A DNA stretch of 64,000 nt from positions 1,736,001 to 1,800,000 of the forward strand of contig NZ_CP010311.1 of assembly GCF_000827125.1 (NCBI RefSeq). Direction: 5' to 3'. The DNA is from Geoalkalibacter subterraneus. GTDB taxonomy: Bacteria > Desulfobacterota > Desulfuromonadia > Desulfuromonadales > Geoalkalibacteraceae. The notes beneath the pieces are model-generated. The model saw only the letters and a program-made list of their open reading frames with translations, searched no databases and was not told the origin of the DNA. Made by a program: the position numbers and the translations under genes. This document shows, in pieces, positions 1 through 64,000 of the stretch (its first letter is position 1; each line of letters begins with the position of its first letter).

Positions 1-300
1 TAAAATTACAATCGATTTTGATCAATCCTGTTCATCCTGTAAATCCTGTCGCTTAGGGGTTTTCGATTGTGAAATTTTCAGTGTCTTCCGTGTTTTCTGT
101 GGACAATAAAAAGATATTCTTGGTGCCTTGGAGCCTCTTTGGTGCCTTGGTGTTAAAAAGATTCTAAAAAAAGACTCACGTAAAGCCGCAAAGACTTCAA
201 AAGATATGAAAACTTTTTCTCAGAATTTTTTGTGTTTTCTTCGCGTCTTAAGAGAGCGCAGCGAACGGGCGTGAGATGATTTTATTTTTTTCCGAGGGGT
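1..300. repeat. Periodic-word repeat block, leftmost part
   Basis: Non-coding stretch made of short words repeated about every 9-10 bases: CCTGTTCATCCTGTAAATCC, TTCCGTGTTTTCTGTGG, TTGGTGCCTTGG and GCGTCTTAAG. The same words recur at 773-1745, 2420-3060, 5697-5812 and 36682-36942. It ends just before the first small gene and probably continues left of the window. No gene is seen in it. Confidence 0.75.
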
Positions 301-303
301 TAA

Positions 304-549
304 ATGTATTTTGAAATTATCGGGGCAATAAAAAATTCAAAAACAATTGCAATTGGTTCAAAAATCAGGGAGTTGCCCAGGCTTAAGAAAGCTTACGGCC
401 CTGGCCGGTGGAGAAAGCGTAAAGGGATTGCTCAAATCCGCCTTGTTGATGGAAGCATTGTATCAGCAGAAATTCACTGGTACGAGGCAAGCGGGATCGG
501 AAGGAAGGAATTTAAAATCAAGCGGTATTTGGAGAACGGTTATGATTAA
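304..549 (+). CDS. Small basic protein, first gene of an unidentified two-gene cassette
   Basis: An 81-residue protein rich in Arg and Lys, with a central GRWRKRKG stretch followed by a predicted beta-rich segment ending HWYEASGIGRKE. I recognise this as a small widespread family, often paired with the next gene, but I know no function. Its stop codon overlaps the start of the downstream gene by 8 bases, so the two are translationally coupled. The cassette sits inside the periodic repeats exactly as the MntA/HepT pair does further on. That position and the small size suggest a toxin-antitoxin-like or mobile cassette, which is inference only. Confidence 0.6.
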   Translation: MYFEIIGAIKNSKTIAIGSKIRELPRLKKAYGPGRWRKRKGIAQIRLVDGSIVSAEIHWYEASGIGRKEFKIKRYLENGYD

Positions 550-772
550 CACCAAGATAAAAGAACATTTTTTTGCCGTTTGCATACAAAATGATGGTTT
601 CCCTGCGTCCCTTGAGAAGATGAAAATTTATGAAATTATTCCCGACGAAATCGCCAGGAAGCACAATCAATACAGGGTTGTTGACGAATCCGGCGAAGAT
701 TACCTCTATCCTGATGAGCTTTTCGTCGTGATTGATCTTCCTGAAGCTGTCGAAAAAGCTGTCCAGGGTTGA
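542..772 (+). CDS. Small acidic protein, second gene of the cassette
   Basis: A 76-residue acidic protein starting at the ATG at 542, overlapping the previous gene by 8 bases. An in-frame ATG at 347 would give a longer product, but that part only shadows the upstream gene. Recognisable stretches are FAVCIQNDGFPASLE, YEIIPDE and DESGEDYLYPDELF, which recur in a family of short proteins found beside homologues of the upstream gene. Function is unknown to me. The basic first protein and acidic second protein could form a complex. Confidence 0.6.
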   Translation: MINTKIKEHFFAVCIQNDGFPASLEKMKIYEIIPDEIARKHNQYRVVDESGEDYLYPDELFVVIDLPEAVEKAVQG

Positions 773-1745
773 ATGGAAAATACAGTGGATGACCTTAAAC
801 CCAGACTCACGCAAAGCCGCAAAGGCGCAAAGAGGTCAAAAGACTTGGAACCTTTTTTCGAGATTTCTTAGCGTCTTCGCGTCTTAAGAGAGCGCAGCGA
901 ACGGGCGTGAGATGATTTTGAATTTTTTCCGTGCTTTCCGTGGACCAGAAAAAGATTGTGATGTTGTGTTCTTTCTCAGTGGTGAAAAAACATTGACAGG
1001 ATTAACAGGAAATACAGGATTTCAGAAACCACAATCGATTTTGATTGATCCTGTTCATCCTGTAAATCCCGTCGCTTTAGGGTTTTGACATAAAAAGGTG
1101 GCTTACCTTCGTGTTTTCTTAGCGTCTTGGCGTCTTAAGAGAGCGCAGCGAACGGGCGTGAGATGATTTTGAATTTTTCCGTGATTTCCGTGCTTTCCGT
1201 GGACCAGAAAAGATTTTGATGTTGTGTTCTTTCTCAGTGGTGAAAAAACATTGACAGGATTAACAGGAAATACAGGATTTCAGAAACCACAATCGATTTT
1301 GATTGATCCTGTTCATCCTGTAAATCCCGTCGCTTTAGGGTTTTGACATAAAAAGGTGGCTTACCTTCGTGCTTTCTTAGCGTCTTCGCGTCTTAAGAGA
1401 GCGCAGCGAACGGGCGTGAGATGATTTTGAATTTTTCCGTGCTTTCCGTGGACCAGAAAAAGATTGTGATGTTGTGTTCTTTCTCAGTGGTGAAAAAACA
1501 TTGACAGGATTAACAGGAAATACAGGATTTCAGAAACCACAATCGATTTTGATTGATCCTGTTCATCCTGTAAATCCCGTCGCTTTAGGGTTTTGACATA
1601 AAAAGGTGGCTTACCTTCGTGTTTTCTTAGCGTCTTCGCGTCTTAAGAGAGCGCAGCGAACGGGCGTGAGATGATTTTGAATTTTTTCCGTGCTTTCCGT
1701 GGACCAGAAAAAGATTGTGATGTTGGTTTCTTTCTCAGCGGTGAA
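773..1745. repeat. Tandem ~250-bp repeat array
   Basis: Head-to-tail units anchored on the string GCGCAGCGAACGGGCGTGAG, with the anchor at 887, 1138, 1396 and 1646 (spacings 251, 258 and 250). A further anchor lies at 251. Each unit runs through GACAGGATTAACAGGAAATAC, CCTGTTCATCCTGTAAATCC, CTTAGCGTCTTCGCGTCTTA and TTCCGTGCTTTCCGTGGA. Units differ by only a few substitutions and small indels, so amplification is recent. No credible gene lies here. Confidence 0.9.
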
Positions 1746-1767
1746 AATCAAGGTTTAATTTTTCAGG

Positions 1768-2082
1768 GTGAAGCTCATGGGAAAAAAATGCATGACTCGA
1801 AAAGAGATCACACATTTTCTTCAAACCCATAAAAAGGAAATGGCGCGGCGATTCGGGATTCAATCCATCGGGTTATTTGGCAGCTACGCTCGCGACGAGG
1901 CCCGTGAAGACAGCGACATCGATATTGTCGTCATGCTTAATAGCGAGCATCTAGCCGATGATTATTTCGGTGTCCTGCATTACCTCGAGGACCACTTACA
2001 GCACAAAATTGATTTGGGGCTCGAATCCAATCTTCGCCCCGAAATCCGCAATCGGATCAAGGAGGAGATTATCTATGTCTGA
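1768..2082 (+). CDS. mntA: MntA-type minimal nucleotidyltransferase antitoxin
   Basis: A 104-residue protein with the nucleotidyltransferase signature GSYARDEAREDSDIDIVV near residues 38-55: GSxA-R followed by the D-x-D pair that binds metal. In characterised MntA/HepT systems the antitoxin adds AMP to a tyrosine of the HEPN toxin and silences it. The next gene is a HepT homologue overlapping by 8 bases, which fixes the pairing. In-frame ATGs at 1777 and 1792 are alternative starts and the nucleotidyltransferase motif is intact from any of them. The module lies between repeat units, as though inserted into or carried by the repeats. Confidence 0.88.
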   Translation: MKLMGKKCMTRKEITHFLQTHKKEMARRFGIQSIGLFGSYARDEAREDSDIDIVVMLNSEHLADDYFGVLHYLEDHLQHKIDLGLESNLRPEIRNRIKEEIIYV

Positions 2083-2419
2083 CAGAGATACTCTTCTTTT
2101 TCTGCGGGATATCCTGGATTCAATATCAGCAATAGAGTCGTTTCTTGAAGGGATTGATCGCGAAGAGTTTGCCGCTGATCGGAAAACATTTTCCGCAACG
2201 ATCCGGGAGTTGGAAATCATCGGGGAGGCATCCGGAAAAATCCCCGACGACATCAAATCCAAATATCCAGATGTTCCCTGGAGAATGCTGAAAGATTTCA
2301 GAAATGTCCTTGCTCACCATTATTTCGGCATCAATGTCGATATTGTTTGGGATATTGTTCAGCGTAAGCTCCCGGATTTGAAACGGCAGGTCGAGCATAT
2401 TGCAGGGAAAGCGCTATGA
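2075..2419 (+). CDS. hepT: HepT-like HEPN ribonuclease toxin (DUF86)
   Basis: A 114-residue helical protein of the DUF86/HEPN family. The diagnostic R-X4-H-X-Y motif is intact as RNVLAHHY near residues 79-86; Arg and His are the RNase residues and the final Tyr is the site AMPylated by MntA in studied systems. It starts at the ATG at 2075, inside the end of the antitoxin gene. The intact motif suggests an active toxin. The periodic repeats resume about 20 bases after the stop. Confidence 0.88.
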   Translation: MSDRDTLLFLRDILDSISAIESFLEGIDREEFAADRKTFSATIRELEIIGEASGKIPDDIKSKYPDVPWRMLKDFRNVLAHHYFGINVDIVWDIVQRKLPDLKRQVEHIAGKAL

Positions 2420-3060
2420 AACACGAAGATAAGGATAAAAGCCTATTGTCCACGGAAAACACGGAAGGAAAAACATAAACAAGAATTTTGATTTTCCCGA
2501 TTTTGAATTTTTTCCGTGACTTCCGTGTCTTCCGTGGACCAGAAAAGATTGTGATGTTGTGTTCTTTCTGCAGTGGTGAAAAAACATTGACAGGATTAAC
2601 AGGAAATACAGGATTTCAGAAACCACAATCGATTTTGATTGATCCTGTTCATCCTGTAAATCCCGTCGCTTTAGGGTTTTGACATAAAAAGGTGGCTTAC
2701 CTTCGTGTTTTCTTAGCGTCTTCGCGTCTTAAGAGAGCGCAGCGAACGGGCGTGAGATGATTTTGAATTTTTCCGTGATTTCCGTGCTTTCCGTGGACCA
2801 GAAAAAGATTGTGATGTTGTGTTCTTTCTGCAGTGGTGAAAAAACATTGACAGGATTAACAGGAAATACAGGATTTCAGAAACCACAATCGATTTTGATT
2901 GATCCTGTTCATCCTGTAAATCCCGTCGCTTTAGGGTTTTGACATAAAAAGGTGGCTTACCTTCGTGTTTTCTTAGCGTCTTCGCGTCTTAAGAGAGCGC
3001 AGCGAACGGGCGTGAGATGATTTTGAATTTTTCCGTGATTTCCGTGCTTTCCGTGGACTG
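2420..3060. repeat. Periodic repeat array, right part
   Basis: Two further copies of the ~250-bp unit, with the anchor GCGCAGCGAACGGGCGTGAG at 2732 and 2992 (spacing 260). The first is preceded by an inverted partial copy at about 2447-2470 (TTGTCCACGGAAAACACGG). Short open frames within it follow the repeat period and are not genes. The array ends about 85 bases before the polysaccharide locus. Confidence 0.88.
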
Positions 3061-3145
3061 AAAGAGGTTTTGATTATGCTTTGAAATAAAAAAAAGTTTC
3101 TGTGTCAATTTACTCAGAACTCAGCACTCAGCACTGGTTATAATT

Positions 3146-4843
3146 ATGCCCACACGCACCCTCCCAACATTGCTCCTGCTCCTCCTCATCGCCTTCCCGG
3201 CAGGTGCGGTGACGCCGTCCCAGGTGCTGGTTCTCTACAACGCCGATTGGCGCGAGGATCATCCTCTGACCGAACCCGGGCAGGATTCCAGGGAGATCGC
3301 CGAGCATTATGTGCGCATGCATACCGACCCCGAAAGTGGCGAAAAGCCCTACATCCTCGGGCTGAGCTGCAACCATGGCATCAAAGTCCTCGACGAAGCG
3401 CGCCATCTGAACGAATCACACCTCCCGGAGAAAAGCAACGACAACACCGCCGGCGTCGAGTTGACCAAACGGCGCTGGCTGGTGAGCGATGACGCTGCCG
3501 ACCATGCCCTGCGCGACAGCCGCCTGGTTGAATTCACCCTGCCCGGCGGCCCCGAAGGATGGAACCGCGAGACCCTGCAGCTCGAAATCGACCCTGACGA
3601 CGGCGAAACGATCCCCATCGTCGCCAACGGGCTCATCCTCGCCGAAGGACAGGTCGCCGGAAACAGCGGCAAAGACTGGACCATCCGCCTCAACGCCCAG
3701 AGTTTTGTGCGCGGCGGTCTGGTCGTCAAAGCCTCCTGCGAAGACGTCGAAGGCAAACGCCACAATTGGAGCGCCCGCTACCTCGACATTGCCGACGTCC
3801 GGTACAGCCGAACCGGCAGCGACGGCGTGCGCGACGACCAGCATTTTCTCGAAGATGTCGCCATCCCCGTCAAAGCTTTTCTCGAAGATCCTGACAATGC
3901 CCTCCCGGACGGCACTCTCTTAAAAGACCATATCCTCTACATCGTTGTTTCCTACGGTCTGCCGCGTACCGCCGTTGCCCGTTACGGTATCTCCCGCGGG
4001 GTGACGAACAAGCTGAACGACCATGGCTATATCATCGATTTCGGCCAGCGTCTGCAGCTGCTTTATTATGATGAAGAAGAGGTGATGGGCGCTGCGCCTA
4101 AACCTTATCGCTTTGCCGGCAAGGGGCCATTTGCCGATTTCTTTTTACGCGCTCCGCAGGCCTGGCCCTTGTACGGTCAAGAAGCAAATCCTTTTTTGCA
4201 CCCCCAGGTTTACCAGAAGAACAAGGGGGACTTAGATTCACTTCAAAACCCCCTGGCGTTCACTGGCGAAAATCGCAAAAAACAGTCGCCGGCGAAATTC
4301 CTCTATTTTTCCATGCGAATCGATGGCGCAGATGCGGCTCAGGCCAAAGCATTGATTGATAAGGCGGTCTATGCTTCAACCAACGGCATGCCCCGGGTTG
4401 ATGATAACGCACCGGTTCCAAAAGAACTGGCTGGAAGCAAGGTTGCGCGATTTCTTTGGGCTAAGGGGTATCGTCATATTCATCCGCCCAAGGGGCGGGG
4501 CGGGCATCGGATGCAGTTCGGCACTGTTGAAGAGAACGGCAAGCGGACATTCCTGCCGGGGGGGATTGCCCGCCAGGTGATATCGCACAATGCGCTCGAC
4601 AGTGAAGGGGCCGAAGTCTATACCTTTTTGTCCCAGGGCGTGACAATGACAGCCGCAGCCGCAAAATTATATCGAGGAGCGCCGCATATCCACGATAAAA
4701 GCTGGTGGGACGATGAGATTCTCTACCCGCTTATGGCGCAGGGGCAAAATGTCGGGAGTGCCTTGCTGGCAAATCAGATTCATCTCGGCTGGATTACATC
4801 ATTCATTGGTGATCCGTTATTGCAGATTGACAACGCAAACTGA
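3146..4843 (+). CDS. TIGR03790-like secreted protein, exosortase-associated
   Basis: A 565-residue protein with a clear signal peptide (residues 1 to about 21, poly-Leu core, ending FPAGA). The mature N-terminus reads VTPSQVLVLYNADW, and the C-terminal region holds WITSFIGDPLLQI. This matches the pattern of TIGR03790, an uncharacterised family confined to organisms with exosortases; the homologue at 33075-34307 has the same opening (PAEVAVVCN) and closing (VGDPLYRPF) features. This copy is about 150 residues longer, with an inserted beta-rich region at roughly 110-230. It is the first gene of the polysaccharide locus, 15 bases from the exporter permease. Function is unknown; a caspase-like or hydrolase fold is possible but not shown. 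Confidence 0.72.
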   Translation: MPTRTLPTLLLLLLIAFPAGAVTPSQVLVLYNADWREDHPLTEPGQDSREIAEHYVRMHTDPESGEKPYILGLSCNHGIKVLDEARHLNESHLPEKSNDNTAGVELTKRRWLVSDDAADHALRDSRLVEFTLPGGPEGWNRETLQLEIDPDDGETIPIVANGLILAEGQVAGNSGKDWTIRLNAQSFVRGGLVVKASCEDVEGKRHNWSARYLDIADVRYSRTGSDGVRDDQHFLEDVAIPVKAFLEDPDNALPDGTLLKDHILYIVVSYGLPRTAVARYGISRGVTNKLNDHGYIIDFGQRLQLLYYDEEEVMGAAPKPYRFAGKGPFADFFLRAPQAWPLYGQEANPFLHPQVYQKNKGDLDSLQNPLAFTGENRKKQSPAKFLYFSMRIDGADAAQAKALIDKAVYASTNGMPRVDDNAPVPKELAGSKVARFLWAKGYRHIHPPKGRGGHRMQFGTVEENGKRTFLPGGIARQVISHNALDSEGAEVYTFLSQGVTMTAAAAKLYRGAPHIHDKSWWDDEILYPLMAQGQNVGSALLANQIHLGWITSFIGDPLLQIDNAN

Positions 4844-4858
4844 GGAGTTTACGCAAAC

Positions 4859-5680
4859 ATGCAGCATCAGACTGTTATCGAGCCACAAAAAGGCTGGAAA
4901 TTCATCGACTGGAAAGAGTTGGTCGAATACCGCGACCTGTTCTACTTCCTGGTCTGGCGCAGTATTCGTGTCCGCTATGCCCAGTCGATGCTCGGCGTCG
5001 GTTGGGCGTTAATACAGCCGTTCTTTTCCATGATCGTTTTCACGATTGTATTCGGCAATCTCGCCAAGGTCGGTTCCGATGGCGCTCCTTACGCCCTGTT
5101 CAGCTTTGCCGCCCTGGTGCCCTGGACCTATTTTTCCAACGCCGTGACCGAGAGCACCAACAGCCTGGTTGCTGAAGCGAACATGATCAGCAAGGTCTAT
5201 TTCCCGCGCATCATTCTGCCGATGTCGGCAGTGTTGGCCAAACTTGTTGATTTTGTCATAGCTTTCATTTTGCTCTGTGTTCTGATGCTGTTTTTTCTCC
5301 AGCCGCCGACCTGGGGCGTTTTGGCGTTACCCTTGCTCATAGTCGTGATGATGCTGACAGCTGCCGGCATTGGTACATGGCTGACCGCATTGGCCATACA
5401 GTATCGCGACATCAAATACGCCATGAACTTTGTTGTGCAATTACTCATGTATGCCGCTCCGGTTGTTTATCCCGCCAGCCTCATCCCCGATGGATGGCGC
5501 TGGCTGTACGCGCTCAATCCGATGGTGGGCGTGATCGAGGGTTTTCGCTCCGCGCTTTTGGGCACAAACCCGATGCCCTGGGGCTATATTGCCATTGGTT
5601 TGATCATGTCGTTGATTCTGTCAGTGACTGGCGCATTATATTTTCGTTTCAAGGAAAAAATATTTGCCGATGTTGCGTAA
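4859..5680 (+). CDS. ABC-2 polysaccharide export permease (Wzm-like)
   Basis: A 273-residue integral membrane protein with about six hydrophobic segments. Before the first segment comes the motif LVWRSIRVRYAQSMLG, followed by GWALIQP, both hallmarks of O-antigen and teichoic-acid type ABC-2 permeases. It would form the inner-membrane channel for a finished or growing polysaccharide, powered by the ATPase encoded next. The start ATG follows the previous stop closely (TGAGGAG supplies the ribosome site). Pairing with a Wzt that has an extended C-terminus suggests export of a chain recognised by its non-reducing end. Confidence 0.9.
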   Translation: MQHQTVIEPQKGWKFIDWKELVEYRDLFYFLVWRSIRVRYAQSMLGVGWALIQPFFSMIVFTIVFGNLAKVGSDGAPYALFSFAALVPWTYFSNAVTESTNSLVAEANMISKVYFPRIILPMSAVLAKLVDFVIAFILLCVLMLFFLQPPTWGVLALPLLIVVMMLTAAGIGTWLTALAIQYRDIKYAMNFVVQLLMYAAPVVYPASLIPDGWRWLYALNPMVGVIEGFRSALLGTNPMPWGYIAIGLIMSLILSVTGALYFRFKEKIFADVA

Positions 5681-5696
5681 AGGCAGACAAGCTATT

Positions 5697-5812
5697 TATC
5701 CACGGAAGTCACGGAAACCACGGAAGAAATACAAAAGCGAGGATTTATAGTTTAAAAATCAAAAATTTAAATTTTTTTCCGCGTTTTCCGTGATTTCCGT
5801 GGACAATAAAGA
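5697..5812. repeat. Inverted pair of TTCCGTG-word repeats
   Basis: Between permease and ATPase, TCCACGGAAGTCACGGAAAC at about 5700 faces CCGTGATTTCCGTGGA near 5797, forming an imperfect inverted repeat from the same 9-nt words as the window's first 3 kb. It interrupts an otherwise tight gene pair without breaking either gene. Confidence 0.75.
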
Positions 5813-5833
5813 TTTTGATGGAGAGAAATAAAA

Positions 5834-7117
5834 ATGTCCGATGTTGCCATAAAGGTTGAAAATCTTCATAAGCTCTACCGCCTCGGCCTCAAAGATGATG
5901 AAAACGACACCCTCATCCAAACCGCCCTGTCGTGGATCACAGCGCCGAAAAAGAATTTCACCAATCTGCGCAAACTGACCACCATGGATTTGAATTCCAC
6001 GGACGATCCCGATGTGCTCCATGCCCTCAACGATATCTCTTTTGAGGTTAAGCATGGTGAGGTGCTGGGCATTATCGGGCGCAATGGGGCGGGCAAGAGT
6101 ACCTTGCTCAAGGTTCTGTCGCGTATTACTGAACCGACTGCGGGGCGGGTGACGATTAACGGGCGGGTAGCCAGTTTGCTGGAAGTGGGGACCGGGTTTC
6201 ACCCGGAGTTGACCGGACGCGAGAATATCTACATGAACGGTACCATTCTGGGAATGAGCAAAAAGGAGATTGACCGAAAGTTTGATGAGATTGTCGATTT
6301 TTCGGGGGTGGAACGGTTTTTGGATACACCGGTAAAGCGCTATTCCTCCGGTATGAAGGTGCGCTTGGCGTTCTCTGTGGCCGCGCATCTGGATCCGGAG
6401 ATTCTTATTATCGATGAAGTGCTCGCGGTGGGGGATGTGGATTTTCAGAAGAAGTGTCTGGGGAAGATGCAGGATGTTTCCAGTGGGGGGCGCACCGTGC
6501 TGTTTGTCAGCCACAATATGGGAGCGATTCAGACGCTTTGTCCGCGGAGTCTTCTGCTGCGGCAGGGGCAGATGGTTGATGATGGGGAGTCGGACCAGGT
6601 TGTTCGAAGCTACTTGAGCCGAATGAAAAAGAATCGCAGTGAGATTTTTACTCTGGACAATGCGGATCGAACAAATACAGGCGTCTTGAGGCTTACTGAT
6701 GCTTTCGTTTTGGATAATGATGGTCAAGAGACAGAAAACATTATTGCGGGTGAAGATATCACGTTCAAATTTAGTTATGAAAGTAATCAAGACCTAAGTA
6801 ATCTAACGATTATTTTTACTGTTCTAGATGATGTTGGTAAGCCAGTGACGCATATTCGCAGTGACCTGAAAGGAACAGTTTTCAAAAGCCCAAGTCGAAG
6901 GGGCGTGTTTAATTGCTCTGTCCCCCAAAATCCTTTCGCTATTGGGGACTATCGGGTTGCGGTCGCAGTTTTTGCAGATGATGTGCAACTTGATCATATT
7001 TCTGCAGCGATCCACTTCGCGGTTGTTGATTCGATCTATTTTGGGTCAGCGAAAGTCCCACCGAGACAATATTGTACGGTTTATGTTGATCATAGCTGGA
7101 CGTTAGAGAATGTTTGA
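5834..7117 (+). CDS. ABC exporter ATPase with C-terminal carbohydrate-binding domain (Wzt-like)
   Basis: A 427-residue ATPase. The Walker A motif GRNGAGKST is at 82-90, the ABC signature YSSGMKVRL at about 170-177, Walker B LIIDE at 191-195, and a switch His in FVSHN. After residue 245 comes a separate beta-rich domain of about 180 residues, as in Wzt proteins that bind the capped end of the glycan before export. GGAGAG precedes the ATG. It pairs with the permease upstream, although 150 bp of repeat separates them. The C-terminal domain is more AT-rich than the ATPase, consistent with exchange of this specificity region. Confidence 0.9.
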   Translation: MSDVAIKVENLHKLYRLGLKDDENDTLIQTALSWITAPKKNFTNLRKLTTMDLNSTDDPDVLHALNDISFEVKHGEVLGIIGRNGAGKSTLLKVLSRITEPTAGRVTINGRVASLLEVGTGFHPELTGRENIYMNGTILGMSKKEIDRKFDEIVDFSGVERFLDTPVKRYSSGMKVRLAFSVAAHLDPEILIIDEVLAVGDVDFQKKCLGKMQDVSSGGRTVLFVSHNMGAIQTLCPRSLLLRQGQMVDDGESDQVVRSYLSRMKKNRSEIFTLDNADRTNTGVLRLTDAFVLDNDGQETENIIAGEDITFKFSYESNQDLSNLTIIFTVLDDVGKPVTHIRSDLKGTVFKSPSRRGVFNCSVPQNPFAIGDYRVAVAVFADDVQLDHISAAIHFAVVDSIYFGSAKVPPRQYCTVYVDHSWTLENV

Positions 7118-7373
7118 TATGACTTGTTGTAAAAATATAGGCCTGATTCCGTGAGATGTCTTCCCGCTTTCCGGTTTTCTCGTCCCAAGTGGCGAAAATG
7201 GGGGGCGAGAATGTCGCTCAGTTGAAAATCCGGCTCTCTGAAGGGCCTCAGCAAGCTTCGATCTTTGACAGATTGCCCGCAAAGTGCCAATCAAGGCGAT
7301 TCCAGGACGAGTTCGATCATGAACACCGCAAGTGCCCGGGTTTTGTCATCTTCTTTTTTGGTCGGCCCCTAGC
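7118..7373. other. Non-coding flank of the IS1380-like remnant
   Basis: About 250 bases with no convincing gene. Open frames on both strands show no protein-like pattern. The position, directly after the stop of the transposase fragment on the minus strand, suggests it is the end region of the former insertion sequence; CCTGATTCCGTGAGATG at 7142 may lie near its terminus. I could not identify both inverted ends. Confidence 0.4.
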
Positions 7374-7676
7374 CTATCCGTAGGCCAAGCGTTGATAAAG
7401 GCCGGCGAACGCTTGGAAAGACGCGCCGCTATGGCGACTGAAGCGTAAATACAACCGTCGGCCGGTCTCGATCATGCGTGCCGCCAGACACATCAGTTTC
7501 TGGATGACCGTCTTGATGCGCCGGCGCTTGGCCGGGTGTCGCACTGGCGTTTTCTCGCCGAGCAAGCCGATCTGCCCGATGAAGCGCAGGATGTTGTAGG
7601 CCAGTGCGGCACAGGTCATCACCAAGTTGTTGACCTCGCTTAAATTACCCAGAAGAAAACGAACAGGTGGCTGCAA
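7374..7676 (-). pseudogene. C-terminal fragment of an IS1380-family transposase
   Basis: About 100 residues in one frame match the C-terminal part of IS1380-type DDE transposases: NNLVMTCAALAYNILRFIGQ, then RRRIKTVIQKLMCLAARMIE, and a final GLYQRLAYG. An intact transposase is over 400 residues; the DDE catalytic core is absent here, cut at about 7676. It sits between the exporter genes and an AT-rich group of sugar-transfer genes, marking a probable recombination boundary. Confidence 0.75.
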
Positions 7677-7912
7677 TCGGTTACGTTATAAAGTGATATT
7701 TTTTTGAAAAGCGTTTAAAGAAATACACATGTTATTTTCCTTGGAAGATTCGCAAATCAATGAAATTAACCTGATTTAGTGTTGCGACTCATGCCACTCG
7801 TTTTAGTCTGTGAATTATTTAATGAAATAAACACTTAAGGGTCAGTTATGAAAGAGAATGTGCACCTTAAGCATCAATATGTTTATCACTCTTGTATTGA
7901 AAGAATGTAGAC

Positions 7913-9172
7913 ATGAAGATTTTAATAGATAACAGTGGCTATGACATTTTGAATGTTGGAGATACTGTAATGTTGCGCGTAGCGTTGGCTCGTATCAAAA
8001 AGATTCTCCCACATGCTAAACTGTCGATATTAACAAGAGCCCCAGAAGTGATATTGAGGAGTTTTCCTGGTGTATCTCCTTTGCCACCATTATCAAAACT
8101 GGACTTAAATATTATTCGGCGTCCGAATCAGCGATTTTATAAATGGCTGCCATGGAGAATTTCAGTCAGGATTAGCGATTTTGAAGAACAATTGTGGCTT
8201 AATAAGACTAATTGGGGTTTAAGTAATTATGGTGCTATTTATGGGAGCGAAACTTTGAAATGCCTTGATGATTTCGATGCTGTAATTGGTACAGGCGGTG
8301 GGTATTTGAATTCTACTTTTGAAGGCCACGCAATATCGGTATTAACTCTCATAGCAACAGCGCAACGTTTGGGAAAGCCAACATTTCTTGTTGGGCAGGG
8401 TATCGGGCCAATAAAATCAAAGCGACTTGCGCTTACTATGGAGAAAGTTTTAAATCAGTTAGATCTTATATGTATACGTGAAAAAAATAGTAGTTATAAA
8501 GTTTTGGAAGAATTATGTGTAGATAGTACTCGCATTCGAGTTACTGGTGATGACGCAATTGAATTAGCTTTTAATAGCCGACCTAATACTTTAGGTGATT
8601 TTGTCGGTCTTAACTTCAGAAAGGCCTCTTATTCGGCAATAGATGAGAAATTTGCTTGCGATATATCTGAAACAATATGTGATGTCGTTGAAAATTTGAA
8701 CTCAAAAATTATTCCAATTCCAATATCGTTATCAGGTTTAGATGATGATGAAAAGGCGACTGTGAATGCTGTTGCGAATAAAAAACTTTTAGTCAATTTT
8801 GAAAACAACTCAGATATCATGGGAGATTCAGCTATTTCTGCAGTTGGAAATTGCCGAGTTGTTGTGACTGCTAGTTATCATGCTGGATTGTTTGCATTAT
8901 CTCAAGGTGTGTCGGTTCTAGGAATTGCAAAAAACCAATACTATGCCGATAAGTTTAATGGTTTGGCTGATATGTTTGGTAATGTTGGATGTACTGTGTG
9001 GCATGCAGATAGAATGCACAAAGACAGATTGCGTGAAATATTATTAGAGTTATGGAGCAATGCTGATCTCGCTAGAGATATTTTATTGGAAAAGGCATTA
9101 GAGCAAATAAATTTAGGTGATGAGGCATATTTGGAGGTTTGCAATATTTTAGATACTTCTAACAGGAGTTAA
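7913..9172 (+). CDS. Polysaccharide pyruvyl transferase family protein
   Basis: A 419-residue protein starting MKILIDNSGYDILNVGDTVM. The motif AVIGTGGGYLNSTF lies near 125-138, followed by FLVGQGIGP and a C-terminal TASYHAGLFALSQGVSVLGI segment: the family pattern of WcaK/CsaB-like enzymes, which move a pyruvyl group from phosphoenolpyruvate onto sugars. It begins a strikingly AT-rich stretch (to about 10200) that contrasts with the GC-richer genes on both sides. It lies 5 bases upstream of the GT2 gene and is probably cotranscribed with it. No good ribosome site precedes the ATG. Confidence 0.8.
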   Translation: MKILIDNSGYDILNVGDTVMLRVALARIKKILPHAKLSILTRAPEVILRSFPGVSPLPPLSKLDLNIIRRPNQRFYKWLPWRISVRISDFEEQLWLNKTNWGLSNYGAIYGSETLKCLDDFDAVIGTGGGYLNSTFEGHAISVLTLIATAQRLGKPTFLVGQGIGPIKSKRLALTMEKVLNQLDLICIREKNSSYKVLEELCVDSTRIRVTGDDAIELAFNSRPNTLGDFVGLNFRKASYSAIDEKFACDISETICDVVENLNSKIIPIPISLSGLDDDEKATVNAVANKKLLVNFENNSDIMGDSAISAVGNCRVVVTASYHAGLFALSQGVSVLGIAKNQYYADKFNGLADMFGNVGCTVWHADRMHKDRLREILLELWSNADLARDILLEKALEQINLGDEAYLEVCNILDTSNRS

Positions 9173-9177
9173 TTCAA

Positions 9178-10185
9178 ATGAAATATAAAGTTAGTGTGGT
9201 TATGCCTGTATATAATTCTGAGAAATACCTAAGACCTTCTGTTGAAAGCATTTTAAACCAAACATTCCAAGATTTTGAATTTATCATTATCAATGATGGT
9301 TCAACTGACTCGTCTGGTACAATACTTAAAGAATATTCCAAATCAGATCAAAGGATTAAATTGATTGAGCAGGAGAATAAAGGGATTGTGTCGGCTTTAA
9401 ATTTTGGTTTTGAGATGTCAGATAGTGAATATGTTATACGTATGGATAGTGATGATATTTCTATGCCCTACCGTATTGAACATCAACTTAAGTTTATGGA
9501 TTCTCATCCAGGAGTGGGGGCCTCTTCTTCAGTCTTTGAGGTAATAGATGAATTCGGCGAACTTGTTGTGACTGATAAAGGGGAATTATTTTCTCATTGC
9601 TCATCTGAAATGTTGGCTTGGTCATCTTTGTTCACAACGGTTTTGTGCCATCCCGGGTCAATAATAAGAAAGGATGTTTTTTCTGAAATTGGGGGTTATA
9701 GGAAAGAATTTCAGTACATTGAAGATCATGACCTCTGGTTGCGCATTAGCAGTATTTCAAAACTTGCTATTACATCTGAACCACTTATTAAATATAGGCA
9801 TCATGGTAACAACCTTAGTACTATATATGGGAAGGACAGTAAAAATAAAAATTTACATGCCGCTTGTTTATATGACTTTCTCAAAAAAAATGATTTAAAT
9901 AGTTACAGTTTTGAAGATTGTATGTGGTTATGGCATATTTATTACCATAAGAGAGGAAGTAATCTGGTCGAAGAAAACCCACATATTGTGAACAGCTTAG
10001 CTAGAAAGATTATTTTGCTGTATAAGTGGTTCGTTGAAAACCATAATGATAAAATAAAAGATATAAAAGAAGATGTTGTTAAAATTATTTTTGGACTTAT
10101 GAAAAGTTCCAGTAGGTGCAGTTATTATGAAAAGGCAAAATTGTTATCTATTTTTTTAAGATTCAAACTTTCACATGCATTTTAA
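9178..10185 (+). CDS. Family 2 glycosyltransferase
   Basis: A 335-residue GT-A enzyme. It opens with VSVVMPVYNSEKYLRPSVES and continues NDGSTDSS (nucleotide-binding Asp). The metal-binding D-x-D appears in RMDSDDISMPYR, and the acceptor-side motif EDHDLWLRIS is near residue 185. It would transfer a sugar from a nucleotide donor to a lipid-linked chain at the cytoplasmic membrane face. AGGAG precedes the ATG. It shares the AT-rich composition of the gene before it, so the two probably arrived together. Confidence 0.88.
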   Translation: MKYKVSVVMPVYNSEKYLRPSVESILNQTFQDFEFIIINDGSTDSSGTILKEYSKSDQRIKLIEQENKGIVSALNFGFEMSDSEYVIRMDSDDISMPYRIEHQLKFMDSHPGVGASSSVFEVIDEFGELVVTDKGELFSHCSSEMLAWSSLFTTVLCHPGSIIRKDVFSEIGGYRKEFQYIEDHDLWLRISSISKLAITSEPLIKYRHHGNNLSTIYGKDSKNKNLHAACLYDFLKKNDLNSYSFEDCMWLWHIYYHKRGSNLVEENPHIVNSLARKIILLYKWFVENHNDKIKDIKEDVVKIIFGLMKSSSRCSYYEKAKLLSIFLRFKLSHAF

Positions 10186-10218
10186 CCCAATATACCTTTA
10201 AAAAAACTTGGTTGTATC

Positions 10219-11415
10219 TTGAATGCTTTAATTTGCTGTTATTGTGATCTACGGTTTGGTGGTGGTGGAGCAACTCTTGCGCGTAATGTTGCTATTTCTC
10301 TCAAACGTGCTGGTTTTGAAGTTTTAATATTGTCGCATTCGAATAGAGAAGTAATTCGCGATTCTGTGGAGAATATACCTGTCGAGTACCATTACGTTAA
10401 TTCGGGTTGGTCGTGGCGCTGGCCTCTTTTAGTGAGGGAGCGAAAATTAGCAGCTTATCTAAAAAAAACAATAAAATGCCCCGACGTCTTTTTTTCCGTT
10501 TCTCCATTTTATGTCAATGCCGCGAAAAAAGCCTGGCCCGAGGTCCGAATTGTTTATTTGTTCCCCTGTTTGCTATGGCGTTGTCTGCCATTTGTTTCAG
10601 GGGGGGGGGCGCGGAGTTTTACCGACCGATTTAATCACTGGCTGATTGGCAGGTCTGAAAAAAAAGCGCTTATGTCCAGTGATCTAACGATTCTTCAGGG
10701 GCCTTCAGTTGTTGAAGATGTTCTGGATTTCGTAGATGTTCCACGTGAGAAGTTGGTGGTTGCTCCAACTGGGGTGGACGATATGCAGCAACTTCTGAAA
10801 AAGTCGCGAAACGAAGTTCGCAGATATTGGAACACCCCTTTTTCATCGCGTGTTTTTGTGACAGTCGGTTCACTGGACCGCAATAAAAATCAGTCTGCGA
10901 TTATAGAAGCATTTAGTCGATTGAGTGACGAGAGCGCATACCTATGGATTGTTGGTACGGGTGTTATGGCTGCAGATTGGGAACACTACTCTGCAGAGTT
11001 GGGGGTAGCTGAGCGGGTCCGTTTTATGGGAAATCGGAATGATCTGGCAGATATTTATACGGCTGCGGATGTCTATGTGCACGCTGCCTGGTATGATAAT
11101 TTTCCAAATGTTTATTTAGAGGCAATGGTGTGTGGCTTGCCGCTTATTGGCCCGCGAGGGGAATTTCCCGATGTAATAAGTCCTTTGGATGGAATTATTG
11201 AGGAAAAAGTGCATGGTGTATCCTACTCGTTGCGCCAGCGCGATGGGCTTGAGGGTGCCATGAAGTACATGCTTGACAGGCCAGAGGAAGAGTTGACTGA
11301 AATGGGGCGGCGTGCGCGCGTATTGGCCTTAGATGCTTTTTCTTGGGAAAAATATCAGTCACAGCTTTTACAGGCAGTTTCCATGCGCAATGCTGAGGTA
11401 ATCTATGAATCCTGA
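10219..11415 (+). CDS. Family 4 glycosyltransferase with an internal G10 tract
   Basis: A 398-residue GT-B enzyme that starts at TTG (10219), since no ATG fits the N-terminal motif FGGGGATLARNVAISL. The C-terminal nucleotide-sugar domain holds VTVGSLDRNKNQ and the E-x7-E region EAMVCGLPLIGPRGEFPD. At 10600-10609 the frame crosses ten consecutive G residues (codons about 128-130), where one-base slippage would abolish the C-terminal half. Its end overlaps the next gene by 11 bases. Confidence 0.85.
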   Translation: MNALICCYCDLRFGGGGATLARNVAISLKRAGFEVLILSHSNREVIRDSVENIPVEYHYVNSGWSWRWPLLVRERKLAAYLKKTIKCPDVFFSVSPFYVNAAKKAWPEVRIVYLFPCLLWRCLPFVSGGGARSFTDRFNHWLIGRSEKKALMSSDLTILQGPSVVEDVLDFVDVPREKLVVAPTGVDDMQQLLKKSRNEVRRYWNTPFSSRVFVTVGSLDRNKNQSAIIEAFSRLSDESAYLWIVGTGVMAADWEHYSAELGVAERVRFMGNRNDLADIYTAADVYVHAAWYDNFPNVYLEAMVCGLPLIGPRGEFPDVISPLDGIIEEKVHGVSYSLRQRDGLEGAMKYMLDRPEEELTEMGRRARVLALDAFSWEKYQSQLLQAVSMRNAEVIYES

Positions 11416-12511
11416 TTGTATTTTTTTTAACGGCGACCGCCCCTGCAAGCCGCACAAAAAATTTTCCTATACCTGTCCAACCTGCCCCGAATACACTCCC
11501 ATAACCTCCCATATCCTCATCATCAAGCTCGATGCCGTCGGCGACGTTGAGCGTACAACCGGTTTGCTCCAGCCTCTGCTCCAGAAGTACCCCGGCGCGG
11601 CCATCACCTGGGTTACAAAGAAAAATGCTCTGCCGTTATTCAAAAACAACCCCCATGTCTACAAGGTCATTGAATATGGCCCCGAGGCACAGCTCAACTT
11701 GCTGACCAGTACCTACGATCTGGCTATCAACCTCGATGCCGCGGAAGACAGCTGTCGGCTGATGACAATTGCCGCTGCAGAGAAGAAAATCGGTTACACA
11801 TGGAACCCCAAAGGCTACGCCGAACCGCTGAACCCCGAAGCCGAGGACTGGTTCGAGATGGGCCTGTGGGATGATGTCAAAAAAGCCAATCAGCGCACCT
11901 ATCAGGACATCATGATGGAGATCTGCGGGCTTGAAGGCAGGATGACACGGCCCGTATTCGTACTGGATGATAAGGAGCGGGCTTTTGCCGATGAATTCGC
12001 GTTTCGAAAACAGGTCAATAGAAACGCCCCGGTTTTCGGTTTGAACACCGGAGCCGGTGGTCGTTGGGTGCATAAGAAGTGGACCATGGAAGGCTACCAG
12101 AGCCTGATTGAACGGCTGGAAGAGCTTTATCCGGAGTCTTCAATTCTGCTTTATGGCGGACCTGAAGAGGTGGAACGCAATGCTGAGTTGGCCAGGGCCG
12201 GAAAAAATGTGATTGACACAGGTTGCGACAACGATCTTCGCCAGTTCGGCGCATTGGTGAGCCTCTGCGACCTGATGGTGACCGGCGATACCCTCGCCAT
12301 GCACATCGGCCTTGCCCTGGAGAAGAGAATGGTGGTTCTTTTCGGGCCCACTTCGCTCGCGGAAATTGACCTGTATGGCTCCGGGATCAAGATTGCCCCA
12401 GAAGGCATGGATTGCCTCTGTTGTTATCGACCGGACTGCGATGTGCGGCCCACATGCATGGAGCGAATATCGGTCGAAGAAGTTCTGACTGCAATCCGGG
12501 AGCAATTGTGA
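11405..12511 (+). CDS. Family 9 glycosyltransferase (heptosyltransferase-like)
   Basis: A 368-residue protein. The N-terminus has a Cys-rich lead (CIFFNGDRPC, then CPTCPEY) before the family's first strand ILIIKLDAVGDVERTTGLL. The C-terminal motif CDLMVTGDTLAMHIGLALEK and VVLFGPTSLAEID match the ADP-heptose/LPS heptosyltransferase family, which adds heptose or related sugars. The tail holds a second Cys cluster (CLCCYRPDC), so a metal site formed by both ends is possible. GC content returns to the regional norm here. Confidence 0.85.
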   Translation: MNPDCIFFNGDRPCKPHKKFSYTCPTCPEYTPITSHILIIKLDAVGDVERTTGLLQPLLQKYPGAAITWVTKKNALPLFKNNPHVYKVIEYGPEAQLNLLTSTYDLAINLDAAEDSCRLMTIAAAEKKIGYTWNPKGYAEPLNPEAEDWFEMGLWDDVKKANQRTYQDIMMEICGLEGRMTRPVFVLDDKERAFADEFAFRKQVNRNAPVFGLNTGAGGRWVHKKWTMEGYQSLIERLEELYPESSILLYGGPEEVERNAELARAGKNVIDTGCDNDLRQFGALVSLCDLMVTGDTLAMHIGLALEKRMVVLFGPTSLAEIDLYGSGIKIAPEGMDCLCCYRPDCDVRPTCMERISVEEVLTAIREQL

Positions 12512-13650
12512 GACAGAGAACAAGAATCACAATAGGAGTGGATGCCCGAACGGTTTTTTGCCCTGAAAGACGTGGCACAGGTAAAAACCTGGTCGATCTG
12601 TATCCTCGCATCGCTGAGTTAAGGCCTGATTGGCAATTTGTTATGTATTACGAGCAGGAGGGATTTGCTGATCCTTTCTCCGGTATTGCTAACATCAGTA
12701 AAAAAAGAATACGAATGAAGGGTGCACGGTGGAACCTGTGGGAGAATTTGCGTCTGCCACTTGCTGCCCGTTCTGACAAGGTCGACCTTCTTCACTGTCC
12801 TGCCCAGAGCATGCCGAGATTAAAACTTATCCCGATCATCGCGACGATTCACGATATTATCCCACTCCGCTTTGATGCCGGGGGTGGGGGTAATGCATTC
12901 AAAAAGTCCGAGCGGGTCATCCGAAACAGTTTATTGCGCTCAGATGCGGTTTTGACGGTTTCACATTTCAGCAAATCCGACATGTCTGACTATTTCCGGG
13001 TAAATGGTGAAAATATTCATGTGTTGACCTGGGCTCCCGATAGCCAGCTGTGTATTGCAACCACAGGAGAGATTGAGCAGGTCAGGAAGAAGTATGGCAT
13101 CAACAAGCCTTATCTGTTTACTTTTGGTGCGACAGACCCTCGCAAAAACACCTTTCGCGTTATCGAGGCTTTTGCTCGAATGAAACAAAATGATGTTGAC
13201 GGGCAATTGGTAATTAGTGGTATTCGTGACGACCGTTCGGCAGTCTATCGGCAGAAGGCTATAGCTTTTGGTGTTGAGGACGATGTGGTTTTTTGTGGCT
13301 TTGCACCGGACAGTGAGATCCCCGCATTATTGTGCGGGGCAGAGGGGTTGGTATTTGCTTCTCTCTACGAAGGATTCGGCCTGCCCCTGATTGATGCTAT
13401 GGCATGCAATACTCCTGCTTTGGCCTCCAATGTCACTTCGCTCCCGGAAGTTGCTGGTGACGCAGTTCTCTACTGTGATCCTCTATCGGTCGATTCTATA
13501 GCTTGTGGCATGACAGAGATTATGACCTGCGAGAAAACTCGAGCCAGGCTGCGTGAACAAGGGGCTAAGAAAGTTAAGGAATATACCTGGGAGCGTACGG
13601 CAAAAACAGTTCTTAATGTATTTGAAAAAGTTCTCGAGGTCCATTCATGA
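12508..13650 (+). CDS. Family 4 glycosyltransferase
   Basis: About 380 residues. I place the start at the GTG at 12508, which overlaps the previous stop in a GTGA junction and follows GGGAG; a start at 12412 would overlap the GT9 by 100 bases. The protein opens ITIGVDARTVFCPERRGTGK, and the C-terminal domain has FGATDPRKNTFRVIEAF and ASLYEGFGLPLIDAMAC, the GT4 donor-binding Glu motif. Tight spacing on both sides indicates one operon. Confidence 0.87.
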   Translation: MRQRTRITIGVDARTVFCPERRGTGKNLVDLYPRIAELRPDWQFVMYYEQEGFADPFSGIANISKKRIRMKGARWNLWENLRLPLAARSDKVDLLHCPAQSMPRLKLIPIIATIHDIIPLRFDAGGGGNAFKKSERVIRNSLLRSDAVLTVSHFSKSDMSDYFRVNGENIHVLTWAPDSQLCIATTGEIEQVRKKYGINKPYLFTFGATDPRKNTFRVIEAFARMKQNDVDGQLVISGIRDDRSAVYRQKAIAFGVEDDVVFCGFAPDSEIPALLCGAEGLVFASLYEGFGLPLIDAMACNTPALASNVTSLPEVAGDAVLYCDPLSVDSIACGMTEIMTCEKTRARLREQGAKKVKEYTWERTAKTVLNVFEKVLEVHS

Positions 13651-14789
13651 AAATTTTATTGGTCAGTCATCGTTTCCCCTGGCCGCTTAGTCATGGAACC
13701 TATCTAAGGGTTCATGCCCTGGCAAAACGTTTTGTACAGTCAGCTGAGGTCTCTCTTTTTTCTTTTGGCGCAAACGATGAATTAGTGCAGAGGTATACAG
13801 ATATGGGTGTGCGTTTTTGTGGAATGCACGACCCTCCTGTTGATGGCCGCCCACGTTTCGTTTTATCTCCTTTTCATCATGATGAACAATTCCAAAATTT
13901 ATTATCGGAGGAACTGGAGAGAGGAGATTACGACGCCGCAATTCTGTTTGGTGCGAAAATGTTGCAGTATGCCGAGCTGTTCAAGGGAATGAAGGTTGTT
14001 GCAGATGTTGTTGATGATCCCGTGCTTGAATGGCGTAGGCTGCTCAAGGTGAATTGGTACAGGTCGGAAGGGCTCAGGCTTGGACGCTATCTGCTCGGCT
14101 GGTTTTTATATGAACGCCGTTATGCGCAGCATTTAGATCATGTGGTTTTTGTGTCGGAGACAGATTCAAAAAGTTTTGCTCTGCGGAACCGCAAGGTGTC
14201 AGCACAGACCATCGTCAATGGTGTTGATCTCGATTTTTTCAGGCCGATGACCAATCTCTCTTCAGAGAAGAGTGTCGTTTTTACCGGAAATATGGCTCAT
14301 CAGCCGAATCTGGATGCAGCACTCTATTTGTTAAAAGAAATAGCGCCCAGAGTCTGGGAAAATGACCCTGATATTCGTTTTGTCGTCTGCGGTGCCAACA
14401 CTCCCACTAAACTTACAGAATTGGCCACTGAGCGGGTTCAGGTTCTTGGTTGGGTCGACGACATACGTGAGCCGATTGCTCGGGCTGGTGTGGTTATCCT
14501 GCCGATGATTTCTGGAACAGGGATCAAAAACAAATTGTTAGAGGCGTGGGCTATGGAAAAGCCGGTCGTGATGACAACTCTGTCCTGCCAGGGGGTTAAT
14601 GCTTTGGCTGGAGAGAACTGTGAAATTGCTGATACCGCAGAGACATTGGCACGTGTGGTGTTGAGTCTGTTTGAGTCGAGCAGCCAGGCGGAGAAGATAG
14701 CTGTGGCAGGACGTCAATGTGTCGAGACTTTTCATAATTGGGACCGTCTGGCGGCGGATTACACAGATCTTCTTGTGGAAAAGGATTAA
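13647..14789 (+). CDS. Family 4 glycosyltransferase, exosortase-locus type (TIGR03087-like)
   Basis: A 380-residue glycosyltransferase overlapping the previous gene by an ATGA junction. It opens KILLVSHRFPWPLSHGTYLR, typical of glycosyltransferases that accompany PEP-CTERM/exosortase systems. The C-terminal half has VFTGNMAHQPNLDAALYLL and ILPMISGTGIKNKLLEAWAM, where the Glu-containing motif contacts the donor sugar nucleotide. The subfamily label is from memory of the pattern and is less sure than the GT4 call. Confidence 0.8.
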   Translation: MKILLVSHRFPWPLSHGTYLRVHALAKRFVQSAEVSLFSFGANDELVQRYTDMGVRFCGMHDPPVDGRPRFVLSPFHHDEQFQNLLSEELERGDYDAAILFGAKMLQYAELFKGMKVVADVVDDPVLEWRRLLKVNWYRSEGLRLGRYLLGWFLYERRYAQHLDHVVFVSETDSKSFALRNRKVSAQTIVNGVDLDFFRPMTNLSSEKSVVFTGNMAHQPNLDAALYLLKEIAPRVWENDPDIRFVVCGANTPTKLTELATERVQVLGWVDDIREPIARAGVVILPMISGTGIKNKLLEAWAMEKPVVMTTLSCQGVNALAGENCEIADTAETLARVVLSLFESSSQAEKIAVAGRQCVETFHNWDRLAADYTDLLVEKD

Positions 14790-14792
14790 ACG

Positions 14793-16052
14793 TTGGGAAT
14801 ACGTGATCTCATTCTGACAGTCCTTGGTTGGGGCTGTGTTCCTCTTGCCTTGACAAATGCCTATTATGGTCTGCTTGGCTATGTCTGGCTGTCGGTGATG
14901 AAACCGCAATCATTGGTCTGGTCTGCTTCGGTTATAGAAGCACGGATGGCCTTTTTTGTCATGATTGCTCTGCTTTTAAAGCATTTTGCAACCGAAGGCC
15001 CTAAGTTCCGTGTTGCTGGCCCGATGATTGGGATATTAGCCTTGTGGGCCTGGTTTGCCGTGTGCACCCTGACGTCCAGTTATTTTGATGCTTCGCTCGA
15101 TACTCTCATCAAATTTAGCAAGGTTATTCTGGGGCCTTTAATTGTGACCGCAATTATAGATACCCCTGCTCGGTTTAAAGTTTTTCTGGCTTTGCTTGCC
15201 GCTTGTCCTGGTTTGTACGGCTTGAAGCTTGGTTTGTTCGGGTTGATGGGTGGGACGACCCACCACGGAGGCCCGATTGGGTTGGATAATAACGATACGG
15301 CGTTGTTTATTGCCATGGGAATTCCACTGCTTTTTTACGTAGCTTTAACTTTTAAAGAAAAATGGTTAAGGTGCATCTATCTCCTGGCTTTTTTTCTTTC
15401 CGGCCCGGCTGTTATAGCGACCACTTCCCGTGGCGGTATGTTGTCGATGGCGGCAGCATATACTGCCATCTTTTGGATTCGCTATCGAACAATCAAGACT
15501 GTTTTGCTTGTTGTTATGCTTGGTTTTTCCCTTTACGCGGTCGTTCCTGAGGACACGATGAATCGGTATTACACTATCACTGAGTATGAAGAAGATGCTT
15601 CAGCTATGGGGCGTATTGCTGCCTGGAAAACGGCCTGGAATATGGCGATAGATAATCCCGTTTGGGGAGGAGGCCTTGGTTTGGGGGCCTTTATGCGGAA
15701 TTACCCTTATTATCAGGAATACGAGATTGATAGGCCGCGGGCGACTCATAGTGTTTGGTTTCAGCTCCTTGGAGAGAGTGGTTTTGTTGGACTGGGGATA
15801 TTTTTACTAACAATTTTTTCAACCTTGAAAATGGGTTTTCTGCTGAGGAATCGTGCCAAGACAGATTTGTCAGGGCACCGTTTGGAGAAGTTTGCCGAAC
15901 CTCTTCTGGTTACAGTCGTGGTCTATTTGGTTGGTGGTACTTTTTTAAGCCAAGTGAGGTTTGAGTTTTTTTACTATATCATCACTGCTTTGTGTGCTTT
16001 GTTTCTGATATGCAAACGGAATGAAATGTTTACGGGGGCTGCTAGTGATTGA
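14793..16052 (+). CDS. O-antigen ligase / polymerase-like membrane protein (TIGR03097-like)
   Basis: A 419-residue multi-pass membrane protein with about ten hydrophobic segments. It starts at TTG (14793), 3 bases after the previous stop. The large periplasmic loop between late segments contains ATHSVWFQLLGESGFVGL, the H-S-x-x-x-x-L-x-E pattern of the Wzy/WaaL family. The N-terminal pattern (GIRDLILTVLGWGCVPLAL, then WLSVMKPQSL) resembles the exosortase-A-associated O-ligase family. It would polymerise or attach glycan at the outer face of the inner membrane. Confidence 0.78.
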   Translation: MGIRDLILTVLGWGCVPLALTNAYYGLLGYVWLSVMKPQSLVWSASVIEARMAFFVMIALLLKHFATEGPKFRVAGPMIGILALWAWFAVCTLTSSYFDASLDTLIKFSKVILGPLIVTAIIDTPARFKVFLALLAACPGLYGLKLGLFGLMGGTTHHGGPIGLDNNDTALFIAMGIPLLFYVALTFKEKWLRCIYLLAFFLSGPAVIATTSRGGMLSMAAAYTAIFWIRYRTIKTVLLVVMLGFSLYAVVPEDTMNRYYTITEYEEDASAMGRIAAWKTAWNMAIDNPVWGGGLGLGAFMRNYPYYQEYEIDRPRATHSVWFQLLGESGFVGLGIFLLTIFSTLKMGFLLRNRAKTDLSGHRLEKFAEPLLVTVVVYLVGGTFLSQVRFEFFYYIITALCALFLICKRNEMFTGAASD

Positions 16053-16605
16053 TAAAAAATACACTGTTCTAATGACAGGGCCTGTAGAGTCCAACTCTGG
16101 TGGCATGGCTGCTGTTATAAAAAACTTATCACAAGTCGATTTTTGCAAATTGAATGTTTTGGATACGGGGAAGAATACATCGGAAAATAGAAGTTTTTTA
16201 GCTGCATATATTTCTCAATTTCGTATTCTTTATAAACTTATAAATATTTATTTTCTCGCAAAAAGTCAAAATACTACATATCCATACCTACAGTGGTTTC
16301 ACGTTTTGGCGCGACTGTTTACACTTACTGGTCGCGAAATGTATACGGATAAAAATAGTTTTCACTACATTTTTAAGGCAGATAGCCGGGTGAAGCAATT
16401 TCAGGTTGTACAGGATCGGTTTGATCGGGTCGAAATTCGCCTGGTGACAGATAACAAAATCAGACTCGATAATGAGGGCATGGTTGAAAAGCGCATATGC
16501 CAGGAGTTTGAAGAAGTGATCGAACTTGTTTTTAATTTCGTGGATACGATCGAGCCGGAAAAGTCGGGAAAATATCGCCGGCTTGTCTGCCGGGTAGCGA
16601 CATGA
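16045..16605 (+). pseudogene. Fused remnant of a second GT4-CapK gene pair
   Basis: One open frame joins two unrelated proteins. Its first ~75 residues (VLMTGPVESNSGGMAAVIKN, then LDTGKNTSENRSFL) match the N-terminus of the GT4 at 18310. Its last ~90 (FHYIFKADSRVKQFQV to EPEKSGKYRRLVCRV) match the C-terminus of the CapK-like protein at 19403. Near 16270 a frameshift is visible: in another frame the DNA still encodes LHIHTYSGFTFWRDCLH, as in the intact GT4. Both parts are similar, not identical, to the downstream pair, so this was a diverged paralogous pair that lost about 2 kb between GT4 codon ~100 and CapK codon ~365. The GTG start overlaps the ligase stop and the end overlaps the next GT4, so the operon spacing survived. 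Confidence 0.85.
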
Positions 16606-17723
16606 AGGTATTGCATGTCGTTGAGAACTTCGGTGCGGCTGGGCTTGAAAACGTAGTTAGGAACCTTGTCCTTAATCACAATATGGAAGAGCCTCCCCAG
16701 GTCTGTGTTCTCAATGAGCTTGGTTGTAATGGAGAGTTGCTTCGTAGTAAGGGATTCAAAGTTTGGTCTCTTGATTGGAAGAAACAGGCAAAATCCAGCT
16801 TTAGGTTAGTCCGTGAACTTCGGAAAATTATAAAGCAAGAAGGTATCGATACCATACATGCTCACAACTTCTCCCCTTTTTATTTTTGCTCGTTTGCTGC
16901 GCTTTGCACTTTCAAGCCGTTGTTTGTTACCTTCCATGGTTTTATAAACTGGCGTAGGCCCTATACTCAGGTATACGCAATTTTGTCCTTGTTTGCTCGA
17001 AAGATCGTGGTCGTCTCTGATGCGATGCTGGAACATTATCGTCCGCTGCTTGGTGGAGAAAAGAAGTTGGAGACGGTATACAACGGTATTGATCTTGAAC
17101 GATTTACATCTGCCAATGCAGTTTCACTTCGTACCGAACTGGGGATAGATGAAAGCGATTTTGTTCTTGGCAGCATAGGGCGTATTAGCCCAGTCAAAAA
17201 CTATCCTGCACAAATTCGTCTTGTGGCTGCTCTCAAGGATAAAATTCCCAACCTTAAACTTGTTTTAGTCACCAGCCCCAGCCCCGATTCGAGTAACTTG
17301 GAAAATGAGTTGCGCATTCTTTCTGATGAATTGGGGGTTGCGGACAGAGTCGTTTTTGCCGGTTTCCGTTCTGATGTGGAAAATGTTTTACATTCTATCG
17401 ATATTTTTTTGATGACGTCTTTCAGTGAAGGGACATCGATGGCGATTCTGGAAGCTTTTGCCGCAGGAGTCCCAGTCGTTGCTAGCGATGTTGGCGGGAA
17501 TGTCTCATTGATTGAGCATGATAAAAATGGATTTTTATTTGATTTGAATGACCTGAATCAGTTGAAAAAACATATTCTCGCTCTTTGGGCGGACGGGAAG
17601 AAGTTAGAGTCGATGTCCCAACAGGCACGTGAATCCTCTGCTAAATTTTCGATTCGAGGTATGATTAGTAGCTACGAGTCCTTATATGCCGTAAACAGAG
17701 CATTGTCTTCCCCGGATGGGTAG
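16602..17723 (+). CDS. Family 4 glycosyltransferase
   Basis: A 373-residue GT-B enzyme, joined to the preceding remnant by an ATGA overlap. It opens KVLHVVENFGAAGLENVVRN, has the acceptor-domain loop IHAHNFSPFYF and the donor-domain motifs LGSIGRISPVKNY and TSFSEGTSMAILEAFAAGVP. It looks complete. A 467-bp dispersed element begins about 60 bases after its stop, separating it from the next glycosyltransferase. Confidence 0.87.
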   Translation: MKVLHVVENFGAAGLENVVRNLVLNHNMEEPPQVCVLNELGCNGELLRSKGFKVWSLDWKKQAKSSFRLVRELRKIIKQEGIDTIHAHNFSPFYFCSFAALCTFKPLFVTFHGFINWRRPYTQVYAILSLFARKIVVVSDAMLEHYRPLLGGEKKLETVYNGIDLERFTSANAVSLRTELGIDESDFVLGSIGRISPVKNYPAQIRLVAALKDKIPNLKLVLVTSPSPDSSNLENELRILSDELGVADRVVFAGFRSDVENVLHSIDIFLMTSFSEGTSMAILEAFAAGVPVVASDVGGNVSLIEHDKNGFLFDLNDLNQLKKHILALWADGKKLESMSQQARESSAKFSIRGMISSYESLYAVNRALSSPDG

Positions 17724-17783
17724 GATGGTTTTTTCCGAAACTATCAAATCCAAACCGAAAGAAGACAATGCTGATTAACACAA

Positions 17784-18250
17784 ACATCGGGGGTCAGGCC
17801 TGTCAAATGGGTAAAAGTCGGCATCGAGAGGTTCGGACATCGCATTCATGTCTTTTGTCCGAGGAGCGACCACCGTTATCTTTGTGGTTCAGGAGCGTAT
17901 TCCGGAGAAAGTGGGCCAGTGCTCCTGACTTAAACTGGGCCACTGATTCCGGAGCAAAGTGGGCCACCTGTCAGCGCGAAGCGACGCTGGAGTCTTTTTG
18001 TAGACCGACTGCTCCGTTAGTCAATTCGGCAACGGCCTCGATCGTTACCAAAGTGTTGTTGAGGATGGTCTGAAAGAGGTGTATCGCATAGGAGTTCTAA
18101 GAGGCGCCAGGTTTATCGAAGAGGCTTTGTCCCAGGCCGAAGAGCCGGCCCGAAGGCGGGAGTTGCGGGTTAGCGGAGATTCACGCCGGAAGGAGCGGGG
18201 AGAGATGCATCAGAGCAAGCTTTGATTCCCCTTTTGTCAAGCCTGACCCC
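17784..18250 (+). mobile_element. 467-bp dispersed element, copy A (possible Y1-transposase-derived MITE)
   Basis: Starts near ACATCGGGGGTCAGGCC and ends with TTGTCAAGCCTGACCCC, so GGGTCAGGCCTG at one end faces CAAGCCTGACCC at the other. It is almost identical over its length to 25008-25475. The left end encodes MGKSRHRE, resembling the first residues of a family of IS200-like/RAYT transposases. The middle carries ATTCCGGAGAAAGTGGGCC-type strings usually seen at IS21-like ends. A protein-like tail (DGLKEVYRIGVLRGARFIEE) survives near the right end. I infer an internally deleted transposon that moves in trans. Confidence 0.65.
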
Positions 18251-18309
18251 TCTGTGACCCCTCTGAACCCCAGGCTGCTTACCGCGAAGTAATGAGGTGA
18301 TTTTTTGTT

Positions 18310-19398
18310 ATGAGCGATTCTGTGCATTGTTGTTCGGTTTTAATGACAGGACCTGTGGGCGGCCAGGTCGGCGGGATGGCCTCGGTGGTCAGAAACCTGG
18401 AACAATCCCGGTTCTGCCGACTTGCCGTTCTGGATACAGGCAAGAATACGACCGATGGCCGCTCTTTTCTCCGTGGAGTTCTGGCGCAAATCGTGCTCCT
18501 GGGGCGCCTGGTTCGAATGATGCGGAACAATGAGACTGAAATTCTACATATTCACACCTGCAGTGGTTTTACCTTCTGGAGAGATTGCCTGCATTTTATA
18601 ACCGGGAGGGTGATGGGCCGACGGGTTGTCTGGCATATCCATGGAGCCAATTTTGACCAGTTTCTCGATGGTAATCAGGGTTGGCGAAGAGCTCTCGCCA
18701 GATGGGCTCTTTCATCGGCTGATGGGGTTGTGGTGCTTAGCGATCAGTGGAGGCACTGTCTCGCTCCATACGCTCCCGAGGCTCGATGGTGCGTCATTCA
18801 TAATAGTGTGTCTGTACCTTCAGAGAGTCGTGCAAAACGTGAGGGACCGACAACTTTTCTCTTTCTGGGGAACTTGGGACAGAGAAAAGGTGTATTGGAC
18901 CTTGTTGAGGCCACTCGACGACTCCTGGAAACAGGAGAAGACTGTCGGGTCTGGATTGCCGGCAATGAAACCGAAGGCGGCGAGGTCGAAAGGCTTTTGA
19001 CAACTGTTCAGCAGAATGGTCTCAGTTCTCACATTGATTATCTTGGGGTGATTAGTGGCTCGGCCAAAGATGAAACAATGAGATCAGCCGATGTTATTGT
19101 GTTGCCGAGTTACGCAGAGGGGTTGCCGATGGCGCTGTTGGAGGGGATGGCCTATGGGCTTGCGGTGCTTTCCACCAACGTTGGGGGTATCCCTGAACTT
19201 GTCAGTGAAGGCAGGGATGGTATTCTGATTGAACCCGGCGATATAGATGCCCTCGCCAGGGCGATGCATAAACTGTCCGCTGATAAGCTGCTGGCTGAAC
19301 ATATGGGACGTGCGGCTCGACAGAAAATTATTAACGAGTACGGTATGCCGGCAATGACTTCGAAGTTAAGTCAACTTTACCTCTCGTTTGGACATTGA
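18310..19398 (+). CDS. Family 4 glycosyltransferase, partner of the CapK-like gene
   Basis: A 362-residue GT-B enzyme starting SDSVHCCSVLMTGPVGGQVG. The donor domain shows FLFLGNLGQRKGVLDLVEA and LPSYAEGLPMALLEGMAYGL. It is followed directly by the CapK-like gene, an arrangement mirrored in the fused remnant at 16045-16605, so this two-gene unit has been duplicated. It lies directly after element A. Confidence 0.88.
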   Translation: MSDSVHCCSVLMTGPVGGQVGGMASVVRNLEQSRFCRLAVLDTGKNTTDGRSFLRGVLAQIVLLGRLVRMMRNNETEILHIHTCSGFTFWRDCLHFITGRVMGRRVVWHIHGANFDQFLDGNQGWRRALARWALSSADGVVVLSDQWRHCLAPYAPEARWCVIHNSVSVPSESRAKREGPTTFLFLGNLGQRKGVLDLVEATRRLLETGEDCRVWIAGNETEGGEVERLLTTVQQNGLSSHIDYLGVISGSAKDETMRSADVIVLPSYAEGLPMALLEGMAYGLAVLSTNVGGIPELVSEGRDGILIEPGDIDALARAMHKLSADKLLAEHMGRAARQKIINEYGMPAMTSKLSQLYLSFGH

Positions 19399-19402
19399 CT
19401 CG

Positions 19403-20722
19403 ATGAATGCCTATATTCTGCGCAATATTCTGTTCCCGATTCATGAACGAATGCGTGGCCGCACGACGCTCTCTGAATTGCAGAAATTGGAGGCATGGCA
19501 GCGACTGACGAGCGATGATCTATTGACGCTTGCTGTTGGGCGGTGCCGAAAAATTTTACATCATGCCGGACAAGAGGTGCCTTATTGGAGCGCGCTCTTC
19601 ACTGAGGCCGGGTTCTCATCCGAAGACTTTACTTCTTTCGATGATCTGAAAAAGCTCCCGGTGATGACCAAGGCTGATGTGCGCGCTAACCAGGAAACAA
19701 TGCTCGTTCCCGGCTGGAAAGAGCGCATGGTGATTAACCACACGGGGGGATCGACCGGGCACCCTCTGACTTTTTATTGCTCTCGCGAGCGGGAGACTGT
19801 TCAGAATGCCGCTAAGTTACGCTCGCGCCACTGGTGGGGGTGGCAGATCGGAGAGAAAAGTCTGGATATCTGGGGACAGCCTTTGGCTCTCACACCGCGG
19901 GAGCGGCTGCGGCGCACAAAGGACCGGATTTTCCTCAACCAGAGATACCTTTCGGCCTTTTCTATGTCGCTCTCGCAGAGTCAGGATTATGTCAAGATTA
20001 TTAATGACTATCGGCCTGCCTTGATTTATGGCTATGCGACGGCCATTTACCAATTGGCCTTGCTTATTAAAGATAATCCGGCTCTGCAGCCGACTGTCGC
20101 CCCGAAAGTTATTATTACAACCGCAGAGATGCTGCATGATTACCAGCGTGAAATGATTCAATACGCTTTTGGGTGCCCTGTGGCAGAGGAATATGGTGCT
20201 CATGACGGGGGGTTGATGGCACATCGCTGCCCATCGGGTGGATATCATATTTTGTCGGATCTTGTGTACCTGGAAACCGATGAAGATGGTTCCGCCTTAG
20301 TGACCAGCTTTGACAGTTTCGGTATGCCGTTTATTCGGTACAGGATAGGCGACAGGGTCGTTCTGTCCGGGCGTAAATGTCCTTGTGGATTGCCTTTCCC
20401 TCTTCTTGAGGAAGTTTGCGGCCGCGAATACGATATGGTTGTCAGTTCAAACGGTAAAAAGATCCACGGGGCATTTTTCCACTATATGTTCAAGTCCGAT
20501 TCCCGGGTGAGGCAGTTTCAGGTCATACAGAATCACTATGATCAACTGGAAATTCGGATCGTCACGGATGAGAGCACCCCTTTTAATGGCGAAGACAGGC
20601 TTCGCGAGAGGATTTGCCATGAGTTTGAGACCCCACTTGAAATTACCTTCCGGTATGTTGATGCCATAGAACCTGAGAGCTCCGGCAAATATCGATGGAT
20701 TATCTGCAAAGTAAGGGGCTGA
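19403..20722 (+). CDS. CapK-like protein of the phenylacetate-CoA ligase superfamily
   Basis: About 439 residues from the ATG at 19403; a TTG at 19388 would overlap the GT4. It belongs to the adenylate-forming phenylacetate-CoA ligase superfamily, as in capsule-locus CapK proteins. Visible motifs are NHTGGSTGHPLTFY (phosphate loop), AEEYGAHDGG (adenine region) and FIRYRIGDRV (conserved Arg/Asp). The C-terminal domain ends ESSGKYRWIICKV. The substrate is unknown; activation of an acyl or aryl group that decorates the glycan is plausible. Homologues lie at 31628 and, in fragment, at 16330-16605. Confidence 0.82.
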   Translation: MNAYILRNILFPIHERMRGRTTLSELQKLEAWQRLTSDDLLTLAVGRCRKILHHAGQEVPYWSALFTEAGFSSEDFTSFDDLKKLPVMTKADVRANQETMLVPGWKERMVINHTGGSTGHPLTFYCSRERETVQNAAKLRSRHWWGWQIGEKSLDIWGQPLALTPRERLRRTKDRIFLNQRYLSAFSMSLSQSQDYVKIINDYRPALIYGYATAIYQLALLIKDNPALQPTVAPKVIITTAEMLHDYQREMIQYAFGCPVAEEYGAHDGGLMAHRCPSGGYHILSDLVYLETDEDGSALVTSFDSFGMPFIRYRIGDRVVLSGRKCPCGLPFPLLEEVCGREYDMVVSSNGKKIHGAFFHYMFKSDSRVRQFQVIQNHYDQLEIRIVTDESTPFNGEDRLRERICHEFETPLEITFRYVDAIEPESSGKYRWIICKVRG

Positions 20723-20728
20723 TTTTTT

Positions 20729-22945
20729 ATGATGAGAAAAAAGGTTCTGGTCTATCTTCTTGCTGCGGTCGTTTTGTTTGGGTTTATTTTAGTCGCAGGC
20801 TCGTTTAGTGAGATTACAGAGAAGGTTACGTTTCTTTACAGCAAGCGGGGCGAGGTTTCTGACCGCCTGCGCCTCGCCGTTGATCAGGTTTTGCTGCCGG
20901 AGGCCCCTGTAGAATATCTTCCGGAGATTGAAAAAATAAAATTTCATCCGCATCCCCGCATTACCCCGCCAACGGTAAGTAATATCCCTGATGAAATACC
21001 CGATTGGGCTCTGGATTTTTCTGAAAAATGGGCACGAGGCGGGGTGAGCAAATATCACAGATTAGCCGGGGTTGCGCTCGCAACCGGCGATGAGCGGCTT
21101 TTCTCCCGGATAAAGGAACTGGTTTATAAAGATTCTTTGTACAACATGACCCAGCAGGTGGGTTATGGGATACAGGTGCGTTTTTTCGACTGGTTTTATG
21201 ATCGATGGACAGAGGAAGAGAAGGCTCAAATCCTGCGGCTCCTCCATAAACGGGCAAAAGCCTTTAAGCGCCATTACGAAGAGACTCGCTACAGCCCTTA
21301 CAATGCCATGGCCTACAAACGCCTTCAGGCTTCCTGGCTTGAGCTTGCCCTGGTTATTTACCCGGACCTGCCTGAAGCTGAGCCCTACTTCAATTGGGCG
21401 AAGAATATTTTGTTCCAGGTGTTCATTCCTGCCTGGCATCAGGTTTCGGGAAAGGATGGAGGCGGCTGGCATGAGGGGATGAACTATTTCTGCCGCGATT
21501 TTCACCTGGTTCTTCTTGATTCGTTTGATGCCTGGGAATCGGCGACAGGAGAGGATTTATACAAAAAGTTCCCCTGGGTGGAAAATTTTATTTATTACCC
21601 CATTTATTTTGCCCGCCCGGATTTGACTTCCAGCCGTTGGGCCCAGGTGGGATCTTCCGCGCATATTATTTCACCGTTGATTGAGCGCCTTGGGCGAGAG
21701 TACGACAACCCGTACGCCCTTTCTTATGCACAATCCTACGCAAAGGAACCCGTCGTCATTGATGGTAAATCCTGGAAGGATCTGCCTCTGGTAAGGCATT
21801 TCGATGGCCTGGGGATGGTGGTCATGCGTAGTAGCTGGGAGGAGGATGCCACCTATATTACATTTAAGGCTGGTGACCATTACTGGAGTCACAGCAATAT
21901 GGACAGTGGCGCCTTTACTTTATATAAAAAGGGCGCCCTTGCAATTGATAGCGGATTATGGACAGGCTCTTATTCACCACATGATATTAACTATAGCATG
22001 CAGGCGATTGCTCATAATGTGATCACTGTCAAAGACCCGGAAGAACCTACGCCTGAGTTACGCCCCGGCTTGAACGTTGCCAATGATGGAGGGCAGCGGC
22101 GGGTAGGTTCAGGTTTTAGCTGGCCGCCGTCGCCTGACCACTTGAACCACTGGCAAAAATATATTGATGATTACGAGATGGGCGATATCGTGGCTTTCCA
22201 GTATGGAGACGATTATGTCTTCATTGCTGGTGATATTACGGCCGCTTATACAAATAAAAAGACAGGGGATGGTTCAATTCACAACAGGAACAAAAGGGTA
22301 GAAAAATGGATTCGCCAATTGATCTATCTTCCTCCGAATGAGCTTTTAATTTACGACACGGTAGTTTCTACAAAAAAAGAATTTGAAAAAAGGTGGCTTT
22401 TACATACCATTAATAAGCCAAGTGAGAAAGACGGATTTTGCCTTATAAAAAGAAAAGAACTTGGTAAAAGTAGATACCCTTTGGCTGTCACTGGCCTTTA
22501 CTCAAGAAACCCTGATTCAAAAATTTATCAATATGATGCAACTGCATCTGTGAAAATTTTATTGCCTGAAAATTCTGTGACAAACGTTGTTGGAGGGCCT
22601 GGTCGGGAATTTTTTGTCGATGGGGAAAACTACGATAATAATGGAAAAATAAAAGTCGATAATCGAAGTATAACTATTGAGCCTGGGGCATGGCGGGTCG
22701 AGGTCAGCCCGAAGGAAAAGGCCAGAAAAGATAATTTTTTAGTTTATATTCATGCCGATGATGAAGCAACTCCAGAAGTTGAGATGTCTGCCTCTGAAAA
22801 ACTCATAAGTCTTAAAATGGGCAATAAAAACAAAGATCGTATCTTGCTTGACTTATTTAAAGACGGCCTTGGAGGCAAGTTGACTTTTTCTGATGGTCGC
22901 AAGGTGGATTTGGAAAATGTGATTATGCCTAATCCAAGTTATTGA
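20729..22945 (+). CDS. Heparinase II/III-like polysaccharide lyase, membrane-anchored
   Basis: A 738-residue protein with an N-terminal membrane anchor or signal (about residues 5-24). Next is an all-helical toroid-like domain (WHEGMNYFCRDFH near 250). Then comes the beta-sandwich typical of heparinase II/III and alginate lyases, with HSNMDSGAFTLYKKG and AIAHNVITV near 390-432, where the conserved His residues lie. It would cleave uronic-acid-containing glycan in the periplasm, as a processing or quality-control lyase in a polysaccharide locus. It follows the CapK gene by 6 bases. The last ~200 codons are AT-richer than the rest. Confidence 0.82.
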   Translation: MMRKKVLVYLLAAVVLFGFILVAGSFSEITEKVTFLYSKRGEVSDRLRLAVDQVLLPEAPVEYLPEIEKIKFHPHPRITPPTVSNIPDEIPDWALDFSEKWARGGVSKYHRLAGVALATGDERLFSRIKELVYKDSLYNMTQQVGYGIQVRFFDWFYDRWTEEEKAQILRLLHKRAKAFKRHYEETRYSPYNAMAYKRLQASWLELALVIYPDLPEAEPYFNWAKNILFQVFIPAWHQVSGKDGGGWHEGMNYFCRDFHLVLLDSFDAWESATGEDLYKKFPWVENFIYYPIYFARPDLTSSRWAQVGSSAHIISPLIERLGREYDNPYALSYAQSYAKEPVVIDGKSWKDLPLVRHFDGLGMVVMRSSWEEDATYITFKAGDHYWSHSNMDSGAFTLYKKGALAIDSGLWTGSYSPHDINYSMQAIAHNVITVKDPEEPTPELRPGLNVANDGGQRRVGSGFSWPPSPDHLNHWQKYIDDYEMGDIVAFQYGDDYVFIAGDITAAYTNKKTGDGSIHNRNKRVEKWIRQLIYLPPNELLIYDTVVSTKKEFEKRWLLHTINKPSEKDGFCLIKRKELGKSRYPLAVTGLYSRNPDSKIYQYDATASVKILLPENSVTNVVGGPGREFFVDGENYDNNGKIKVDNRSITIEPGAWRVEVSPKEKARKDNFLVYIHADDEATPEVEMSASEKLISLKMGNKNKDRILLDLFKDGLGGKLTFSDGRKVDLENVIMPNPSY

Positions 22946-22984
22946 ATTTTGATTCTTCCTGTAAGCAAACGAATGGTTGGGTTG

Positions 22985-23160
22985 CCGCCCTACGGGGACC
23001 GCCGATAATTGCACCGATTGTAGGGGCGCACTGCCGTGCGCCCTGGTGAATTACGGCACCCCGGTGAATGGGACTAACCCCGGCGGGAACGAACGATGCC
23101 ATTTTGGGAAACGGGATGGATGACGGTAACAGGGCGACCCAGCGGGTCGCCCCTACGAAA
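22985..23160. repeat. REP/BIME pair upstream of the RAYT gene
   Basis: A forward hairpin at 23020 (GTAG then GGGCGCAC, loop TGCC, GTGCGCCC) is followed by about 90 bases of conserved spacer (ACGGCACCCCGG). An inverted unit (GGGCGACCCAGCGGGTCGCC then CCTAC) ends near 23156. The two hairpins have different stem sequences but each pairs perfectly. GTAG at the foot matches the tetranucleotide recognised by studied RAYT transposases. Confidence 0.8.
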
Positions 23161-23195
23161 ATACATTTGATTGATTTTTTTTGTGGAGGGGGGAA

Positions 23196-23771
23196 ATGGT
23201 GTTCCATCCGGATTTGCATCGGCGTCGGTCGATGCGATTGCGGGATTATGATTATGTCGGTGCCGGGGCGTATTTCGTGACGGTGTGTGCCTGGCGGCGG
23301 GAATGTTTGTTTGGGGATGGGGTTGATGGTGGAGTTTTGTTGAATGATGTTGGGGTGGTGGTCCGGGATGAATGGTTGCGAACGGCGGTGATTCGCCCCA
23401 ATATCAAATTGGATGAATTTGTTGTCATGCCGAACCATTTTCACGCCATTTTTTGGATCACCGACCCCGTAGGGGCGACCCGCTGGGTCGCCCATGACCG
23501 TGATGCCTGGTCACAAACCAGGGCGACCCAACGGGTCGCCCCTACGGCGGGGCCTCGATCGGGGTCTGTTGGTGCGATTATCGGGCAATTCAAATCCGCC
23601 GCCACCAAACGCATCAATACATTGCGGCACGATATCGACAATCCAGTCTGGCAACGCAATTATCATGAACATGTGATCCGCGGTGATCGGGATTTGCAGG
23701 CGGTTCGGCAATATATTGTTGATAATCCAGCGAAATGGGAACTGGATGTTAATCATCCGGATCGGGTTTGA
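23196..23771 (+). CDS. REP-associated tyrosine transposase (RAYT, Y1 family)
   Basis: A 191-residue Y1-type HUH nuclease, starting at the ATG at 23196 behind GGAGGGG. It reads RRSMRLRDYDY near 10-20, then VVMPNHFHAIFW with the HUH histidines at 81 and 83, and a C-terminal QYIVDNPAKWELD where the family carries conserved Tyr/Asn. Such enzymes nick single-stranded REP hairpins at GTAG. Residues about 91-118 (VGATRWVA ... RATQRVAPT) are not enzyme sequence: they are the translation of a REP pair lying in frame between the HUH motif and the C-terminal helix. The frame is open throughout, so activity is possible. Confidence 0.87.
   Translation: MVFHPDLHRRRSMRLRDYDYVGAGAYFVTVCAWRRECLFGDGVDGGVLLNDVGVVVRDEWLRTAVIRPNIKLDEFVVMPNHFHAIFWITDPVGATRWVAHDRDAWSQTRATQRVAPTAGPRSGSVGAIIGQFKSAATKRINTLRHDIDNPVWQRNYHEHVIRGDRDLQAVRQYIVDNPAKWELDVNHPDRV
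23469..23545. repeat. REP pair inside the RAYT coding sequence
   Basis: From GTAGGGGCGACCCGCTGGG at 23469 to its inverted partner ending CCCCTAC at 23545. The 77-bp pair lies within the transposase gene, keeps the frame open, and encodes VGATRWVA and ATQRVAPT. The spacer is shorter than in intergenic pairs. Confidence 0.9.
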
Positions 23772-23799
23772 TGATGCCCCCCCGGGGGACCGTTGGCAA

Positions 23800-24023
23800 T
23801 GCATCCGCGATGTAGGGGCGACCCGATGGGTCGCCCTGGTTGAACACGGTACCCCGGCGAATGGAAACAAATCCCGGTTACGGGGACGGATGATGCCACG
23901 CCTGGAACGGGATGCATGACGGTGGCAGGGCGACCCAGCGGGTCGCCCCTACGGGGACCGTCGGCAATGCATCCGCGATGTAGGGGCGACCCGGTGGGTC
24001 GCCCTGGTTGAATATGGTACCCC
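23800..24023. repeat. REP cluster downstream of the RAYT gene
   Basis: At least three hairpins of the GTAGGGGCGACCC type: forward at about 23812, inverted at about 23937, and forward near 23982, with the conserved ACCCCGG spacer. The cluster begins 30 bases after the RAYT stop, so the gene is flanked on both sides by its presumed substrates. Confidence 0.85.
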
Positions 24024-24147
24024 GGCTCCCCAAAAGGGGACGTTCTTGATAAATTGATTAAAAATCTCAGCCGCAGCCTTTGTTTGGCTCCCCAAAAGGG
24101 GACGTTCTTGATAAATTGATTAAAAATCTCAGCCGCAGCCTTTGTTT
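24024..24147. repeat. Two exact 62-bp tandem copies (GGGGACGTTCTTGAT family)
   Basis: Unit begins GGCTCCCCAAAAGGGGACGT and ends GCAGCCTTTGTTT; copies start at 24024 and 24086. The inner CCCC-AAAA-GGGG is a small palindrome. It belongs to a different repeat family from the GTAG hairpins. Confidence 0.85.
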
Positions 24148-24159
24148 GGGTTGTAGAGC

Positions 24160-24618
24160 CTACTTTTTTCCGGTTATGGATGCGAACTCCGTTGCAGAGG
24201 GGATCACGGTGAAACCTTCAGCGTCCGCTGCATCGCGCAGCCGCTGATCGAGGCAGACAAAAACCGCTCCCTGTGGTTTATTTTCGCACCAGACCAGGCC
24301 AGCGGCCAACTGCAGAGAATCGGCAGCAGATAGGGGGTGTCTCCGGAGTAGGAGTCGCGCTGTATCGCGAACCTCATTAGCTGGCGCCATTTCGTTCCAG
24401 TTCTCTGCTGCCGCATCGAGCTGTTCGCGGACTTTTCTCTCTTCGTCGTGACTGATTTTCCCAGTACGACGCGCTTTTGCAACAGCCGAGGTGCACTCAA
24501 CCGATGTGCCCCACCAAACGATCATGGACCTGTCTTCTGCGAATATCCGGCGTGCTGTGGTCGAAAATCCCTCCTCCACCAACAACGGGATGATCGCACA
24601 ACTATCCCAAAATCTCAC
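24160..24618 (-). CDS. PIN-domain toxin (VapC-like)
   Basis: A 152-residue PIN ribonuclease starting MRFWDSCAIIPLL, with the first catalytic Asp at position 5. Later acidic residues of the fold are in LSAADSLQLAAGL (Asp near 101) and FVCLDQRLRDAA (Asp near 127). Such toxins cut tRNA or other RNA when released. Its ATG overlaps the antitoxin stop by 4 bases, and the gene order antitoxin-toxin is standard. It looks intact. Confidence 0.85.
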   Translation of the reverse strand: MRFWDSCAIIPLLVEEGFSTTARRIFAEDRSMIVWWGTSVECTSAVAKARRTGKISHDEERKVREQLDAAAENWNEMAPANEVRDTARLLLRRHPLSAADSLQLAAGLVWCENKPQGAVFVCLDQRLRDAADAEGFTVIPSATEFASITGKK

Positions 24619-24902
24619 CTCTCATCCCTCTCTTCAATCAGCGCTGTACGTACAGCCCCTTCCGGGTCGGCAGGCCCCTTTTGTTCCCAAAAGTCAGCTT
24701 GGAAGCCTTTGCCCACCCGTGCCAAACCGGCGGCTTCCAGTTTCGCCATATTCGTACCTTCGTCGGCCTCGTCTCGTCGCAACGGGACGATCTTTGCGAA
24801 TGGATGTCCACGATCCGTCAACAGGATTTCCTCTCCCGATTTGACCTTCCTGAAATATCCACTCGGAGATTTTTTCAATTCGCTCACCGATGCACTTTCC
24901 AT
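24615..24902 (-). CDS. Phd/YefM-family antitoxin
   Basis: About 95 residues beginning MESASVSELKKSPSGYFRKV, with the Phd/YefM core GEEILLTDRGHPFAKIVPL. I choose the ATG at 24902 because AAGGAGG lies 8 bases upstream; the GTG at 24911 overlaps that ribosome site. It would bind DNA and the PIN toxin. The disordered tail after residue 60 would wrap the toxin. Confidence 0.85.
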   Translation of the reverse strand: MESASVSELKKSPSGYFRKVKSGEEILLTDRGHPFAKIVPLRRDEADEGTNMAKLEAAGLARVGKGFQADFWEQKGPADPEGAVRTALIEERDER

Positions 24903-25007
24903 TGTGTTCACCTCCTTGTGCTAGTGACCATTGTGGTCTTATCGAAAAGACCTGTCAATAGCCCTTCATTGAATTTATGTTTGCTTTATGCTAACATTGC
25001 TTACAAA

Positions 25008-25475
25008 ACATCGGGGGGTCAGGCCTGACAAATGGGTAAAAGTCGGCATCGAGAGGTTCGGACATCGCATTCATGTCTTTTGTCCGATGAGCGACCACCA
25101 TTATCTTTGTGGTTCAGGAGCGTATTCCGGAGAAAATGGGCCAGTGCTCCTGATTTAAACTGGGCCACTGATTCCGGAGCAAAGTGGGCCACCTGTCAGC
25201 GCGAAGCGACGCTGGAGTCTTTTTGTAGACCGACTGCTCCCTTGGTCAATTCGGCAACAGCCTCGATCGTTACCAAAGTGTTGTTGAGGATGGTCTGAAA
25301 GAGGTGTATCGCATAGGAGTTCTGAGAGGCGCCAGGTTTATCGAAGAGGCTTTGTCCCAGGCCGAAGAGCCGGCCCGAAGGCGGGAGTTGCGGGTTAGCG
25401 GAGATTCACGCCGGAAGGAGCGGGGAGAGATGCATCAGAGCAAGCTTTGATTCCCCAGTTGTCAAGCCTGACCCC
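25008..25475 (+). mobile_element. 468-bp dispersed element, copy B
   Basis: Near-identical to 17784-18250, differing at a handful of positions (for example GACAAATG in place of GTCAAATG, and TTCCCCAGTTG in place of TTCCCCTTTTG). The right end is followed by extra GTCAAGCCTGACCCCTCGTT units up to about 25525, and these cut off the PIN fragment that follows. Isolated end pieces also occur at 28411-28445 and 30315-30460. Confidence 0.7.
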
Positions 25476-25517
25476 TCGTTCCTGACGTTGTCAAGCCTGA
25501 CCCCTCGTTCCTGACCC

Positions 25518-25610
25518 CTCGTTCCCGATTGCGCGATTTGCTTTTTCTGAAAGCTGATTGGATTCGGACAGATACCAGATTAACGCATGGGTGTCGAGAT
25601 AAAGCGCCAT
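25518..25610 (-). pseudogene. N-terminal fragment of a VapC-type PIN toxin
   Basis: From an ATG at 25610 the minus strand encodes MALYLDTHALIWYLSESNQ and a few more residues, about 31 in all. This is the typical start of a VapC toxin with the first catalytic Asp. It then runs into GGGGTCAGG repeat units. The rest of the roughly 130-residue toxin is missing. Its start overlaps the stop of the upstream antitoxin remnant (TAATG), confirming a former operon. Confidence 0.8.
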
Positions 25611-25845
25611 TATGCTTTCTCATCGCGGGGAAAATGTTCCCAGCTTTCTTGGCGCAATTTTTTGATTTCGCTTGCGGTGATGTGAATGGAAAAGCCCCTC
25701 CATAAACCTTTGAGTTCCTCTGATTTGTGGCTGGAGGATCGTTTTTTCAGGAACTCAATGAAGTCAACAACTTCTGTTTTTTCTCCGGGGGCAGGGACCG
25801 GAAGGACTCGAGGACTTTTTTTTCTTCGATTGATTCCTGTGCCAT
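25610..25845 (-). pseudogene. Frameshifted VapB-type (DUF2281-like) antitoxin
   Basis: From the ATG at 25845 one frame reads MAQESIEEKKVLESFRSLPP, a normal start for this family, but it terminates early. The rest (VVDFIEFLKKR, LKGLWRGFSI, SWEHFPRDEKA) continues in another frame. One missing base near 25770, around a run of A residues, would restore a full ~79-residue antitoxin. A longer open frame from 25885 has an unrelated N-terminus and is probably an artefact of the shift. With the toxin reduced to a stub, selection on the antitoxin is gone. Confidence 0.75.
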
Positions 25846-25940
25846 AATCAAAGCTCCGTCGCTGATTTTTCTTGAAATTTACCATTTGTACAGAGGCGCG
25901 TCAAAAGCAAAACTGGAGCGCCTGATCAACGTCAAGAACG

Positions 25941-25980
25941 GATCCTGCCCGGGTGGAGCAGGCGCTCAGAGGTCAGGGCG
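25941..25980 (+). other. 40-bp exact copy of part of the subtilase gene
   Basis: These 40 bases are identical to about 47485-47524, within the propeptide region of the S8 peptidase gene (encoding part of DPARVEQALRGQG). Nothing else of that gene is recognisable here. It lies in the gap between the broken VapBC pair and the MNT/HEPN module. It may be a scar of a deleted second subtilase gene or of illegitimate recombination. Confidence 0.8.
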
Positions 25981-26000
25981 ATCACTATGCCTATTGCGCG

Positions 26001-26354
26001 TCACAAAATCCTCAAATGATTTTCCTGAAAACTTCTCCAGAATCCCGAATCGCTGTGCCGTAATTTTTGGAACTCCTCCGGCGTGTAGACAAGGATGTCA
26101 ATAGGAATGCCGAGATCCAGAAGATCGAAAAACTGACGTGGCCGTTCAATGAACGATTGCTGGCTTTCTGTCACGATCAGCAGATCAAGGTCGGACCACA
26201 TAGTCAGCTTGTTTTGGGCATACGACCCGAAGATATAAGCCTCTTTGACACCATGGCGAATAAGCTTTTCGCGGAGAAAATCTTCAATTTCCTGCTTGGA
26301 GCAATCGAGGATGCTTTTGGCGGGGCGACTCTGATCAAGAATTTTCGTTGTCAT
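26001..26354 (-). CDS. MNT-domain nucleotidyltransferase, antitoxin partner of HEPN protein
   Basis: About 117 residues from the ATG at 26354. The signature EAYIFGSYAQNKLTMWSDLDLLIV holds GSYA and the metal-binding D-x-D (SDLDLL). It overlaps the end of the HEPN gene by 20 bases. Here the order is HEPN first, then MNT, the reverse of the MntA/HepT module at 1768. By analogy it would neutralise the HEPN protein by nucleotide transfer. Confidence 0.8.
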   Translation of the reverse strand: MTTKILDQSRPAKSILDCSKQEIEDFLREKLIRHGVKEAYIFGSYAQNKLTMWSDLDLLIVTESQQSFIERPRQFFDLLDLGIPIDILVYTPEEFQKLRHSDSGFWRSFQENHLRIL

Positions 26355-26730
26355 TCTGCAGTCGCTTTCCAATGGCACTGAAAATTTCCTGAGCAGAGTT
26401 TAGGGCTCTCTGAGCTTGCTCCTCGGTCAGGATTTCAAAAGGAGCTCCAGAGGGGAAAGCATCGGGGTATCGCGCGGAGATATAATAGAGATCGAGTTCA
26501 CGGCAATTTTTTTCAAGGTCTCCATTTTCGTCGAGACTTTTGACGATCTGGAAAAGGGAATGCGTCCGAACAGTATCGAAGCCTTTATGGAAGCAATAGG
26601 CTTTGAGTGCTTTTTCGCTGGCCTGTTGGGCGATAAAACACGTTTGAGCATAGAACTTTCCGTTTAAGCTATGCTCAGCCCATAAAAGATCGTTTTCGGC
26701 TTGGCGAAGCCAATCAATGTGCCTGTTCAT
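26335..26730 (-). CDS. HEPN-domain protein
   Basis: A 131-residue helical protein opening NRHIDWLRQAENDLLWAEHS. The family pattern QASEKALKAYCFHKG is followed by RTHSLFQIVKSL. This is the HEPN type usually paired with a minimal nucleotidyltransferase. The R-X4-6-H RNase motif is not obvious, so it may be a non-catalytic or diverged member. Translationally coupled to the MNT gene downstream. Confidence 0.78.
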   Translation of the reverse strand: MNRHIDWLRQAENDLLWAEHSLNGKFYAQTCFIAQQASEKALKAYCFHKGFDTVRTHSLFQIVKSLDENGDLEKNCRELDLYYISARYPDAFPSGAPFEILTEEQAQRALNSAQEIFSAIGKRLQNDNENS

Positions 26731-26819
26731 CTTCTTGAAATCCCTTGGTTTCAGTTAGATTCTAAATCTACTTGAACTCCCGGCCGTTGTCAAAGAGACT
26801 GGACAAAAACGATAACCCG

Positions 26820-26950
26820 GTGAATTTGGGACAACCTTGGTACGGAAACGGATGATGCCACCATCTGGAAGCGGGGTGCATGACGGAGACAGGGCGCACA
26901 TCGGTGCGCCCCTACGGGGACCGTCGGCAATGCATTGATAACGTACCCCG
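26820..26950. repeat. REP hairpin cluster
   Basis: Inverted hairpin GGGCGCACATCGGTGCGCCC then CTAC at 26892-26914, preceded by the REP spacer (CCCGGTGAATTTGGGACAAC region). The stem differs from the common GACCC/GGGTC version but pairs fully. Confidence 0.75.
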
Positions 26951-26985
26951 GTGTTTGGCAACAGGCTGTCGTAGGTCGACGGGAT

Positions 26986-28254
26986 TCATCCTCCACACAG
27001 CCATTTCCACACAGGGCGCACATGAATAGTGCCTGTCGCAGCGGAAATGGTTTCTTCGTGATCGGAGGTGAGCAGAAAACTCTGCTTCAGCTTGAGACTG
27101 GTCATGGCCTCTTCGAGGGCGCGAATTTCTCTGTGGCGGGTTTCGGGTTTTTCCAGAGTGACGCTGACGTTGTAGAGGTTGCCAAGGGCGAAAAAATCCA
27201 CCTCGTACTGTTGTTTGACATAGTAGATGTCGCGGGTTTGCCGACGCAGGTGCAGAAAAACCAGGTTTTCTAAAAGTTTTCCCAGATCCTGGTTGGTAAA
27301 GGCGTCGTAGAGGCGTTTGTAGCCGTTGTCGATGATATAGACCTTTTTGGGGTTGCGCTGTTCCTCTTGAATGGAATCTCGGAAAATCGGAATGCTGAAG
27401 GCCGCATAGGCGTCGTTGAGGTAGGAGAAATAGTCGGCCAGGGTGTCCCTGGAAAGTTTGAAGCCCTGCGAGCGAAAGTCGTTGTAGAGCTTGTTGAAGC
27501 TGACAAGGGTTGCAGGATTGGCAAATAGATATTTGATCAGATGTTTCAGCAGGGCACGATTGGTGACACCGAAGCGATCGATGATGTCGCGGTAGACGAT
27601 CAGGTCGAGGTAATCGCGCAGGATTCGTCTTTCGAGGTCATCGCTCTGCTCGAAACACTCCGCGAAGCCGCCATGGCGTAAATAGTGTTCGAAATGGTGC
27701 TTGATCCAACTGCATGAATCAGAGGAATGCAGGTTGATTCGGATGTCGTGGTAGCGCAGGTATTCGGTAAAGGAGAACGGAAAAATTTCGTACGCGATGG
27801 TTCGTCCGCGCAAGCTTGTCGCGAGTTCACTGCTGAGCAGTTTAGCCGATGAGCCGGTGATGAAAATCTGGCTTTTTTCTGTGTCGTGCATGCGCCGGAT
27901 AAATTTTTCCCAGCTTTGGATGTTTTGTATTTCATCAAAAAACCAATAGGTCTTCTCCTGCCGTTGATCTGGGTAAAGTTCGTAATAGGCTTCGAGAATA
28001 AAGACCAGATCGTCAATGCCCAGGCTGTCAAGTCGGTCATCCTCAAAGTTGAGGTAAACAATCCGGCGGGAGTCAATGGTGTTTCTGAGCTGTGTGATGG
28101 CATGCTGAAGCACAGAGGTTTTCCCGGCACGGCGTACGCCGATGAGGGAGATGATTTTATGACTGTCCAGGGGGAATTCGAGATCGCGAGGCACACGTTC
28201 TGGAAGGGTGCGTTCCTGAAAGTCGACAATGAGGCGTTTGAGGGTTTTTTTCAA
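26986..28254 (-). CDS. AAA_14/DUF4143 ATP-binding protein
   Basis: A 422-residue ATPase starting at TTG (28254) behind a perfect AAGGAGG. Walker A is GVRRAGKTS near 39-47 and Walker B is WFFDEIQN near 103-110, followed by the sensor-like FITGSSAKLLS. The C-terminal half (GKLLENLVFLHLRRQ, then VDFFAL) is the DUF4143 nuclease-like region seen in this family. These proteins are common in accessory regions; their job is unknown. REPs follow its stop. Confidence 0.82.
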   Translation of the reverse strand: MKKTLKRLIVDFQERTLPERVPRDLEFPLDSHKIISLIGVRRAGKTSVLQHAITQLRNTIDSRRIVYLNFEDDRLDSLGIDDLVFILEAYYELYPDQRQEKTYWFFDEIQNIQSWEKFIRRMHDTEKSQIFITGSSAKLLSSELATSLRGRTIAYEIFPFSFTEYLRYHDIRINLHSSDSCSWIKHHFEHYLRHGGFAECFEQSDDLERRILRDYLDLIVYRDIIDRFGVTNRALLKHLIKYLFANPATLVSFNKLYNDFRSQGFKLSRDTLADYFSYLNDAYAAFSIPIFRDSIQEEQRNPKKVYIIDNGYKRLYDAFTNQDLGKLLENLVFLHLRRQTRDIYYVKQQYEVDFFALGNLYNVSVTLEKPETRHREIRALEEAMTSLKLKQSFLLTSDHEETISAATGTIHVRPVWKWLCGG

Positions 28255-28410
28255 TTCGTCCTCCTTGAGGGCGGCATATATGTTTCATTATTGCCTTTTT
28301 GAAAAGGCAAAAACAAGAGAAATCGAAATGAAGCGAGGATTTTAAATACGGGACGCAGATCAGATCGGAGAACGGCGGGATCCAAGCAGATAGAGAGAAC
28401 ATCGGATTCC

Positions 28411-28445
28411 CCTGTTGTCAAGCCTGACCCCTCGTTCGTGACCTG
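28411..28445 (+). repeat. End fragment of the GTCAAGCCTGACCCC element
   Basis: TTGTCAAGCCTGACCCCTCG, as at the right end of elements A and B, lying alone between the ATPase gene and hipB. No gene is seen in 28255-28655; the rest of the gap holds this fragment and the operator-like repeats. Confidence 0.65.
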
Positions 28446-28512
28446 TCTTTTTGTCAGCCCCGGATAAATTTACAGAAACGATGATGCACTAACCAATAAA
28501 AATCACAAATAA

Positions 28513-28561
28513 TGACTCATATATAAGTCATAGATACATAATATGCTTTTTTTATGAGTCA
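28513..28561. promoter_or_regulatory. Candidate HipB operator
   Basis: TGACTCAT (28513-28520) faces ATGAGTCA (28554-28561), and inside the first arm a shorter palindrome TGACT-N8-AGTCA runs 28513-28530. The spacing is about four helical turns between the outer arms. Located about 95 bases upstream of hipB, it is a plausible site for autorepression by the HipB/HipA complex. Confidence 0.5.
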
Positions 28562-28655
28562 CTCTTCTTGACAGGCCCATCCTCTTTCAGCATAGTCTTA
28601 CAAAACAGGTGCATAACTGAACGACTACCACCAGAAACCCGGGTTGAGAAAAACG

Positions 28656-28988
28656 ATGACTCAGGTACGTGCTTTTTCGAAATACACCATGGAAGCTGTC
28701 AAGCTGCTCGGAAAACAGATCCAGCTTAGTCGCAAGCAACGTCGCTGGTCGGAAGCTGAGCTTGCTGAGCGAGCCGGGATTGCGAGGGCAACCCTGCAGC
28801 GGATTGAAAAAGGAGACATGGCCTGCAAGATCGGGCTGGTCTTTGAAGTCGCGACACTTGTCGGAATCAAACTTTTTGATGCGGACAGCGAAACACTAAG
28901 AGGGCGAATCCATGAAACCGACGAGCGGATCGCTCTGCTTCCCAAGCATATTCACCCCAGAAGAAAACCGGTCGATGATGAGTTCTAA
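28656..28988 (+). CDS. hipB: HipB-like antitoxin, HTH (Xre family)
   Basis: About 110 residues from the ATG at 28656 (TTG at 28644 is an alternative). The helix-turn-helix is clear: LGKQIQLSRKQRRWSEAELA, then AGIARATLQRIEKGD. It would bind the inverted repeats upstream and hold the kinase toxin inactive. It overlaps the start of hipA by about 14 bases. Confidence 0.85.
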   Translation: MTQVRAFSKYTMEAVKLLGKQIQLSRKQRRWSEAELAERAGIARATLQRIEKGDMACKIGLVFEVATLVGIKLFDADSETLRGRIHETDERIALLPKHIHPRRKPVDDEF

Positions 28989-30294
28989 ACCAGAAAAGCA
29001 CATAGAAGCTTACGTCTGGATCTGGTTGCCGGGCGAGGTCGACCCGGTCGTCGCCGGAAAACTGACGGCAGAAGGGGATACGCTGGTTTTCAACTACGGC
29101 AAAAGTTATCTCGAACGAGGCAACGCCATCTCCATCTATGACCGTGAACTTCCTTTACGATCAGGGGTGCTTCCCCTGCCAAAAGGCCTGACCATCCCCG
29201 GCTGCATCCGTGATAGCGCCCCGGATGCCTGGGGGCGACGCGTTTTACTGAACAGACTGCTTGGACGCAAAGGGGGCAATGCCGATGTCTCTCAACTCGA
29301 TGAACTGACCTACCTTCTCGAATCCGGCTCCGACCGTATCGGCGCACTCGATTTCCAGCTCTCACCAGTCGAATATGTGCCACGCTCCCCGGTCAACGCC
29401 CCTCTTGAGGAGTTGCTTCGATCTGCTGAACGTGTTGAGAAAGGCGTCCCCCTGAATCCAGACATTGACGAAGCTTTGCACCATGGCAGCTCGATCGGAG
29501 GGGCCCGCCCCAAGGCGCTTATCGAACATCAGTACAAAAAATACATTGCAAAATTTTCTTCGACCACAGACCTGTACAGTGTCGTCAAAGCTGAATTTAT
29601 CGCCATGCGTCTCGCAAAACTGAGCGGGCTCAATGTTGCTGAGGTGGTTCTGACCTCAGCTCTGGGCAAGGACATCTTACTGATTGAGCGCTTTGACCGT
29701 ATCTGGTGTGATAAGGGCTGGCAACGCCGGGTCATGCTTTCAGCGCTGACATTACTTAGTCTGGACGAAATGATGGCCCGCTACGCCAGTTACCAGGATC
29801 TTGCAGAGATTATCCGGCATAAATTCAGCGAACCTCAGCCCACACTGAAGGAGCTATTTTCCCGCATCGTCTTCAACATCCTCGTCGGAAACACCGACGA
29901 CCATGCCCGGAATCATGCGGCATTCTGGGATGGTGAAATTCTCTCCATCACTCCCGCTTATGATGTCTGTCCGCAAGGACGCAGCGGAAACGAGGCGACT
30001 CAGGCCATGTTGATCAGGGGCGACAATCGAATGAGCCGCATCTCCTCATGTTTCGAAGCCGCGCATCAGTTTTTTTTGTCCCCAAGTGAAGCAAGAGCCA
30101 TTGTCAGCCATCAACTCACAATGATTGGTGATTGCTGGGATGAGGTCTGCAGTCAGGCAGAACTGAGCGAGACCGATCGCAGATTGTTATGGGGAAGGCA
30201 GTTTCTCAACCCCTTCGCGTTCAGTGATCTGACTGGCGACAATGCTGCTCTCAGGTCGCTTGCGGACGAAATTTTCAAGAAAAACACACTCTGA
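28975..30294 (+). CDS. hipA: HipA-like serine/threonine kinase toxin
   Basis: About 439 residues, the usual HipA length. I start at the ATG at 28975, with 28978 as the neighbouring alternative. The N-terminal coupling domain is followed by the kinase core with SSIGGARPKALIE, DILLIERFDR, the catalytic loop NILVGNTDDHARNHA and metal-binding SITPAYDVCP. Characterised HipA proteins phosphorylate glutamyl-tRNA synthetase or similar targets and cause dormancy. All kinase motifs seem present. Confidence 0.88.
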   Translation: MMSSKPEKHIEAYVWIWLPGEVDPVVAGKLTAEGDTLVFNYGKSYLERGNAISIYDRELPLRSGVLPLPKGLTIPGCIRDSAPDAWGRRVLLNRLLGRKGGNADVSQLDELTYLLESGSDRIGALDFQLSPVEYVPRSPVNAPLEELLRSAERVEKGVPLNPDIDEALHHGSSIGGARPKALIEHQYKKYIAKFSSTTDLYSVVKAEFIAMRLAKLSGLNVAEVVLTSALGKDILLIERFDRIWCDKGWQRRVMLSALTLLSLDEMMARYASYQDLAEIIRHKFSEPQPTLKELFSRIVFNILVGNTDDHARNHAAFWDGEILSITPAYDVCPQGRSGNEATQAMLIRGDNRMSRISSCFEAAHQFFLSPSEARAIVSHQLTMIGDCWDEVCSQAELSETDRRLLWGRQFLNPFAFSDLTGDNAALRSLADEIFKKNTL

Positions 30295-30314
30295 GGCATA
30301 ATCTTTAAAAAAAA

Positions 30315-30460
30315 GAACATCGAGGGTCAGGCCTGACAAATGAAAGAACATCGAGGGTCAGGCCTGACAAATGGGTAAAAGTCCTTAAAATCACACATAC
30401 TCAGAAAACCTTGAATTCATTTCTTGTGGTTCAGGTGCGTATTCCGGAGAAACTGACTAA
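30315..30460 (+). repeat. Tandem left-end fragments of the 467-bp element
   Basis: GAACATCGAGGGTCAGGCCT occurs twice, 31 bases apart (30315 and 30346). The second copy runs on into GACAAATGGGTAAAAGTC and, with divergence, to GTGCGTATTCCGGAGAAAC. The remainder of the element is missing. Confidence 0.65.
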
Positions 30461-30499
30461 GGGTAGCCCACCGAGGCGTCAATACGCTGATACTTGAAT

Positions 30500-30660
30500 A
30501 CGTGCATTTGGCGGAGCAACCTGAAGATTTGAGAGAACCGGCTTCATGCACTTTCTGGCGACAGGAAAGGGCAATATGCCATCTCAATTCATGCTCAATG
30601 GCGCATCTGCTTTCGTTTCGAAGACGGTAACGCGTACGACGTTGAAATCTGCGAAATCAC
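30500..30660 (+). pseudogene. C-terminal remnant of a HigB/RelE-type toxin
   Basis: From about 30536 one frame reads NRLHALSGDRKGQYAISIHA, then QWRICFRFEDGNAYDVEI. This is the conserved C-terminal half of HigB toxins. A stop lies just before it, and the preceding residues (EDLREP) are in another frame, so there is a frameshift near 30530. No HigA antitoxin follows; the normal end of the toxin is replaced by unrelated sequence. Confidence 0.75.
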
Positions 30661-30763
30661 AATTTCCTTTTTGCCTTCCCTTGAAGCAATTCCAATTTTA
30701 CCTTGCAGGACCGTCGAACCTAATTTAGACTGAATTCAGTATTTATCTTTGGGAGGTCTGACC

Positions 30764-31051
30764 ATGAAACTCAGCGAATCGGTGAAACCTATTACTTATT
30801 TTAAGGCCCATGCATCTGAGGTCCTTGAGAAGCTTAACCAGGACGGAAACTCCATGGTCATCACCCAGAACGGTGAGGCAAAAGCAGTGGTCATGGGAAT
30901 TCGGGAATACGAGCGCCTGAAGGATGGTGTTTCGCTGATGCAGTTGGTGGCACAAGGCGAACGCAGTATCCGGGAAGGCCAGGGAAGAAGCCTGGGAGAG
31001 GGGTTCGAGGAGCTTTGGGAGAAGATTGATCGTGAGGAAGATGAGGGATGA
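30764..31051 (+). CDS. Phd/YefM-family antitoxin
   Basis: About 95 residues from the ATG at 30764 behind GGGAGGT. The N-terminal Phd/YefM DNA-binding fold reads VKPITYFKAHASEVLEKLNQ, then VITQNGEAKAVVMGI. The acidic tail after residue 60 would bind the toxin. It overlaps the toxin gene by an ATGA junction. Confidence 0.87.
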   Translation: MKLSESVKPITYFKAHASEVLEKLNQDGNSMVITQNGEAKAVVMGIREYERLKDGVSLMQLVAQGERSIREGQGRSLGEGFEELWEKIDREEDEG

Positions 31052-31380
31052 AAAAGTATAGGGTTGTGTTGGCTCCCGACTTTTTGACTGATCTTTTCGA
31101 AGTTTATCAATATGTGGTCTTCAAAGATGGCAAGGAGAGGGCCAGGTCTTTAGTTAAAATTTTGGAAAAGGCTGCACGGCGCCTGGAGAAGTTTCCGGAT
31201 CGGGGACATGTCTTGCCAGAATTGGCTCCCATGGGAATCAAAGATGTGCAGGAAATCACGAACGGCCCTTATCGAATTATTTATAGGGTACTCGATGACG
31301 CCGTCCACGTGGTGGCCTGTATTGATGGCCGGCGGGATGTGGAGCAGGTTTTAATTCAGCGGTCTTTGCGAGAATCCTAG
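31048..31380 (+). CDS. RelE/ParE-family toxin
   Basis: A 110-residue basic protein: YRVVLAPDFLTDLFEVYQYV, then RLEKFPDRGHVLPEL and NGPYRIIYRVLDDAVHVVAC, the ParE/RelE strand pattern. ParE members poison gyrase and RelE members cut mRNA; the sequence does not decide which. Coupled to the antitoxin upstream and apparently complete. Confidence 0.85.
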   Translation: MKKYRVVLAPDFLTDLFEVYQYVVFKDGKERARSLVKILEKAARRLEKFPDRGHVLPELAPMGIKDVQEITNGPYRIIYRVLDDAVHVVACIDGRRDVEQVLIQRSLRES

Positions 31381-31426
31381 ATTGCGTATTCCGGTGAAAG
31401 TGGGCCGCTGAGAGAGGAGATCGAAA

Positions 31427-31510
31427 ATGAAACTCAGTGATGAGGAGCTGCTGAAGCGCGATGCGCATCGCAATATCGGCGAAGAACTTCTGGGGCTGCC
31501 AAATCATTGA
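31427..31510 (+). pseudogene. Short ORF, possible N-terminal stub of an HTH antitoxin
   Basis: Twenty-seven codons reading MKLSDEELLKRDAHRNIGEE, with GAGAGGAG upstream. The pattern resembles the first residues of HTH antitoxins of the HigA/NadS kind, but no HTH follows. It is preceded by ATTCCGGTGAAAGTGGGCC, the IS21-like string also found in the 467-bp elements. The assignment is tentative. Confidence 0.35.
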
Positions 31511-31627
31511 TTGCCATTGCCATTAAACGCCCTGATGTCTTGAAGGAAATCCTGGCTGGTCAGAAAAATCATCTATCCGCTGCATGAAAAGGTCTTTGGG
31601 CGCAAAACCTTTGCCTACCTCGACGAA

Positions 31628-32893
31628 TTGGAAGAGCAGCAGTGGTGGAGCCGCGCCCAGTTGGAGGAGCTGCGCTTTCTCAAGCTGCGAAAGTTGCTGC
31701 TGCATGCACAGGCCAATACCCCATTCTATGCTGAGCGCTTCAAGGGGGCCGGTTTCGATCCGAAGCGTATGCAGGATGTGGATGATCTTAAAAAAATACC
31801 GGTTCTTTCCAAGGCTGAAATCAAGCGTAATCTTGACAAAATGACTTGGTCGGCTTGCCCTGGCGGACTTCATCGGTACAATACAGGGGGGTCTTCCGGA
31901 GAGCCGTTGATTTTTTATTTTGACCGACGACGGCAGGCGATGGACAAGGCTGCGCGTATGATGACCCATCGTTGGTGGGGATGCGATGTGGGCGATCCGG
32001 AGCTTTACCTGTGGGGATCGCCGCTGGAAGTCAAGAAGCAGGACCGCTTGAAAGATCTTCGAGACAAGTTGACCAATGAAATGTTGATCAGCGCTTTTGA
32101 GATTTCGCCTCAGAAAGTTCCGGAAATTTATTCCTCCTTTGAGAAATTCCGTCCTAAAAGCGTCTTCGGCTATCCAAGCACGATCGCTTTGTTTGCTGAC
32201 ATGGCTGCGCAACAGGGGCTTGATCTCAAGCGCCTGGGGGTGCAGGTGGTGTTTTCCACGGCCGAGGTTCTTTACGATCATCAGCGGGATGCGATTTCCG
32301 GCGGGTTCGGGAAAATTCCAGTGGTGGACAGCTACGGCAGCCGCGAAGGCGGATTCGTCAGCCATCAGTGCCGCGAAGGGCGTCATCACCTGATGGATCC
32401 CAATTATGTGATCGAGTTTGTGCAGGACGGCCGCACGGTGGGCGAAGGCGAGGACGGTGAAATTGTTCTGACGCATCTCGACAACTGGGGCATGCCTTTT
32501 ATCCGCTATCAGACTGGCGATGTGGCCCAGCGCGGCCCTGCGGGGTGTCAATGCGGCCGGGGGCTGGCCACCATGGAAAAGATCCAGGGACGTACTACCG
32601 ATTTTATCGTTACGCCGGATGGCCGCTGGCAGCATGCGCTCTCCATCATCTACGTGGTGCGTGATATCGAAGGAGTGGAGCAGTTCAAGATCCTGCAGGA
32701 GGCGGTGGATGATGTCCGGGTTCTACTGGTGACCAACGATATGTATCCAAGTGACGGCGACAAGCGCATCGACGCTGGTTTCAAAAAGCGTATGGGGGAT
32801 GTGGTGCAGGTCCAGGTGGAGCATGTCGAGGACATCCCGCCTGAGGCGTCGGGGAAATTCCGGTATGTTGTTTCAAAGGTTGCCCGCCCGTAG
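31628..32893 (+). CDS. CapK-like protein (phenylacetate-CoA ligase superfamily), 5' end damaged
   Basis: A 421-residue open frame from TTG at 31628. It has NTGGSSGEPLIFYF, VVDSYGSREGGF and FIRYQTGDVAQ, as in the homologue at 19403, and ends PEASGKFRYVVSKV. The frame extends homology upstream (WLVRKIIYPLHEKVFGRKTF, from about 31562), aligning with the N-terminus of the other copy. No ATG, GTG or TTG exists there and a TGA stands where the start should be. So either the start codon was lost or the first ~25 residues are no longer made. It is next to the second TIGR03790 gene. Confidence 0.78.
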   Translation: MEEQQWWSRAQLEELRFLKLRKLLLHAQANTPFYAERFKGAGFDPKRMQDVDDLKKIPVLSKAEIKRNLDKMTWSACPGGLHRYNTGGSSGEPLIFYFDRRRQAMDKAARMMTHRWWGCDVGDPELYLWGSPLEVKKQDRLKDLRDKLTNEMLISAFEISPQKVPEIYSSFEKFRPKSVFGYPSTIALFADMAAQQGLDLKRLGVQVVFSTAEVLYDHQRDAISGGFGKIPVVDSYGSREGGFVSHQCREGRHHLMDPNYVIEFVQDGRTVGEGEDGEIVLTHLDNWGMPFIRYQTGDVAQRGPAGCQCGRGLATMEKIQGRTTDFIVTPDGRWQHALSIIYVVRDIEGVEQFKILQEAVDDVRVLLVTNDMYPSDGDKRIDAGFKKRMGDVVQVQVEHVEDIPPEASGKFRYVVSKVARP

Positions 32894-32914
32894 GGAACCT
32901 CGGTAAATACACCG

Positions 32915-33058
32915 ATTGTAGGGGCGACCCGCTGGGTCGCCCTGTTGAAATACGGCACCCCGGTGAATGGAAAAAACCGGTGCAGGGACAGGCGGTGCCA
33001 GACCTTGGAACGGGATGAATGACGGTGACAGGGCGACCCAGCGGGTCGCCCCTACGGT
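32915..33058. repeat. REP/BIME pair
   Basis: Forward hairpin GTAGGGGCGACCCGCTGGG near 32919, spacer with ACGGCACCCCGG, and inverted hairpin ending CCCCTAC near 33055. It fills most of the gap between the CapK-like and TIGR03790 genes. Confidence 0.85.
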
Positions 33059-33074
33059 ATCGAAGGAAGGTTCG

Positions 33075-34307
33075 ATGAAAAACGCACTGTTTTTACTCCT
33101 CTTTTTGCTTCTCCTTCCCTGCTTCGCCCATGCCCTTCAACCCGCTGAAGTGGCCGTGGTGTGCAATAGTTTCGTCGAAGAGAGCATGTCTCTGGCTGAA
33201 TACTACATGAAAGCGCGCGGCATCCCGTCAAAAAACCTGATCAAGATTCGACCGCCCCACAAAGAATCGGTTTCGCGCAGAGATTATGAACGTGACATCG
33301 CCGCCCCGATTCGCAAGGTGCTTGAGAACGAATTTTCGCCGGGAACTATCCGTGCCTTGGTCGTGATGTATGGCGTCCCCTTGCGGGTTGGAGCGCCACA
33401 GAGAACCGACGAGGAGGAAGAGCGACTCCAGCAATTGACAACCCGCAGAGATGAATTGCGCGCAAGCCTCAAAGGGGAAGATGTTTCTGAGGAAAAGCGC
33501 AGCGCGGCAGAGAAGCAGCTCAAGATCATCTCCAATGCATTGAAAGATCTGAGCAAAAAAGGGTACAGCGCGGCAGTCGATTCGGAACTGACGCTGGTTT
33601 TGGCGAACGATTATCCCCTGGCGGATTGGGTCGACAATCCCTTTTTTCTTGGAAATAAAGACAAGCTTTCATCCATGCCCGTCGGCCGTGATGATGTTCT
33701 GATGGTCAGTCGCCTGGATGGCCCAAGTCCTGCAATCGTCAGACGTATGATTGATGATTCACTGGCGGCGGAAGAGAAGGGGTTGCAAGGCAGGGCTTAC
33801 TTTGATGCCCGCTGGAAGCGCCCTGCCGGCACGGATGTAAGCGGGTCGGGCTTTTATGACCTGTCGATTCACCTGGCCGCGGAGCGGGTGCGTAAAAGCG
33901 GTCGCATGCCGGTGGTCGTCAACGATGATGACACGCTTTTTCAACCGGGTGAGGCCCCTGAAGCGGCTTTGTACTGCGGCTGGTACAGCTTGGCCCGTTA
34001 TGTCGATGCCTTTGAGTGGCGCCCTGGATCAATCGGAATCCACATTGCCAGCCAGGAGTGCCAGACACTGCGCAGCGGCAGCAGCAGGGTCTGGTGCAAG
34101 CGCATGCTAGAGGAGGGCGCTGCGGCGGTTGTCGGCCCGGTGGGTGAACCCTATCTGCAGGCGTATCCTGTGCCGGAGGCATTCTTCAGCATGCTGGTTG
34201 ACGGATATTACACGCTGGTAGAGAGCTATATGTTAAGCCTGCCGTGGCTGTCCTGGAAAATGGTTCTGGTCGGCGATCCGTTGTATCGCCCGTTTGCAGC
34301 GAAATGA
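33075..34307 (+). CDS. TIGR03790 family secreted protein
   Basis: A 410-residue protein from the ATG at 33075 behind AAGGAAGG, with a signal peptide (1 to about 20, ending CFAHA). It has the family pattern LQPAEVAVVCNSFVEESM, YYMKARGIP, IRALVVMYGVPLRV and a C-terminal WKMVLVGDPLYRPF. A region of about residues 110-160 is highly charged and probably coiled. TIGR03790 proteins are of unknown function and track exosortase-bearing genomes. The exosortase gene lies 900 bases downstream. Confidence 0.85.
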   Translation: MKNALFLLLFLLLLPCFAHALQPAEVAVVCNSFVEESMSLAEYYMKARGIPSKNLIKIRPPHKESVSRRDYERDIAAPIRKVLENEFSPGTIRALVVMYGVPLRVGAPQRTDEEEERLQQLTTRRDELRASLKGEDVSEEKRSAAEKQLKIISNALKDLSKKGYSAAVDSELTLVLANDYPLADWVDNPFFLGNKDKLSSMPVGRDDVLMVSRLDGPSPAIVRRMIDDSLAAEEKGLQGRAYFDARWKRPAGTDVSGSGFYDLSIHLAAERVRKSGRMPVVVNDDDTLFQPGEAPEAALYCGWYSLARYVDAFEWRPGSIGIHIASQECQTLRSGSSRVWCKRMLEEGAAAVVGPVGEPYLQAYPVPEAFFSMLVDGYYTLVESYMLSLPWLSWKMVLVGDPLYRPFAAK

Positions 34308-34339
34308 CGTGGTTGGGGGCGAGGTGATCGCCGGAACGG

Positions 34340-34382
34340 GATGAATGACGGGGGCAGGGCGACCCACCGGGTCGCCCCTACA
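34340..34382. repeat. Single inverted REP hairpin
   Basis: GGGCGACCCACCGGGTCGCC then CCTAC at about 34357-34381, overlapping the last codon or two of the PIN gene on the minus strand (ATGTAG in plus orientation includes its stop). Confidence 0.75.
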
Positions 34383-34779
34383 TGGCAAAAAATTCCCCGG
34401 GTGTCAGGGCAGGGATGGTCGAGCCTGGGAAATCCTTGCTGTTGCGGGTGATGATAAAATCACAGGCTTTCTTTTCTGCTGATGCGCAAATGACAGCATC
34501 CTCAAAGTCGGAGAATTGTAAATTCCTGGCGCGGAGAAAAATTGCTTTGTCGGCCGGTATGACAGAAAAGTTCTGCAGCAGCCAGTCGATCAATTCATCT
34601 GCTTGGTGTTTGCCTGCGTATTTTTCAACGAGGTAGTGAAGGGTGGCCAGTGCATGTGCAGCGATGCAGCCGCAGTTTTTTTTTAACGCGAAATCAAGGA
34701 TTTTGGCGGAAGCGTCATAGTGTGGCTGCCTTTTCTGGACAACATCGAGAAAAATATTGAGATCAAGCAGGAGCTTCAT
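34378..34779 (-). CDS. PIN-domain toxin
   Basis: A 133-residue PIN protein: MKLLLDLNIFLDVVQKR with Asp6 and Asp12, ATLHYLVEKY, FSDFEDAVICASAE and FIITRNSKDF supplying the remaining acidic and structural residues. The C-terminus abuts a REP hairpin. It overlaps the upstream antitoxin by 4 bases and appears intact. Confidence 0.85.
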   Translation of the reverse strand: MKLLLDLNIFLDVVQKRQPHYDASAKILDFALKKNCGCIAAHALATLHYLVEKYAGKHQADELIDWLLQNFSVIPADKAIFLRARNLQFSDFEDAVICASAEKKACDFIITRNSKDFPGSTIPALTPGEFFAM

Positions 34780-35012
34780 TGATGCTTATCCTCCATGGCC
34801 TCATGATATTCTTTGCGGGTATCGATTTCTGCGGGGATAATTCCGCTGAAGCGCAGAATATCCGGATGTATACCCCCTTCGGCTCCTCTGCGTAATTGTT
34901 TGAGGTAGCGATCGATGAGTTCAGTTAGCGTGATTCCGTGTTTTGATGCGTAATTTTTAGCAAATTCAACGTCTTCTTCCGGTAAACGTATGGTGAGTTT
35001 GCGTGTTGTCAT
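34776..35012 (-). CDS. DUF6364-like ribbon-helix-helix antitoxin
   Basis: A 78-residue protein: KLTIRLPEEDVEFAKNYASK, then GITLTELIDRYLKQL, a ribbon-helix-helix DNA-binding fold. The acidic tail would bind the PIN toxin. AAGGAG precedes its ATG. Three evenly spaced TACGG repeats lie just upstream and are likely its operator. Confidence 0.82.
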   Translation of the reverse strand: MTTRKLTIRLPEEDVEFAKNYASKHGITLTELIDRYLKQLRRGAEGGIHPDILRFSGIIPAEIDTRKEYHEAMEDKHQ

Positions 35013-35037
35013 CGGTGAACTCCTTTTATTGCAATGA

Positions 35038-35064
35038 TACGGCTATTTTACGGTAAATGTACGG
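35038..35064 (-). promoter_or_regulatory. Three TACGG direct repeats, candidate antitoxin operator
   Basis: TACGG starts at 35038, 35049 and 35060, exactly 11 bases apart. That places each copy on the same face of the helix, as expected for cooperative ribbon-helix-helix dimers. They lie 26-52 bases upstream of the antitoxin start. Confidence 0.55.
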
Positions 35065-35089
35065 CTTGGTCAATTCTGTTGGATTCATG

Positions 35090-35150
35090 CTGTAGGGGCG
35101 ACCCGCTGGGTCGCCCTGGTGAAACACGGTACCCCGGTAAAGGGAAACAA
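35090..35150. repeat. Single forward REP hairpin upstream of the exosortase gene
   Basis: GTAGGGGCGACCCGCTGGGT from 35092, then GCCC and the usual spacer (ACGGTACCCCGG). It sits 90-120 bases before the exosortase start. Confidence 0.8.
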
Positions 35151-35211
35151 ACCCCCGAACCCAACCACCTCAAAAAATGTTATCTAGAAGTGGAGGGCAG
35201 GAGTCTCATAC

Positions 35212-36054
35212 ATGAAATCAATCCGCATTAATTATCCCGCCGTACTGGCCGGGATCCTTTTTATTGCCGCTTTCTGGTTTGTCTTCGGCAGGGCGATTTC
35301 AGGCATGGTGTATGACTGGGAAGTGGATCCGAATTATTCCCATGGTTTTCTGATCCCGTTCATCTCCGGTTATCTTGTATGGCAGAAACGCGAGGCGCTT
35401 GCCCGCATCGAGGTTGATCGCTCCTGGTTCGGCCTGCTGGTGATTGCGGCCGGCCTGGGTTTGTTTTTGGTAGGTTCTGTGGCCGGTGAATCGTTCACCA
35501 TGCGCTTTTCCATGCTGGTGGTGCTGGGCGGGACGCTGCTGTTTGCTTTTGGCTGGGGGATATTTCGTGAACTTGCTTTCCCTTATGCCTTTTTAATTTT
35601 CATGATTCCGCTGCCCTATATTCTCTATGATGCCATTGCCTTTCCCTTGAAGCTGATGATCACCGAATATTCCGTTGCGGTGCTGAAACTGTTCGGAGTG
35701 CCCGTGATGCGCGAGGGCAACATCATTCATCTGACCAGTACGACCCTTGAGGTGGCTGATGCCTGCAGCGGCATCCGTTCCATGATCTCGCTTCTGGCGC
35801 TCTCTACGGCGATGGCCTATTTTTTCCTGGCGCGCAGGTGGAAGCAGATTGTCCTGGTTGCCCTGGCGATTCCCATCGCCATGCTGGCCAATGCCATTCG
35901 CGTGATCGGGACCGGTCTTTTGGCGAGCCGCTACGGGGCTGGAGTTGCTCAAGGCTTTTTTCATGAATTTGCGGGCCTGGTGATTTTTGCCGTGGCGATG
36001 GTGATGCTGATGATCTCATCGGCAATTCTGAGCAAGATCGGAGGGGAAAAATGA
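35212..36054 (+). CDS. xrtA: Exosortase (XrtA type)
   Basis: A 280-residue membrane protein with about eight transmembrane segments. The catalytic triad is visible: Cys in ADACSGIRSMISLL (about 184), Arg in ANAIRVIGTG (about 227) and His in FFHEFAGL (about 246). The N-terminus has the family motif DPNYSHGFLIPFIS. Exosortases cleave PEP-CTERM tails during export to the surface. The only PEP-CTERM substrate seen in the window is at 49210. The EpsI gene overlaps by 4 bases and PrsK follows, which supports the XrtA assignment. Confidence 0.92.
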   Translation: MKSIRINYPAVLAGILFIAAFWFVFGRAISGMVYDWEVDPNYSHGFLIPFISGYLVWQKREALARIEVDRSWFGLLVIAAGLGLFLVGSVAGESFTMRFSMLVVLGGTLLFAFGWGIFRELAFPYAFLIFMIPLPYILYDAIAFPLKLMITEYSVAVLKLFGVPVMREGNIIHLTSTTLEVADACSGIRSMISLLALSTAMAYFFLARRWKQIVLVALAIPIAMLANAIRVIGTGLLASRYGAGVAQGFFHEFAGLVIFAVAMVMLMISSAILSKIGGEK

Positions 36055-36674
36055 TTGCGCGATTGGTGATAGTCGCTCTGGCGCTCGGTATTTTTGGCTG
36101 GTACGTCCAGGGTCACTCATTCCATGAGAGGATGCCCCTGCAGGCGCCCTTGTATGAATTTCCCCGGCAAATGAATGGATGGCAGGGCAAAGATCATTTC
36201 TTCAGCGAAGGCATCCTTGACCAGCTGCAGGTGTCGGACTACATCATGCGGCTTTACCGTCATGATGACCGAGGCGTCTCTCTTTATCTCGGCTATTATG
36301 AGACTCAGGGCGAGGGGGCTCAGATTCATTCTCCAAGACACTGTCTACCGGGCGGGGGATGGTATGGCGAGTCTGATGAGGTGCGGCAGATCACTGTCGG
36401 AGACCGCGAGATCGACGTGGTGCAGGCGGTCTACCGCAAGGATGATTCCCAGGAGGTTTTTGTTTACTGGTATCAGATGAAAAATGCCACAATTACAAAT
36501 GATTATATGTTGAAAGTTCAGATGGTTTTGAACTCTCTGAAGTATGGACGAAACGATGCGGCTTTCGTCCGTTTGTCTGCGCCTGTGACCAGTTCTGTGG
36601 AAGAGGCGGTGACGCGTATTGAGGATTTCATGGAAGACTTTGTGCCGCATCTTGATCGGTTTCTGCCGGAGTAA
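36051..36674 (+). CDS. EpsI family protein, exosortase partner
   Basis: A 207-residue protein with one N-terminal membrane anchor (3-18). It has the EpsI pattern: MNGWQGKD, VSLYLGYYETQGEGAQIHSP, HCLPGGGWY, then VVQAVYRK and VFVYWYQ. In many genomes this domain is fused to the exosortase; here it is a separate gene with an ATGA overlap. It is thought to act in the periplasm with the exosortase in polysaccharide-linked sorting; the mechanism is not known. Confidence 0.9.
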   Translation: MIARLVIVALALGIFGWYVQGHSFHERMPLQAPLYEFPRQMNGWQGKDHFFSEGILDQLQVSDYIMRLYRHDDRGVSLYLGYYETQGEGAQIHSPRHCLPGGGWYGESDEVRQITVGDREIDVVQAVYRKDDSQEVFVYWYQMKNATITNDYMLKVQMVLNSLKYGRNDAAFVRLSAPVTSSVEEAVTRIEDFMEDFVPHLDRFLPE

Positions 36675-36681
36675 CGGTGTG

Positions 36682-36942
36682 CCACTAAGACGCGAAGACG
36701 CTAAGAAAAGCTGAAAAGACTCAAAATCCATCAACACCAAGACACCAAGGAACCACCAAGGCACCAAAGGAAGGCTAGTGACAAGGTAACCAATGAAAAG
36801 AATCAAGGTCTTTTTGACAGGATTAACAGGATTGGCTGGATGACTGCATATTTTCAGTAAAGAAATAATCCTGTAAATCCTGTTAATCCTGTCGTTTTTT
36901 AAGCCTTTCTTGGTGTCTTGGTGTATCCTTCGTGACTTCGTG
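36682..36942. repeat. Nested palindrome of three periodic-word classes
   Basis: In order: AAGACGCGAAGACGCTAAG (36686), CACCAAGACACCAAGG (from 36734), GACAGGATTAACAGGATT (36816-36833), then the complements in reverse order: AATCCTGTAAATCCTGTTAA (36867-36893), TTGGTGTCTTGGTGT (about 36910), CTTCGTGACTTCGTG (about 36928). The innermost arms pair without mismatch over 18 bases. The outer two are imperfect. No gene is present between epsI and prsK. Confidence 0.85.
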
Positions 36943-36967
36943 TTGAAATGGTTTTAAGATTTTGCTT

Positions 36968-38989
36968 ATGACCCATCTTTCCTTCATCATCATTTCTGTC
37001 TCCCTGGCGGCGCTGTATGGCGCTTTTTTACTGTTTCGCAAGGGGGCGGCACTCTGGGTGGTCGGTCTGCTGCTGGCGTTTGTTGCCGCCGGCTGTCTTG
37101 AGGCGTTTGACTACCTGTCTCTCCTGCGCCCTGAGAAACTCTATCTCTATAAAAAATGGGCCCTGATTGCGGAATCCTTTCTGCCGTTGGGGTGGCTTTT
37201 CTATTCTCAGCGCTTTTCCCGTACCAACGGGATGTCGCGCATCCAGTGGCTTTTTCTTTTGATTGCCGTCATGCTGCCGGTTGCGGCGGTGACAATCCCA
37301 TTGGAGCAGTTTTTCTACAGCCCCGATTTCGGCGAGGAAAAGCTGCTGTTTCTCGGCAATCCCGGGTATTTTTTCTACATCACCCTGATGGCTGTTCTGA
37401 TCGTCTCTCTGGTGAATCTGGAGATTACCTTGATGAGCGCCCAGCGCGCCGACCGTTGGAAGATCAAGTATGAGGTCATCGGCGCTGGGGTCATTATCGG
37501 TTTTTTTATCGTTTATTACAGCCAGAGCCTGCTGTACCGCTCGATCGACATGGGCCTTGCACCGACGCGCGCCGCGATGCCGGCGGTGGGCATTGTGCTG
37601 ATGGCCTTTTCCCGCCTGCGTCGCGGTGATGCCGGCGGGGTGAGGCTGTCGCCGGATATGGCGTATCGCTCGGTGGTGATTTTTGTCGTCGGGCTCTATT
37701 TCATCGGCATTGCACTGGTGGGCGAGGGGCTGAAGTATTTTGGCGAATCCGCTCAGCGCTCGGTGCTGACGGTGGTGGCCTTTGCCGGGTTTGCCCTCCT
37801 GATGGCCATCTTTCTGTCCGATCGGGTCAAACGGCGCATCAAGGTGACCCTGCACAAGCACTTTTACCGCTCCAAATACGATTACCGCCAGCAGTGGCTG
37901 GAGTTCACCAGCCGTATCGGCGCGGCACGCGACGGGGATGACCTGTCTCATAAAATCCTTTCTTTTTTCTGCGAGGTTTTCGGATTTCAGGGGGCCGGAC
38001 TTTACCTCGAGGATCGGGAGCGGGGGCGCTACGTTCAAACGGCGCGCTATGAACGGTGTTCGCTGGCTGCGGAAATCGATTCGAAACATCCTTTGATGGA
38101 AAAGATGCGCGCACGGGAGTGGATTGTCGATCTGGAGGAGGATGACCCCGCCGGCATTCTGTCTGAGGCGAGTACTTCGCGCTGTTTCTACCTGGTGCCG
38201 TTGCGGACGGAGACGCAGCTGGAGGGGATGATCTCACTTGAAGGTGCGCTCAACCCATCGGAGAAGCTCACCTACGAAGACTACGATCTGATGAAGGCCC
38301 TGGGGCGGCAGGCACTGGCTGCGCTCATGAACGTGCGGCTGTCGCAGGAGCTGTCCGCCGCGCGCGAGATGGAGCTGATGGGGCGCGTGTCGGCCTTTGT
38401 CCTGCACGATCTCAAGAATCTCGTTTCCAACCTGGGGTTGGTGGTCGACAACGCGCGGGATTACATTGATGACCCCGAGTTCCAGCAGGACATGATGGAA
38501 ACGCTTCAGGGCACGGTCGATAAGATGAAGGGGCTTATTCAGCGTCTGCGCAACCTGCAGGAGAAGCGCGACTTGCAGCGTGACTCAGTCGAACTTCGAG
38601 AACTTGTGGATGAAGCCCTGGGACAGGTATCTCATCCGGCTGTAGAGATTTCGGGTGCCGAGGTCGAGACGGAAGTGGATGCGGAAGAGATCCGCAAGGT
38701 GGTGCTCAACCTGGTTCTCAACGCCCTGGATGCCACCGGCAACAAGGGTCCGGTCCAGGTCGAGGTGGGACGAACCGCTTCTCCCTTCATCCGGGTCTCC
38801 GATGAAGGGGAGGGGATGTCGGAGGCGTTCATGCGCAGCCGCCTGTTCCGCCCTTTCGAGACGACCAAGAAGAAAGGCTTTGGTATCGGTCTCTATCAAT
38901 GCCGCCAGATCGTTGAGGCGCATGGTGGGCGGATTGAGGTCGAGAGCGAGGAAGGCAGGGGGAGCACTTTTACCGTCTGGTTGCCCTGA
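36968..38989 (+). CDS. prsK: PrsK, PEP-CTERM system sensor histidine kinase
   Basis: About 673 residues (ATG at 36968; TTG at 36962 also possible). The first ~290 residues hold eight or so membrane segments, then a GAF domain (about 325-450). Next is the phospho-acceptor helix RVSAFVLHDLKNLVSNLGLV with His near 480, then an ATPase with NLVLNALDATG (N box), DEGEGMSEAF (G1) and GFGIGLYQCR (G2). This layout and the HDLKN box are those of PrsK, the kinase found with exosortase A. The expected partner PrsR is at 42540, past the rml genes. Confidence 0.9.
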   Translation: MTHLSFIIISVSLAALYGAFLLFRKGAALWVVGLLLAFVAAGCLEAFDYLSLLRPEKLYLYKKWALIAESFLPLGWLFYSQRFSRTNGMSRIQWLFLLIAVMLPVAAVTIPLEQFFYSPDFGEEKLLFLGNPGYFFYITLMAVLIVSLVNLEITLMSAQRADRWKIKYEVIGAGVIIGFFIVYYSQSLLYRSIDMGLAPTRAAMPAVGIVLMAFSRLRRGDAGGVRLSPDMAYRSVVIFVVGLYFIGIALVGEGLKYFGESAQRSVLTVVAFAGFALLMAIFLSDRVKRRIKVTLHKHFYRSKYDYRQQWLEFTSRIGAARDGDDLSHKILSFFCEVFGFQGAGLYLEDRERGRYVQTARYERCSLAAEIDSKHPLMEKMRAREWIVDLEEDDPAGILSEASTSRCFYLVPLRTETQLEGMISLEGALNPSEKLTYEDYDLMKALGRQALAALMNVRLSQELSAAREMELMGRVSAFVLHDLKNLVSNLGLVVDNARDYIDDPEFQQDMMETLQGTVDKMKGLIQRLRNLQEKRDLQRDSVELRELVDEALGQVSHPAVEISGAEVETEVDAEEIRKVVLNLVLNALDATGNKGPVQVEVGRTASPFIRVSDEGEGMSEAFMRSRLFRPFETTKKKGFGIGLYQCRQIVEAHGGRIEVESEEGRGSTFTVWLP

Positions 38990-39009
38990 TCGGGCCAAGT
39001 CATTTACAG

Positions 39010-39040
39010 TTGCAGGCAATTGTGGAAGAATGCCCTGCAA
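39010..39040. terminator. Hairpin between prsK and rmlB
   Basis: TTGCAGGCA faces TGCCCTGCAA with one bulge and an 11-base loop. There is no T-run after it, so it may be a weak terminator or a protein-binding site instead. Confidence 0.35.
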
Positions 39041-39095
39041 TTCGAACAACTGAAATAGAATAAACCTGTTACCAATCTTTATTGAGGAAAGAGCT

Positions 39096-40154
39096 TTGAA
39101 AAATCTACTCGTAACCGGCGGCTGCGGCTTTATCGGCGCCAACTTTATCCGTCTTGCCCTGCAGCAGAACTCGAACATTCGTATCATCAATCTCGATTGC
39201 CTGACCTATGCGGGCAACCCCAAAAATCTTGAAGGGATTGCGGAAGGGGAAAGTTACCGCTTTGTCAGGGGCGATATCTGCGACGCGGGTCTCGTGAATG
39301 ATCTTTTTCAGGAAGAGCGGATCGACACGGTGGTTCATTTTGCCGCGGAAAGCCACGTGGATCGCAGCATCGAAGGGCCGGCGCAATTTATTCAGACCAA
39401 CATCGTCGGCACCTTCAACCTGCTGGAAGCGGCCAGAAAGGCATGGGCGCAGGGTGCGTCTGATCACCGTTTTCTCCATGTCAGCACCGATGAGGTTTAT
39501 GGATCCCTGGGCGAAACGGGTTACTTCACTGAAGTGACCCCCTATGATCCGCGCTCCCCGTATTCGGCCAGCAAGGCCTCTTCCGATCATCTGGCCAGCG
39601 CCTATTTTCATACCTACGGCCTGCCGGTGCTGATCACCAACTGTTCCAACAACTACGGCCCTTACCAGTTTCCGGAAAAGCTCATCCCCCTGATGATCAA
39701 TAATGCTCTGAACGGCAAGAATCTTCCGGTTTACGGCGACGGCAGGAATGTGCGCGACTGGCTCTATGTCGAGGATCACTGCGAGGCCATTCTACGGGTT
39801 CTTGAGAAGGGGGTTTTGGGCGAGACGTACAACATCGGCGGCAACAACGAGCGGCAGAATATCCAGATCGTGGAAGCGGTCTGTGACCTGGTGGACGAGT
39901 TGGCCGACCCCCTTGCAGACGGTCGCAGCCGGCGCGAGTTGATCTCCTTTGTTAAAGACCGGCCCGGCCACGACCGCCGCTACGCCATTGACGCCTCGAA
40001 AATCCGTGACGAGCTGGGATGGGAGCCCAAAGTCGTTTTTGAGGAAGGCATCCGTCGCACCATCGGCTGGTATCTGGATAATCCGGCATGGGTTGAGAGT
40101 GTTCTTAACGGTAGCTATCGCGAATATTACGAGAAGATGTACGGGGGACGGTAA
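39096..40154 (+). CDS. rmlB: dTDP-glucose 4,6-dehydratase
   Basis: A 352-residue short-chain dehydrogenase-type enzyme, starting at TTG (39096) behind GAGGAAAG. It has the NAD-binding VTGGCGFIGANFI, HFAAESHVDRSIEGP, VSTDEVYGSLG and the catalytic YSASKASSDH (Tyr-x3-Lys). It converts dTDP-glucose to the 4-keto-6-deoxy sugar, second step to dTDP-rhamnose. It leads a run rmlB-rmlD-rmlA-rmlC. Confidence 0.95.
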   Translation: MKNLLVTGGCGFIGANFIRLALQQNSNIRIINLDCLTYAGNPKNLEGIAEGESYRFVRGDICDAGLVNDLFQEERIDTVVHFAAESHVDRSIEGPAQFIQTNIVGTFNLLEAARKAWAQGASDHRFLHVSTDEVYGSLGETGYFTEVTPYDPRSPYSASKASSDHLASAYFHTYGLPVLITNCSNNYGPYQFPEKLIPLMINNALNGKNLPVYGDGRNVRDWLYVEDHCEAILRVLEKGVLGETYNIGGNNERQNIQIVEAVCDLVDELADPLADGRSRRELISFVKDRPGHDRRYAIDASKIRDELGWEPKVVFEEGIRRTIGWYLDNPAWVESVLNGSYREYYEKMYGGR

Positions 40155-40157
40155 GCG

Positions 40158-41057
40158 ATGATTCATGACGCATCCTCACCGCTTAAAACCGCCCTGATCG
40201 GAGCAAACGGCATGCTGGCGCAGATGGTGCGCCTGGAAGCCCCGAGGCAGTGGGATATTGTGCCGTTGGACCTTCCCGATTTCGATCTGACGGACAGGGA
40301 GCAGGTGCTGGAAACTCTGACTGAGCTGCAACCCGATGTGATCATCAACTGCGCAGCCTACACCAACGTGGACGGGTGCGAGAGCGAGCAGGATATTGCC
40401 TTCGCAGTCAACGGCGAAGGGCCTAAACATCTGGCTGAAGCTGCCTTGGCCTGTGATGCCACCCTGGTGCATATCTCGACCGATTACGTATTTTCAGGCG
40501 ATAAGGACGAACCTTATACTGAAGAGGACGCTCCCTCCCCCAAATCGGTCTATGGCCAGTCGAAGCTCGCCGGCGAAAAAGCAATTGTGGAGAGCGGCCT
40601 GGATCGATTTTTCATTGTGCGCACCAGTTGGCTGTATGGCCCCGGAGGCAAGAACTTTGTCGAGACTGTTCTGCGCCTGACGGCAGAGCGCGAGGAATTG
40701 CGCATCGTGGCTGATCAGACCGGCAGCCCGACCATGACCCGGGATCTGGCCCAGGCTTTGTTCAATCTGCTGGCGACAGAGCGCTATGGAATCTATCATT
40801 TTTCAGACGAAGGTGCCTGCAGCTGGTATGATTTTGCGTGCGCCATTGTCGAATTGGCCAAAGTCAGTGGAATGCCCGTCAATGCGCGCAAAATCCATCC
40901 CATTCGCACAGAGGAGTTCCCCCTGCCTGCGCCGCGGCCCCGCTATTCGGTTTTTTCGAAAGAGAAATACCGGACGGTGACGCGGCAGGAGATCCCGCGC
41001 TGGCAGGACAGTTTGAAGGATTATTTTAAAATTCGGAGTCAAGTTGATGAATCATAA
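40158..41057 (+). CDS. rmlD: dTDP-4-dehydrorhamnose reductase
   Basis: A 299-residue reductase: [12 protein letters not shown] for the cofactor, [40 protein letters not shown], and [11 protein letters not shown] with the Tyr-x3-Lys pair. Last step to dTDP-L-rhamnose. It starts 3 bases after rmlB stops and overlaps rmlA. Confidence 0.94.
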
Positions 41058-41940
41058 CGGTATTAAAAAAGGAATTATTCTCGCCGGCGGGGCCGGGACT
41101 CGTCTGTATCCGCTGACGCTGGTGGCCAGCAAACAGCTTCAGCCGGTTTACGACAAGCCCATGATTTATTACCCGCTTGCCACCCTCATGGCGGCAGGCA
41201 TCCGTGATATCCTGATTATCTCAACCCCGCAGGATGTACCGCGTTTTGAGGATCTGCTGGGAGACGGCAGCCGCTGGGGGATAAGACTCAGCTATGCAGT
41301 GCAGCCTGAACCGAAAGGGATCGCCCAGGCGTTTCTGATCGGTGAGGATTTTATCGCCGGCGATTCGGTCTGCCTGATCCTTGGGGACAACCTGTTTTAC
41401 GGAAAGATGGGGCTTGATCGCATCGTTGCGGACTTTAAGGGAGGCGCACGCGTATTCGGCTATCCGGTGACGGACCCGGAACGCTATGGGGTTGTCGAAT
41501 TCGACCGTGAGGGTAAGGTTTTAAGTATCGAGGAAAAGCCGCAGAAGCCCAAATCACATTATGCGGTTCCCGGTCTTTATCTTTATGACGGCAAGGTGGT
41601 TGAGCTGGCCCGCAATCTTAAGCCCTCCGCCCGCGGCGAACTGGAAATCACGGATTTAAACCTTGAGTACCTTCATCGTGATGAGTTGATGGTGGAAAAG
41701 CTCGGGCGCGGGATCGCCTGGCTCGATACCGGTACTCACATGAGCCTGCTCGAGGCCAGTCACTTCATCGGGACCCTTGAAGCACGCCAGGGACTCAAAA
41801 TTGCCTGCCTGGAGGAGATTGCCTTCTCCAGGGGATTTATCGACGAGCGGCAGATGCGCTCTGTCATCGACCAGACTCCCAAGTCGAGCTATCGTGAATA
41901 CCTGGAAGCGGTTCTGCGGTGGCATGAAGGCGAGGTGTGA
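41047..41940 (+). CDS. rmlA: Glucose-1-phosphate thymidylyltransferase
   Basis: About 297 residues from the ATG at 41047 (a TTG lies one codon earlier). It has [16 protein letters not shown] (nucleotide loop), [23 protein letters not shown] with the metal Asp, and [20 protein letters not shown]. First step of the dTDP-rhamnose pathway. It overlaps the rmlD end by 11 bases. Confidence 0.95.
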
Positions 41941-41944
41941 AACG

Positions 41945-42514
41945 GTGCAGGTCATAAAAACGGAAATCCCCGACGTCCTGATTGTCGAACCGAAGGTGTT
42001 CGGCGATGATCGGGGCTTTTTCTTCGAAAGTTACAATGAGCGGGCATGGCAGCAGGCCACGGGATTGCAGCGCCATTTTGTGCAGGATAACCATTCCCGC
42101 TCACAGAAGGGTGTCCTGCGGGGGCTGCATTACCAGCTCCAGCAGCCGCAGGGCAAACTCGTGCGCGCCGTACTGGGCGAAGTATTCGATGTGGCTGTTG
42201 ATCTCAGGCAGGGAAGCGAGACCTTCGGTCGCTGGGTCGGTGTGAGACTCAGCGCTGAGAACAAGCGTCAGCTCTGGATCCCGGAAGGGTTTGCCCATGG
42301 GTTTCTGGTGCTGTCGGATGTGGCGGAGTTTCTTTATAAAACCACCGATTATTATGCGCCGGAGCATGAGCGTACCCTGGCCTGGGATGATGAGTCGGTA
42401 GGTATTGAGTGGCCTCTGGATGGAGAGCCGCTTCTTTCGCAGAAAGATCAGCACGGGGTGTCTTTGAAGCAAGCGCCTGTCTATGATGGGGAGCAAGGGC
42501 CTCTTATTGGCTGA
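41945..42514 (+). CDS. rmlC: dTDP-4-dehydrorhamnose 3,5-epimerase
   Basis: A 189-residue cupin enzyme starting at GTG (41945), 4 bases after rmlA; a longer frame from 41777 only shadows rmlA. It has GDDRGFFFESYNERAW, QDNHSRSQKGVLRGLHYQ with the catalytic His, and FLYKTTDYYAPEHERTLAWD with the active-site Tyr. It completes the four-enzyme set for dTDP-L-rhamnose, presumably a donor for glycosyltransferases at 9178-19398. Confidence 0.93.
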   Translation: MQVIKTEIPDVLIVEPKVFGDDRGFFFESYNERAWQQATGLQRHFVQDNHSRSQKGVLRGLHYQLQQPQGKLVRAVLGEVFDVAVDLRQGSETFGRWVGVRLSAENKRQLWIPEGFAHGFLVLSDVAEFLYKTTDYYAPEHERTLAWDDESVGIEWPLDGEPLLSQKDQHGVSLKQAPVYDGEQGPLIG

Positions 42515-42539
42515 ATTGAGTTTGGAGAGAGGGGGGCAG

Positions 42540-43928
42540 GTGGAAAAACTTCTGATTGTCGATGACAGCGAAGAAATCCGCAAGCAGCTCAAATGGGGGC
42601 TGGGGCGTGATTACCAGGTTTTGCTTGCCGGTGACGGTGAGGAAGCCTTATCGCTTTTTCGCAAGCATCGTCCCAGAGTGATGACTCTCGACCTGGGGCT
42701 GCCCCCTGATCCCGATGGGGCGAGCGAAGGGTTGCGCTGCCTGGAGGCGATTCTCAACGAAGATAACACCGCCAAGGTGATCATGGTCACCGGCAACGAA
42801 GAGCGCGAAAATGCGCTCGAAGCGATCCAGAGGGGCGCGTACGATTTTTATTCCAAGCCCATTGACCTGGGCGAAGTCAAGGTAATCCTGAAACGTGCAT
42901 TTCACCTGGCTGAACTGGAAGATGAAAATCGCCGTCTGCACAAAAAAGCGCTGGGGGAAGTGGCCCCCATGGGTGGACTGTTCGGTCAGTGCCCCCAGAT
43001 GCAGGAGGTTTTCGGCACCATCCGCAAGGTGGCATCCACCGATGTGCCGGTTTTTGTTCTTGGCGAAAGCGGCACCGGCAAAGAACTGGTGGCGCGTGCC
43101 ATTCATGCCCACAGTTTGCGCAAGGACGCCACTTTTGTGCCGATCAACTGCGGCGCCATTCCTGACAACCTTCTCGAAGCTGAGTTGTTCGGATATGAAA
43201 AAGGCGCTTTCACCGGCGCGCAGACCCGCACCCAGGGCAAGGTGGAATTTGCCCACAAGGGGACGTTGTTCCTCGATGAGATCGGAGAGCTTCCAACCAC
43301 TCTGCAAGTCAAGCTGTTGCGGTTCCTGCAGGAAAAAACCATTCAGCGTGTCGGGGGCCGGGAGAACATCGAGGTCGACGCTCGCATTGTTGCTGCGACC
43401 AACATTGACATCAGCGATGCGATTGCACAGGGAGCGTTCCGGGAGGATCTGTTCTACCGCATCGGGGTGATTACCCTGAATCTGCCGCCATTGCGCGACC
43501 GCGGAGAGGACATTATGCTGTTGGCGCAGATGTTCCTGCTGCGTTTTGCCGATGAGTTCGGGCGCCGGGTCAAAAGTTACAGTGCCGATGCAAAAAAGGT
43601 GCTGCGCAGGTACAACTGGCCGGGAAATGTGCGCGAGATGGAAAACAAAATCAAACGCGCGGTGATCATGGCCGAAGGGGCGGTGATTGAAGCCGGCGAT
43701 CTGGGTTTCGAAACCAACGGTAGCCCCCAGACGATGACCCCCGAATTAAGCCTCGACGGCATGACCCTCAAAGATGCCCGGGAAAAGGTCGAGCGGGACA
43801 TGGTCCTGATGGCCCTCAACCGCGAAGGAGGCAACATCGCCAAAGCCTCAGAAATGCTCGGCGTAAGCCGCCCGACCTTCTACGATCTGCTGCGCAGGCA
43901 TAACCTGCAGGGTGCAGCGGGGCGGTGA
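42540..43928 (+). CDS. prsR: PrsR, PEP-CTERM system sigma-54-dependent response regulator
   Basis: About 462 residues from GTG at 42540. The receiver domain (1-120) has its phospho-Asp at 51 in LDLGLPPDPDGASEGL, an insertion characteristic of PrsR. The AAA+ domain has Walker A GESGTGKE (175-182), GAFTGA (222-227), the loop that contacts sigma-54, and a C-terminal Fis-type HTH (KASEMLGVSRPTFYDLLRRH). With PrsK it is expected to activate PEP-CTERM genes; a sigma-54 promoter precedes the one at 49926. It follows rmlC by 25 bases and may be cotranscribed. Confidence 0.93.
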   Translation: MEKLLIVDDSEEIRKQLKWGLGRDYQVLLAGDGEEALSLFRKHRPRVMTLDLGLPPDPDGASEGLRCLEAILNEDNTAKVIMVTGNEERENALEAIQRGAYDFYSKPIDLGEVKVILKRAFHLAELEDENRRLHKKALGEVAPMGGLFGQCPQMQEVFGTIRKVASTDVPVFVLGESGTGKELVARAIHAHSLRKDATFVPINCGAIPDNLLEAELFGYEKGAFTGAQTRTQGKVEFAHKGTLFLDEIGELPTTLQVKLLRFLQEKTIQRVGGRENIEVDARIVAATNIDISDAIAQGAFREDLFYRIGVITLNLPPLRDRGEDIMLLAQMFLLRFADEFGRRVKSYSADAKKVLRRYNWPGNVREMENKIKRAVIMAEGAVIEAGDLGFETNGSPQTMTPELSLDGMTLKDAREKVERDMVLMALNREGGNIAKASEMLGVSRPTFYDLLRRHNLQGAAGR

Positions 43929-43959
43929 ATGGTGGCGGCCCCGGAGCGGGGTGAATGAC

Positions 43960-44622
43960 GGTGGCAGGGCGCCCCGGCGGGTCGCCCCTACGGGGACCGT
44001 CGGCAATGCATTGGATGTAGGGGCGACCCGCTGGGTCGCCCTGGTGAATTACGGCACCCCGGTTGAATGGAAACAACCCCGATGCGGGGATGGGCGATGC
44101 AATACCCCGGACCGGGATGAATGACGGTGGCAGGGCGACCCGGCGGGGACCGTGGGCAATGCATTGGATGTAGGGGCGACCCGCTGGGTCGCCCTGGTGA
44201 ATTACGGCACCCCGGTTGAATGGAAACAACCCCGATGCGGGGACGGGCGATGCAATACGCCGAAACGGGGTAAATGACGGTGACAGGGCGACCCGGCGGG
44301 GACCGTCGGCAATGCATTGGATGTAGGGGCGACCCGCTGGGTCGCCCTGGTGAAACACGGCACCCCGGTTGAATGGAAACAACCCCGATGCGGGGACGGG
44401 CAATGCCAGACCCCGGAGCGGGGTGAATGACGGTGACAGGGCGACCCAGCGGGGACCGTCGGCAATGCATTGGATGTAGGGGCGACCCGCTGGGTCGCCC
44501 TGATGAAACACGGCACCCCGGTTGAATGGAAACAACCCCGGTGGGGGGAACGGCGATGCCAGACCCCGGACCGGGGTGAATGACGGTGACAGGGCGACCC
44601 AACGGGTCGCCCCTACGGATTC
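43960..44622. repeat. REP array of exact 153-bp tandem units
   Basis: GTAGGGGCGACCCGCTGGGT starts at 44017, 44170, 44323 and 44476, three identical spacings of 153. The outer inverted hairpins (about 43966-43991 and 44595-44619) are complete. The three internal ones lack about 12 bases (the CCCCTAC side), so GGGCGACCC runs straight into GGGGACCGT. The shared deletion shows that the array grew by copying one already-deleted unit. Because 153 is divisible by three, long open frames run across it; they are not genes. Confidence 0.92.
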
Positions 44623-46859
44623 GATCCCATCATTTCGGTGAATGCGGTGACGATATCCGGGTCGAACTGGGTGCCCGCCTTTTCCTTTAGCTCCTGCAGC
44701 GCCTTTTCTTCTGACATCTTCTTGCGGTAGGTCCGGTCCTCGGTCATGGCGCACCAGGCATCCACCACGCTTAATGCCCGCGATAAAAATGGAATCTGCT
44801 CTCCTTTAAGCCCATCGGGATATCCCTGCCCGTTATAGTGTTCGTGGTGGTGCAGGATGATTTCCCGGACATCATCCGAAAACTCAATGTCCTTGAGAAG
44901 ATCCACGGTTGTGTAGGGGTGAATCCTCAGGGAGCCAAGCTCCGCTTTGGATAGATTGCGCCCCTTCTTCAATACGCTTTTATCGATCAGCGCCAACCCC
45001 AGGTCATAGACCATTGAAATATAGAGACCAAGTCTCTTGCGGTCCTCGTCGACGCCGAGTTTTTCGAGCAATCGATCCGTCAGATCCAGGTTCCGCATCT
45101 TGGCGTGCGGATGGCGTCGCTTTGCACTAAGCAGGGTATCGAAAGAGGCGATGATACGCTTGAGATCTTTTTCTGTGTGGCCGTTCTGCCTCATTTGTGC
45201 AATCAGGGAGGCGATACGGTCGGCAAGCACCTGCGCCACTTTCAGATCGGTCTGTGAAAAGGCATCTCCTGATTTCTTGTTATTGAGATTGATGACGCCA
45301 ATGGTTTTCCCATCGATTATCAGTGGAAGCGACAGCAGCGATTGGGTATTGTACTGATCGCTCAGGGTGCTGGTTGAAAAGCGCGGATCTTCGCGAATGT
45401 CTCGAATCAGCAGCGGTTTACCTTCTTGGGCCACCCATCCTGCGATCCGGTCGCCGGGGCGGATGCGAGTCTGTTTGACCACGTCATCGTCCAGTCCGCG
45501 TGCGCTGCGGATAACCAGGTCCTGCGTCAGGTCATCGCTGAGCATGATCGAGCAGGTATTGACAGCAAGCAGTTCGGAGACGAAATCAAGGAACAGATCC
45601 ATGGTGGTATTGATCGCCGCGTCGATGCGTTGGCGGTCTTTTCTGGGAATCACGAGGGAGATGCGCAGCCCTTGGTCGGTATTGGCGGCATCGAGCTTCC
45701 AGTGATGGGTCTGCGCCGACTTGCGCGCCAGATAGAGTTTTAGGCTTTCATCGGATTTTTGGGGATCCAGAAGATTGGGCGAGGTGAAAAACGCCTCGGC
45801 CGCACCTTCCGGCAGGCGGAAAGAGGCCTGCATGGTCAGAACCACATGTTCGTCTTCACAGGCGGTGAACAGGATTTCGCCGGACGGAGGGACAAACGGA
45901 ATCATTCCTTCCATCAGATTGATGAACAGCTGTGCCACCATGATCTTGTCGCCCACGACATCGGGAAGGTCTTGCGGAAAGCGAATATGGATGCGCAGAT
46001 CTTTGCGTGCGATGCGTGATTGCAGCATCTTCGATTCCAGGGTTTCACGCAGGGCGTTTTCGAGGTTTATGATGGTGCTGTGCAGAATGCGCGATTCATC
46101 CTCTGTGCGCAGAAAATCAAGCTGATTCTCCACGATGGCGATCATCTTGTTGACTTCCTGGGAGATGATGCCGAGAAACTCCCGGTCTTCCTCCGTGCGG
46201 GGACGTTCGGAGTTGAGCATATAGTAAATCGCACCCTTGCATGAATTGAGGGGGGTGCGCAGTTCATGGCTGACCCGCGTCAGGAACTCTGTTTTGGCCA
46301 CAGAGGTTTCGATCAGCTTGCGATTGACATCTTCAAGCTCCGCCGCCTTGCTTTTGAGCTGGGTGACGAGAAAGGCGTTTTTGAGGGCAATCGCTGCCTG
46401 GTTGGCGATGATCTGAATCAGGGTCAGTTCATCCTCGGTGAAAGGGCTGCCGTCTTTCTTGTCGTTGATGTTGAGCACCCCGAGCAGTTGGCTCTTGCCG
46501 ATGACGGGGCAGGAGATGAAGGAGCGGGTCTTGTAATGATCATGTGTTTGGTGAAAACGGGGGTCTTTATCGATATCGGCAACAAGCACGGGCTGTCGCT
46601 GTTGTGCGACGTATCCGGCTATCCCTTCGCCGACCTCGATGCTGTAGGTTCGGGCCAGCTTGTCATCGAGCCCTCTTGAGGTAAAAATACTCAGCCTCTG
46701 CCGACTGTCTAGGAGCATCAGCGATCCTTTTTGGGCTCCCGTATGGTCGATAGCAAGATCCAGCATGATATTGGCAATGGAGCTGACATTGTCAGACAGA
46801 ATGATTGCATTGGAGATCTGCTGAAGGATCTCCAGTTTTTTTTCGCTTAAATGCGACAT
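44613..46859 (-). CDS. GAF - histidine-kinase-like - GAF - HD-GYP-like signalling protein
   Basis: A 748-residue soluble protein. GAF domain about 15-160; HisKA helix with His198 in RVSHELRTPLN; a region (290-400) at the place of the kinase ATPase but with the N box reduced to INLMEGMI and no clear G boxes. A second GAF lies at about 420-560. The C-terminal HD-GYP-like domain keeps HHHEHYNGQGYPDGLKG but reads VYDLGLAL where active enzymes have HD-x-GK. So both catalytic units look degraded, and it may act as a sensor or binding scaffold for c-di-GMP signalling. Its last codons lie in a REP hairpin. Confidence 0.82.
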   Translation of the reverse strand: MSHLSEKKLEILQQISNAIILSDNVSSIANIMLDLAIDHTGAQKGSLMLLDSRQRLSIFTSRGLDDKLARTYSIEVGEGIAGYVAQQRQPVLVADIDKDPRFHQTHDHYKTRSFISCPVIGKSQLLGVLNINDKKDGSPFTEDELTLIQIIANQAAIALKNAFLVTQLKSKAAELEDVNRKLIETSVAKTEFLTRVSHELRTPLNSCKGAIYYMLNSERPRTEEDREFLGIISQEVNKMIAIVENQLDFLRTEDESRILHSTIINLENALRETLESKMLQSRIARKDLRIHIRFPQDLPDVVGDKIMVAQLFINLMEGMIPFVPPSGEILFTACEDEHVVLTMQASFRLPEGAAEAFFTSPNLLDPQKSDESLKLYLARKSAQTHHWKLDAANTDQGLRISLVIPRKDRQRIDAAINTTMDLFLDFVSELLAVNTCSIMLSDDLTQDLVIRSARGLDDDVVKQTRIRPGDRIAGWVAQEGKPLLIRDIREDPRFSTSTLSDQYNTQSLLSLPLIIDGKTIGVINLNNKKSGDAFSQTDLKVAQVLADRIASLIAQMRQNGHTEKDLKRIIASFDTLLSAKRRHPHAKMRNLDLTDRLLEKLGVDEDRKRLGLYISMVYDLGLALIDKSVLKKGRNLSKAELGSLRIHPYTTVDLLKDIEFSDDVREIILHHHEHYNGQGYPDGLKGEQIPFLSRALSVVDAWCAMTEDRTYRKKMSEEKALQELKEKAGTQFDPDIVTAFTEMMGSNP

Positions 46860-47198
46860 GGTCTGCCTTAATTGGGCCCGGATTTAAGACTAAACCGGGA
46901 TGAAAAACATGACATGGAAATGACACACCGGCATTCTATGTGTGTTTAAGCAAGAGATATGCCCGGGTGAAAACTGGTAAACCTTTGAAATTATATTGAT
47001 TATTTTGTGGGAGCAGATTTGGACTGTAAAAAATATCGACAATTCCATGGTTTGACTGTAAAGCAGGAACGCTCCTTGCTATATGAATGGTCATGAAAGA
47101 AAAAGTCATGAATTCATTTTTATGCCCGTTCCTATTTCTATTCTGGGAGGATTTTTTGTCTACTTCGTTGGAACTTGTGCACGGAAAGCCGAATGTGC

Positions 47199-47297
47199 GG
47201 GTTTCCGACAAAGGTAAACCTCGGGTAACCGGGGGACACAAAGCCACGGGTCCTGCTCTGAAGGAAATGGGGACAGCCGGGTTGCCGAAAAAAACCT
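47199..47297 (+). promoter_or_regulatory. Cyclic-di-GMP-I (GEMM-I) riboswitch
   Basis: Conserved core strings in order: GACAAAGGTAAACC, then GGGACACAAAGCCACGGGTC (matching the GEMM pattern GGGACGCAAAGCC), a variable loop, and GGGGACAGCCGGGTTGCCG. GGTTT at 47200 can pair with AAACC near 47292 to close the first helix. It sits 44 bases before the subtilase start, with the ribosome site CGGAGG at 47329 just outside, so either translational or transcriptional control is possible. Upstream, 46860-47198 shows no gene; it probably contains the divergent promoters. Confidence 0.85.
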
Positions 47298-47340
47298 TAT
47301 TCATTGTTTGAACAACCAACAACACATTCGGAGGTCTATT

Positions 47341-49119
47341 GTGAAAGCACTGGGATGTCGTCCAAAAATTGTTACTGCGCTTATATTTGCGTCGCTTATC
47401 TGCCTGGTAGGTGGCGCCGCCTTGGCCGGCCAGGGACCCAAGTTCAAAGAGGGCGAGCTGCTGGTCAAACCCAAATCCGGGGCTGATCCTGCCCGGGTGG
47501 AGCAGGCGCTCAGAGGTCAGGGCGCTCATGCCTTTAAAGAGATTCGCGGCATTGGCGTCAAGGCAGTCAAAGTGCCGGCCCATGCCCAGGAAAAGGTGCG
47601 CGCCGCCCTGGCTCGCAATCCTCATATCGATTTTGCCGAACCCAACTACCTGGGGCAGGGGATGTCGCTACCTGACGACCCCTCCTACGGAACCCAGTGG
47701 CATCTGCCGAAGATCGCTGCGCCGGAAGGCTGGCAGATCAGTACAGGTGTTGAAACGGTACCTATTGCCGTAGTCGACTCAGGCGTTGACGGCAGCCACC
47801 CCGACCTGGGTGATAAATTGCTCGGGGGCTTCAATTTTCTTAATGGCAGCACGGATACCAGCGATGTTTTGGGCCATGGCACTGCGGTCGCAGGTACGGC
47901 TGCGGCTATCTCGAATAATTCCATCGGCGTGGCCGGTGTGGCGTGGCGCAATCCGGTGATGCCTCTGGTTGTGCTCGATTCGAGCAACTACGCCACCTAC
48001 AGCAACATCGCCTCGGCCATCATCTATGCAGTCGATAACGGCGCCAAGGTCATCAATGTCAGCATCGGCGGCACCAGTTCTTCTTTTACCCTGCAGTATG
48101 CCATCGATTACGCCTGGGATCGCGGCGCGCTGGTTTTCTGTGCGGCGGGCAATGCAAATTCAAGCGTTCCCAATTACCCTGCAGCCTGTGATCGTGCGGT
48201 GGCGATCTCTTCCACCGATTCCAGCGACAACCGCTCCTACTTCTCAAGTTATGGCGATTGGGTCGATCTGGCTGCGCCTGGTTCATCGATTTACACAACT
48301 CTGCGCGGCGGAGGCTTCGGCTACAAAAGCGGGACTTCCTTTGCGTCACCCGTTACTGCAGGCGTTGCGGCGCTGGTGTGGTCCGTCAATCCGAGTCTGA
48401 CTCACGAAGAGGTGCTCAACATTCTTCGCAACAATGCCGATGACCTGGGCGCACAAGGGTTTGATATCTATTTCGGCCATGGGCGTGTCAACCTTGCTGC
48501 AAGTCTTGGTGCGGCCGGTGAGTTTGTTCCCGAAGCCGATGGAACGGCCCCTGAAGTCAGCGTTGCTTCTCCTTCAGAGGGTGAAATTCTCCAGGGTACT
48601 GTCTCATTCACTGTTGCGGCGACGGATGACAATGGTGTGGATCGCGTTGAGTTCCTGATCGACGGTCAGGTCGTCGGCAGTGATTCCTCTGCACCCTATG
48701 CCTGGAGCTGGGACACGACTCAGTGGAATGACGGCGGCTATACTCTTTCTGCACGCGCGGTTGACCCTTCCGGCAACGAAGGGGTGTCCGGCAGCGTCGA
48801 TGTGCAGGTCAGCAATCCTGCCGAGCAGGAAGTGGTTGTTGAGGCAGATACTGAAGCGCCTGTCACCCTGATCACAAATCCGCTGCCTGGCGCCACAGTT
48901 GAGAAAAAAGAGCAGATCGATGCCCAGGCTTCTGATGATACCGGGGTTGTTCTGCTGGAGGTTTATCTCAACGGTTCGCTTATTTCGTCAACCTCCGACA
49001 ATACGTTGAGCCTGCGCTGGATGACTCATCGTCTGGACAGCGGCGCATACAAAATCGAAGTGCGGGCCTATGATGCCGCAGGGAACATGGCAAGCGATAC
49101 GGTGACGGTTTATAAATAA
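47341..49119 (+). CDS. Secreted S8 (subtilisin-like) serine peptidase with two Ig-like domains
   Basis: 592 residues from GTG at 47341 behind CGGAGG. Signal peptide 1-29 (ending GGAALA), propeptide of inhibitor-I9 type to about 105, then the catalytic domain: Asp146 in AVVDSGVDG, His179 in GHGTAVAGT, Asn271 in CAAGNAN and Ser333 in SGTSFASPV. After 400 come two bacterial Ig-like domains (SVASPSEGE, then LITNPLPGA) of about 90 residues each. All catalytic residues are present. Expression should respond to c-di-GMP through the riboswitch. There is no PEP-CTERM tail, so it is probably released or held by the Ig domains. Confidence 0.92.
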   Translation: MKALGCRPKIVTALIFASLICLVGGAALAGQGPKFKEGELLVKPKSGADPARVEQALRGQGAHAFKEIRGIGVKAVKVPAHAQEKVRAALARNPHIDFAEPNYLGQGMSLPDDPSYGTQWHLPKIAAPEGWQISTGVETVPIAVVDSGVDGSHPDLGDKLLGGFNFLNGSTDTSDVLGHGTAVAGTAAAISNNSIGVAGVAWRNPVMPLVVLDSSNYATYSNIASAIIYAVDNGAKVINVSIGGTSSSFTLQYAIDYAWDRGALVFCAAGNANSSVPNYPAACDRAVAISSTDSSDNRSYFSSYGDWVDLAAPGSSIYTTLRGGGFGYKSGTSFASPVTAGVAALVWSVNPSLTHEEVLNILRNNADDLGAQGFDIYFGHGRVNLAASLGAAGEFVPEADGTAPEVSVASPSEGEILQGTVSFTVAATDDNGVDRVEFLIDGQVVGSDSSAPYAWSWDTTQWNDGGYTLSARAVDPSGNEGVSGSVDVQVSNPAEQEVVVEADTEAPVTLITNPLPGATVEKKEQIDAQASDDTGVVLLEVYLNGSLISSTSDNTLSLRWMTHRLDSGAYKIEVRAYDAAGNMASDTVTVYK

Positions 49120-49145
49120 GAAATCCGTATCCCTTTGAAGAGAAT

Positions 49146-49182
49146 GCAAAAAGGGCCGCGGGAAAATCGCGGCCCTTTTTGC
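49146..49182. terminator. Bidirectional rho-independent terminator
   Basis: GCAAAAAGGGCCGCG, loop GGAAAAT, CGCGGCCCTTTTTGC: a fully paired stem with A-tract and T-tract on either side, between the convergent subtilase and PEP-CTERM genes. Confidence 0.93.
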
Positions 49183-49209
49183 ATTTATTGTTGCGCAAAT
49201 CTGATAGAG

Positions 49210-49926
49210 TCAGCTTTTACGTCTTGCTCCCCAGAGTCCCAGCCCCAGCAGGCCGGCACCGAACAGGAGGAATGTGCCGGGTTCAGGGATGACGTCGAAG
49301 CCACCACCGCCGCCGCCATTGGGAATAAACGTGCCGGGTAGTTTCAAGCTGTCATCGCCATCTTCCCCAACATTTTTCATGCGGACAAATGTCGTTCCGG
49401 ACAGGCCACTTCCAAGATCCTGCTCCTCAATTTCAATAATGGGCATATCACTGAAAATCATTGTTAACGTTGCCTGTGTAAAATAATTGGGCTCTGCACC
49501 AAAGCCTTCTGTCTGTAATGGATTGTACAGTGCGCCTTTGATATCTTGCAGATGGGGCATGTAATCAAGTTCTATCCCATTGACACTATCAGAATGCATT
49601 TCCCAAAGACCAGTGCCTGTATTATCGCCGATTGTTAAAGAGTTTGCTCCGGAATCAAATGCCGTGAGGGACCATGAACTCAAATCCACGTCATTCTCAA
49701 GAAAAAAACCAAAACCAACGATGCCTGGGGCATTGGTTTCACCGTCAACGGTGAGAGGTGATGTGTTATCCAGAGTTAACATTAACGTGTTGCTCTGGAT
49801 GGTAATTTCCATTGAAGCCGTCCCAAACGCTCCACTCTCTGAGACCCCAAAAAACTCGTAGGTCAACGCCCAAGAAGAACTGCCCGTAACAATCAGAAGA
49901 GCCAAGGTTAAAATGATTTTCTTCAT
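49210..49926 (-). CDS. PEP-CTERM sorting-domain protein
   Basis: A 238-residue secreted protein: signal peptide 1-20 (MKKIILTLALLIVTGSSSWA), a beta-rich middle of unknown function, a Gly-rich linker (GGGGGGFD), and a C-terminal tail with VIPEPGTFLLFGAGLLGLGL followed by RRKS. This is the classic PEP-CTERM signal: Pro-Glu-Pro, a membrane span, and basic residues, cut by exosortase. It is the only such protein in the window and the natural substrate of the enzyme at 35212. A sigma-54 promoter lies about 70 bases upstream. Confidence 0.93.
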   Translation of the reverse strand: MKKIILTLALLIVTGSSSWALTYEFFGVSESGAFGTASMEITIQSNTLMLTLDNTSPLTVDGETNAPGIVGFGFFLENDVDLSSWSLTAFDSGANSLTIGDNTGTGLWEMHSDSVNGIELDYMPHLQDIKGALYNPLQTEGFGAEPNYFTQATLTMIFSDMPIIEIEEQDLGSGLSGTTFVRMKNVGEDGDDSLKLPGTFIPNGGGGGGFDVIPEPGTFLLFGAGLLGLGLWGARRKS

Positions 49927-49997
49927 GATCAGAATCCTTTCCTATGGAGGAAGCAGATTGATGTGTGGAATTGGTACTTTAATTTGTAATTTAATGA

Positions 49998-50015
49998 TTG
50001 CAACAGTCGGGCCAA
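49998..50015 (-). promoter_or_regulatory. Sigma-54 promoter of the PEP-CTERM gene
   Basis: On the minus strand TTGGCCCGACTGTTGCAA: GG and GC elements separated by exactly 10 bases, close to consensus TGGCAC-N5-TTGCA. Transcription would start near 49986, about 60 bases before the ATG. This fits activation by PrsR, which carries the GAFTGA sigma-54 contact loop. Confidence 0.8.
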
Positions 50016-50095
50016 AGCGTAAAATGCTGGAAATATTGTGAAATATCTTGGGAGATAAAGGTCTGTAAAGTTCTTCGACAAGAAAAAAGGATCTG

Positions 50096-50566
50096 TCAAC
50101 CAAGTGAGTTCGTCTGTCTCAACGCTTCATAAAGCACAATGCCGGTCGCAGTCGACAGGTTAAGGCTGCGCACCACGGGGGAATATAAAGGGATACGGAT
50201 GGTACGTTCAGGGTGGGCATCAAGAAGAGAGTCGGGCAGGCCGGCGGTTTCCTTGCCGAACACAAGAAAATCCCCCGGTTTGAATTGAACCTGGTGATAT
50301 GTGGCCTGCGCCTTTTTGGAGGTATACCAGAAGCGCCCCTCGGGGTAGGCCTTTTGAAGTTGTGCGAGATCGTCCCAGCGATGCAGCACGACCGCCGGCC
50401 AATAGTCGAGACCGGCCCGCTTGAGATAGCGGTCATCCAGTGAAAAACCCAGCTTGCCTACCAGGTGCAGAACCGTCCCGGTTGCGGCGCACAGGCGCGC
50501 GATATTGCCGGTATTGGGTGGGATTTCGGGTTCGACCAGGACGATGTGGAATGGTGATTTTTTCAT
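50096..50566 (-). CDS. trmL: tRNA (cytidine(34)-2'-O)-methyltransferase
   Basis: About 156 residues from the ATG at 50566 (another ATG at 50584 gives six more). A SPOUT methyltransferase: HIVLVEPEIPPNTGNIARLC, FGKETAGLPD and IPLYSPVVRSLNLSTATGI, which together form the trefoil knot that binds S-adenosylmethionine. TrmL methylates the wobble base of two leucine tRNAs in characterised bacteria. Confidence 0.9.
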   Translation of the reverse strand: MKKSPFHIVLVEPEIPPNTGNIARLCAATGTVLHLVGKLGFSLDDRYLKRAGLDYWPAVVLHRWDDLAQLQKAYPEGRFWYTSKKAQATYHQVQFKPGDFLVFGKETAGLPDSLLDAHPERTIRIPLYSPVVRSLNLSTATGIVLYEALRQTNSLG

Positions 50567-50639
50567 GGCGCGAAAAGATACCATGACCGGGGTGTTATGG
50601 CAATGTGGTTGATTTGGCCGGGGTGCCGGAATTCAACCA

Positions 50640-51970
<1,331 letters not shown>

Positions 51971-52121
51971 TTAAAAACAAGAAAAACGATCAAGAAGCTA
52001 TTCGCCATCTATATCAAATTATCGGAAAAGATCAACCCGCTTATAAAGAACAAAAAGAAAAGTGGACCCCCGATAAACGGCAAGTCCGCTGTAAAAATAT
52101 CCGACAGATCAATAATCTCCT

Positions 52122-52222
52122 CCCCCCAGCGGGGGGAGGTTGGGAGGGGGGAGCTTGAGAAACGAAGACCTGCGCTGCTTATTAAACCAGCCCCCACCCT
52201 AACCCTCCCCGCTGGGGGAGGG
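52122..52222. repeat. G-rich inverted element with quadruplex-forming arm, copy 1
   Basis: Arm one CTCCCCCCAGCGGGGGGAGG, and at 52191-52210 the C-rich CCCCCACCCTAACCCTCCCC, whose complement is four G-runs with loops of 1, 3 and 1 bases. The same element in reverse order lies at 58298-58388. The rest of the gap between the two metY-like genes (51941-52288) has no gene. Confidence 0.75.
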
Positions 52223-52288
52223 AATAAACATAAGATGCTTCTCCGCGCCTCTCTTCTCCTCTCCGCCTCTCCGTTGAAAAAAAGGTTC

Positions 52289-53578
52289 TCATCCCCCCTG
52301 ACTCACCCGCAAAGCCTGATCCACATCCTCGATCAGATCATCAATGTGTTCAATGCCCACTGAAAGACGGATCAAATCAGGGCTGACGCCGGAGGCTTTC
52401 TGCTGTTCTTCGCTCAACTGGCGATGGGTGGTGCTGGCCGGATGCAGCACGCAGGAACGCGCATCGCCCACGTGAACCACCAGGGCGATCAGCTTGCAGG
52501 CTTCCATGAATTTCTTGCCCGCTTCAGTGCCACCCTTGATGCCGAAGGTCAGCACCCCGCTGGCGCCGAGGGGGAGGTATTTTTTCGTCAGCTCGTAGGT
52601 GGGGTGCCTGGGCAGTCCTGGATAGTTGACCCAGCTGACGCAGTCGTGTTTTTCAAGGTGCTTCGCCAGTGCGAGAGCGTTCACGCTGTGACGTTCCATG
52701 CGCAGGGGCAGGGTATGCAGGCCCTGGTTGAACATCCAGGCGTTCATGGGGCCGAGCGCCATGCCAAGATCGCGCATGTACTGCACCCGCGCCTTGATGA
52801 TATAGGCCATGGGGCCGAACTTTTCCGTGTAGCGCAGGCCGTGGTAGCTTGAATCGGGTTCGGTGAGTTCAGGATAGCGGCCGTTGTTCCAGTCGAAGTT
52901 GCCGCCGTCGATGATGACGCCGCCGAGGCTGGTGGCGTGGCCGTCGATATACTTGGTGGCGGAATGGATGACGATATTGGCGCCATGCTCAAAGGGGCGG
53001 CACAGGCAGGGTGTTCCGAACGTATTGTCGATGACCAGCGGGACCTGCATGTCGCGGGCAATTTGGGAAAATTTCTCGAAATCGAGCACGTTCAGGCCGG
53101 GATTGCCGATGGTTTCGGCAAACAGGGCGCGGGTCTCGGGGCGAAACGCCGCCTTGATTTCTTCTTCGCCGGCATTGGGGTCGATGAAGGTGACTTCGAC
53201 GCCAAGTTTGGGAAAGGTGTTGGCGAACAGGGAATAGGTGCCGCCGTAGAGCGTGCTGGCAGTCACGATATGCTGACCGGCCCGGCAGATATTGAGCAGA
53301 GAGATGGTTGAAGCGGCCTGCCCGGACGAGGTCGCCAGTGCAGCCACCCCGCCTTCCATCATGGCAATCTTTTTCTCGAAAGCATCCCAGGTGGGGTTGC
53401 CCAGGCGGGTGTAGAAAGGATCGGTGGCATCAAGATCGAACAGCTTGGCGACATGGTCTGCGCTGTCGTATTTGAAAGTGGTGCTCTGTGTGATCGGGGG
53501 GATGCGTGGTTCAGACGGCTTGGGATCGTAGCCGCCCTGGACGGCCTGGGTTTCTATGCGCCAGTTTTTTTTGTGCAC
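52289..53578 (-). CDS. O-acetylhomoserine sulfhydrylase-like enzyme, second copy
   Basis: 429 residues from GTG at 53578, chosen because AGGAGGAA lies just upstream; the open frame to 53659 adds an unrelated lead. It has RIETQAVQGGYDPKPSEP, FYTRLGNPTWDAFEKKIA, ATSSGQAAST and HSATKYIDGHATSLGG with the PLP Lys. It is clearly paralogous to the 50660 enzyme but diverged throughout, so the duplication is old or the copies have different sources. Confidence 0.87.
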   Translation of the reverse strand: MHKKNWRIETQAVQGGYDPKPSEPRIPPITQSTTFKYDSADHVAKLFDLDATDPFYTRLGNPTWDAFEKKIAMMEGGVAALATSSGQAASTISLLNICRAGQHIVTASTLYGGTYSLFANTFPKLGVEVTFIDPNAGEEEIKAAFRPETRALFAETIGNPGLNVLDFEKFSQIARDMQVPLVIDNTFGTPCLCRPFEHGANIVIHSATKYIDGHATSLGGVIIDGGNFDWNNGRYPELTEPDSSYHGLRYTEKFGPMAYIIKARVQYMRDLGMALGPMNAWMFNQGLHTLPLRMERHSVNALALAKHLEKHDCVSWVNYPGLPRHPTYELTKKYLPLGASGVLTFGIKGGTEAGKKFMEACKLIALVVHVGDARSCVLHPASTTHRQLSEEQQKASGVSPDLIRLSVGIEHIDDLIEDVDQALRVSQGG

Positions 53579-53630
53579 GTAAATTCCTCCTGGATTGGGC
53601 GAGGGTAGGCTCGCGCTAACTGTACAGCAT

Positions 53631-53733
53631 GGGGTCGCAACTCCCATGACAAGGGCCACTTTTCGCCATCCATGGCCGTTTGATTGGCGCCCTCCCTGGC
53701 GCCAAACACCCTTGTCATGGGAGTTGTGACCCC
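53631..53733. repeat. 103-bp hairpin element, copy 1
   Basis: Arms of 25 bases: GGGGTCGCAACTCCCATGAC... at 53631-53655 and its complement at 53709-53733, with one wobble. The interior has a smaller stem around TGGCGCC-CTCCC-TGGCGCC. A matching element is at 55510. It lies between the metY-like gene and the NFACT gene. Confidence 0.88.
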
Positions 53734-53818
53734 ACGGGGTGAATAGAGACTCGATATCAAAACTTGCAACAAATTACCGCAACCCATAAGATTATGCAAT
53801 TTCCGCAATGGGATGTTT

Positions 53819-55498
53819 ATGGATTCGCTTATGCTTGAAGCGGTGGTCGCTGAGCTTGAAGACCGATTGAGCGGCGCTCGCTTTGAAAAAATCTACCAGC
53901 CGGAATCCGATACGCTGATCGCAAAACTCTGGACCGGCCGCGAAACCCTTCGTCTGCTCTTTTCGGCTTCCCCCCGCTTTTCACGCCTGCATCTGACTGA
54001 GCAGAAATTCGCCAACCCTTCGGCTCCGCCCCGTTTCTGCCAGCTTCTGCGCGCGCGACTCAAACGGCTTGTGTCTGTCAGGCGGATTTCAGGTGAGCGC
54101 ATCGTCGAATTTCAGTGCAGCGGCCCTGAGAAGGAATCCTATCGTTTAGTCGTTGAATTGATGGGACGCCACGCCAATCTTCTCCTGGTGGATGCTCAAG
54201 GGATCATCGTCGATTTGTGGGAGCGGCGTGACGCGTCTGTCGGCGGGCGCGCGCTTCTGCCGGGGCAGCCTTATCAACTGCCTCCGCCCAGGCCGCTGCA
54301 ATCTCTTGAGAGCTGGGATGGAGAGTTGCCGCAGGATGCGGTGAGCACCGAGGACGTGGCGCGTTTTCTCGCTCAAACCCTGACACCTATCTCCTGGTTG
54401 GCTGCACTGGATCTTGCGTCGGGACAAAGCGCTGGGCACAATCTTCAGGAGTTGGTGCGCGACCTGTTGGAGGCGCTGCAGGAAAAAGCCTTTGAACCGG
54501 TTGTGGGCACCCTGGCTGATGATCTTGTCGTTTCGCCTTTCGCCCCCCGCTTTCTGGAACTTAAATCCAGGCAGCGTTTTGATTCTCCCTCTCAGGCGGC
54601 TGAAGCCTATTACCGTCAACTGATTGAAGAGAGCGGGGATTTGGGCGAGCAGCAGTTTCTGCGACGGCTGGTTGCCCGCCACCAGAAGCGGGTCAAGGGA
54701 CGGCTTGCTAAAATCAGGGAGCAGGAGAAAGATCTCGACAAGGCGGATAAGTTCAGGCTGTACGGCGAGCTATTGCTGGCCAACATGCACCTGGTGCGCC
54801 GCGGCATGGAGCAGGTGGAGGTTGAAAATTATTATGAGGACCCGCCCAGTCGGGTTGTTATCGACCTTGATCCCCGCCGCGCGCTTCATGAAAACGCGGA
54901 TGATTATTTTCGCAGATACAAGAAGATGTGCCGGGGTGCGGAGCACGTTGAACGCCGTCTGCATGAAACCCAGCAGGAGATGGACTGGATTGACGGTGTG
55001 GCATTCTCCCTGTCCGAGGCCAGGGAAGCCGAGGATCTGGTTGATATCCGGAGCGAACTTGAAGAAGCCGGCCTTGTCCCCTCTGCCGGACGCATGGAGA
55101 AGAGCTTCGCAAGAAATCGCCGACCCCGTCCGCAAGCTGCCTTAAGCCCTGGAGGGTTTCGCGTTTACTGGGGAAAGAACAGCAGAACCAACGATTATGT
55201 CAGCCGGGAGCTGGCTTCCGATGGAGATTTCTGGTTTCATGCCTACCAGGTGCCCGGCAGTCACGTCCTGCTGAAGGTGACAAAAAAAGGGGAAGCTGTC
55301 CCGGAGGAGGATCTTCTGTACGCGGCGGCGGTGGCTGCAGCTTATTCCCGCGCCGCTCAATCAGGGAAGGTCGAGGTGATGGCGGCCCGGGCCGAAGATG
55401 TGCGGAAGCCAAAAGGGGCGCGTCCCGGCCTGGTGACTGTCGCGGCTTATCGGACGGTGATGGTCAAGCCGCTGATACCCTCTAAAGAATCCTGGTAA
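53819..55498 (+). CDS. NFACT family protein (Rqc2/FbpA-like)
   Basis: About 559 residues, starting at MDSLMLEAVVAEL (53819; ATG at 53813 possible). N-terminal NFACT domain, a long coiled-coil middle (about 280-440), and the NFACT-R domain YWGKNSRTNDYVSRELASDG, then DFWFHAYQVPGSHVLLKV. The E/D-rich LRLLFSASPRFSRLHLT at 47-63 is typical. Relatives RqcH/Rqc2 bind stalled 50S-tRNA complexes and add alanine tails; fibronectin binding is a historical label. Flanked on both sides by the paired 103-bp hairpins. Confidence 0.88.
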   Translation: MDSLMLEAVVAELEDRLSGARFEKIYQPESDTLIAKLWTGRETLRLLFSASPRFSRLHLTEQKFANPSAPPRFCQLLRARLKRLVSVRRISGERIVEFQCSGPEKESYRLVVELMGRHANLLLVDAQGIIVDLWERRDASVGGRALLPGQPYQLPPPRPLQSLESWDGELPQDAVSTEDVARFLAQTLTPISWLAALDLASGQSAGHNLQELVRDLLEALQEKAFEPVVGTLADDLVVSPFAPRFLELKSRQRFDSPSQAAEAYYRQLIEESGDLGEQQFLRRLVARHQKRVKGRLAKIREQEKDLDKADKFRLYGELLLANMHLVRRGMEQVEVENYYEDPPSRVVIDLDPRRALHENADDYFRRYKKMCRGAEHVERRLHETQQEMDWIDGVAFSLSEAREAEDLVDIRSELEEAGLVPSAGRMEKSFARNRRPRPQAALSPGGFRVYWGKNSRTNDYVSRELASDGDFWFHAYQVPGSHVLLKVTKKGEAVPEEDLLYAAAVAAAYSRAAQSGKVEVMAARAEDVRKPKGARPGLVTVAAYRTVMVKPLIPSKESW

Positions 55499-55509
55499 CT
55501 TTTGAGCAT

Positions 55510-55612
55510 GGGGTCGTAACTTCCATGACAAGGGGCACTTTTCGCCATCCCTGGCCGTTTGATTGGCGCCCTCCCTGGCGCCAAACACCCTTGACATGGA
55601 AGTTACGACCCC
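55510..55612. repeat. 103-bp hairpin element, copy 2
   Basis: Arms GGGGTCGTAACTTCCATGAC... at 55510-55534 and its complement at 55588-55612, with one mismatch. Same length, interior and flanks (AGCAT before, GTGAATAGA after) as copy 1. At arm positions 8 and 13 this copy has T-A pairs where copy 1 has C-G. Confidence 0.88.
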
Positions 55613-55728
55613 GCGAGGTGAATAGATACGAATCCTGATGGGGTTTTTAACTGGCTTTTCTGGTATGATTTTCCGTGTTTCGCATGTGTTCCATGTTTTT
55701 GTAGAATCTTGTAGAAGGAATATGATTT

Positions 55729-56508
55729 ATGCCATTGAAAAATCAAGATGAAATCGAATTGATGCGCCGGGCCGGTCTGGTGTTGTGGGAAGCCCACCAG
55801 CAGGCGGCTCGCCGCATGGAGCCGGGGGTGACGACGCGCGAGGTCGACCAGGCGGTTGAAGACTGCATTACCTCTCACAATGCCATCCCCTTGTTCAAGG
55901 GGGTTCCTGGGAAGGTGCCGTTCCCGGCGGCGACCTGCGTTTCGATCAACAACGAAGTGGTGCACGGCATCCCTTCATCCCGTACTTTGAGTGAGGGAGA
56001 TGTCGTCAGCATCGATATCGGCGTAAAACTCGACGGCTGGTGTGCTGATGCTGCGGTGACGCATCCCGTGGGATCGATTGACGCGCAGTCGCAGAAACTT
56101 CTGCAGGTGACGGAGCACTCGCTGCGGCTGGCCATCGGCGCTCTTCGCAAAGGGGTGCGCTGGAGCAAGATCGCCCGCAAGATGCAGCAGTATATCGAAG
56201 GGGAAGGGTTCTCGGTGGTGGAAGAGCTGGTGGGGCATGCAATCGGCCGCGAGCTTTGGGAACCTCCGCAGGTGCCGAACTTCTTCACTAAGCGCATGCC
56301 CGATTTCAAAATCAAGCAGGGGCTTGTGCTGGCCATCGAGCCAATGGTCAATGTCGGAAAAAAAGATGTCATCATGATGCCCGATCATTGGACCGTTGCC
56401 ACCCGTGACGGAACCCGCAGCGCCCATTTTGAACACACTATTGCCGTGACGGAGGACGGGCCGCGTGTTCTGACCTGTGGGCCGGACGGGCAGGGCTGGG
56501 CCATGTGA
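55729..56508 (+). CDS. map: Methionine aminopeptidase, type I
   Basis: A 259-residue pita-bread peptidase. It has the five metal ligands in order: Asp in VVSIDIGVKLDGWCADAAVT (two Asp), His in VGHAIGRELWEPPQVPN, Glu in LAIEPMVN and Glu in HFEHTIAV. It removes initiator methionine from new proteins. No N-terminal zinc extension. The start has GGAA upstream. It stands alone after copy 2 of the hairpin. Confidence 0.94.
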   Translation: MPLKNQDEIELMRRAGLVLWEAHQQAARRMEPGVTTREVDQAVEDCITSHNAIPLFKGVPGKVPFPAATCVSINNEVVHGIPSSRTLSEGDVVSIDIGVKLDGWCADAAVTHPVGSIDAQSQKLLQVTEHSLRLAIGALRKGVRWSKIARKMQQYIEGEGFSVVEELVGHAIGRELWEPPQVPNFFTKRMPDFKIKQGLVLAIEPMVNVGKKDVIMMPDHWTVATRDGTRSAHFEHTIAVTEDGPRVLTCGPDGQGWAM

Positions 56509-56557
56509 GAAATCTGTGGCAGGCTTCCTTCGATCTTCGTCTGAATGGAGATGATCT

Positions 56558-56917
56558 ATGACTGAAATTATTAAACCTCTGGCCGAATGGTGTGCGGCGA
56601 TCACTGAGGCGATCGGCATCAGTATGATCACTCTTTCTGCGATTTACTGCCTGTTGTGGGGCAGCATTCAACGCCTCAAGTTCAGAGATGCTGAAAACAC
56701 AGCCAGGATCGGCCAGAAAGTGCGCCAGACTCTTGGGCGAGGCATTATTCTCGGACTGGAATTTCTGATCGGTGCCGACATTATTCATACCGTTGCGATC
56801 GATCTCTCGTATGAATCTGTCGGGGTTCTCGCGGTTATCGTTGTCATCCGCACTTTCCTCAGTTTTACCCTTGAGATGGAAATCGAAGGTCGTTGGCCGT
56901 GGCAGCAAAAGAGTTGA
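56558..56917 (+). CDS. DUF1622 family membrane protein
   Basis: A 119-residue protein with three hydrophobic segments: ITEAIGISMITLSAIYCLLW, GLEFLIGADIIHTVAI and VGVLAVIVVIRTFLSFTLEM. The pattern LGRGIILGLEFLIGADII is typical of DUF1622, an uncharacterised bacterial inner-membrane family. A GGAGATGAT-like site precedes the start. It lies 20 bases upstream of the SMR transporter and probably shares its transcript. Confidence 0.82.
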   Translation: MTEIIKPLAEWCAAITEAIGISMITLSAIYCLLWGSIQRLKFRDAENTARIGQKVRQTLGRGIILGLEFLIGADIIHTVAIDLSYESVGVLAVIVVIRTFLSFTLEMEIEGRWPWQQKS

Positions 56918-56937
56918 TTGGTTTTTAAGGGCAGCGT

Positions 56938-57258
56938 ATGACTTGGGCTATTCTTGTCTTAGCCGGATTATTTGAAGTCGCCTGGGCGATTGGCCTGAAG
57001 TATACGATGGGATTCACGCGCCTGTGGCCGTCGTTGTGGACTGTTGCGGCGATGGGGTTGAGTTTCTGGCTGCTTGGGCTGGCGATGAAGGGGTTGCCGG
57101 TGGGCACCGCTTACAGCATCTGGGTGGGGATCGGTGCCGTTGGTACGGTCATTCTCGGGATTATTCTTTTCGGAGAGCCCGCTACTGCCGGTCGGCTGGT
57201 CAGCATCGGATTGATTGTCGCCGGCCTGATCGGTCTGAAGCTGGCCACGCCAGGCTGA
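56938..57258 (+). CDS. Small multidrug resistance transporter, SugE/Gdx type
   Basis: A 106-residue four-helix transporter: [18 protein letters not shown] with the essential Glu14 in the first helix, then [20 protein letters not shown] and [11 protein letters not shown]. The SugE/Gdx branch exports guanidinium in studied cases; Gly-rich [12 protein letters not shown] fits it. No guanidine riboswitch is seen upstream, where only 20 bases are free. Confidence 0.87.
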
Positions 57259-57280
57259 TGATCTGAATACGGGATATTAT

Positions 57281-57985
57281 ATGCTTTCATTTCAAACTCT
57301 TGTTGATAACTATGAGTTGGCGATCCTGGTCAAAATCATTCTCGCCGGTATTGCCGGCGGGGTTATCGGGCTGGAGCGTGAGAAGCACGGACGGCCCGCA
57401 GGGCTGCGGACCCACCTGCTGGTGGCGATCGGCGCTGCGCTGATGATGATCATATCCGAGTCGTTTTTTCTGAAATATGGTTCTCTCGATGCGATGGTGT
57501 CCCCGGTGCGTCTCGACCCCTCCCGCGTGGCGGCCCAGATTGTCACCGGCATCGGCTTTCTGGGGGCTGGAGTCATCCTCAAGCAGGGTATTTCCGTCCA
57601 TGGATTGACTACCGCTGCGTCACTGTGGCTGGTGGCTGGTCTTGGCATGGCCTTTGGTTCCGGCATGTTTATCGCCGGGGGAATCGCGATGACCACAGCT
57701 TTGTTCGGGCTGGTATTTCTTAAACGCCTTGAGCCCTACATTGTGAAATCCCATTACCTCTGCCTGACGATCACTGCAGACCGATCGCCTGATATTTATC
57801 CCGATCTTGAGAGGATTTTCAGTGAAAAAAATCTTCGTATCCACAATATCGGTGCTACCCTGGACCTGGAAAACCAGACCACGACCTACCGTTTGACTCT
57901 GACCCAGCACACTAGGCGCATCGGCAGGGAATTGACTGCTGAGATATCTGGGATCCCCGGGGTCAGGAAAATCTCCTTTGAATAA
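57281..57985 (+). CDS. MgtC/SapB family membrane protein
   Basis: A 234-residue protein with four or five membrane helices in the first 145 residues: GGVIGLEREKHGRPAGLRTH, TGIGFLGAGVIL, and GLTTAASLWLVAGLGMAFGS. A cytoplasmic ACT-like C-terminal domain follows. The family is linked to magnesium limitation, acid and virulence phenotypes, with the transport role disputed. The start is 22 bases after the SMR gene. Confidence 0.88.
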   Translation: MLSFQTLVDNYELAILVKIILAGIAGGVIGLEREKHGRPAGLRTHLLVAIGAALMMIISESFFLKYGSLDAMVSPVRLDPSRVAAQIVTGIGFLGAGVILKQGISVHGLTTAASLWLVAGLGMAFGSGMFIAGGIAMTTALFGLVFLKRLEPYIVKSHYLCLTITADRSPDIYPDLERIFSEKNLRIHNIGATLDLENQTTTYRLTLTQHTRRIGRELTAEISGIPGVRKISFE

Positions 57986-58011
57986 TATCCGCACTTATAT
58001 GCAGGAGCCCC

Positions 58012-58180
58012 ATGAGCGCACTTGATATCGTTTCCCTGCTGCAGCAGGACACCGGGCTGCAGCGCTCTCAAATTGAACAGACCGTGGCGCTTCTGGAATC
58101 AGGAGCGACGGTTCCATTCATCGCCCGCTACCGCAAGGAAGCAACCGGTGAGCTGGACGAGGTACAGATCCGTTTGCTGC
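58012..58180 (+). pseudogene. 5' fragment of tex (transcription accessory protein)
   Basis: The first ~55 codons (VSLLQQDTGLQRSQIEQTVA, then PFIARYRKEATGELDEVQIR) are the start of Tex, normally about 750 residues. Homology stops near 58180, and the open frame to 58410 continues into unrelated sequence and the G-rich repeat. No later Tex segment is found in the window. A functional copy may exist elsewhere. Confidence 0.85.
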
Positions 58181-58297
58181 GAAGAAAGAGGGTTCCAATA
58201 AGGTCAAGACTGACCTTGCTTCTGCCTTTGAAAAATCAGGTTTCCGGGTTAAAAAAGGGATTGATTAGCGCTTGCGTCCAGCTATTCGCTCAAACAG

Positions 58298-58388
58298 GTT
58301 CCCAGCGGGGGAGGGTTAGGGTGGGGGCGCTTGGCGAAATACCGGACACCCCCCTCCCAACCTCCCCCCGCTGGGGGGGGGAGGAGCT
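58298..58388. repeat. G-rich inverted element with quadruplex-forming arm, copy 2
   Basis: At 58307-58327: GGGGG-A-GGG-TTA-GGG-T-GGGGG, a canonical intramolecular G-quadruplex pattern, followed by CCCCCCTCCCAACCTCCCCC and the palindrome CCGCTGGGGG. It is inverted relative to 52122-52222. It lies immediately downstream of the tex break. Confidence 0.8.
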
Positions 58389-58415
58389 TGAGCTTAGCGT
58401 TAATCAGTAAAAGGG

Positions 58416-58688
58416 ATGAAAAAGGAGTTCCAGACATTGTCCATCGAAAAAAATATCTGTCTCGAATGCCCCTATTGCGGCGAGGCGATTCATCGACCGT
58501 TGAGTTGGTTCAAGCAGACCTATTTCACCTGCCCGGCTTGTGAGCAGGGGCTGGCTGCTGCACAGTTTTCCGAGATTGTTGATGAAATCGAAGAAGCGCT
58601 GGATGCGCAGATCGAGGAGATGATTCAGGGAAGCGGGGAGAAAAAATCGGGCTGTTGCGGTGGCAAGTCTTCCTGCTGTGGACAGTGA
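58416..58688 (+). CDS. Small zinc-ribbon protein with Cys-rich tail
   Basis: A 90-residue protein: CPYCGEAIHRPLSWFKQTYF with CxxC, then CPACEQG as second CxxC, forming a zinc ribbon; an acidic helix (EIVDEIEEALDAQIEEMIQG); and a tail GCCGGKSSCCGQ that could bind a second metal. It is not a family I can name. The start at 58416 lies in the G-rich element's flank; AAAGGGATG precedes it weakly. Confidence 0.6.
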   Translation: MKKEFQTLSIEKNICLECPYCGEAIHRPLSWFKQTYFTCPACEQGLAAAQFSEIVDEIEEALDAQIEEMIQGSGEKKSGCCGGKSSCCGQ

Positions 58689-58729
58689 TTGATGTTTCGC
58701 AAAAAAGCATCAATAATTGAGTGCATCCA

Positions 58730-58993
58730 CTATTCGTAATGTGTCCACATCCGCAGCACCTTGATCGTCTTAATCTCTTCCAGGACCTGATAGACGAGCC
58801 GGTGCTGGATGTTGATCCTTCTTGAATAGGCTCCTGCCAAGTCACCGACAAGTTTCTCATACGGTGGCGGGGTCTGATATGGATTCTCCGCAATTATTTC
58901 GAGCAGTCGCCAGGCTTTTGGCTTCATGCCCGATGCGGAGAGTTTTTTTGCATCCTTTTGGGCCTGCTTGGTGTAAACAATCTTCCAACTCAC
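58730..58993 (-). CDS. yoeB: YoeB-type toxin
   Basis: An 87-residue RNase of the Txe/YoeB family: SWKIVYTKQAQKDAKKLSAS, PYEKLVGDLAGAYSRRINIQ, HRLVYQVLEE and a final MWTHYE. YoeB uses Glu, Arg, His and the C-terminal Tyr; these are present here (Arg in SRRINIQHRLVY, His and Tyr at the end). It cleaves ribosome-bound mRNA. It overlaps the antitoxin by 4 bases. Confidence 0.9.
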   Translation of the reverse strand: MSWKIVYTKQAQKDAKKLSASGMKPKAWRLLEIIAENPYQTPPPYEKLVGDLAGAYSRRINIQHRLVYQVLEEIKTIKVLRMWTHYE

Positions 58994-59232
58994 CAGTCGA
59001 GTTCCTTGTCACACTCGTCGACGGGTGTTTTCATCCCTTCAATGATCGAGTCTTTCACCCCGGGAATTGAGTGAAGATAAAGTGTTTCCTGGATGGCCCT
59101 CCAATCATCTTCAGAAATCAAAATAGCATTGCCACGCTTGCCCGTGATCTGTATCGGTTCATGGGTTTCTGAAACCTGATCGAGGATGCGGTACAGGCTC
59201 TTTCTTGCTTCGGTCGCAGTGATTGTCGGCAT
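58990..59232 (-). CDS. yefM: YefM-type antitoxin
   Basis: An 80-residue antitoxin from the ATG at 59232 behind AAGGAG (an in-frame lead to 59289 is ignored). It reads PTITATEARKSLYRILDQVS, then IQITGKRGNAILISEDDWRA, the Phd/YefM fold, with an acidic tail. A GTACG-N6-CGTAC palindrome lies 20 bases upstream of its start. Confidence 0.9.
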   Translation of the reverse strand: MPTITATEARKSLYRILDQVSETHEPIQITGKRGNAILISEDDWRAIQETLYLHSIPGVKDSIIEGMKTPVDECDKELDW

Positions 59233-59251
59233 ATCTTTCTCCTTATCTCGT

Positions 59252-59267
59252 GTACGTAATAGCGTAC
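59252..59267. promoter_or_regulatory. Candidate YefM operator
   Basis: GTACG (59252-59256), six bases, CGTAC (59263-59267). In Escherichia coli YefM recognises palindromes with a TGTACA core; TGTACG at 59251 matches five of six. The position just before the ribosome site suits autorepression. Confidence 0.55.
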
Positions 59268-59297
59268 GCCCAGAAAAAGGAGAAGTCAAGAATCACA

Positions 59298-59813
59298 TCA
59301 GTCCACGGGTACAAAATCCAACGCGGCGGAATTGATGCAGTAGCGCAATCCGGTTGGTTTGGGACCGTCCTTGAAAACATGCCCAAGGTGACCCTCGCAG
59401 CGCGCACACAGGACTTCGGTCCGCGTCATGAAGAAGCCGCGGTCTTCCTGGGTCTGAATGTTTTCCTGGGCGACAGGTGCTGTGAAACTGGGCCAGCCTG
59501 TGCCCGAGTCGAACTTATCTTTTGATGAGAATAGATCGAGACCGCATCCTGCGCAGCGATATGTCCCCGCCTCGTGATTGTCCCAGTATTTTCCACTGAA
59601 TGCAGGCTCGGTTCCCTTGCGACGCAGTATGCGGAACTGCTCTTCGGTCAATTCCCGCTTCCACTCTTCAGCCGTTTTTGAAATTTTCTCAGTCATAATG
59701 TATTGCTCCTGTTTGACGGAAAAAACTTTGATTTGAGAAGGTTTATCCCCACTCTGTGCATATCCTGGGGCTTGCAACGTTATCGTAAGCACCAGGAACA
59801 AGGCCAGTCGCAT
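59298..59813 (-). CDS. msrB: Peptide-methionine (R)-S-oxide reductase, exported form
   Basis: 171 residues from the ATG at 59813. The first ~20 ([14 protein letters not shown] ... GYAQ) form a signal peptide. The MsrB domain follows: zinc pairs CAGCG and [10 protein letters not shown], and the catalytic Cys in [11 protein letters not shown] second ATG at 59696, preceded by AGGAG at good spacing, would yield a 132-residue cytoplasmic form with the whole enzyme. It reduces the R form of methionine sulfoxide, and exported MsrA is encoded 3 kb downstream. Confidence 0.87.
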
Positions 59814-60028
59814 CTTTTATAAGCTCATCCGGCTTCCCACTCATGGACCTCCTGTCAATTTGCCCTCTGAACAAATAGCGAAAAAATAACTTGAAATGGT
59901 TTTGAGTTGATGTATACATTATCTTGTAGCATGTATGGAAATTATTACTTTGTGTGTTATCGGCATGTGTCAAGTGCAGCCATGGCTTCAAGAACGGGCG
60001 CGAAAGGTGCCGGAAAGGATGGAGACGG

Positions 60029-60388
60029 ATGAGCGAAGACATGCGAGCCACCATCGCCTACATTGCAGGGAGTTTAATCAAAGACGAAAAATCTGCCGCC
60101 ATATATGACCGCGATCGCGAAAGGTTTCTGAATGTCGGGGTCGATGTGCCGATGCCCAGGGTCTCCATGCATGATCCCGAAAAAGGCTGTCAGGTCAAGC
60201 GCAGCCCGGACTGTTCGAACTTCTGCCTTCTCGATGACAAAGATCACCACGTGTGCCTGAGTGTTCAGGGGCGGCTGTTCGATGGAATCGACCATGATTC
60301 CCTGTCCCATTTCAGCGGTCACGTCATCGATAATGTTGTTTCGCTTTATGATTACCGCAAGTCCGATTACTTTTTTTATCAATTCTGA
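60029..60388 (+). CDS. Conserved-looking protein of unknown function
   Basis: About 119 residues from the ATG at 60029 (GGAG seven bases upstream; ORF open to 59954). It reads SEDMRATIAYIAGSLIKDEK, then AIYDRDRERFLNV and DCSNFCLLDDKDHHVCL with two Cys. No signal or membrane segment. Not recognised. A strong hairpin terminator follows. Confidence 0.6.
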   Translation: MSEDMRATIAYIAGSLIKDEKSAAIYDRDRERFLNVGVDVPMPRVSMHDPEKGCQVKRSPDCSNFCLLDDKDHHVCLSVQGRLFDGIDHDSLSHFSGHVIDNVVSLYDYRKSDYFFYQF

Positions 60389-60403
60389 TCTGTTTTTGTC
60401 GTA

Positions 60404-60443
60404 GTACGAGGCGACCTTTCGTTTTTAAGGGGTCGCCTCGTAC
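60404..60443. terminator. Strong hairpin, bidirectional terminator candidate
   Basis: GTACGAGGCGACC pairs perfectly with GGTCGCCTCGTAC across a 14-base loop. It separates the convergent gene at 60029 and the DUF2959 remnant. T-tracts are short, so termination efficiency is uncertain. Confidence 0.65.
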
Positions 60444-60449
60444 AATCTG

Positions 60450-60722
60450 TCATTCTTCCAGAGAAGCGATGAATTCATCGGCCCGTGCCACGGCATTTTC
60501 AATGGACCGCACCAGGGTGTCCACACATTGGCCTGAACCGATTTTGTTTCGCTTTTCAAGCCGGCAATCGCTCTGGCGTTCAGGTTGTGTTTCATGAAAA
60601 GCACCTGGTCGCGCAATGGGACCAAGGCGGGTTCAAGCTTGGATTCTGCCTCTTTCATCGCAGAGATGAGTTCGAGGTACTTCTGCCGGGTCGCATCGAA
60701 TATCTGTTGGCTCGACCGACGC
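60450..60722 (-). pseudogene. Truncated and frameshifted DUF2959 gene
   Basis: The frame RRSSQQIFDATRQKYLELIS, DQVLFMKHNLNARAIAGLKS is the C-terminal half of a DUF2959 protein. At about 60520 the frame breaks; the next frame continues VDTLVRSIENAVARADEFIA and ends SLEE at 60450, as in intact relatives. The N-terminal ~130 residues, including the lipoprotein signal usual in the family, are missing. A good ribosome site and ATG at about 60752 now lead into a different frame. Confidence 0.8.
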
Positions 60723-60877
60723 AATAGGCAAAATACGTAGATTTATCATGCATATCTCCTTCTATTCATCACACAGGTTCATAAGATAGGTTGGCAACTC
60801 TTAAAGAATACAGCACAAAAGTGCAGCAATGGTAAAATAAAAACAGGGGCAGGTTGATCCTGGAGGGAAAATCTCCC

Positions 60878-62185
60878 ATGACCAAAGTTCTGACCACCTG
60901 GTTTTTATTTGTAATCATTGTCCTCTTTCTGCCTGGAGACTGGAACCCTGGCGCATGGGGGGCAGAGTCCAGCCCGGCGGGTCCCGCTGAGGTTGTTCTG
61001 TTGGTCTATTCCGCAGAAAATTGCCCCCATTGCCGAAAAACCGAAGAGTTTCTCAATCTTCTGGCTTCGCGCCATCCTGGCCTGAAGGTCGATGTGCGGG
61101 ACATCTGGAATAATCGCGCTTACTTTGAACAATTGCTCTTTCTGAGTGATCTGTTCGACGCATCGGTTGTTACGCCTTCAATCTTTCTGGGAAACCGAGC
61201 CTGGTTCGGAATCGGACTGGAGCAGCAGAGCCAGTTGGAAGCGGCCGTGCAGGAATGTCTGCAAAGCGGGTGTGACGATACTTTGCAACTTGCCGAATCC
61301 GGACGCCTGGACCCGCAGCGGATACCTTCATATTCGGATGAATCTGATGTGGGGCCAACTCGAATTTTTGTGCCCTGGGTTGGAGAAGTTGACGGCCGCA
61401 CCCTGTCGCTGCCCCTGTTTACCCTGATTGTCGGGCTGCTTGACAGCTTGAACCCCTGCGCTTTTTTCGTGCTTCTTTTTCTACTGAGCCTGCTGATTCA
61501 TCTGCGCTCTAAGCCGCGCATGCTGCTGGTGGGAGGCATTTTCATCTTCTTCTCGGGGCTGTTTTATTTCCTGTTCATGGCGGCCTGGCTCAATCTCTTT
61601 CTCTCATTCGGCCAACTGCGCGGCCTGACGCTCGCGGCGGGAGTTCTCGCTGTGGTGATGGGCGCTGTCAACATCAAGGACTTTTTCTTTTTCAAGCAGG
61701 GGGTAAGTCTTTCGATCCCCGATTCAGCCAAACCGAAACTGTTTGAGAGAATGCGCGGTCTGCTCAAAGCCTCAAGTCTGATTTCGATGATCGGGGCGAC
61801 CATCGTCCTGGCCGCCGCTGCAAATATGTATGAATTGCTGTGCACGGCAGGTTTTCCCATGATTTTCACCCGGGTGCTGACTCTGCATGAGTTGCTGACC
61901 TGGGAGTATTATCTTTTTCTCGTTCTTTACAACCTGGTTTACATCACCCCTCTGGCGGTCATCCTGCTGATTTTCACTTTTACTCTGGGCGCCTCCAAAC
62001 TCAGTGAATGGCAGGGGCGGGTGCTGAAGCTTCTCTCCGGGACAATGATGTTCATGCTTGGGATGGTCCTGGTGCTGCGCCCTATGCTGCTCAACCAGAT
62101 GCTGGTCTCCATTGGACTGCTGGGGACTTCAGTAGTGATAACCTGGCTGGTGGCTGGAGTGTGGCAGAGATTCGTGCACGAGTAA
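60878..62185 (+). CDS. Thioredoxin-fold plus CcdA/DsbD-like membrane electron carrier
   Basis: About 435 residues from the ATG at 60878. Signal or anchor to residue 29, then a periplasmic thioredoxin-like domain with CPHC at 49-52, and a membrane domain of six or more helices with LNPCAF and ELLCTAGFP, the paired cysteines by which CcdA/DsbD move electrons across the membrane. It would carry reducing power from cytoplasmic thioredoxin to periplasmic partners. The exported MsrB and MsrA on either side are candidate recipients. Confidence 0.83.
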   Translation: MTKVLTTWFLFVIIVLFLPGDWNPGAWGAESSPAGPAEVVLLVYSAENCPHCRKTEEFLNLLASRHPGLKVDVRDIWNNRAYFEQLLFLSDLFDASVVTPSIFLGNRAWFGIGLEQQSQLEAAVQECLQSGCDDTLQLAESGRLDPQRIPSYSDESDVGPTRIFVPWVGEVDGRTLSLPLFTLIVGLLDSLNPCAFFVLLFLLSLLIHLRSKPRMLLVGGIFIFFSGLFYFLFMAAWLNLFLSFGQLRGLTLAAGVLAVVMGAVNIKDFFFFKQGVSLSIPDSAKPKLFERMRGLLKASSLISMIGATIVLAAAANMYELLCTAGFPMIFTRVLTLHELLTWEYYLFLVLYNLVYITPLAVILLIFTFTLGASKLSEWQGRVLKLLSGTMMFMLGMVLVLRPMLLNQMLVSIGLLGTSVVITWLVAGVWQRFVHE

Positions 62186-62433
62186 TGATCCCCTGGAATT
62201 GTGCAAGAACCGAAACAGACCAAAACTCATGCCGAGAAGATCGGCAACCCCGCCCATGGTCAGCCGCATCCTGATATAGCCCCGGTTGGTTTCTCCCGTA
62301 TCATGCCCAGCCAAAAGGGTTGCGGCCGTTTCACTAACAGCCTGCGGCAGAGTGGTGTAAGGTTCGGTCCCGAAGAAGCGTTGTTTGATATGAAAAAAAC
62401 ATAGCATGCTGAAAATGTATACCCTAGCTCGAA
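62186..62433. other. Intergenic region without a supported gene
   Basis: Open frames on both strands are short and lack family patterns. A minus-strand frame 62129-62452 includes MRLTMGGVADLLGMSFGLF, which looks slightly protein-like, but it overlaps the membrane-protein gene and has no ribosome site. No terminator found. Confidence 0.4.
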
Positions 62434-63072
62434 TTATTCTGAATCTTTCCATGTTTTCTCCAGGAAAAGATCGCGGCCGGACCCCGAGCGGTAGAAGCGG
62501 TATCTCAAAGGGTTTTCCTTGTAGTAATCCTGGTGATAGGCTTCAGCCGGATAGAACGCCGACGCCGGAAGGATTTCAGTGACGATGGGTCGCTTGAATT
62601 TTCCCGATCGCGCTAACTCTTCCCGGGACTGTTCCGCCTGGCGGCGCTGCTCTTCATCCAGGTAGAAGATGGCGCTGCGATACTGACTGCCACGATCAAT
62701 GAACTGTCCTCCATCATCGGTCGGGTCGATGTTCCTCCAGAACACCTCCAACAATTCCGGGTAGCTGATTTGCTCAGGGTCATAGCTGATTTCAACCGCC
62801 TCAAGGTGGCCGGTTATTCCAGATGTCACCTGTTCATAGGAAGGATTTTTTACAGTTCCCCCTGTGTATCCTGAAACGACGGAAACAACTCCCGGCAGTT
62901 TTTCAAAAGGCGGTTCCATACACCAGAAGCATCCTCCGGCAAAAATGGCTTTTTTGATGGTCTGCGGTTCTTTATCCATATCGTAACTCTCCTCTGCGGC
63001 ATGCGCTGAAAAAGAAGATGTCACAGCCATGACCGTAAATATGCCAAATGAAATGAAAAGTGTTCTTAACAT
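62434..63072 (-). CDS. msrA: Peptide-methionine (S)-S-oxide reductase, exported
   Basis: A 212-residue MsrA with a signal peptide (1-25, ending SAHA). The active-site GGCFWCMEP has catalytic Cys48; [15 protein letters not shown] and [13 protein letters not shown] are the family's other conserved blocks. A periplasmic MsrA is less common than the cytoplasmic form. It converges with the membrane electron carrier. Confidence 0.92.
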
Positions 63073-63278
63073 GGCGTCCCTCTGAAATCAGATGGTCTCG
63101 TTCTGTGAAGAGCAGATTCCGGTCTTCAGAATCTACACCAAAATTATTGCGTTACAAGGATACGATTTGACTCGACGGTGAATGAGCACCGTTTTCGACC
63201 GCGCAATTTGCCTTCGTTCTCTCATGAGATAAGATGATAATGTCAAAGTGAAAGAACTACTTTTCGGGAGGTTATGGC

Positions 63279-63995
63279 ATGTCCTTGCTGGAAATGCGCA
63301 ATATCGTTTACCGGACCCCTGACCGCACCATTATCGACCACCTGGATATGTCCCTTGATTCCGGCGAGGTGCATGCCCTGATCGGGACCAATGGCACAGG
63401 AAAAAGCACCCTTGCATATCTGATCATGGGGTGCAGCAGACAGAGCCCGCAGCAAGGGGAGATTGTTTTTGACGGACAAAAAATCAACGATCTTGAAATC
63501 CACGAACGTGCGCGTCTTGGGATCTCGCTGGCCTGGCAGGAACCGGTTCGATTCGAAGGCCTGAGGGTGGATGAGTATCTTTGCCTGCATGACAAAACAC
63601 TCGACGCCGATTCGTACCTGAAACAGGTTGGACTGGATCCCTCTTCGTACGCCAAACGAATGGTCGACAAGAATCTCAGCGGTGGTGAACGGAAACGGAT
63701 AGAACTCGCATCGGTGCTGGCGCTTAAACCTCGCCTAGCGATTCTCGACGAGCCTGATTCAGGCATCGATATGCTGTCGACCCGGGATATCCTCCAGGTG
63801 ATCGATTCTTTCAGGCAATCCGGTGCGGCAGTTCTGCTCATCACTCACCGCGAAGAGATTGCCGGCTGCGCCGATCATGCCTCCCAGATCTGTGACGGCC
63901 GCATCGTGTGCACCGGCGATCCTCGGCATGTGGCCGCTCACTATCAGAACAGAAAATGTCTTTTGTGCGACGGAGTGGAGTGTGGATATGAGTGA
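63279..63995 (+). CDS. SufC-like ABC ATPase
   Basis: A 238-residue ATPase behind GGGAGG. Walker A GTNGTGKST (37-45), signature NLSGGERKR, Walker B RLAILDEPDSGID, switch His in LITHREE: the SufC pattern, including the tail LLCDGVECGYE with two Cys. SufC drives Fe-S cluster assembly with SufB and SufD. The next ATG overlaps its stop, presumably the SufB/D-like partner outside the window. Confidence 0.85.
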   Translation: MSLLEMRNIVYRTPDRTIIDHLDMSLDSGEVHALIGTNGTGKSTLAYLIMGCSRQSPQQGEIVFDGQKINDLEIHERARLGISLAWQEPVRFEGLRVDEYLCLHDKTLDADSYLKQVGLDPSSYAKRMVDKNLSGGERKRIELASVLALKPRLAILDEPDSGIDMLSTRDILQVIDSFRQSGAAVLLITHREEIAGCADHASQICDGRIVCTGDPRHVAAHYQNRKCLLCDGVECGYE

Positions 63996-64000
63996 AAATG
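63988..64000 (+). CDS. Start of next gene, cut by window edge (SufB/SufD-like partner expected)
   Basis: ATGAGTGAAAAT (MSEN) begins inside the last codons of the SufC-like gene. Only four codons are visible; the identity is inferred from gene order. Confidence 0.4.

Follow-up and report, generated by a model that had tools for sequence, protein, structure and literature searches.

A large family of IS66-type miniature elements in Geoalkalibacter subterraneus whose body resembles a predicted CsrA/RsmA-binding RNA domain

We analyzed a window of 64,000 nucleotides from the chromosome of Geoalkalibacter subterraneus (GCF_000827125.1, contig NZ_CP010311.1, positions 1,736,001 to 1,800,000), in which two similar hairpins of equal length and the same orientation bracket a putative NFACT gene, a name that we take from a first-pass annotation of the window. 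That annotation had placed twin elements of 103 bp at 53631-53733 and 55510-55612. Hairpins are indeed found at these positions and are equal in length; the size itself falls short, as each element measures 135 bp once its conserved flanks are recognized as terminal inverted repeats. The features are as follows, in window coordinates, with R1 denoting a covariance model built from 81 copies.

53616-53750, minus strand (the strand with the GGA loops): element copy 1, 135 bp; R1 match at 53627-53736, minus, 127 bits
53616-53628, plus strand: left terminal inverted repeat of copy 1, CTAACTGTACAGC, 11/13
53631-53655, plus strand: 25-base arm of copy 1, pairing with 53709-53733
53656-53708, minus strand: two-hairpin core of copy 1, hairpin A (GGCGCC-AGGGAG-GGCGCC), then hairpin B (GCC-ATGGAT-GGC)
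53709-53733, plus strand: 25-base arm on the other side of copy 1, pairing with 53631-53655
53738-53750, minus strand: right terminal inverted repeat of copy 1, 12/13
53813-55498, plus strand: gene between the copies, putative NFACT, 561 aa with its present stop
55487-55494: left target-site duplication of copy 2, GAATCCTG, perfect (8/8)
55495-55629, minus strand (GGA strand): element copy 2, 135 bp; R1 match at 55506-55615, minus, 126 bits
55495-55507, plus strand: left terminal inverted repeat of copy 2, GTAACTTTTGAGC, 11/13
55510-55534, plus strand: 25-base arm of copy 2, pairing with 55588-55612
55535-55587, minus strand: two-hairpin core of copy 2, with loops AGGGAG (hairpin A) and AGGGAT (hairpin B)
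55588-55612, plus strand: 25-base arm on the other side of copy 2, pairing with 55510-55534
55617-55629, minus strand: right terminal inverted repeat of copy 2, 13/13
55630-55637: right target-site duplication of copy 2, GAATCCTG, perfect (8/8)

R1 found no further copy in the window, and copy 1 has no recognizable target duplication (0/8 flank letters match). Both copies fold far better than chance as RNA, with z scores of -7.8 (copy 1) and -8.2 (copy 2) and none of 200 dinucleotide shuffles folding as well. The arms had been said to differ at positions 8 and 13 with the pair restored each time, and the sequence agrees: at each of the two, copy 1 has a C-G pair and copy 2 a T-A pair, both arms having changed. 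The count was incomplete, since one arm position per copy departs from Watson-Crick pairing (G.T at position 7 in copy 1, A.A at position 19 in copy 2), so that two compensated changes stand beside two single changes.

To call the two copies twins is misleading. Using copy 1 as a query against its own genome, we obtained 40 long matches (40 of 70 candidates scored); aligned with their flanks, these 40 copies are conserved over about 135 bp, bounded by the inverted ends GTAACTGTTCAGC and GTATCTATTCACC. The covariance-model search that the first-pass annotation had proposed for this genome and its relatives proved productive: R1 identified 63 distinct loci in the genome at E <= 1e-3, all on contig 1 (150 of 2555 candidates scored, with opposite-strand matches at the same loci left out of the count), and matches in 42 other genomes of the order. 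The scores of the 63 loci fall at 109.8-130.9 bits (43 loci), 64.8-98.7 bits (16 loci) and 41.9-57.0 bits (4 loci).

We then assessed ends and flanks across 106 copies (64 from genome G000, 20 from G001, 17 from G032 and 5 from G002, G005 and G027 together). Both ends were recognizable at 9/13 or better in 67 of these, and target duplications were counted in those 67, the other 39 having been dropped beforehand for unrecognized ends. The 8-bp flanks of the 67 match each other at 383 of 536 letters, compared with 162.8 +/- 11.1 for shuffled partners (z 19.8); flanks of 7 or 9 bp gave z scores of about 5. The duplication is perfect (8/8) in 15 of the 67, copy 2 of the window included. A duplication of 8 bp is typical of IS66. 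By searching for the ends we also found, in the same genome, a 1.7-kb element with the ends GTAACTATTCTGC and GTAACTATTCAGC, which encodes a 475-aa IS66-family transposase (PF03050, E 2.6e-44, L186:2123-3550); the 8-bp stretches on either side of this element are unlike each other. Because of the inverted ends, the 8-bp duplications and this IS66 element with the same ends, the hairpins are almost certainly members of a large IS66-type family of miniature inverted-repeat transposable elements (MITEs). A non-autonomous transposon, one of several identities first suggested for the element, thus fits the inverted ends, the duplications, the many sites and the same-ended IS66 element. Elements of the REP/RAYT or IS200/605 type were ruled out by inverted-repeat ends with 8-bp duplications.

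A further early suggestion was that the pair forms a composite unit that mobilizes the gene between, and two direct copies around one gene do invite this reading. It is in effect refuted. Inverted ends bound each copy separately, and a perfect target duplication flanks copy 2 by itself. Of the 63 loci, 61 are at other places in the genome, and none of 11 NFACT orthologue loci in relatives (a subset of the 15 relatives with an NFACT match, read to about 1.5 kb on either side) carries the element. The gene between the copies is outside the element except for its stop codon: the TAA of the left end of copy 2 is the present stop of the putative NFACT gene. On the joined empty site the reading frame has 560 aa, the last three being KES, and closes with TGA; the insertion adds a W, giving KESW, and the TAA of the element end then closes the frame. 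The GGA strand of copy 2 is antisense to both neighboring genes.

On the minus strand, 26 predicted pairs make up a stem around two hairpins, each with CANGGA in its loop. Among the 81 copies, the loop of hairpin A has C in 81, A in 81, a free N, G in 80, G in 79 and A in 80, and that of hairpin B has C in 81, A in 81, an N that is G in 44 and T in 37, G in 81, G in 81 and A in 79; the variable loop bases are N and the base following the A. A conserved single-stranded stretch, GAAAAGYG or UUCAUGCG, lies 3' of the hairpins. The stem is paired in 97.0% of cells, and double changes occur in 27 of 38 pairs; shuffles gave 13.9 such pairs and slid controls 10-14. The loop-adjacent pairs also compensate between genomes: hairpin B has C-G in 63 copies and U-A in 16, hairpin A G-C in 63 and U-A in 17. 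GGA is confined to one strand: in 152 copies found by core similarity, 228 of 283 predicted hairpin loops contain it on this strand and 0 of 301 on the opposite strand, and adding 18 copies picked with a GGA-containing pattern gives 254/317 and 1/335. The copies of G032 have GGA in 6 of 20 energy-fold loops, a low count because the core often adopts other pairs in the minimum-energy fold.

Double compensation had been taken to imply selection for structure, a step that we consider unsafe. The 26 distinct compensated pair types in the own genome divide into 13 of transition type and 13 of transversion type, the latter lacking a wobble path, and the unpaired ends of 21 copies show 33 transitions and 39 transversions. 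If change were stepwise and one-sided under selection, transversion types should lag, and in this genome they do not. In addition, the cores of copies L039 and L040 are inverted relative to the ends, and both ends of L021 are of the right type. Homogenized arms and inverted spacers are what template switching between inverted repeats yields (PMC8604942), and such switching has been proposed to maintain RNA hairpins (PMC8794818). Part of the covariation is therefore probably mutational in origin, as half of the own-genome types have no wobble path and inverted cores exist. The case for template switching in this genome stays suggestive because wobble-path types lead in G001 and G032 (5:1 and 6:2), from which it follows that stepwise change also occurs. 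Template switching cannot produce the fixed CANGGA loops or the fixed junction bases. Whether or not the module binds CsrA, the family is a good test of stem covariation that arises from DNA template switching against that which arises from RNA selection.

Selection is better argued from the conserved loops, and weakly from the excess of G-U over A-C mismatches on one strand. With the three outermost pairs left out, we counted 43 distinct G-U cases to 10 A-C cases on the GGA strand. The unpaired ends have a 1.9-fold substitution bias in the same sense, which is why the excess offers weak support for the strand; set against this end bias as the null, it gives p 0.008, or p 0.04 for rare cells. 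The ratio is 17:5 in copies that are sense to genes and 15:3 in antisense copies. A preference for G.T over A.C on one strand would suit single-stranded DNA as well as RNA, and the two window copies fold equally strongly as DNA (z -7.8 and -8.7). We nevertheless think it very unlikely that the structure works at the DNA level, in single-stranded or cruciform form, whether by binding a protein or by serving transposition, given that ends of the IS66 type with 8-bp duplications indicate a transposase of the DDE class and not one acting on single strands.

A more serious contender is an ordinary IS66-type MITE with a palindromic body that has no function of its own. Its cores would be alike through recent master copies, through our search by core, and through template switching or recombination that homogenizes arms and core together. 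The ends, duplications and partner IS suffice to explain the spread of such an element; the rearranged copies L039, L040 and L021 are what it would predict, and the 13 of 26 compensated types without a wobble path come near the 39 of 72 transversions in the unpaired ends. Core-less copies are also present (L184 and L187), and the insertions show no orientation bias. Set against this is the behavior of the core. In 10 divergent own-genome copies, an arm has a likeness of 0.87 to its own partner and 0.55 to arms of other copies, while cores are alike at 0.84; for 46 copies of other genomes the corresponding values are 0.75, 0.58 and 0.77. Twelve copies with at least 10 of 26 end positions changed differ at a mean of 2.1 of 52 core positions, a contrast that is inflated because the search relied on core similarity and because indels beside the ends displace some of the copies. 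Within CANGGA, N alone varies freely, wobble-path compensations in G001 and G032 together lead by 11 to 3, and the core recurs with different ends in genomes titled Gammaproteobacteria. On balance we regard a functionless body as rather unlikely.

Next, we characterized the genomic placement of the 106 copies, with genes called by our own codon-usage gene caller. Of these, 73 are flanked by co-directed genes, 9 by convergent genes and 17 by divergent genes; another 6 overlap a gene, and 1 has a neighbor on one side; 100 of the 106 are free of any overlap of more than 30 bp with a called gene. At the 73 tandem sites, 37 copies have the GGA strand in the sense direction and 36 in the antisense direction, so there is no orientation bias. 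Median distances from the core edge are 35 bp to the upstream stop and 61 bp to the following start, and the core is nearer the stop in 50 of the 73. Core decay is independent of orientation (1.31 differences per 52 positions in antisense copies and 1.95 in sense copies). We therefore rejected cis-regulation by read-through as what keeps the core, since the split is 37 to 36 and antisense copies retain it.

The closeness to stop codons may reflect insertion tolerance or a 3'-end effect, and it leaves some room for the terminator or processing site named among the early suggestions. As a 3'-end mRNA element behind stop codons, the hairpin would block exonucleases or terminate transcription in either orientation; a stem this strong works both ways, which fits the even split. 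Intergenic placement and the shorter distance to upstream stops agree with such a role, as does the analogy of the YPAL repeats, for which PMC2229807 suggests an effect on upstream transcripts. This explanation leaves the conserved CANGGA loops and the conserved single-stranded bases unaccounted for, and the placement may merely mirror where insertions are tolerated; we consider it improbable.

The family extends well beyond the own genome. R1 matches occur in 43 of 136 genomes of the order, own genome included, and in 16 of 53 genera, and in divergent copies the same core sits inside outer stems that have changed in sequence yet remain paired. Among 395 genomes drawn from across the phylum and searched with stricter filters, at 9 scored candidates per genome, 6 were positive, all in the order. 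A 24-letter pattern made of hairpin B and the stretch that follows it was found, among the matches listed, in Desulfuromonas, Malonomonas rubra and other Desulfuromonadales, and also in at least five genomes titled Gammaproteobacteria. We performed R1 searches on stretches of those five genomes, and 16 of 19 stretches, from 4 of the 5 genomes, matched at E <= 0.1 (best 4.2e-13); L197, L208 and the single Granulosicoccaceae stretch, L259, gave no match. No IS66-type ends were seen in the Gammaproteobacteria-titled stretches that we examined, so the same module appears to recur there on other ends. One further source is titled Chloroflexi and has ends of the Desulfuromonadales type; its csrA match has the contig, position and E value of that of G103, a genome of the present order. 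Genome titles can thus be wrong, as this coincidence illustrates.

GGA in paired hairpin loops is a signature of CsrA/RsmA binding (PMC4333381, PMC11934962), and the elements carry it in pairs, most poorly in the energy folds of G032. Comparison with Rfam returned no family at gathering level for the elements: the window gave only a c-di-GMP-I-GGC riboswitch, elsewhere in the window, and 17 further loci gave only two tRNAs. Matches to Rfam microRNAs, all under their cut-offs, were taken as chance matches to a long hairpin, and the Yersinia small RNA Ysr224 matched the plus strand at chance level (16.4 and 15.3 bits, cut-off 70). The closest family to copy 1 is TwoAYGGAY (RF01731), at 23.5 bits and E 1.4, under the cut-off of 43. 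PMC4333381 describes TwoAYGGAY as a predicted CsrA-binding RNA. Its architecture is present here, with two hairpins in a long stem and ANGGAN loops in which N is mostly G or U.

We then searched 13 genomes with the TwoAYGGAY model. Its cut-off of 43 bits was reached in none of them; the best score was 42.2 bits, at a place in G112 that may or may not be an R1 locus. Matches at E <= 10 occurred in 10 of the 13, compared with 1 of 14 control genomes, and were absent at that threshold from the R1 carriers G104, G120 and Malonomonas rubra. In the own genome the best match scored 36.5 bits (E 5.7e-4), and the 12 matches listed of 34 all fall on R1 loci, 12 of 12 on the same strand.

To follow the link to the protein, we considered csrA itself. 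The own genome encodes a CsrA of 79 aa with R44 and N55, and the frame after the gene is a putative fliW. N55 of CsrA has been linked to control by FliW (PMC13407953). Across the order, csrA was found in 28 of 43 element-bearing genomes and 39 of 93 others (p 0.016, kinship ignored), and among genomes at least 90% complete in 22 of 28 with the element and 27 of 56 without (p 0.01, kinship again ignored), which leaves 6 of the 28 lacking a csrA match. In genomes with at least five element matches, csrA was found in 10 of 10 at 95% completeness or above, and a match was absent in 9 of 17 below 95%. It was also found in 15 of the 19 genomes behind the 24-letter pattern matches, at least 10 of the 19 being genomes of the order already counted.

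Considering these results together, we think that the element is probably a 135-bp non-autonomous IS66-type MITE whose body is a predicted CsrA/RsmA-binding RNA domain. The assignment of the conserved body to a CsrA-type RNA module has somewhat better than even odds in our estimation; it draws on architecture, strand, loops and a partial match to an independent model, all read from sequence. An IS66-family transposase would act on the 13-bp inverted ends, moving the elements and making the 8-bp duplications; the ends, the duplications and the same-ended IS are directly legible, and we infer the mobilization. The module would be read from one strand, where a long and well-paired stem, its sequence free to change, closes two short hairpins that both present CA-N-GGA in the loop, followed by the conserved single-stranded stretch. 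A CsrA dimer may clamp both loops. Transcripts of the GGA strand would arise by read-through from neighbors or from another start, and might titrate CsrA or mark the transcript. The architecture, the strand, the conservation of the loops and the spread are observations, from which we infer transcription, CsrA binding and a regulatory effect.

A broader and more tentative proposal, to which we give somewhat less than an even chance, is that of a transposon-spread CsrA sponge. IS66-type miniature elements would seed a paired predicted CsrA-binding module in dozens of copies, in a lineage without a characterized CsrB/CsrC-type RNA; as the module also sits on other ends in Gammaproteobacteria, it would be a mobile RNA domain that is widely shared, with TwoAYGGAY perhaps a distant branch. 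If the module binds CsrA, transposition has been altering the dose of CsrA sites in related genomes, and a mobile element would have a direct path of influence on a global regulator. A mobile element may, in this way, be scattering regulatory RNA across bacterial chromosomes.

Finally, we compared the elements with known systems. Among the literature matches listed, we found none that describes an element linking CsrA with miniature inverted repeats, a MITE or a sponge, nor such an element among palindromic or miniature repeats of Desulfuromonas or Geobacter. According to PMC3543383, its supplement has a table of multicopy nucleotide sequences of Pelobacter carbinolicus, in which copies may already figure as anonymous repeats. 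The YPAL/RU-2 repeats of Yersinia, along with ERIC/RU-1 and RU-3, are likewise small dispersed intergenic repeats of 103-168 bp that form stem-loops, yet they have other ends, and YPAL has duplications of 3-26 bp and internal inverted repeats, whereas here 8 bp stands out and the 13-bp repeats are terminal; the word CsrA is absent from PMC2229807, the source of this description. With IS66-family MITEs the elements share 13-bp inverted ends starting with GTAA, 8-bp duplications and a same-ended IS66 in the genome, and they differ in their body, an almost perfect hairpin whose two-hairpin core is conserved from family to family within the order. The antagonist RNAs CsrB, CsrC and RsmX/Y/Z also have paired hairpins with GGA in the loop; the elements here differ in having two predicted sites per copy and many dispersed copies. 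TwoAYGGAY shares the long and poorly conserved outer stem, the two inner hairpins and the A-N-GGA loops on one strand, and its Rfam model aligns to the elements over all 168 positions; the elements differ in a length of 110-135 nt, in scores under the cut-off, in the conserved 3' stretch GAAAAGYG or UUCAUGCG, and in being dispersed in dozens of copies with transposon ends. The family thus joins a mobile element of known kind to a body that approaches a known candidate CsrA-binding RNA while scoring below its cut-off.

The core of the element is flipped relative to its ends at loci L039 and L040, and a right-type end is present on both sides of the copy at L021; flipped cores and paired right-type ends are as expected from template switching between the arms. 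Inverted core pairs with a spacing of some 40-50 bp were found in the Geoalkalibacter subterraneus genome itself (L113) and in two stretches titled Gammaproteobacteria (L226 and L201). Short remnants that retain the ends together with some of the outer stem, and lack the core, are apparently internally deleted copies of the element:

L184, 3010-3056: core-less remnant of 47 bp
L187, 845: short core-less remnant
L128, 1001-1044: short core-less remnant

At L185:4004 and L189:1001, a 13-bp end identical to that of the element adjoins a different body. Because the L185 body combines this end with a perfect 21-bp stem (AGGGACCGCAGGGCACGACGG) that encloses an unrelated loop, the 13-bp ends seem to be common to further hairpin elements with different payloads.

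In copies from G032 (L081-L097), another Desulfuromonadales genome, core hairpins A and B were often paired otherwise in the minimum-energy fold, with the loop CGACAACAAG; this predicted pairing may represent a second conformation.

Contig 2 of the G. subterraneus genome, roughly 242 kb long, holds none of the 63 element loci, against about 4 predicted from its length. Element sequence of Desulfuromonadales type was found in a record titled Chloroflexi bacterium C2.bin.19 (L257, L266 and L269), and the csrA match of this record equals that of G103, a Desulfuromonadales genome, in contig, position and E-value; the record is probably mislabelled.

The window also contains a riboswitch, closely followed on its 3' side by a 603-aa open frame (47308-49119):

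47204-47290, + strand: c-di-GMP-I-GGC riboswitch (RF03167), 71.7 bits
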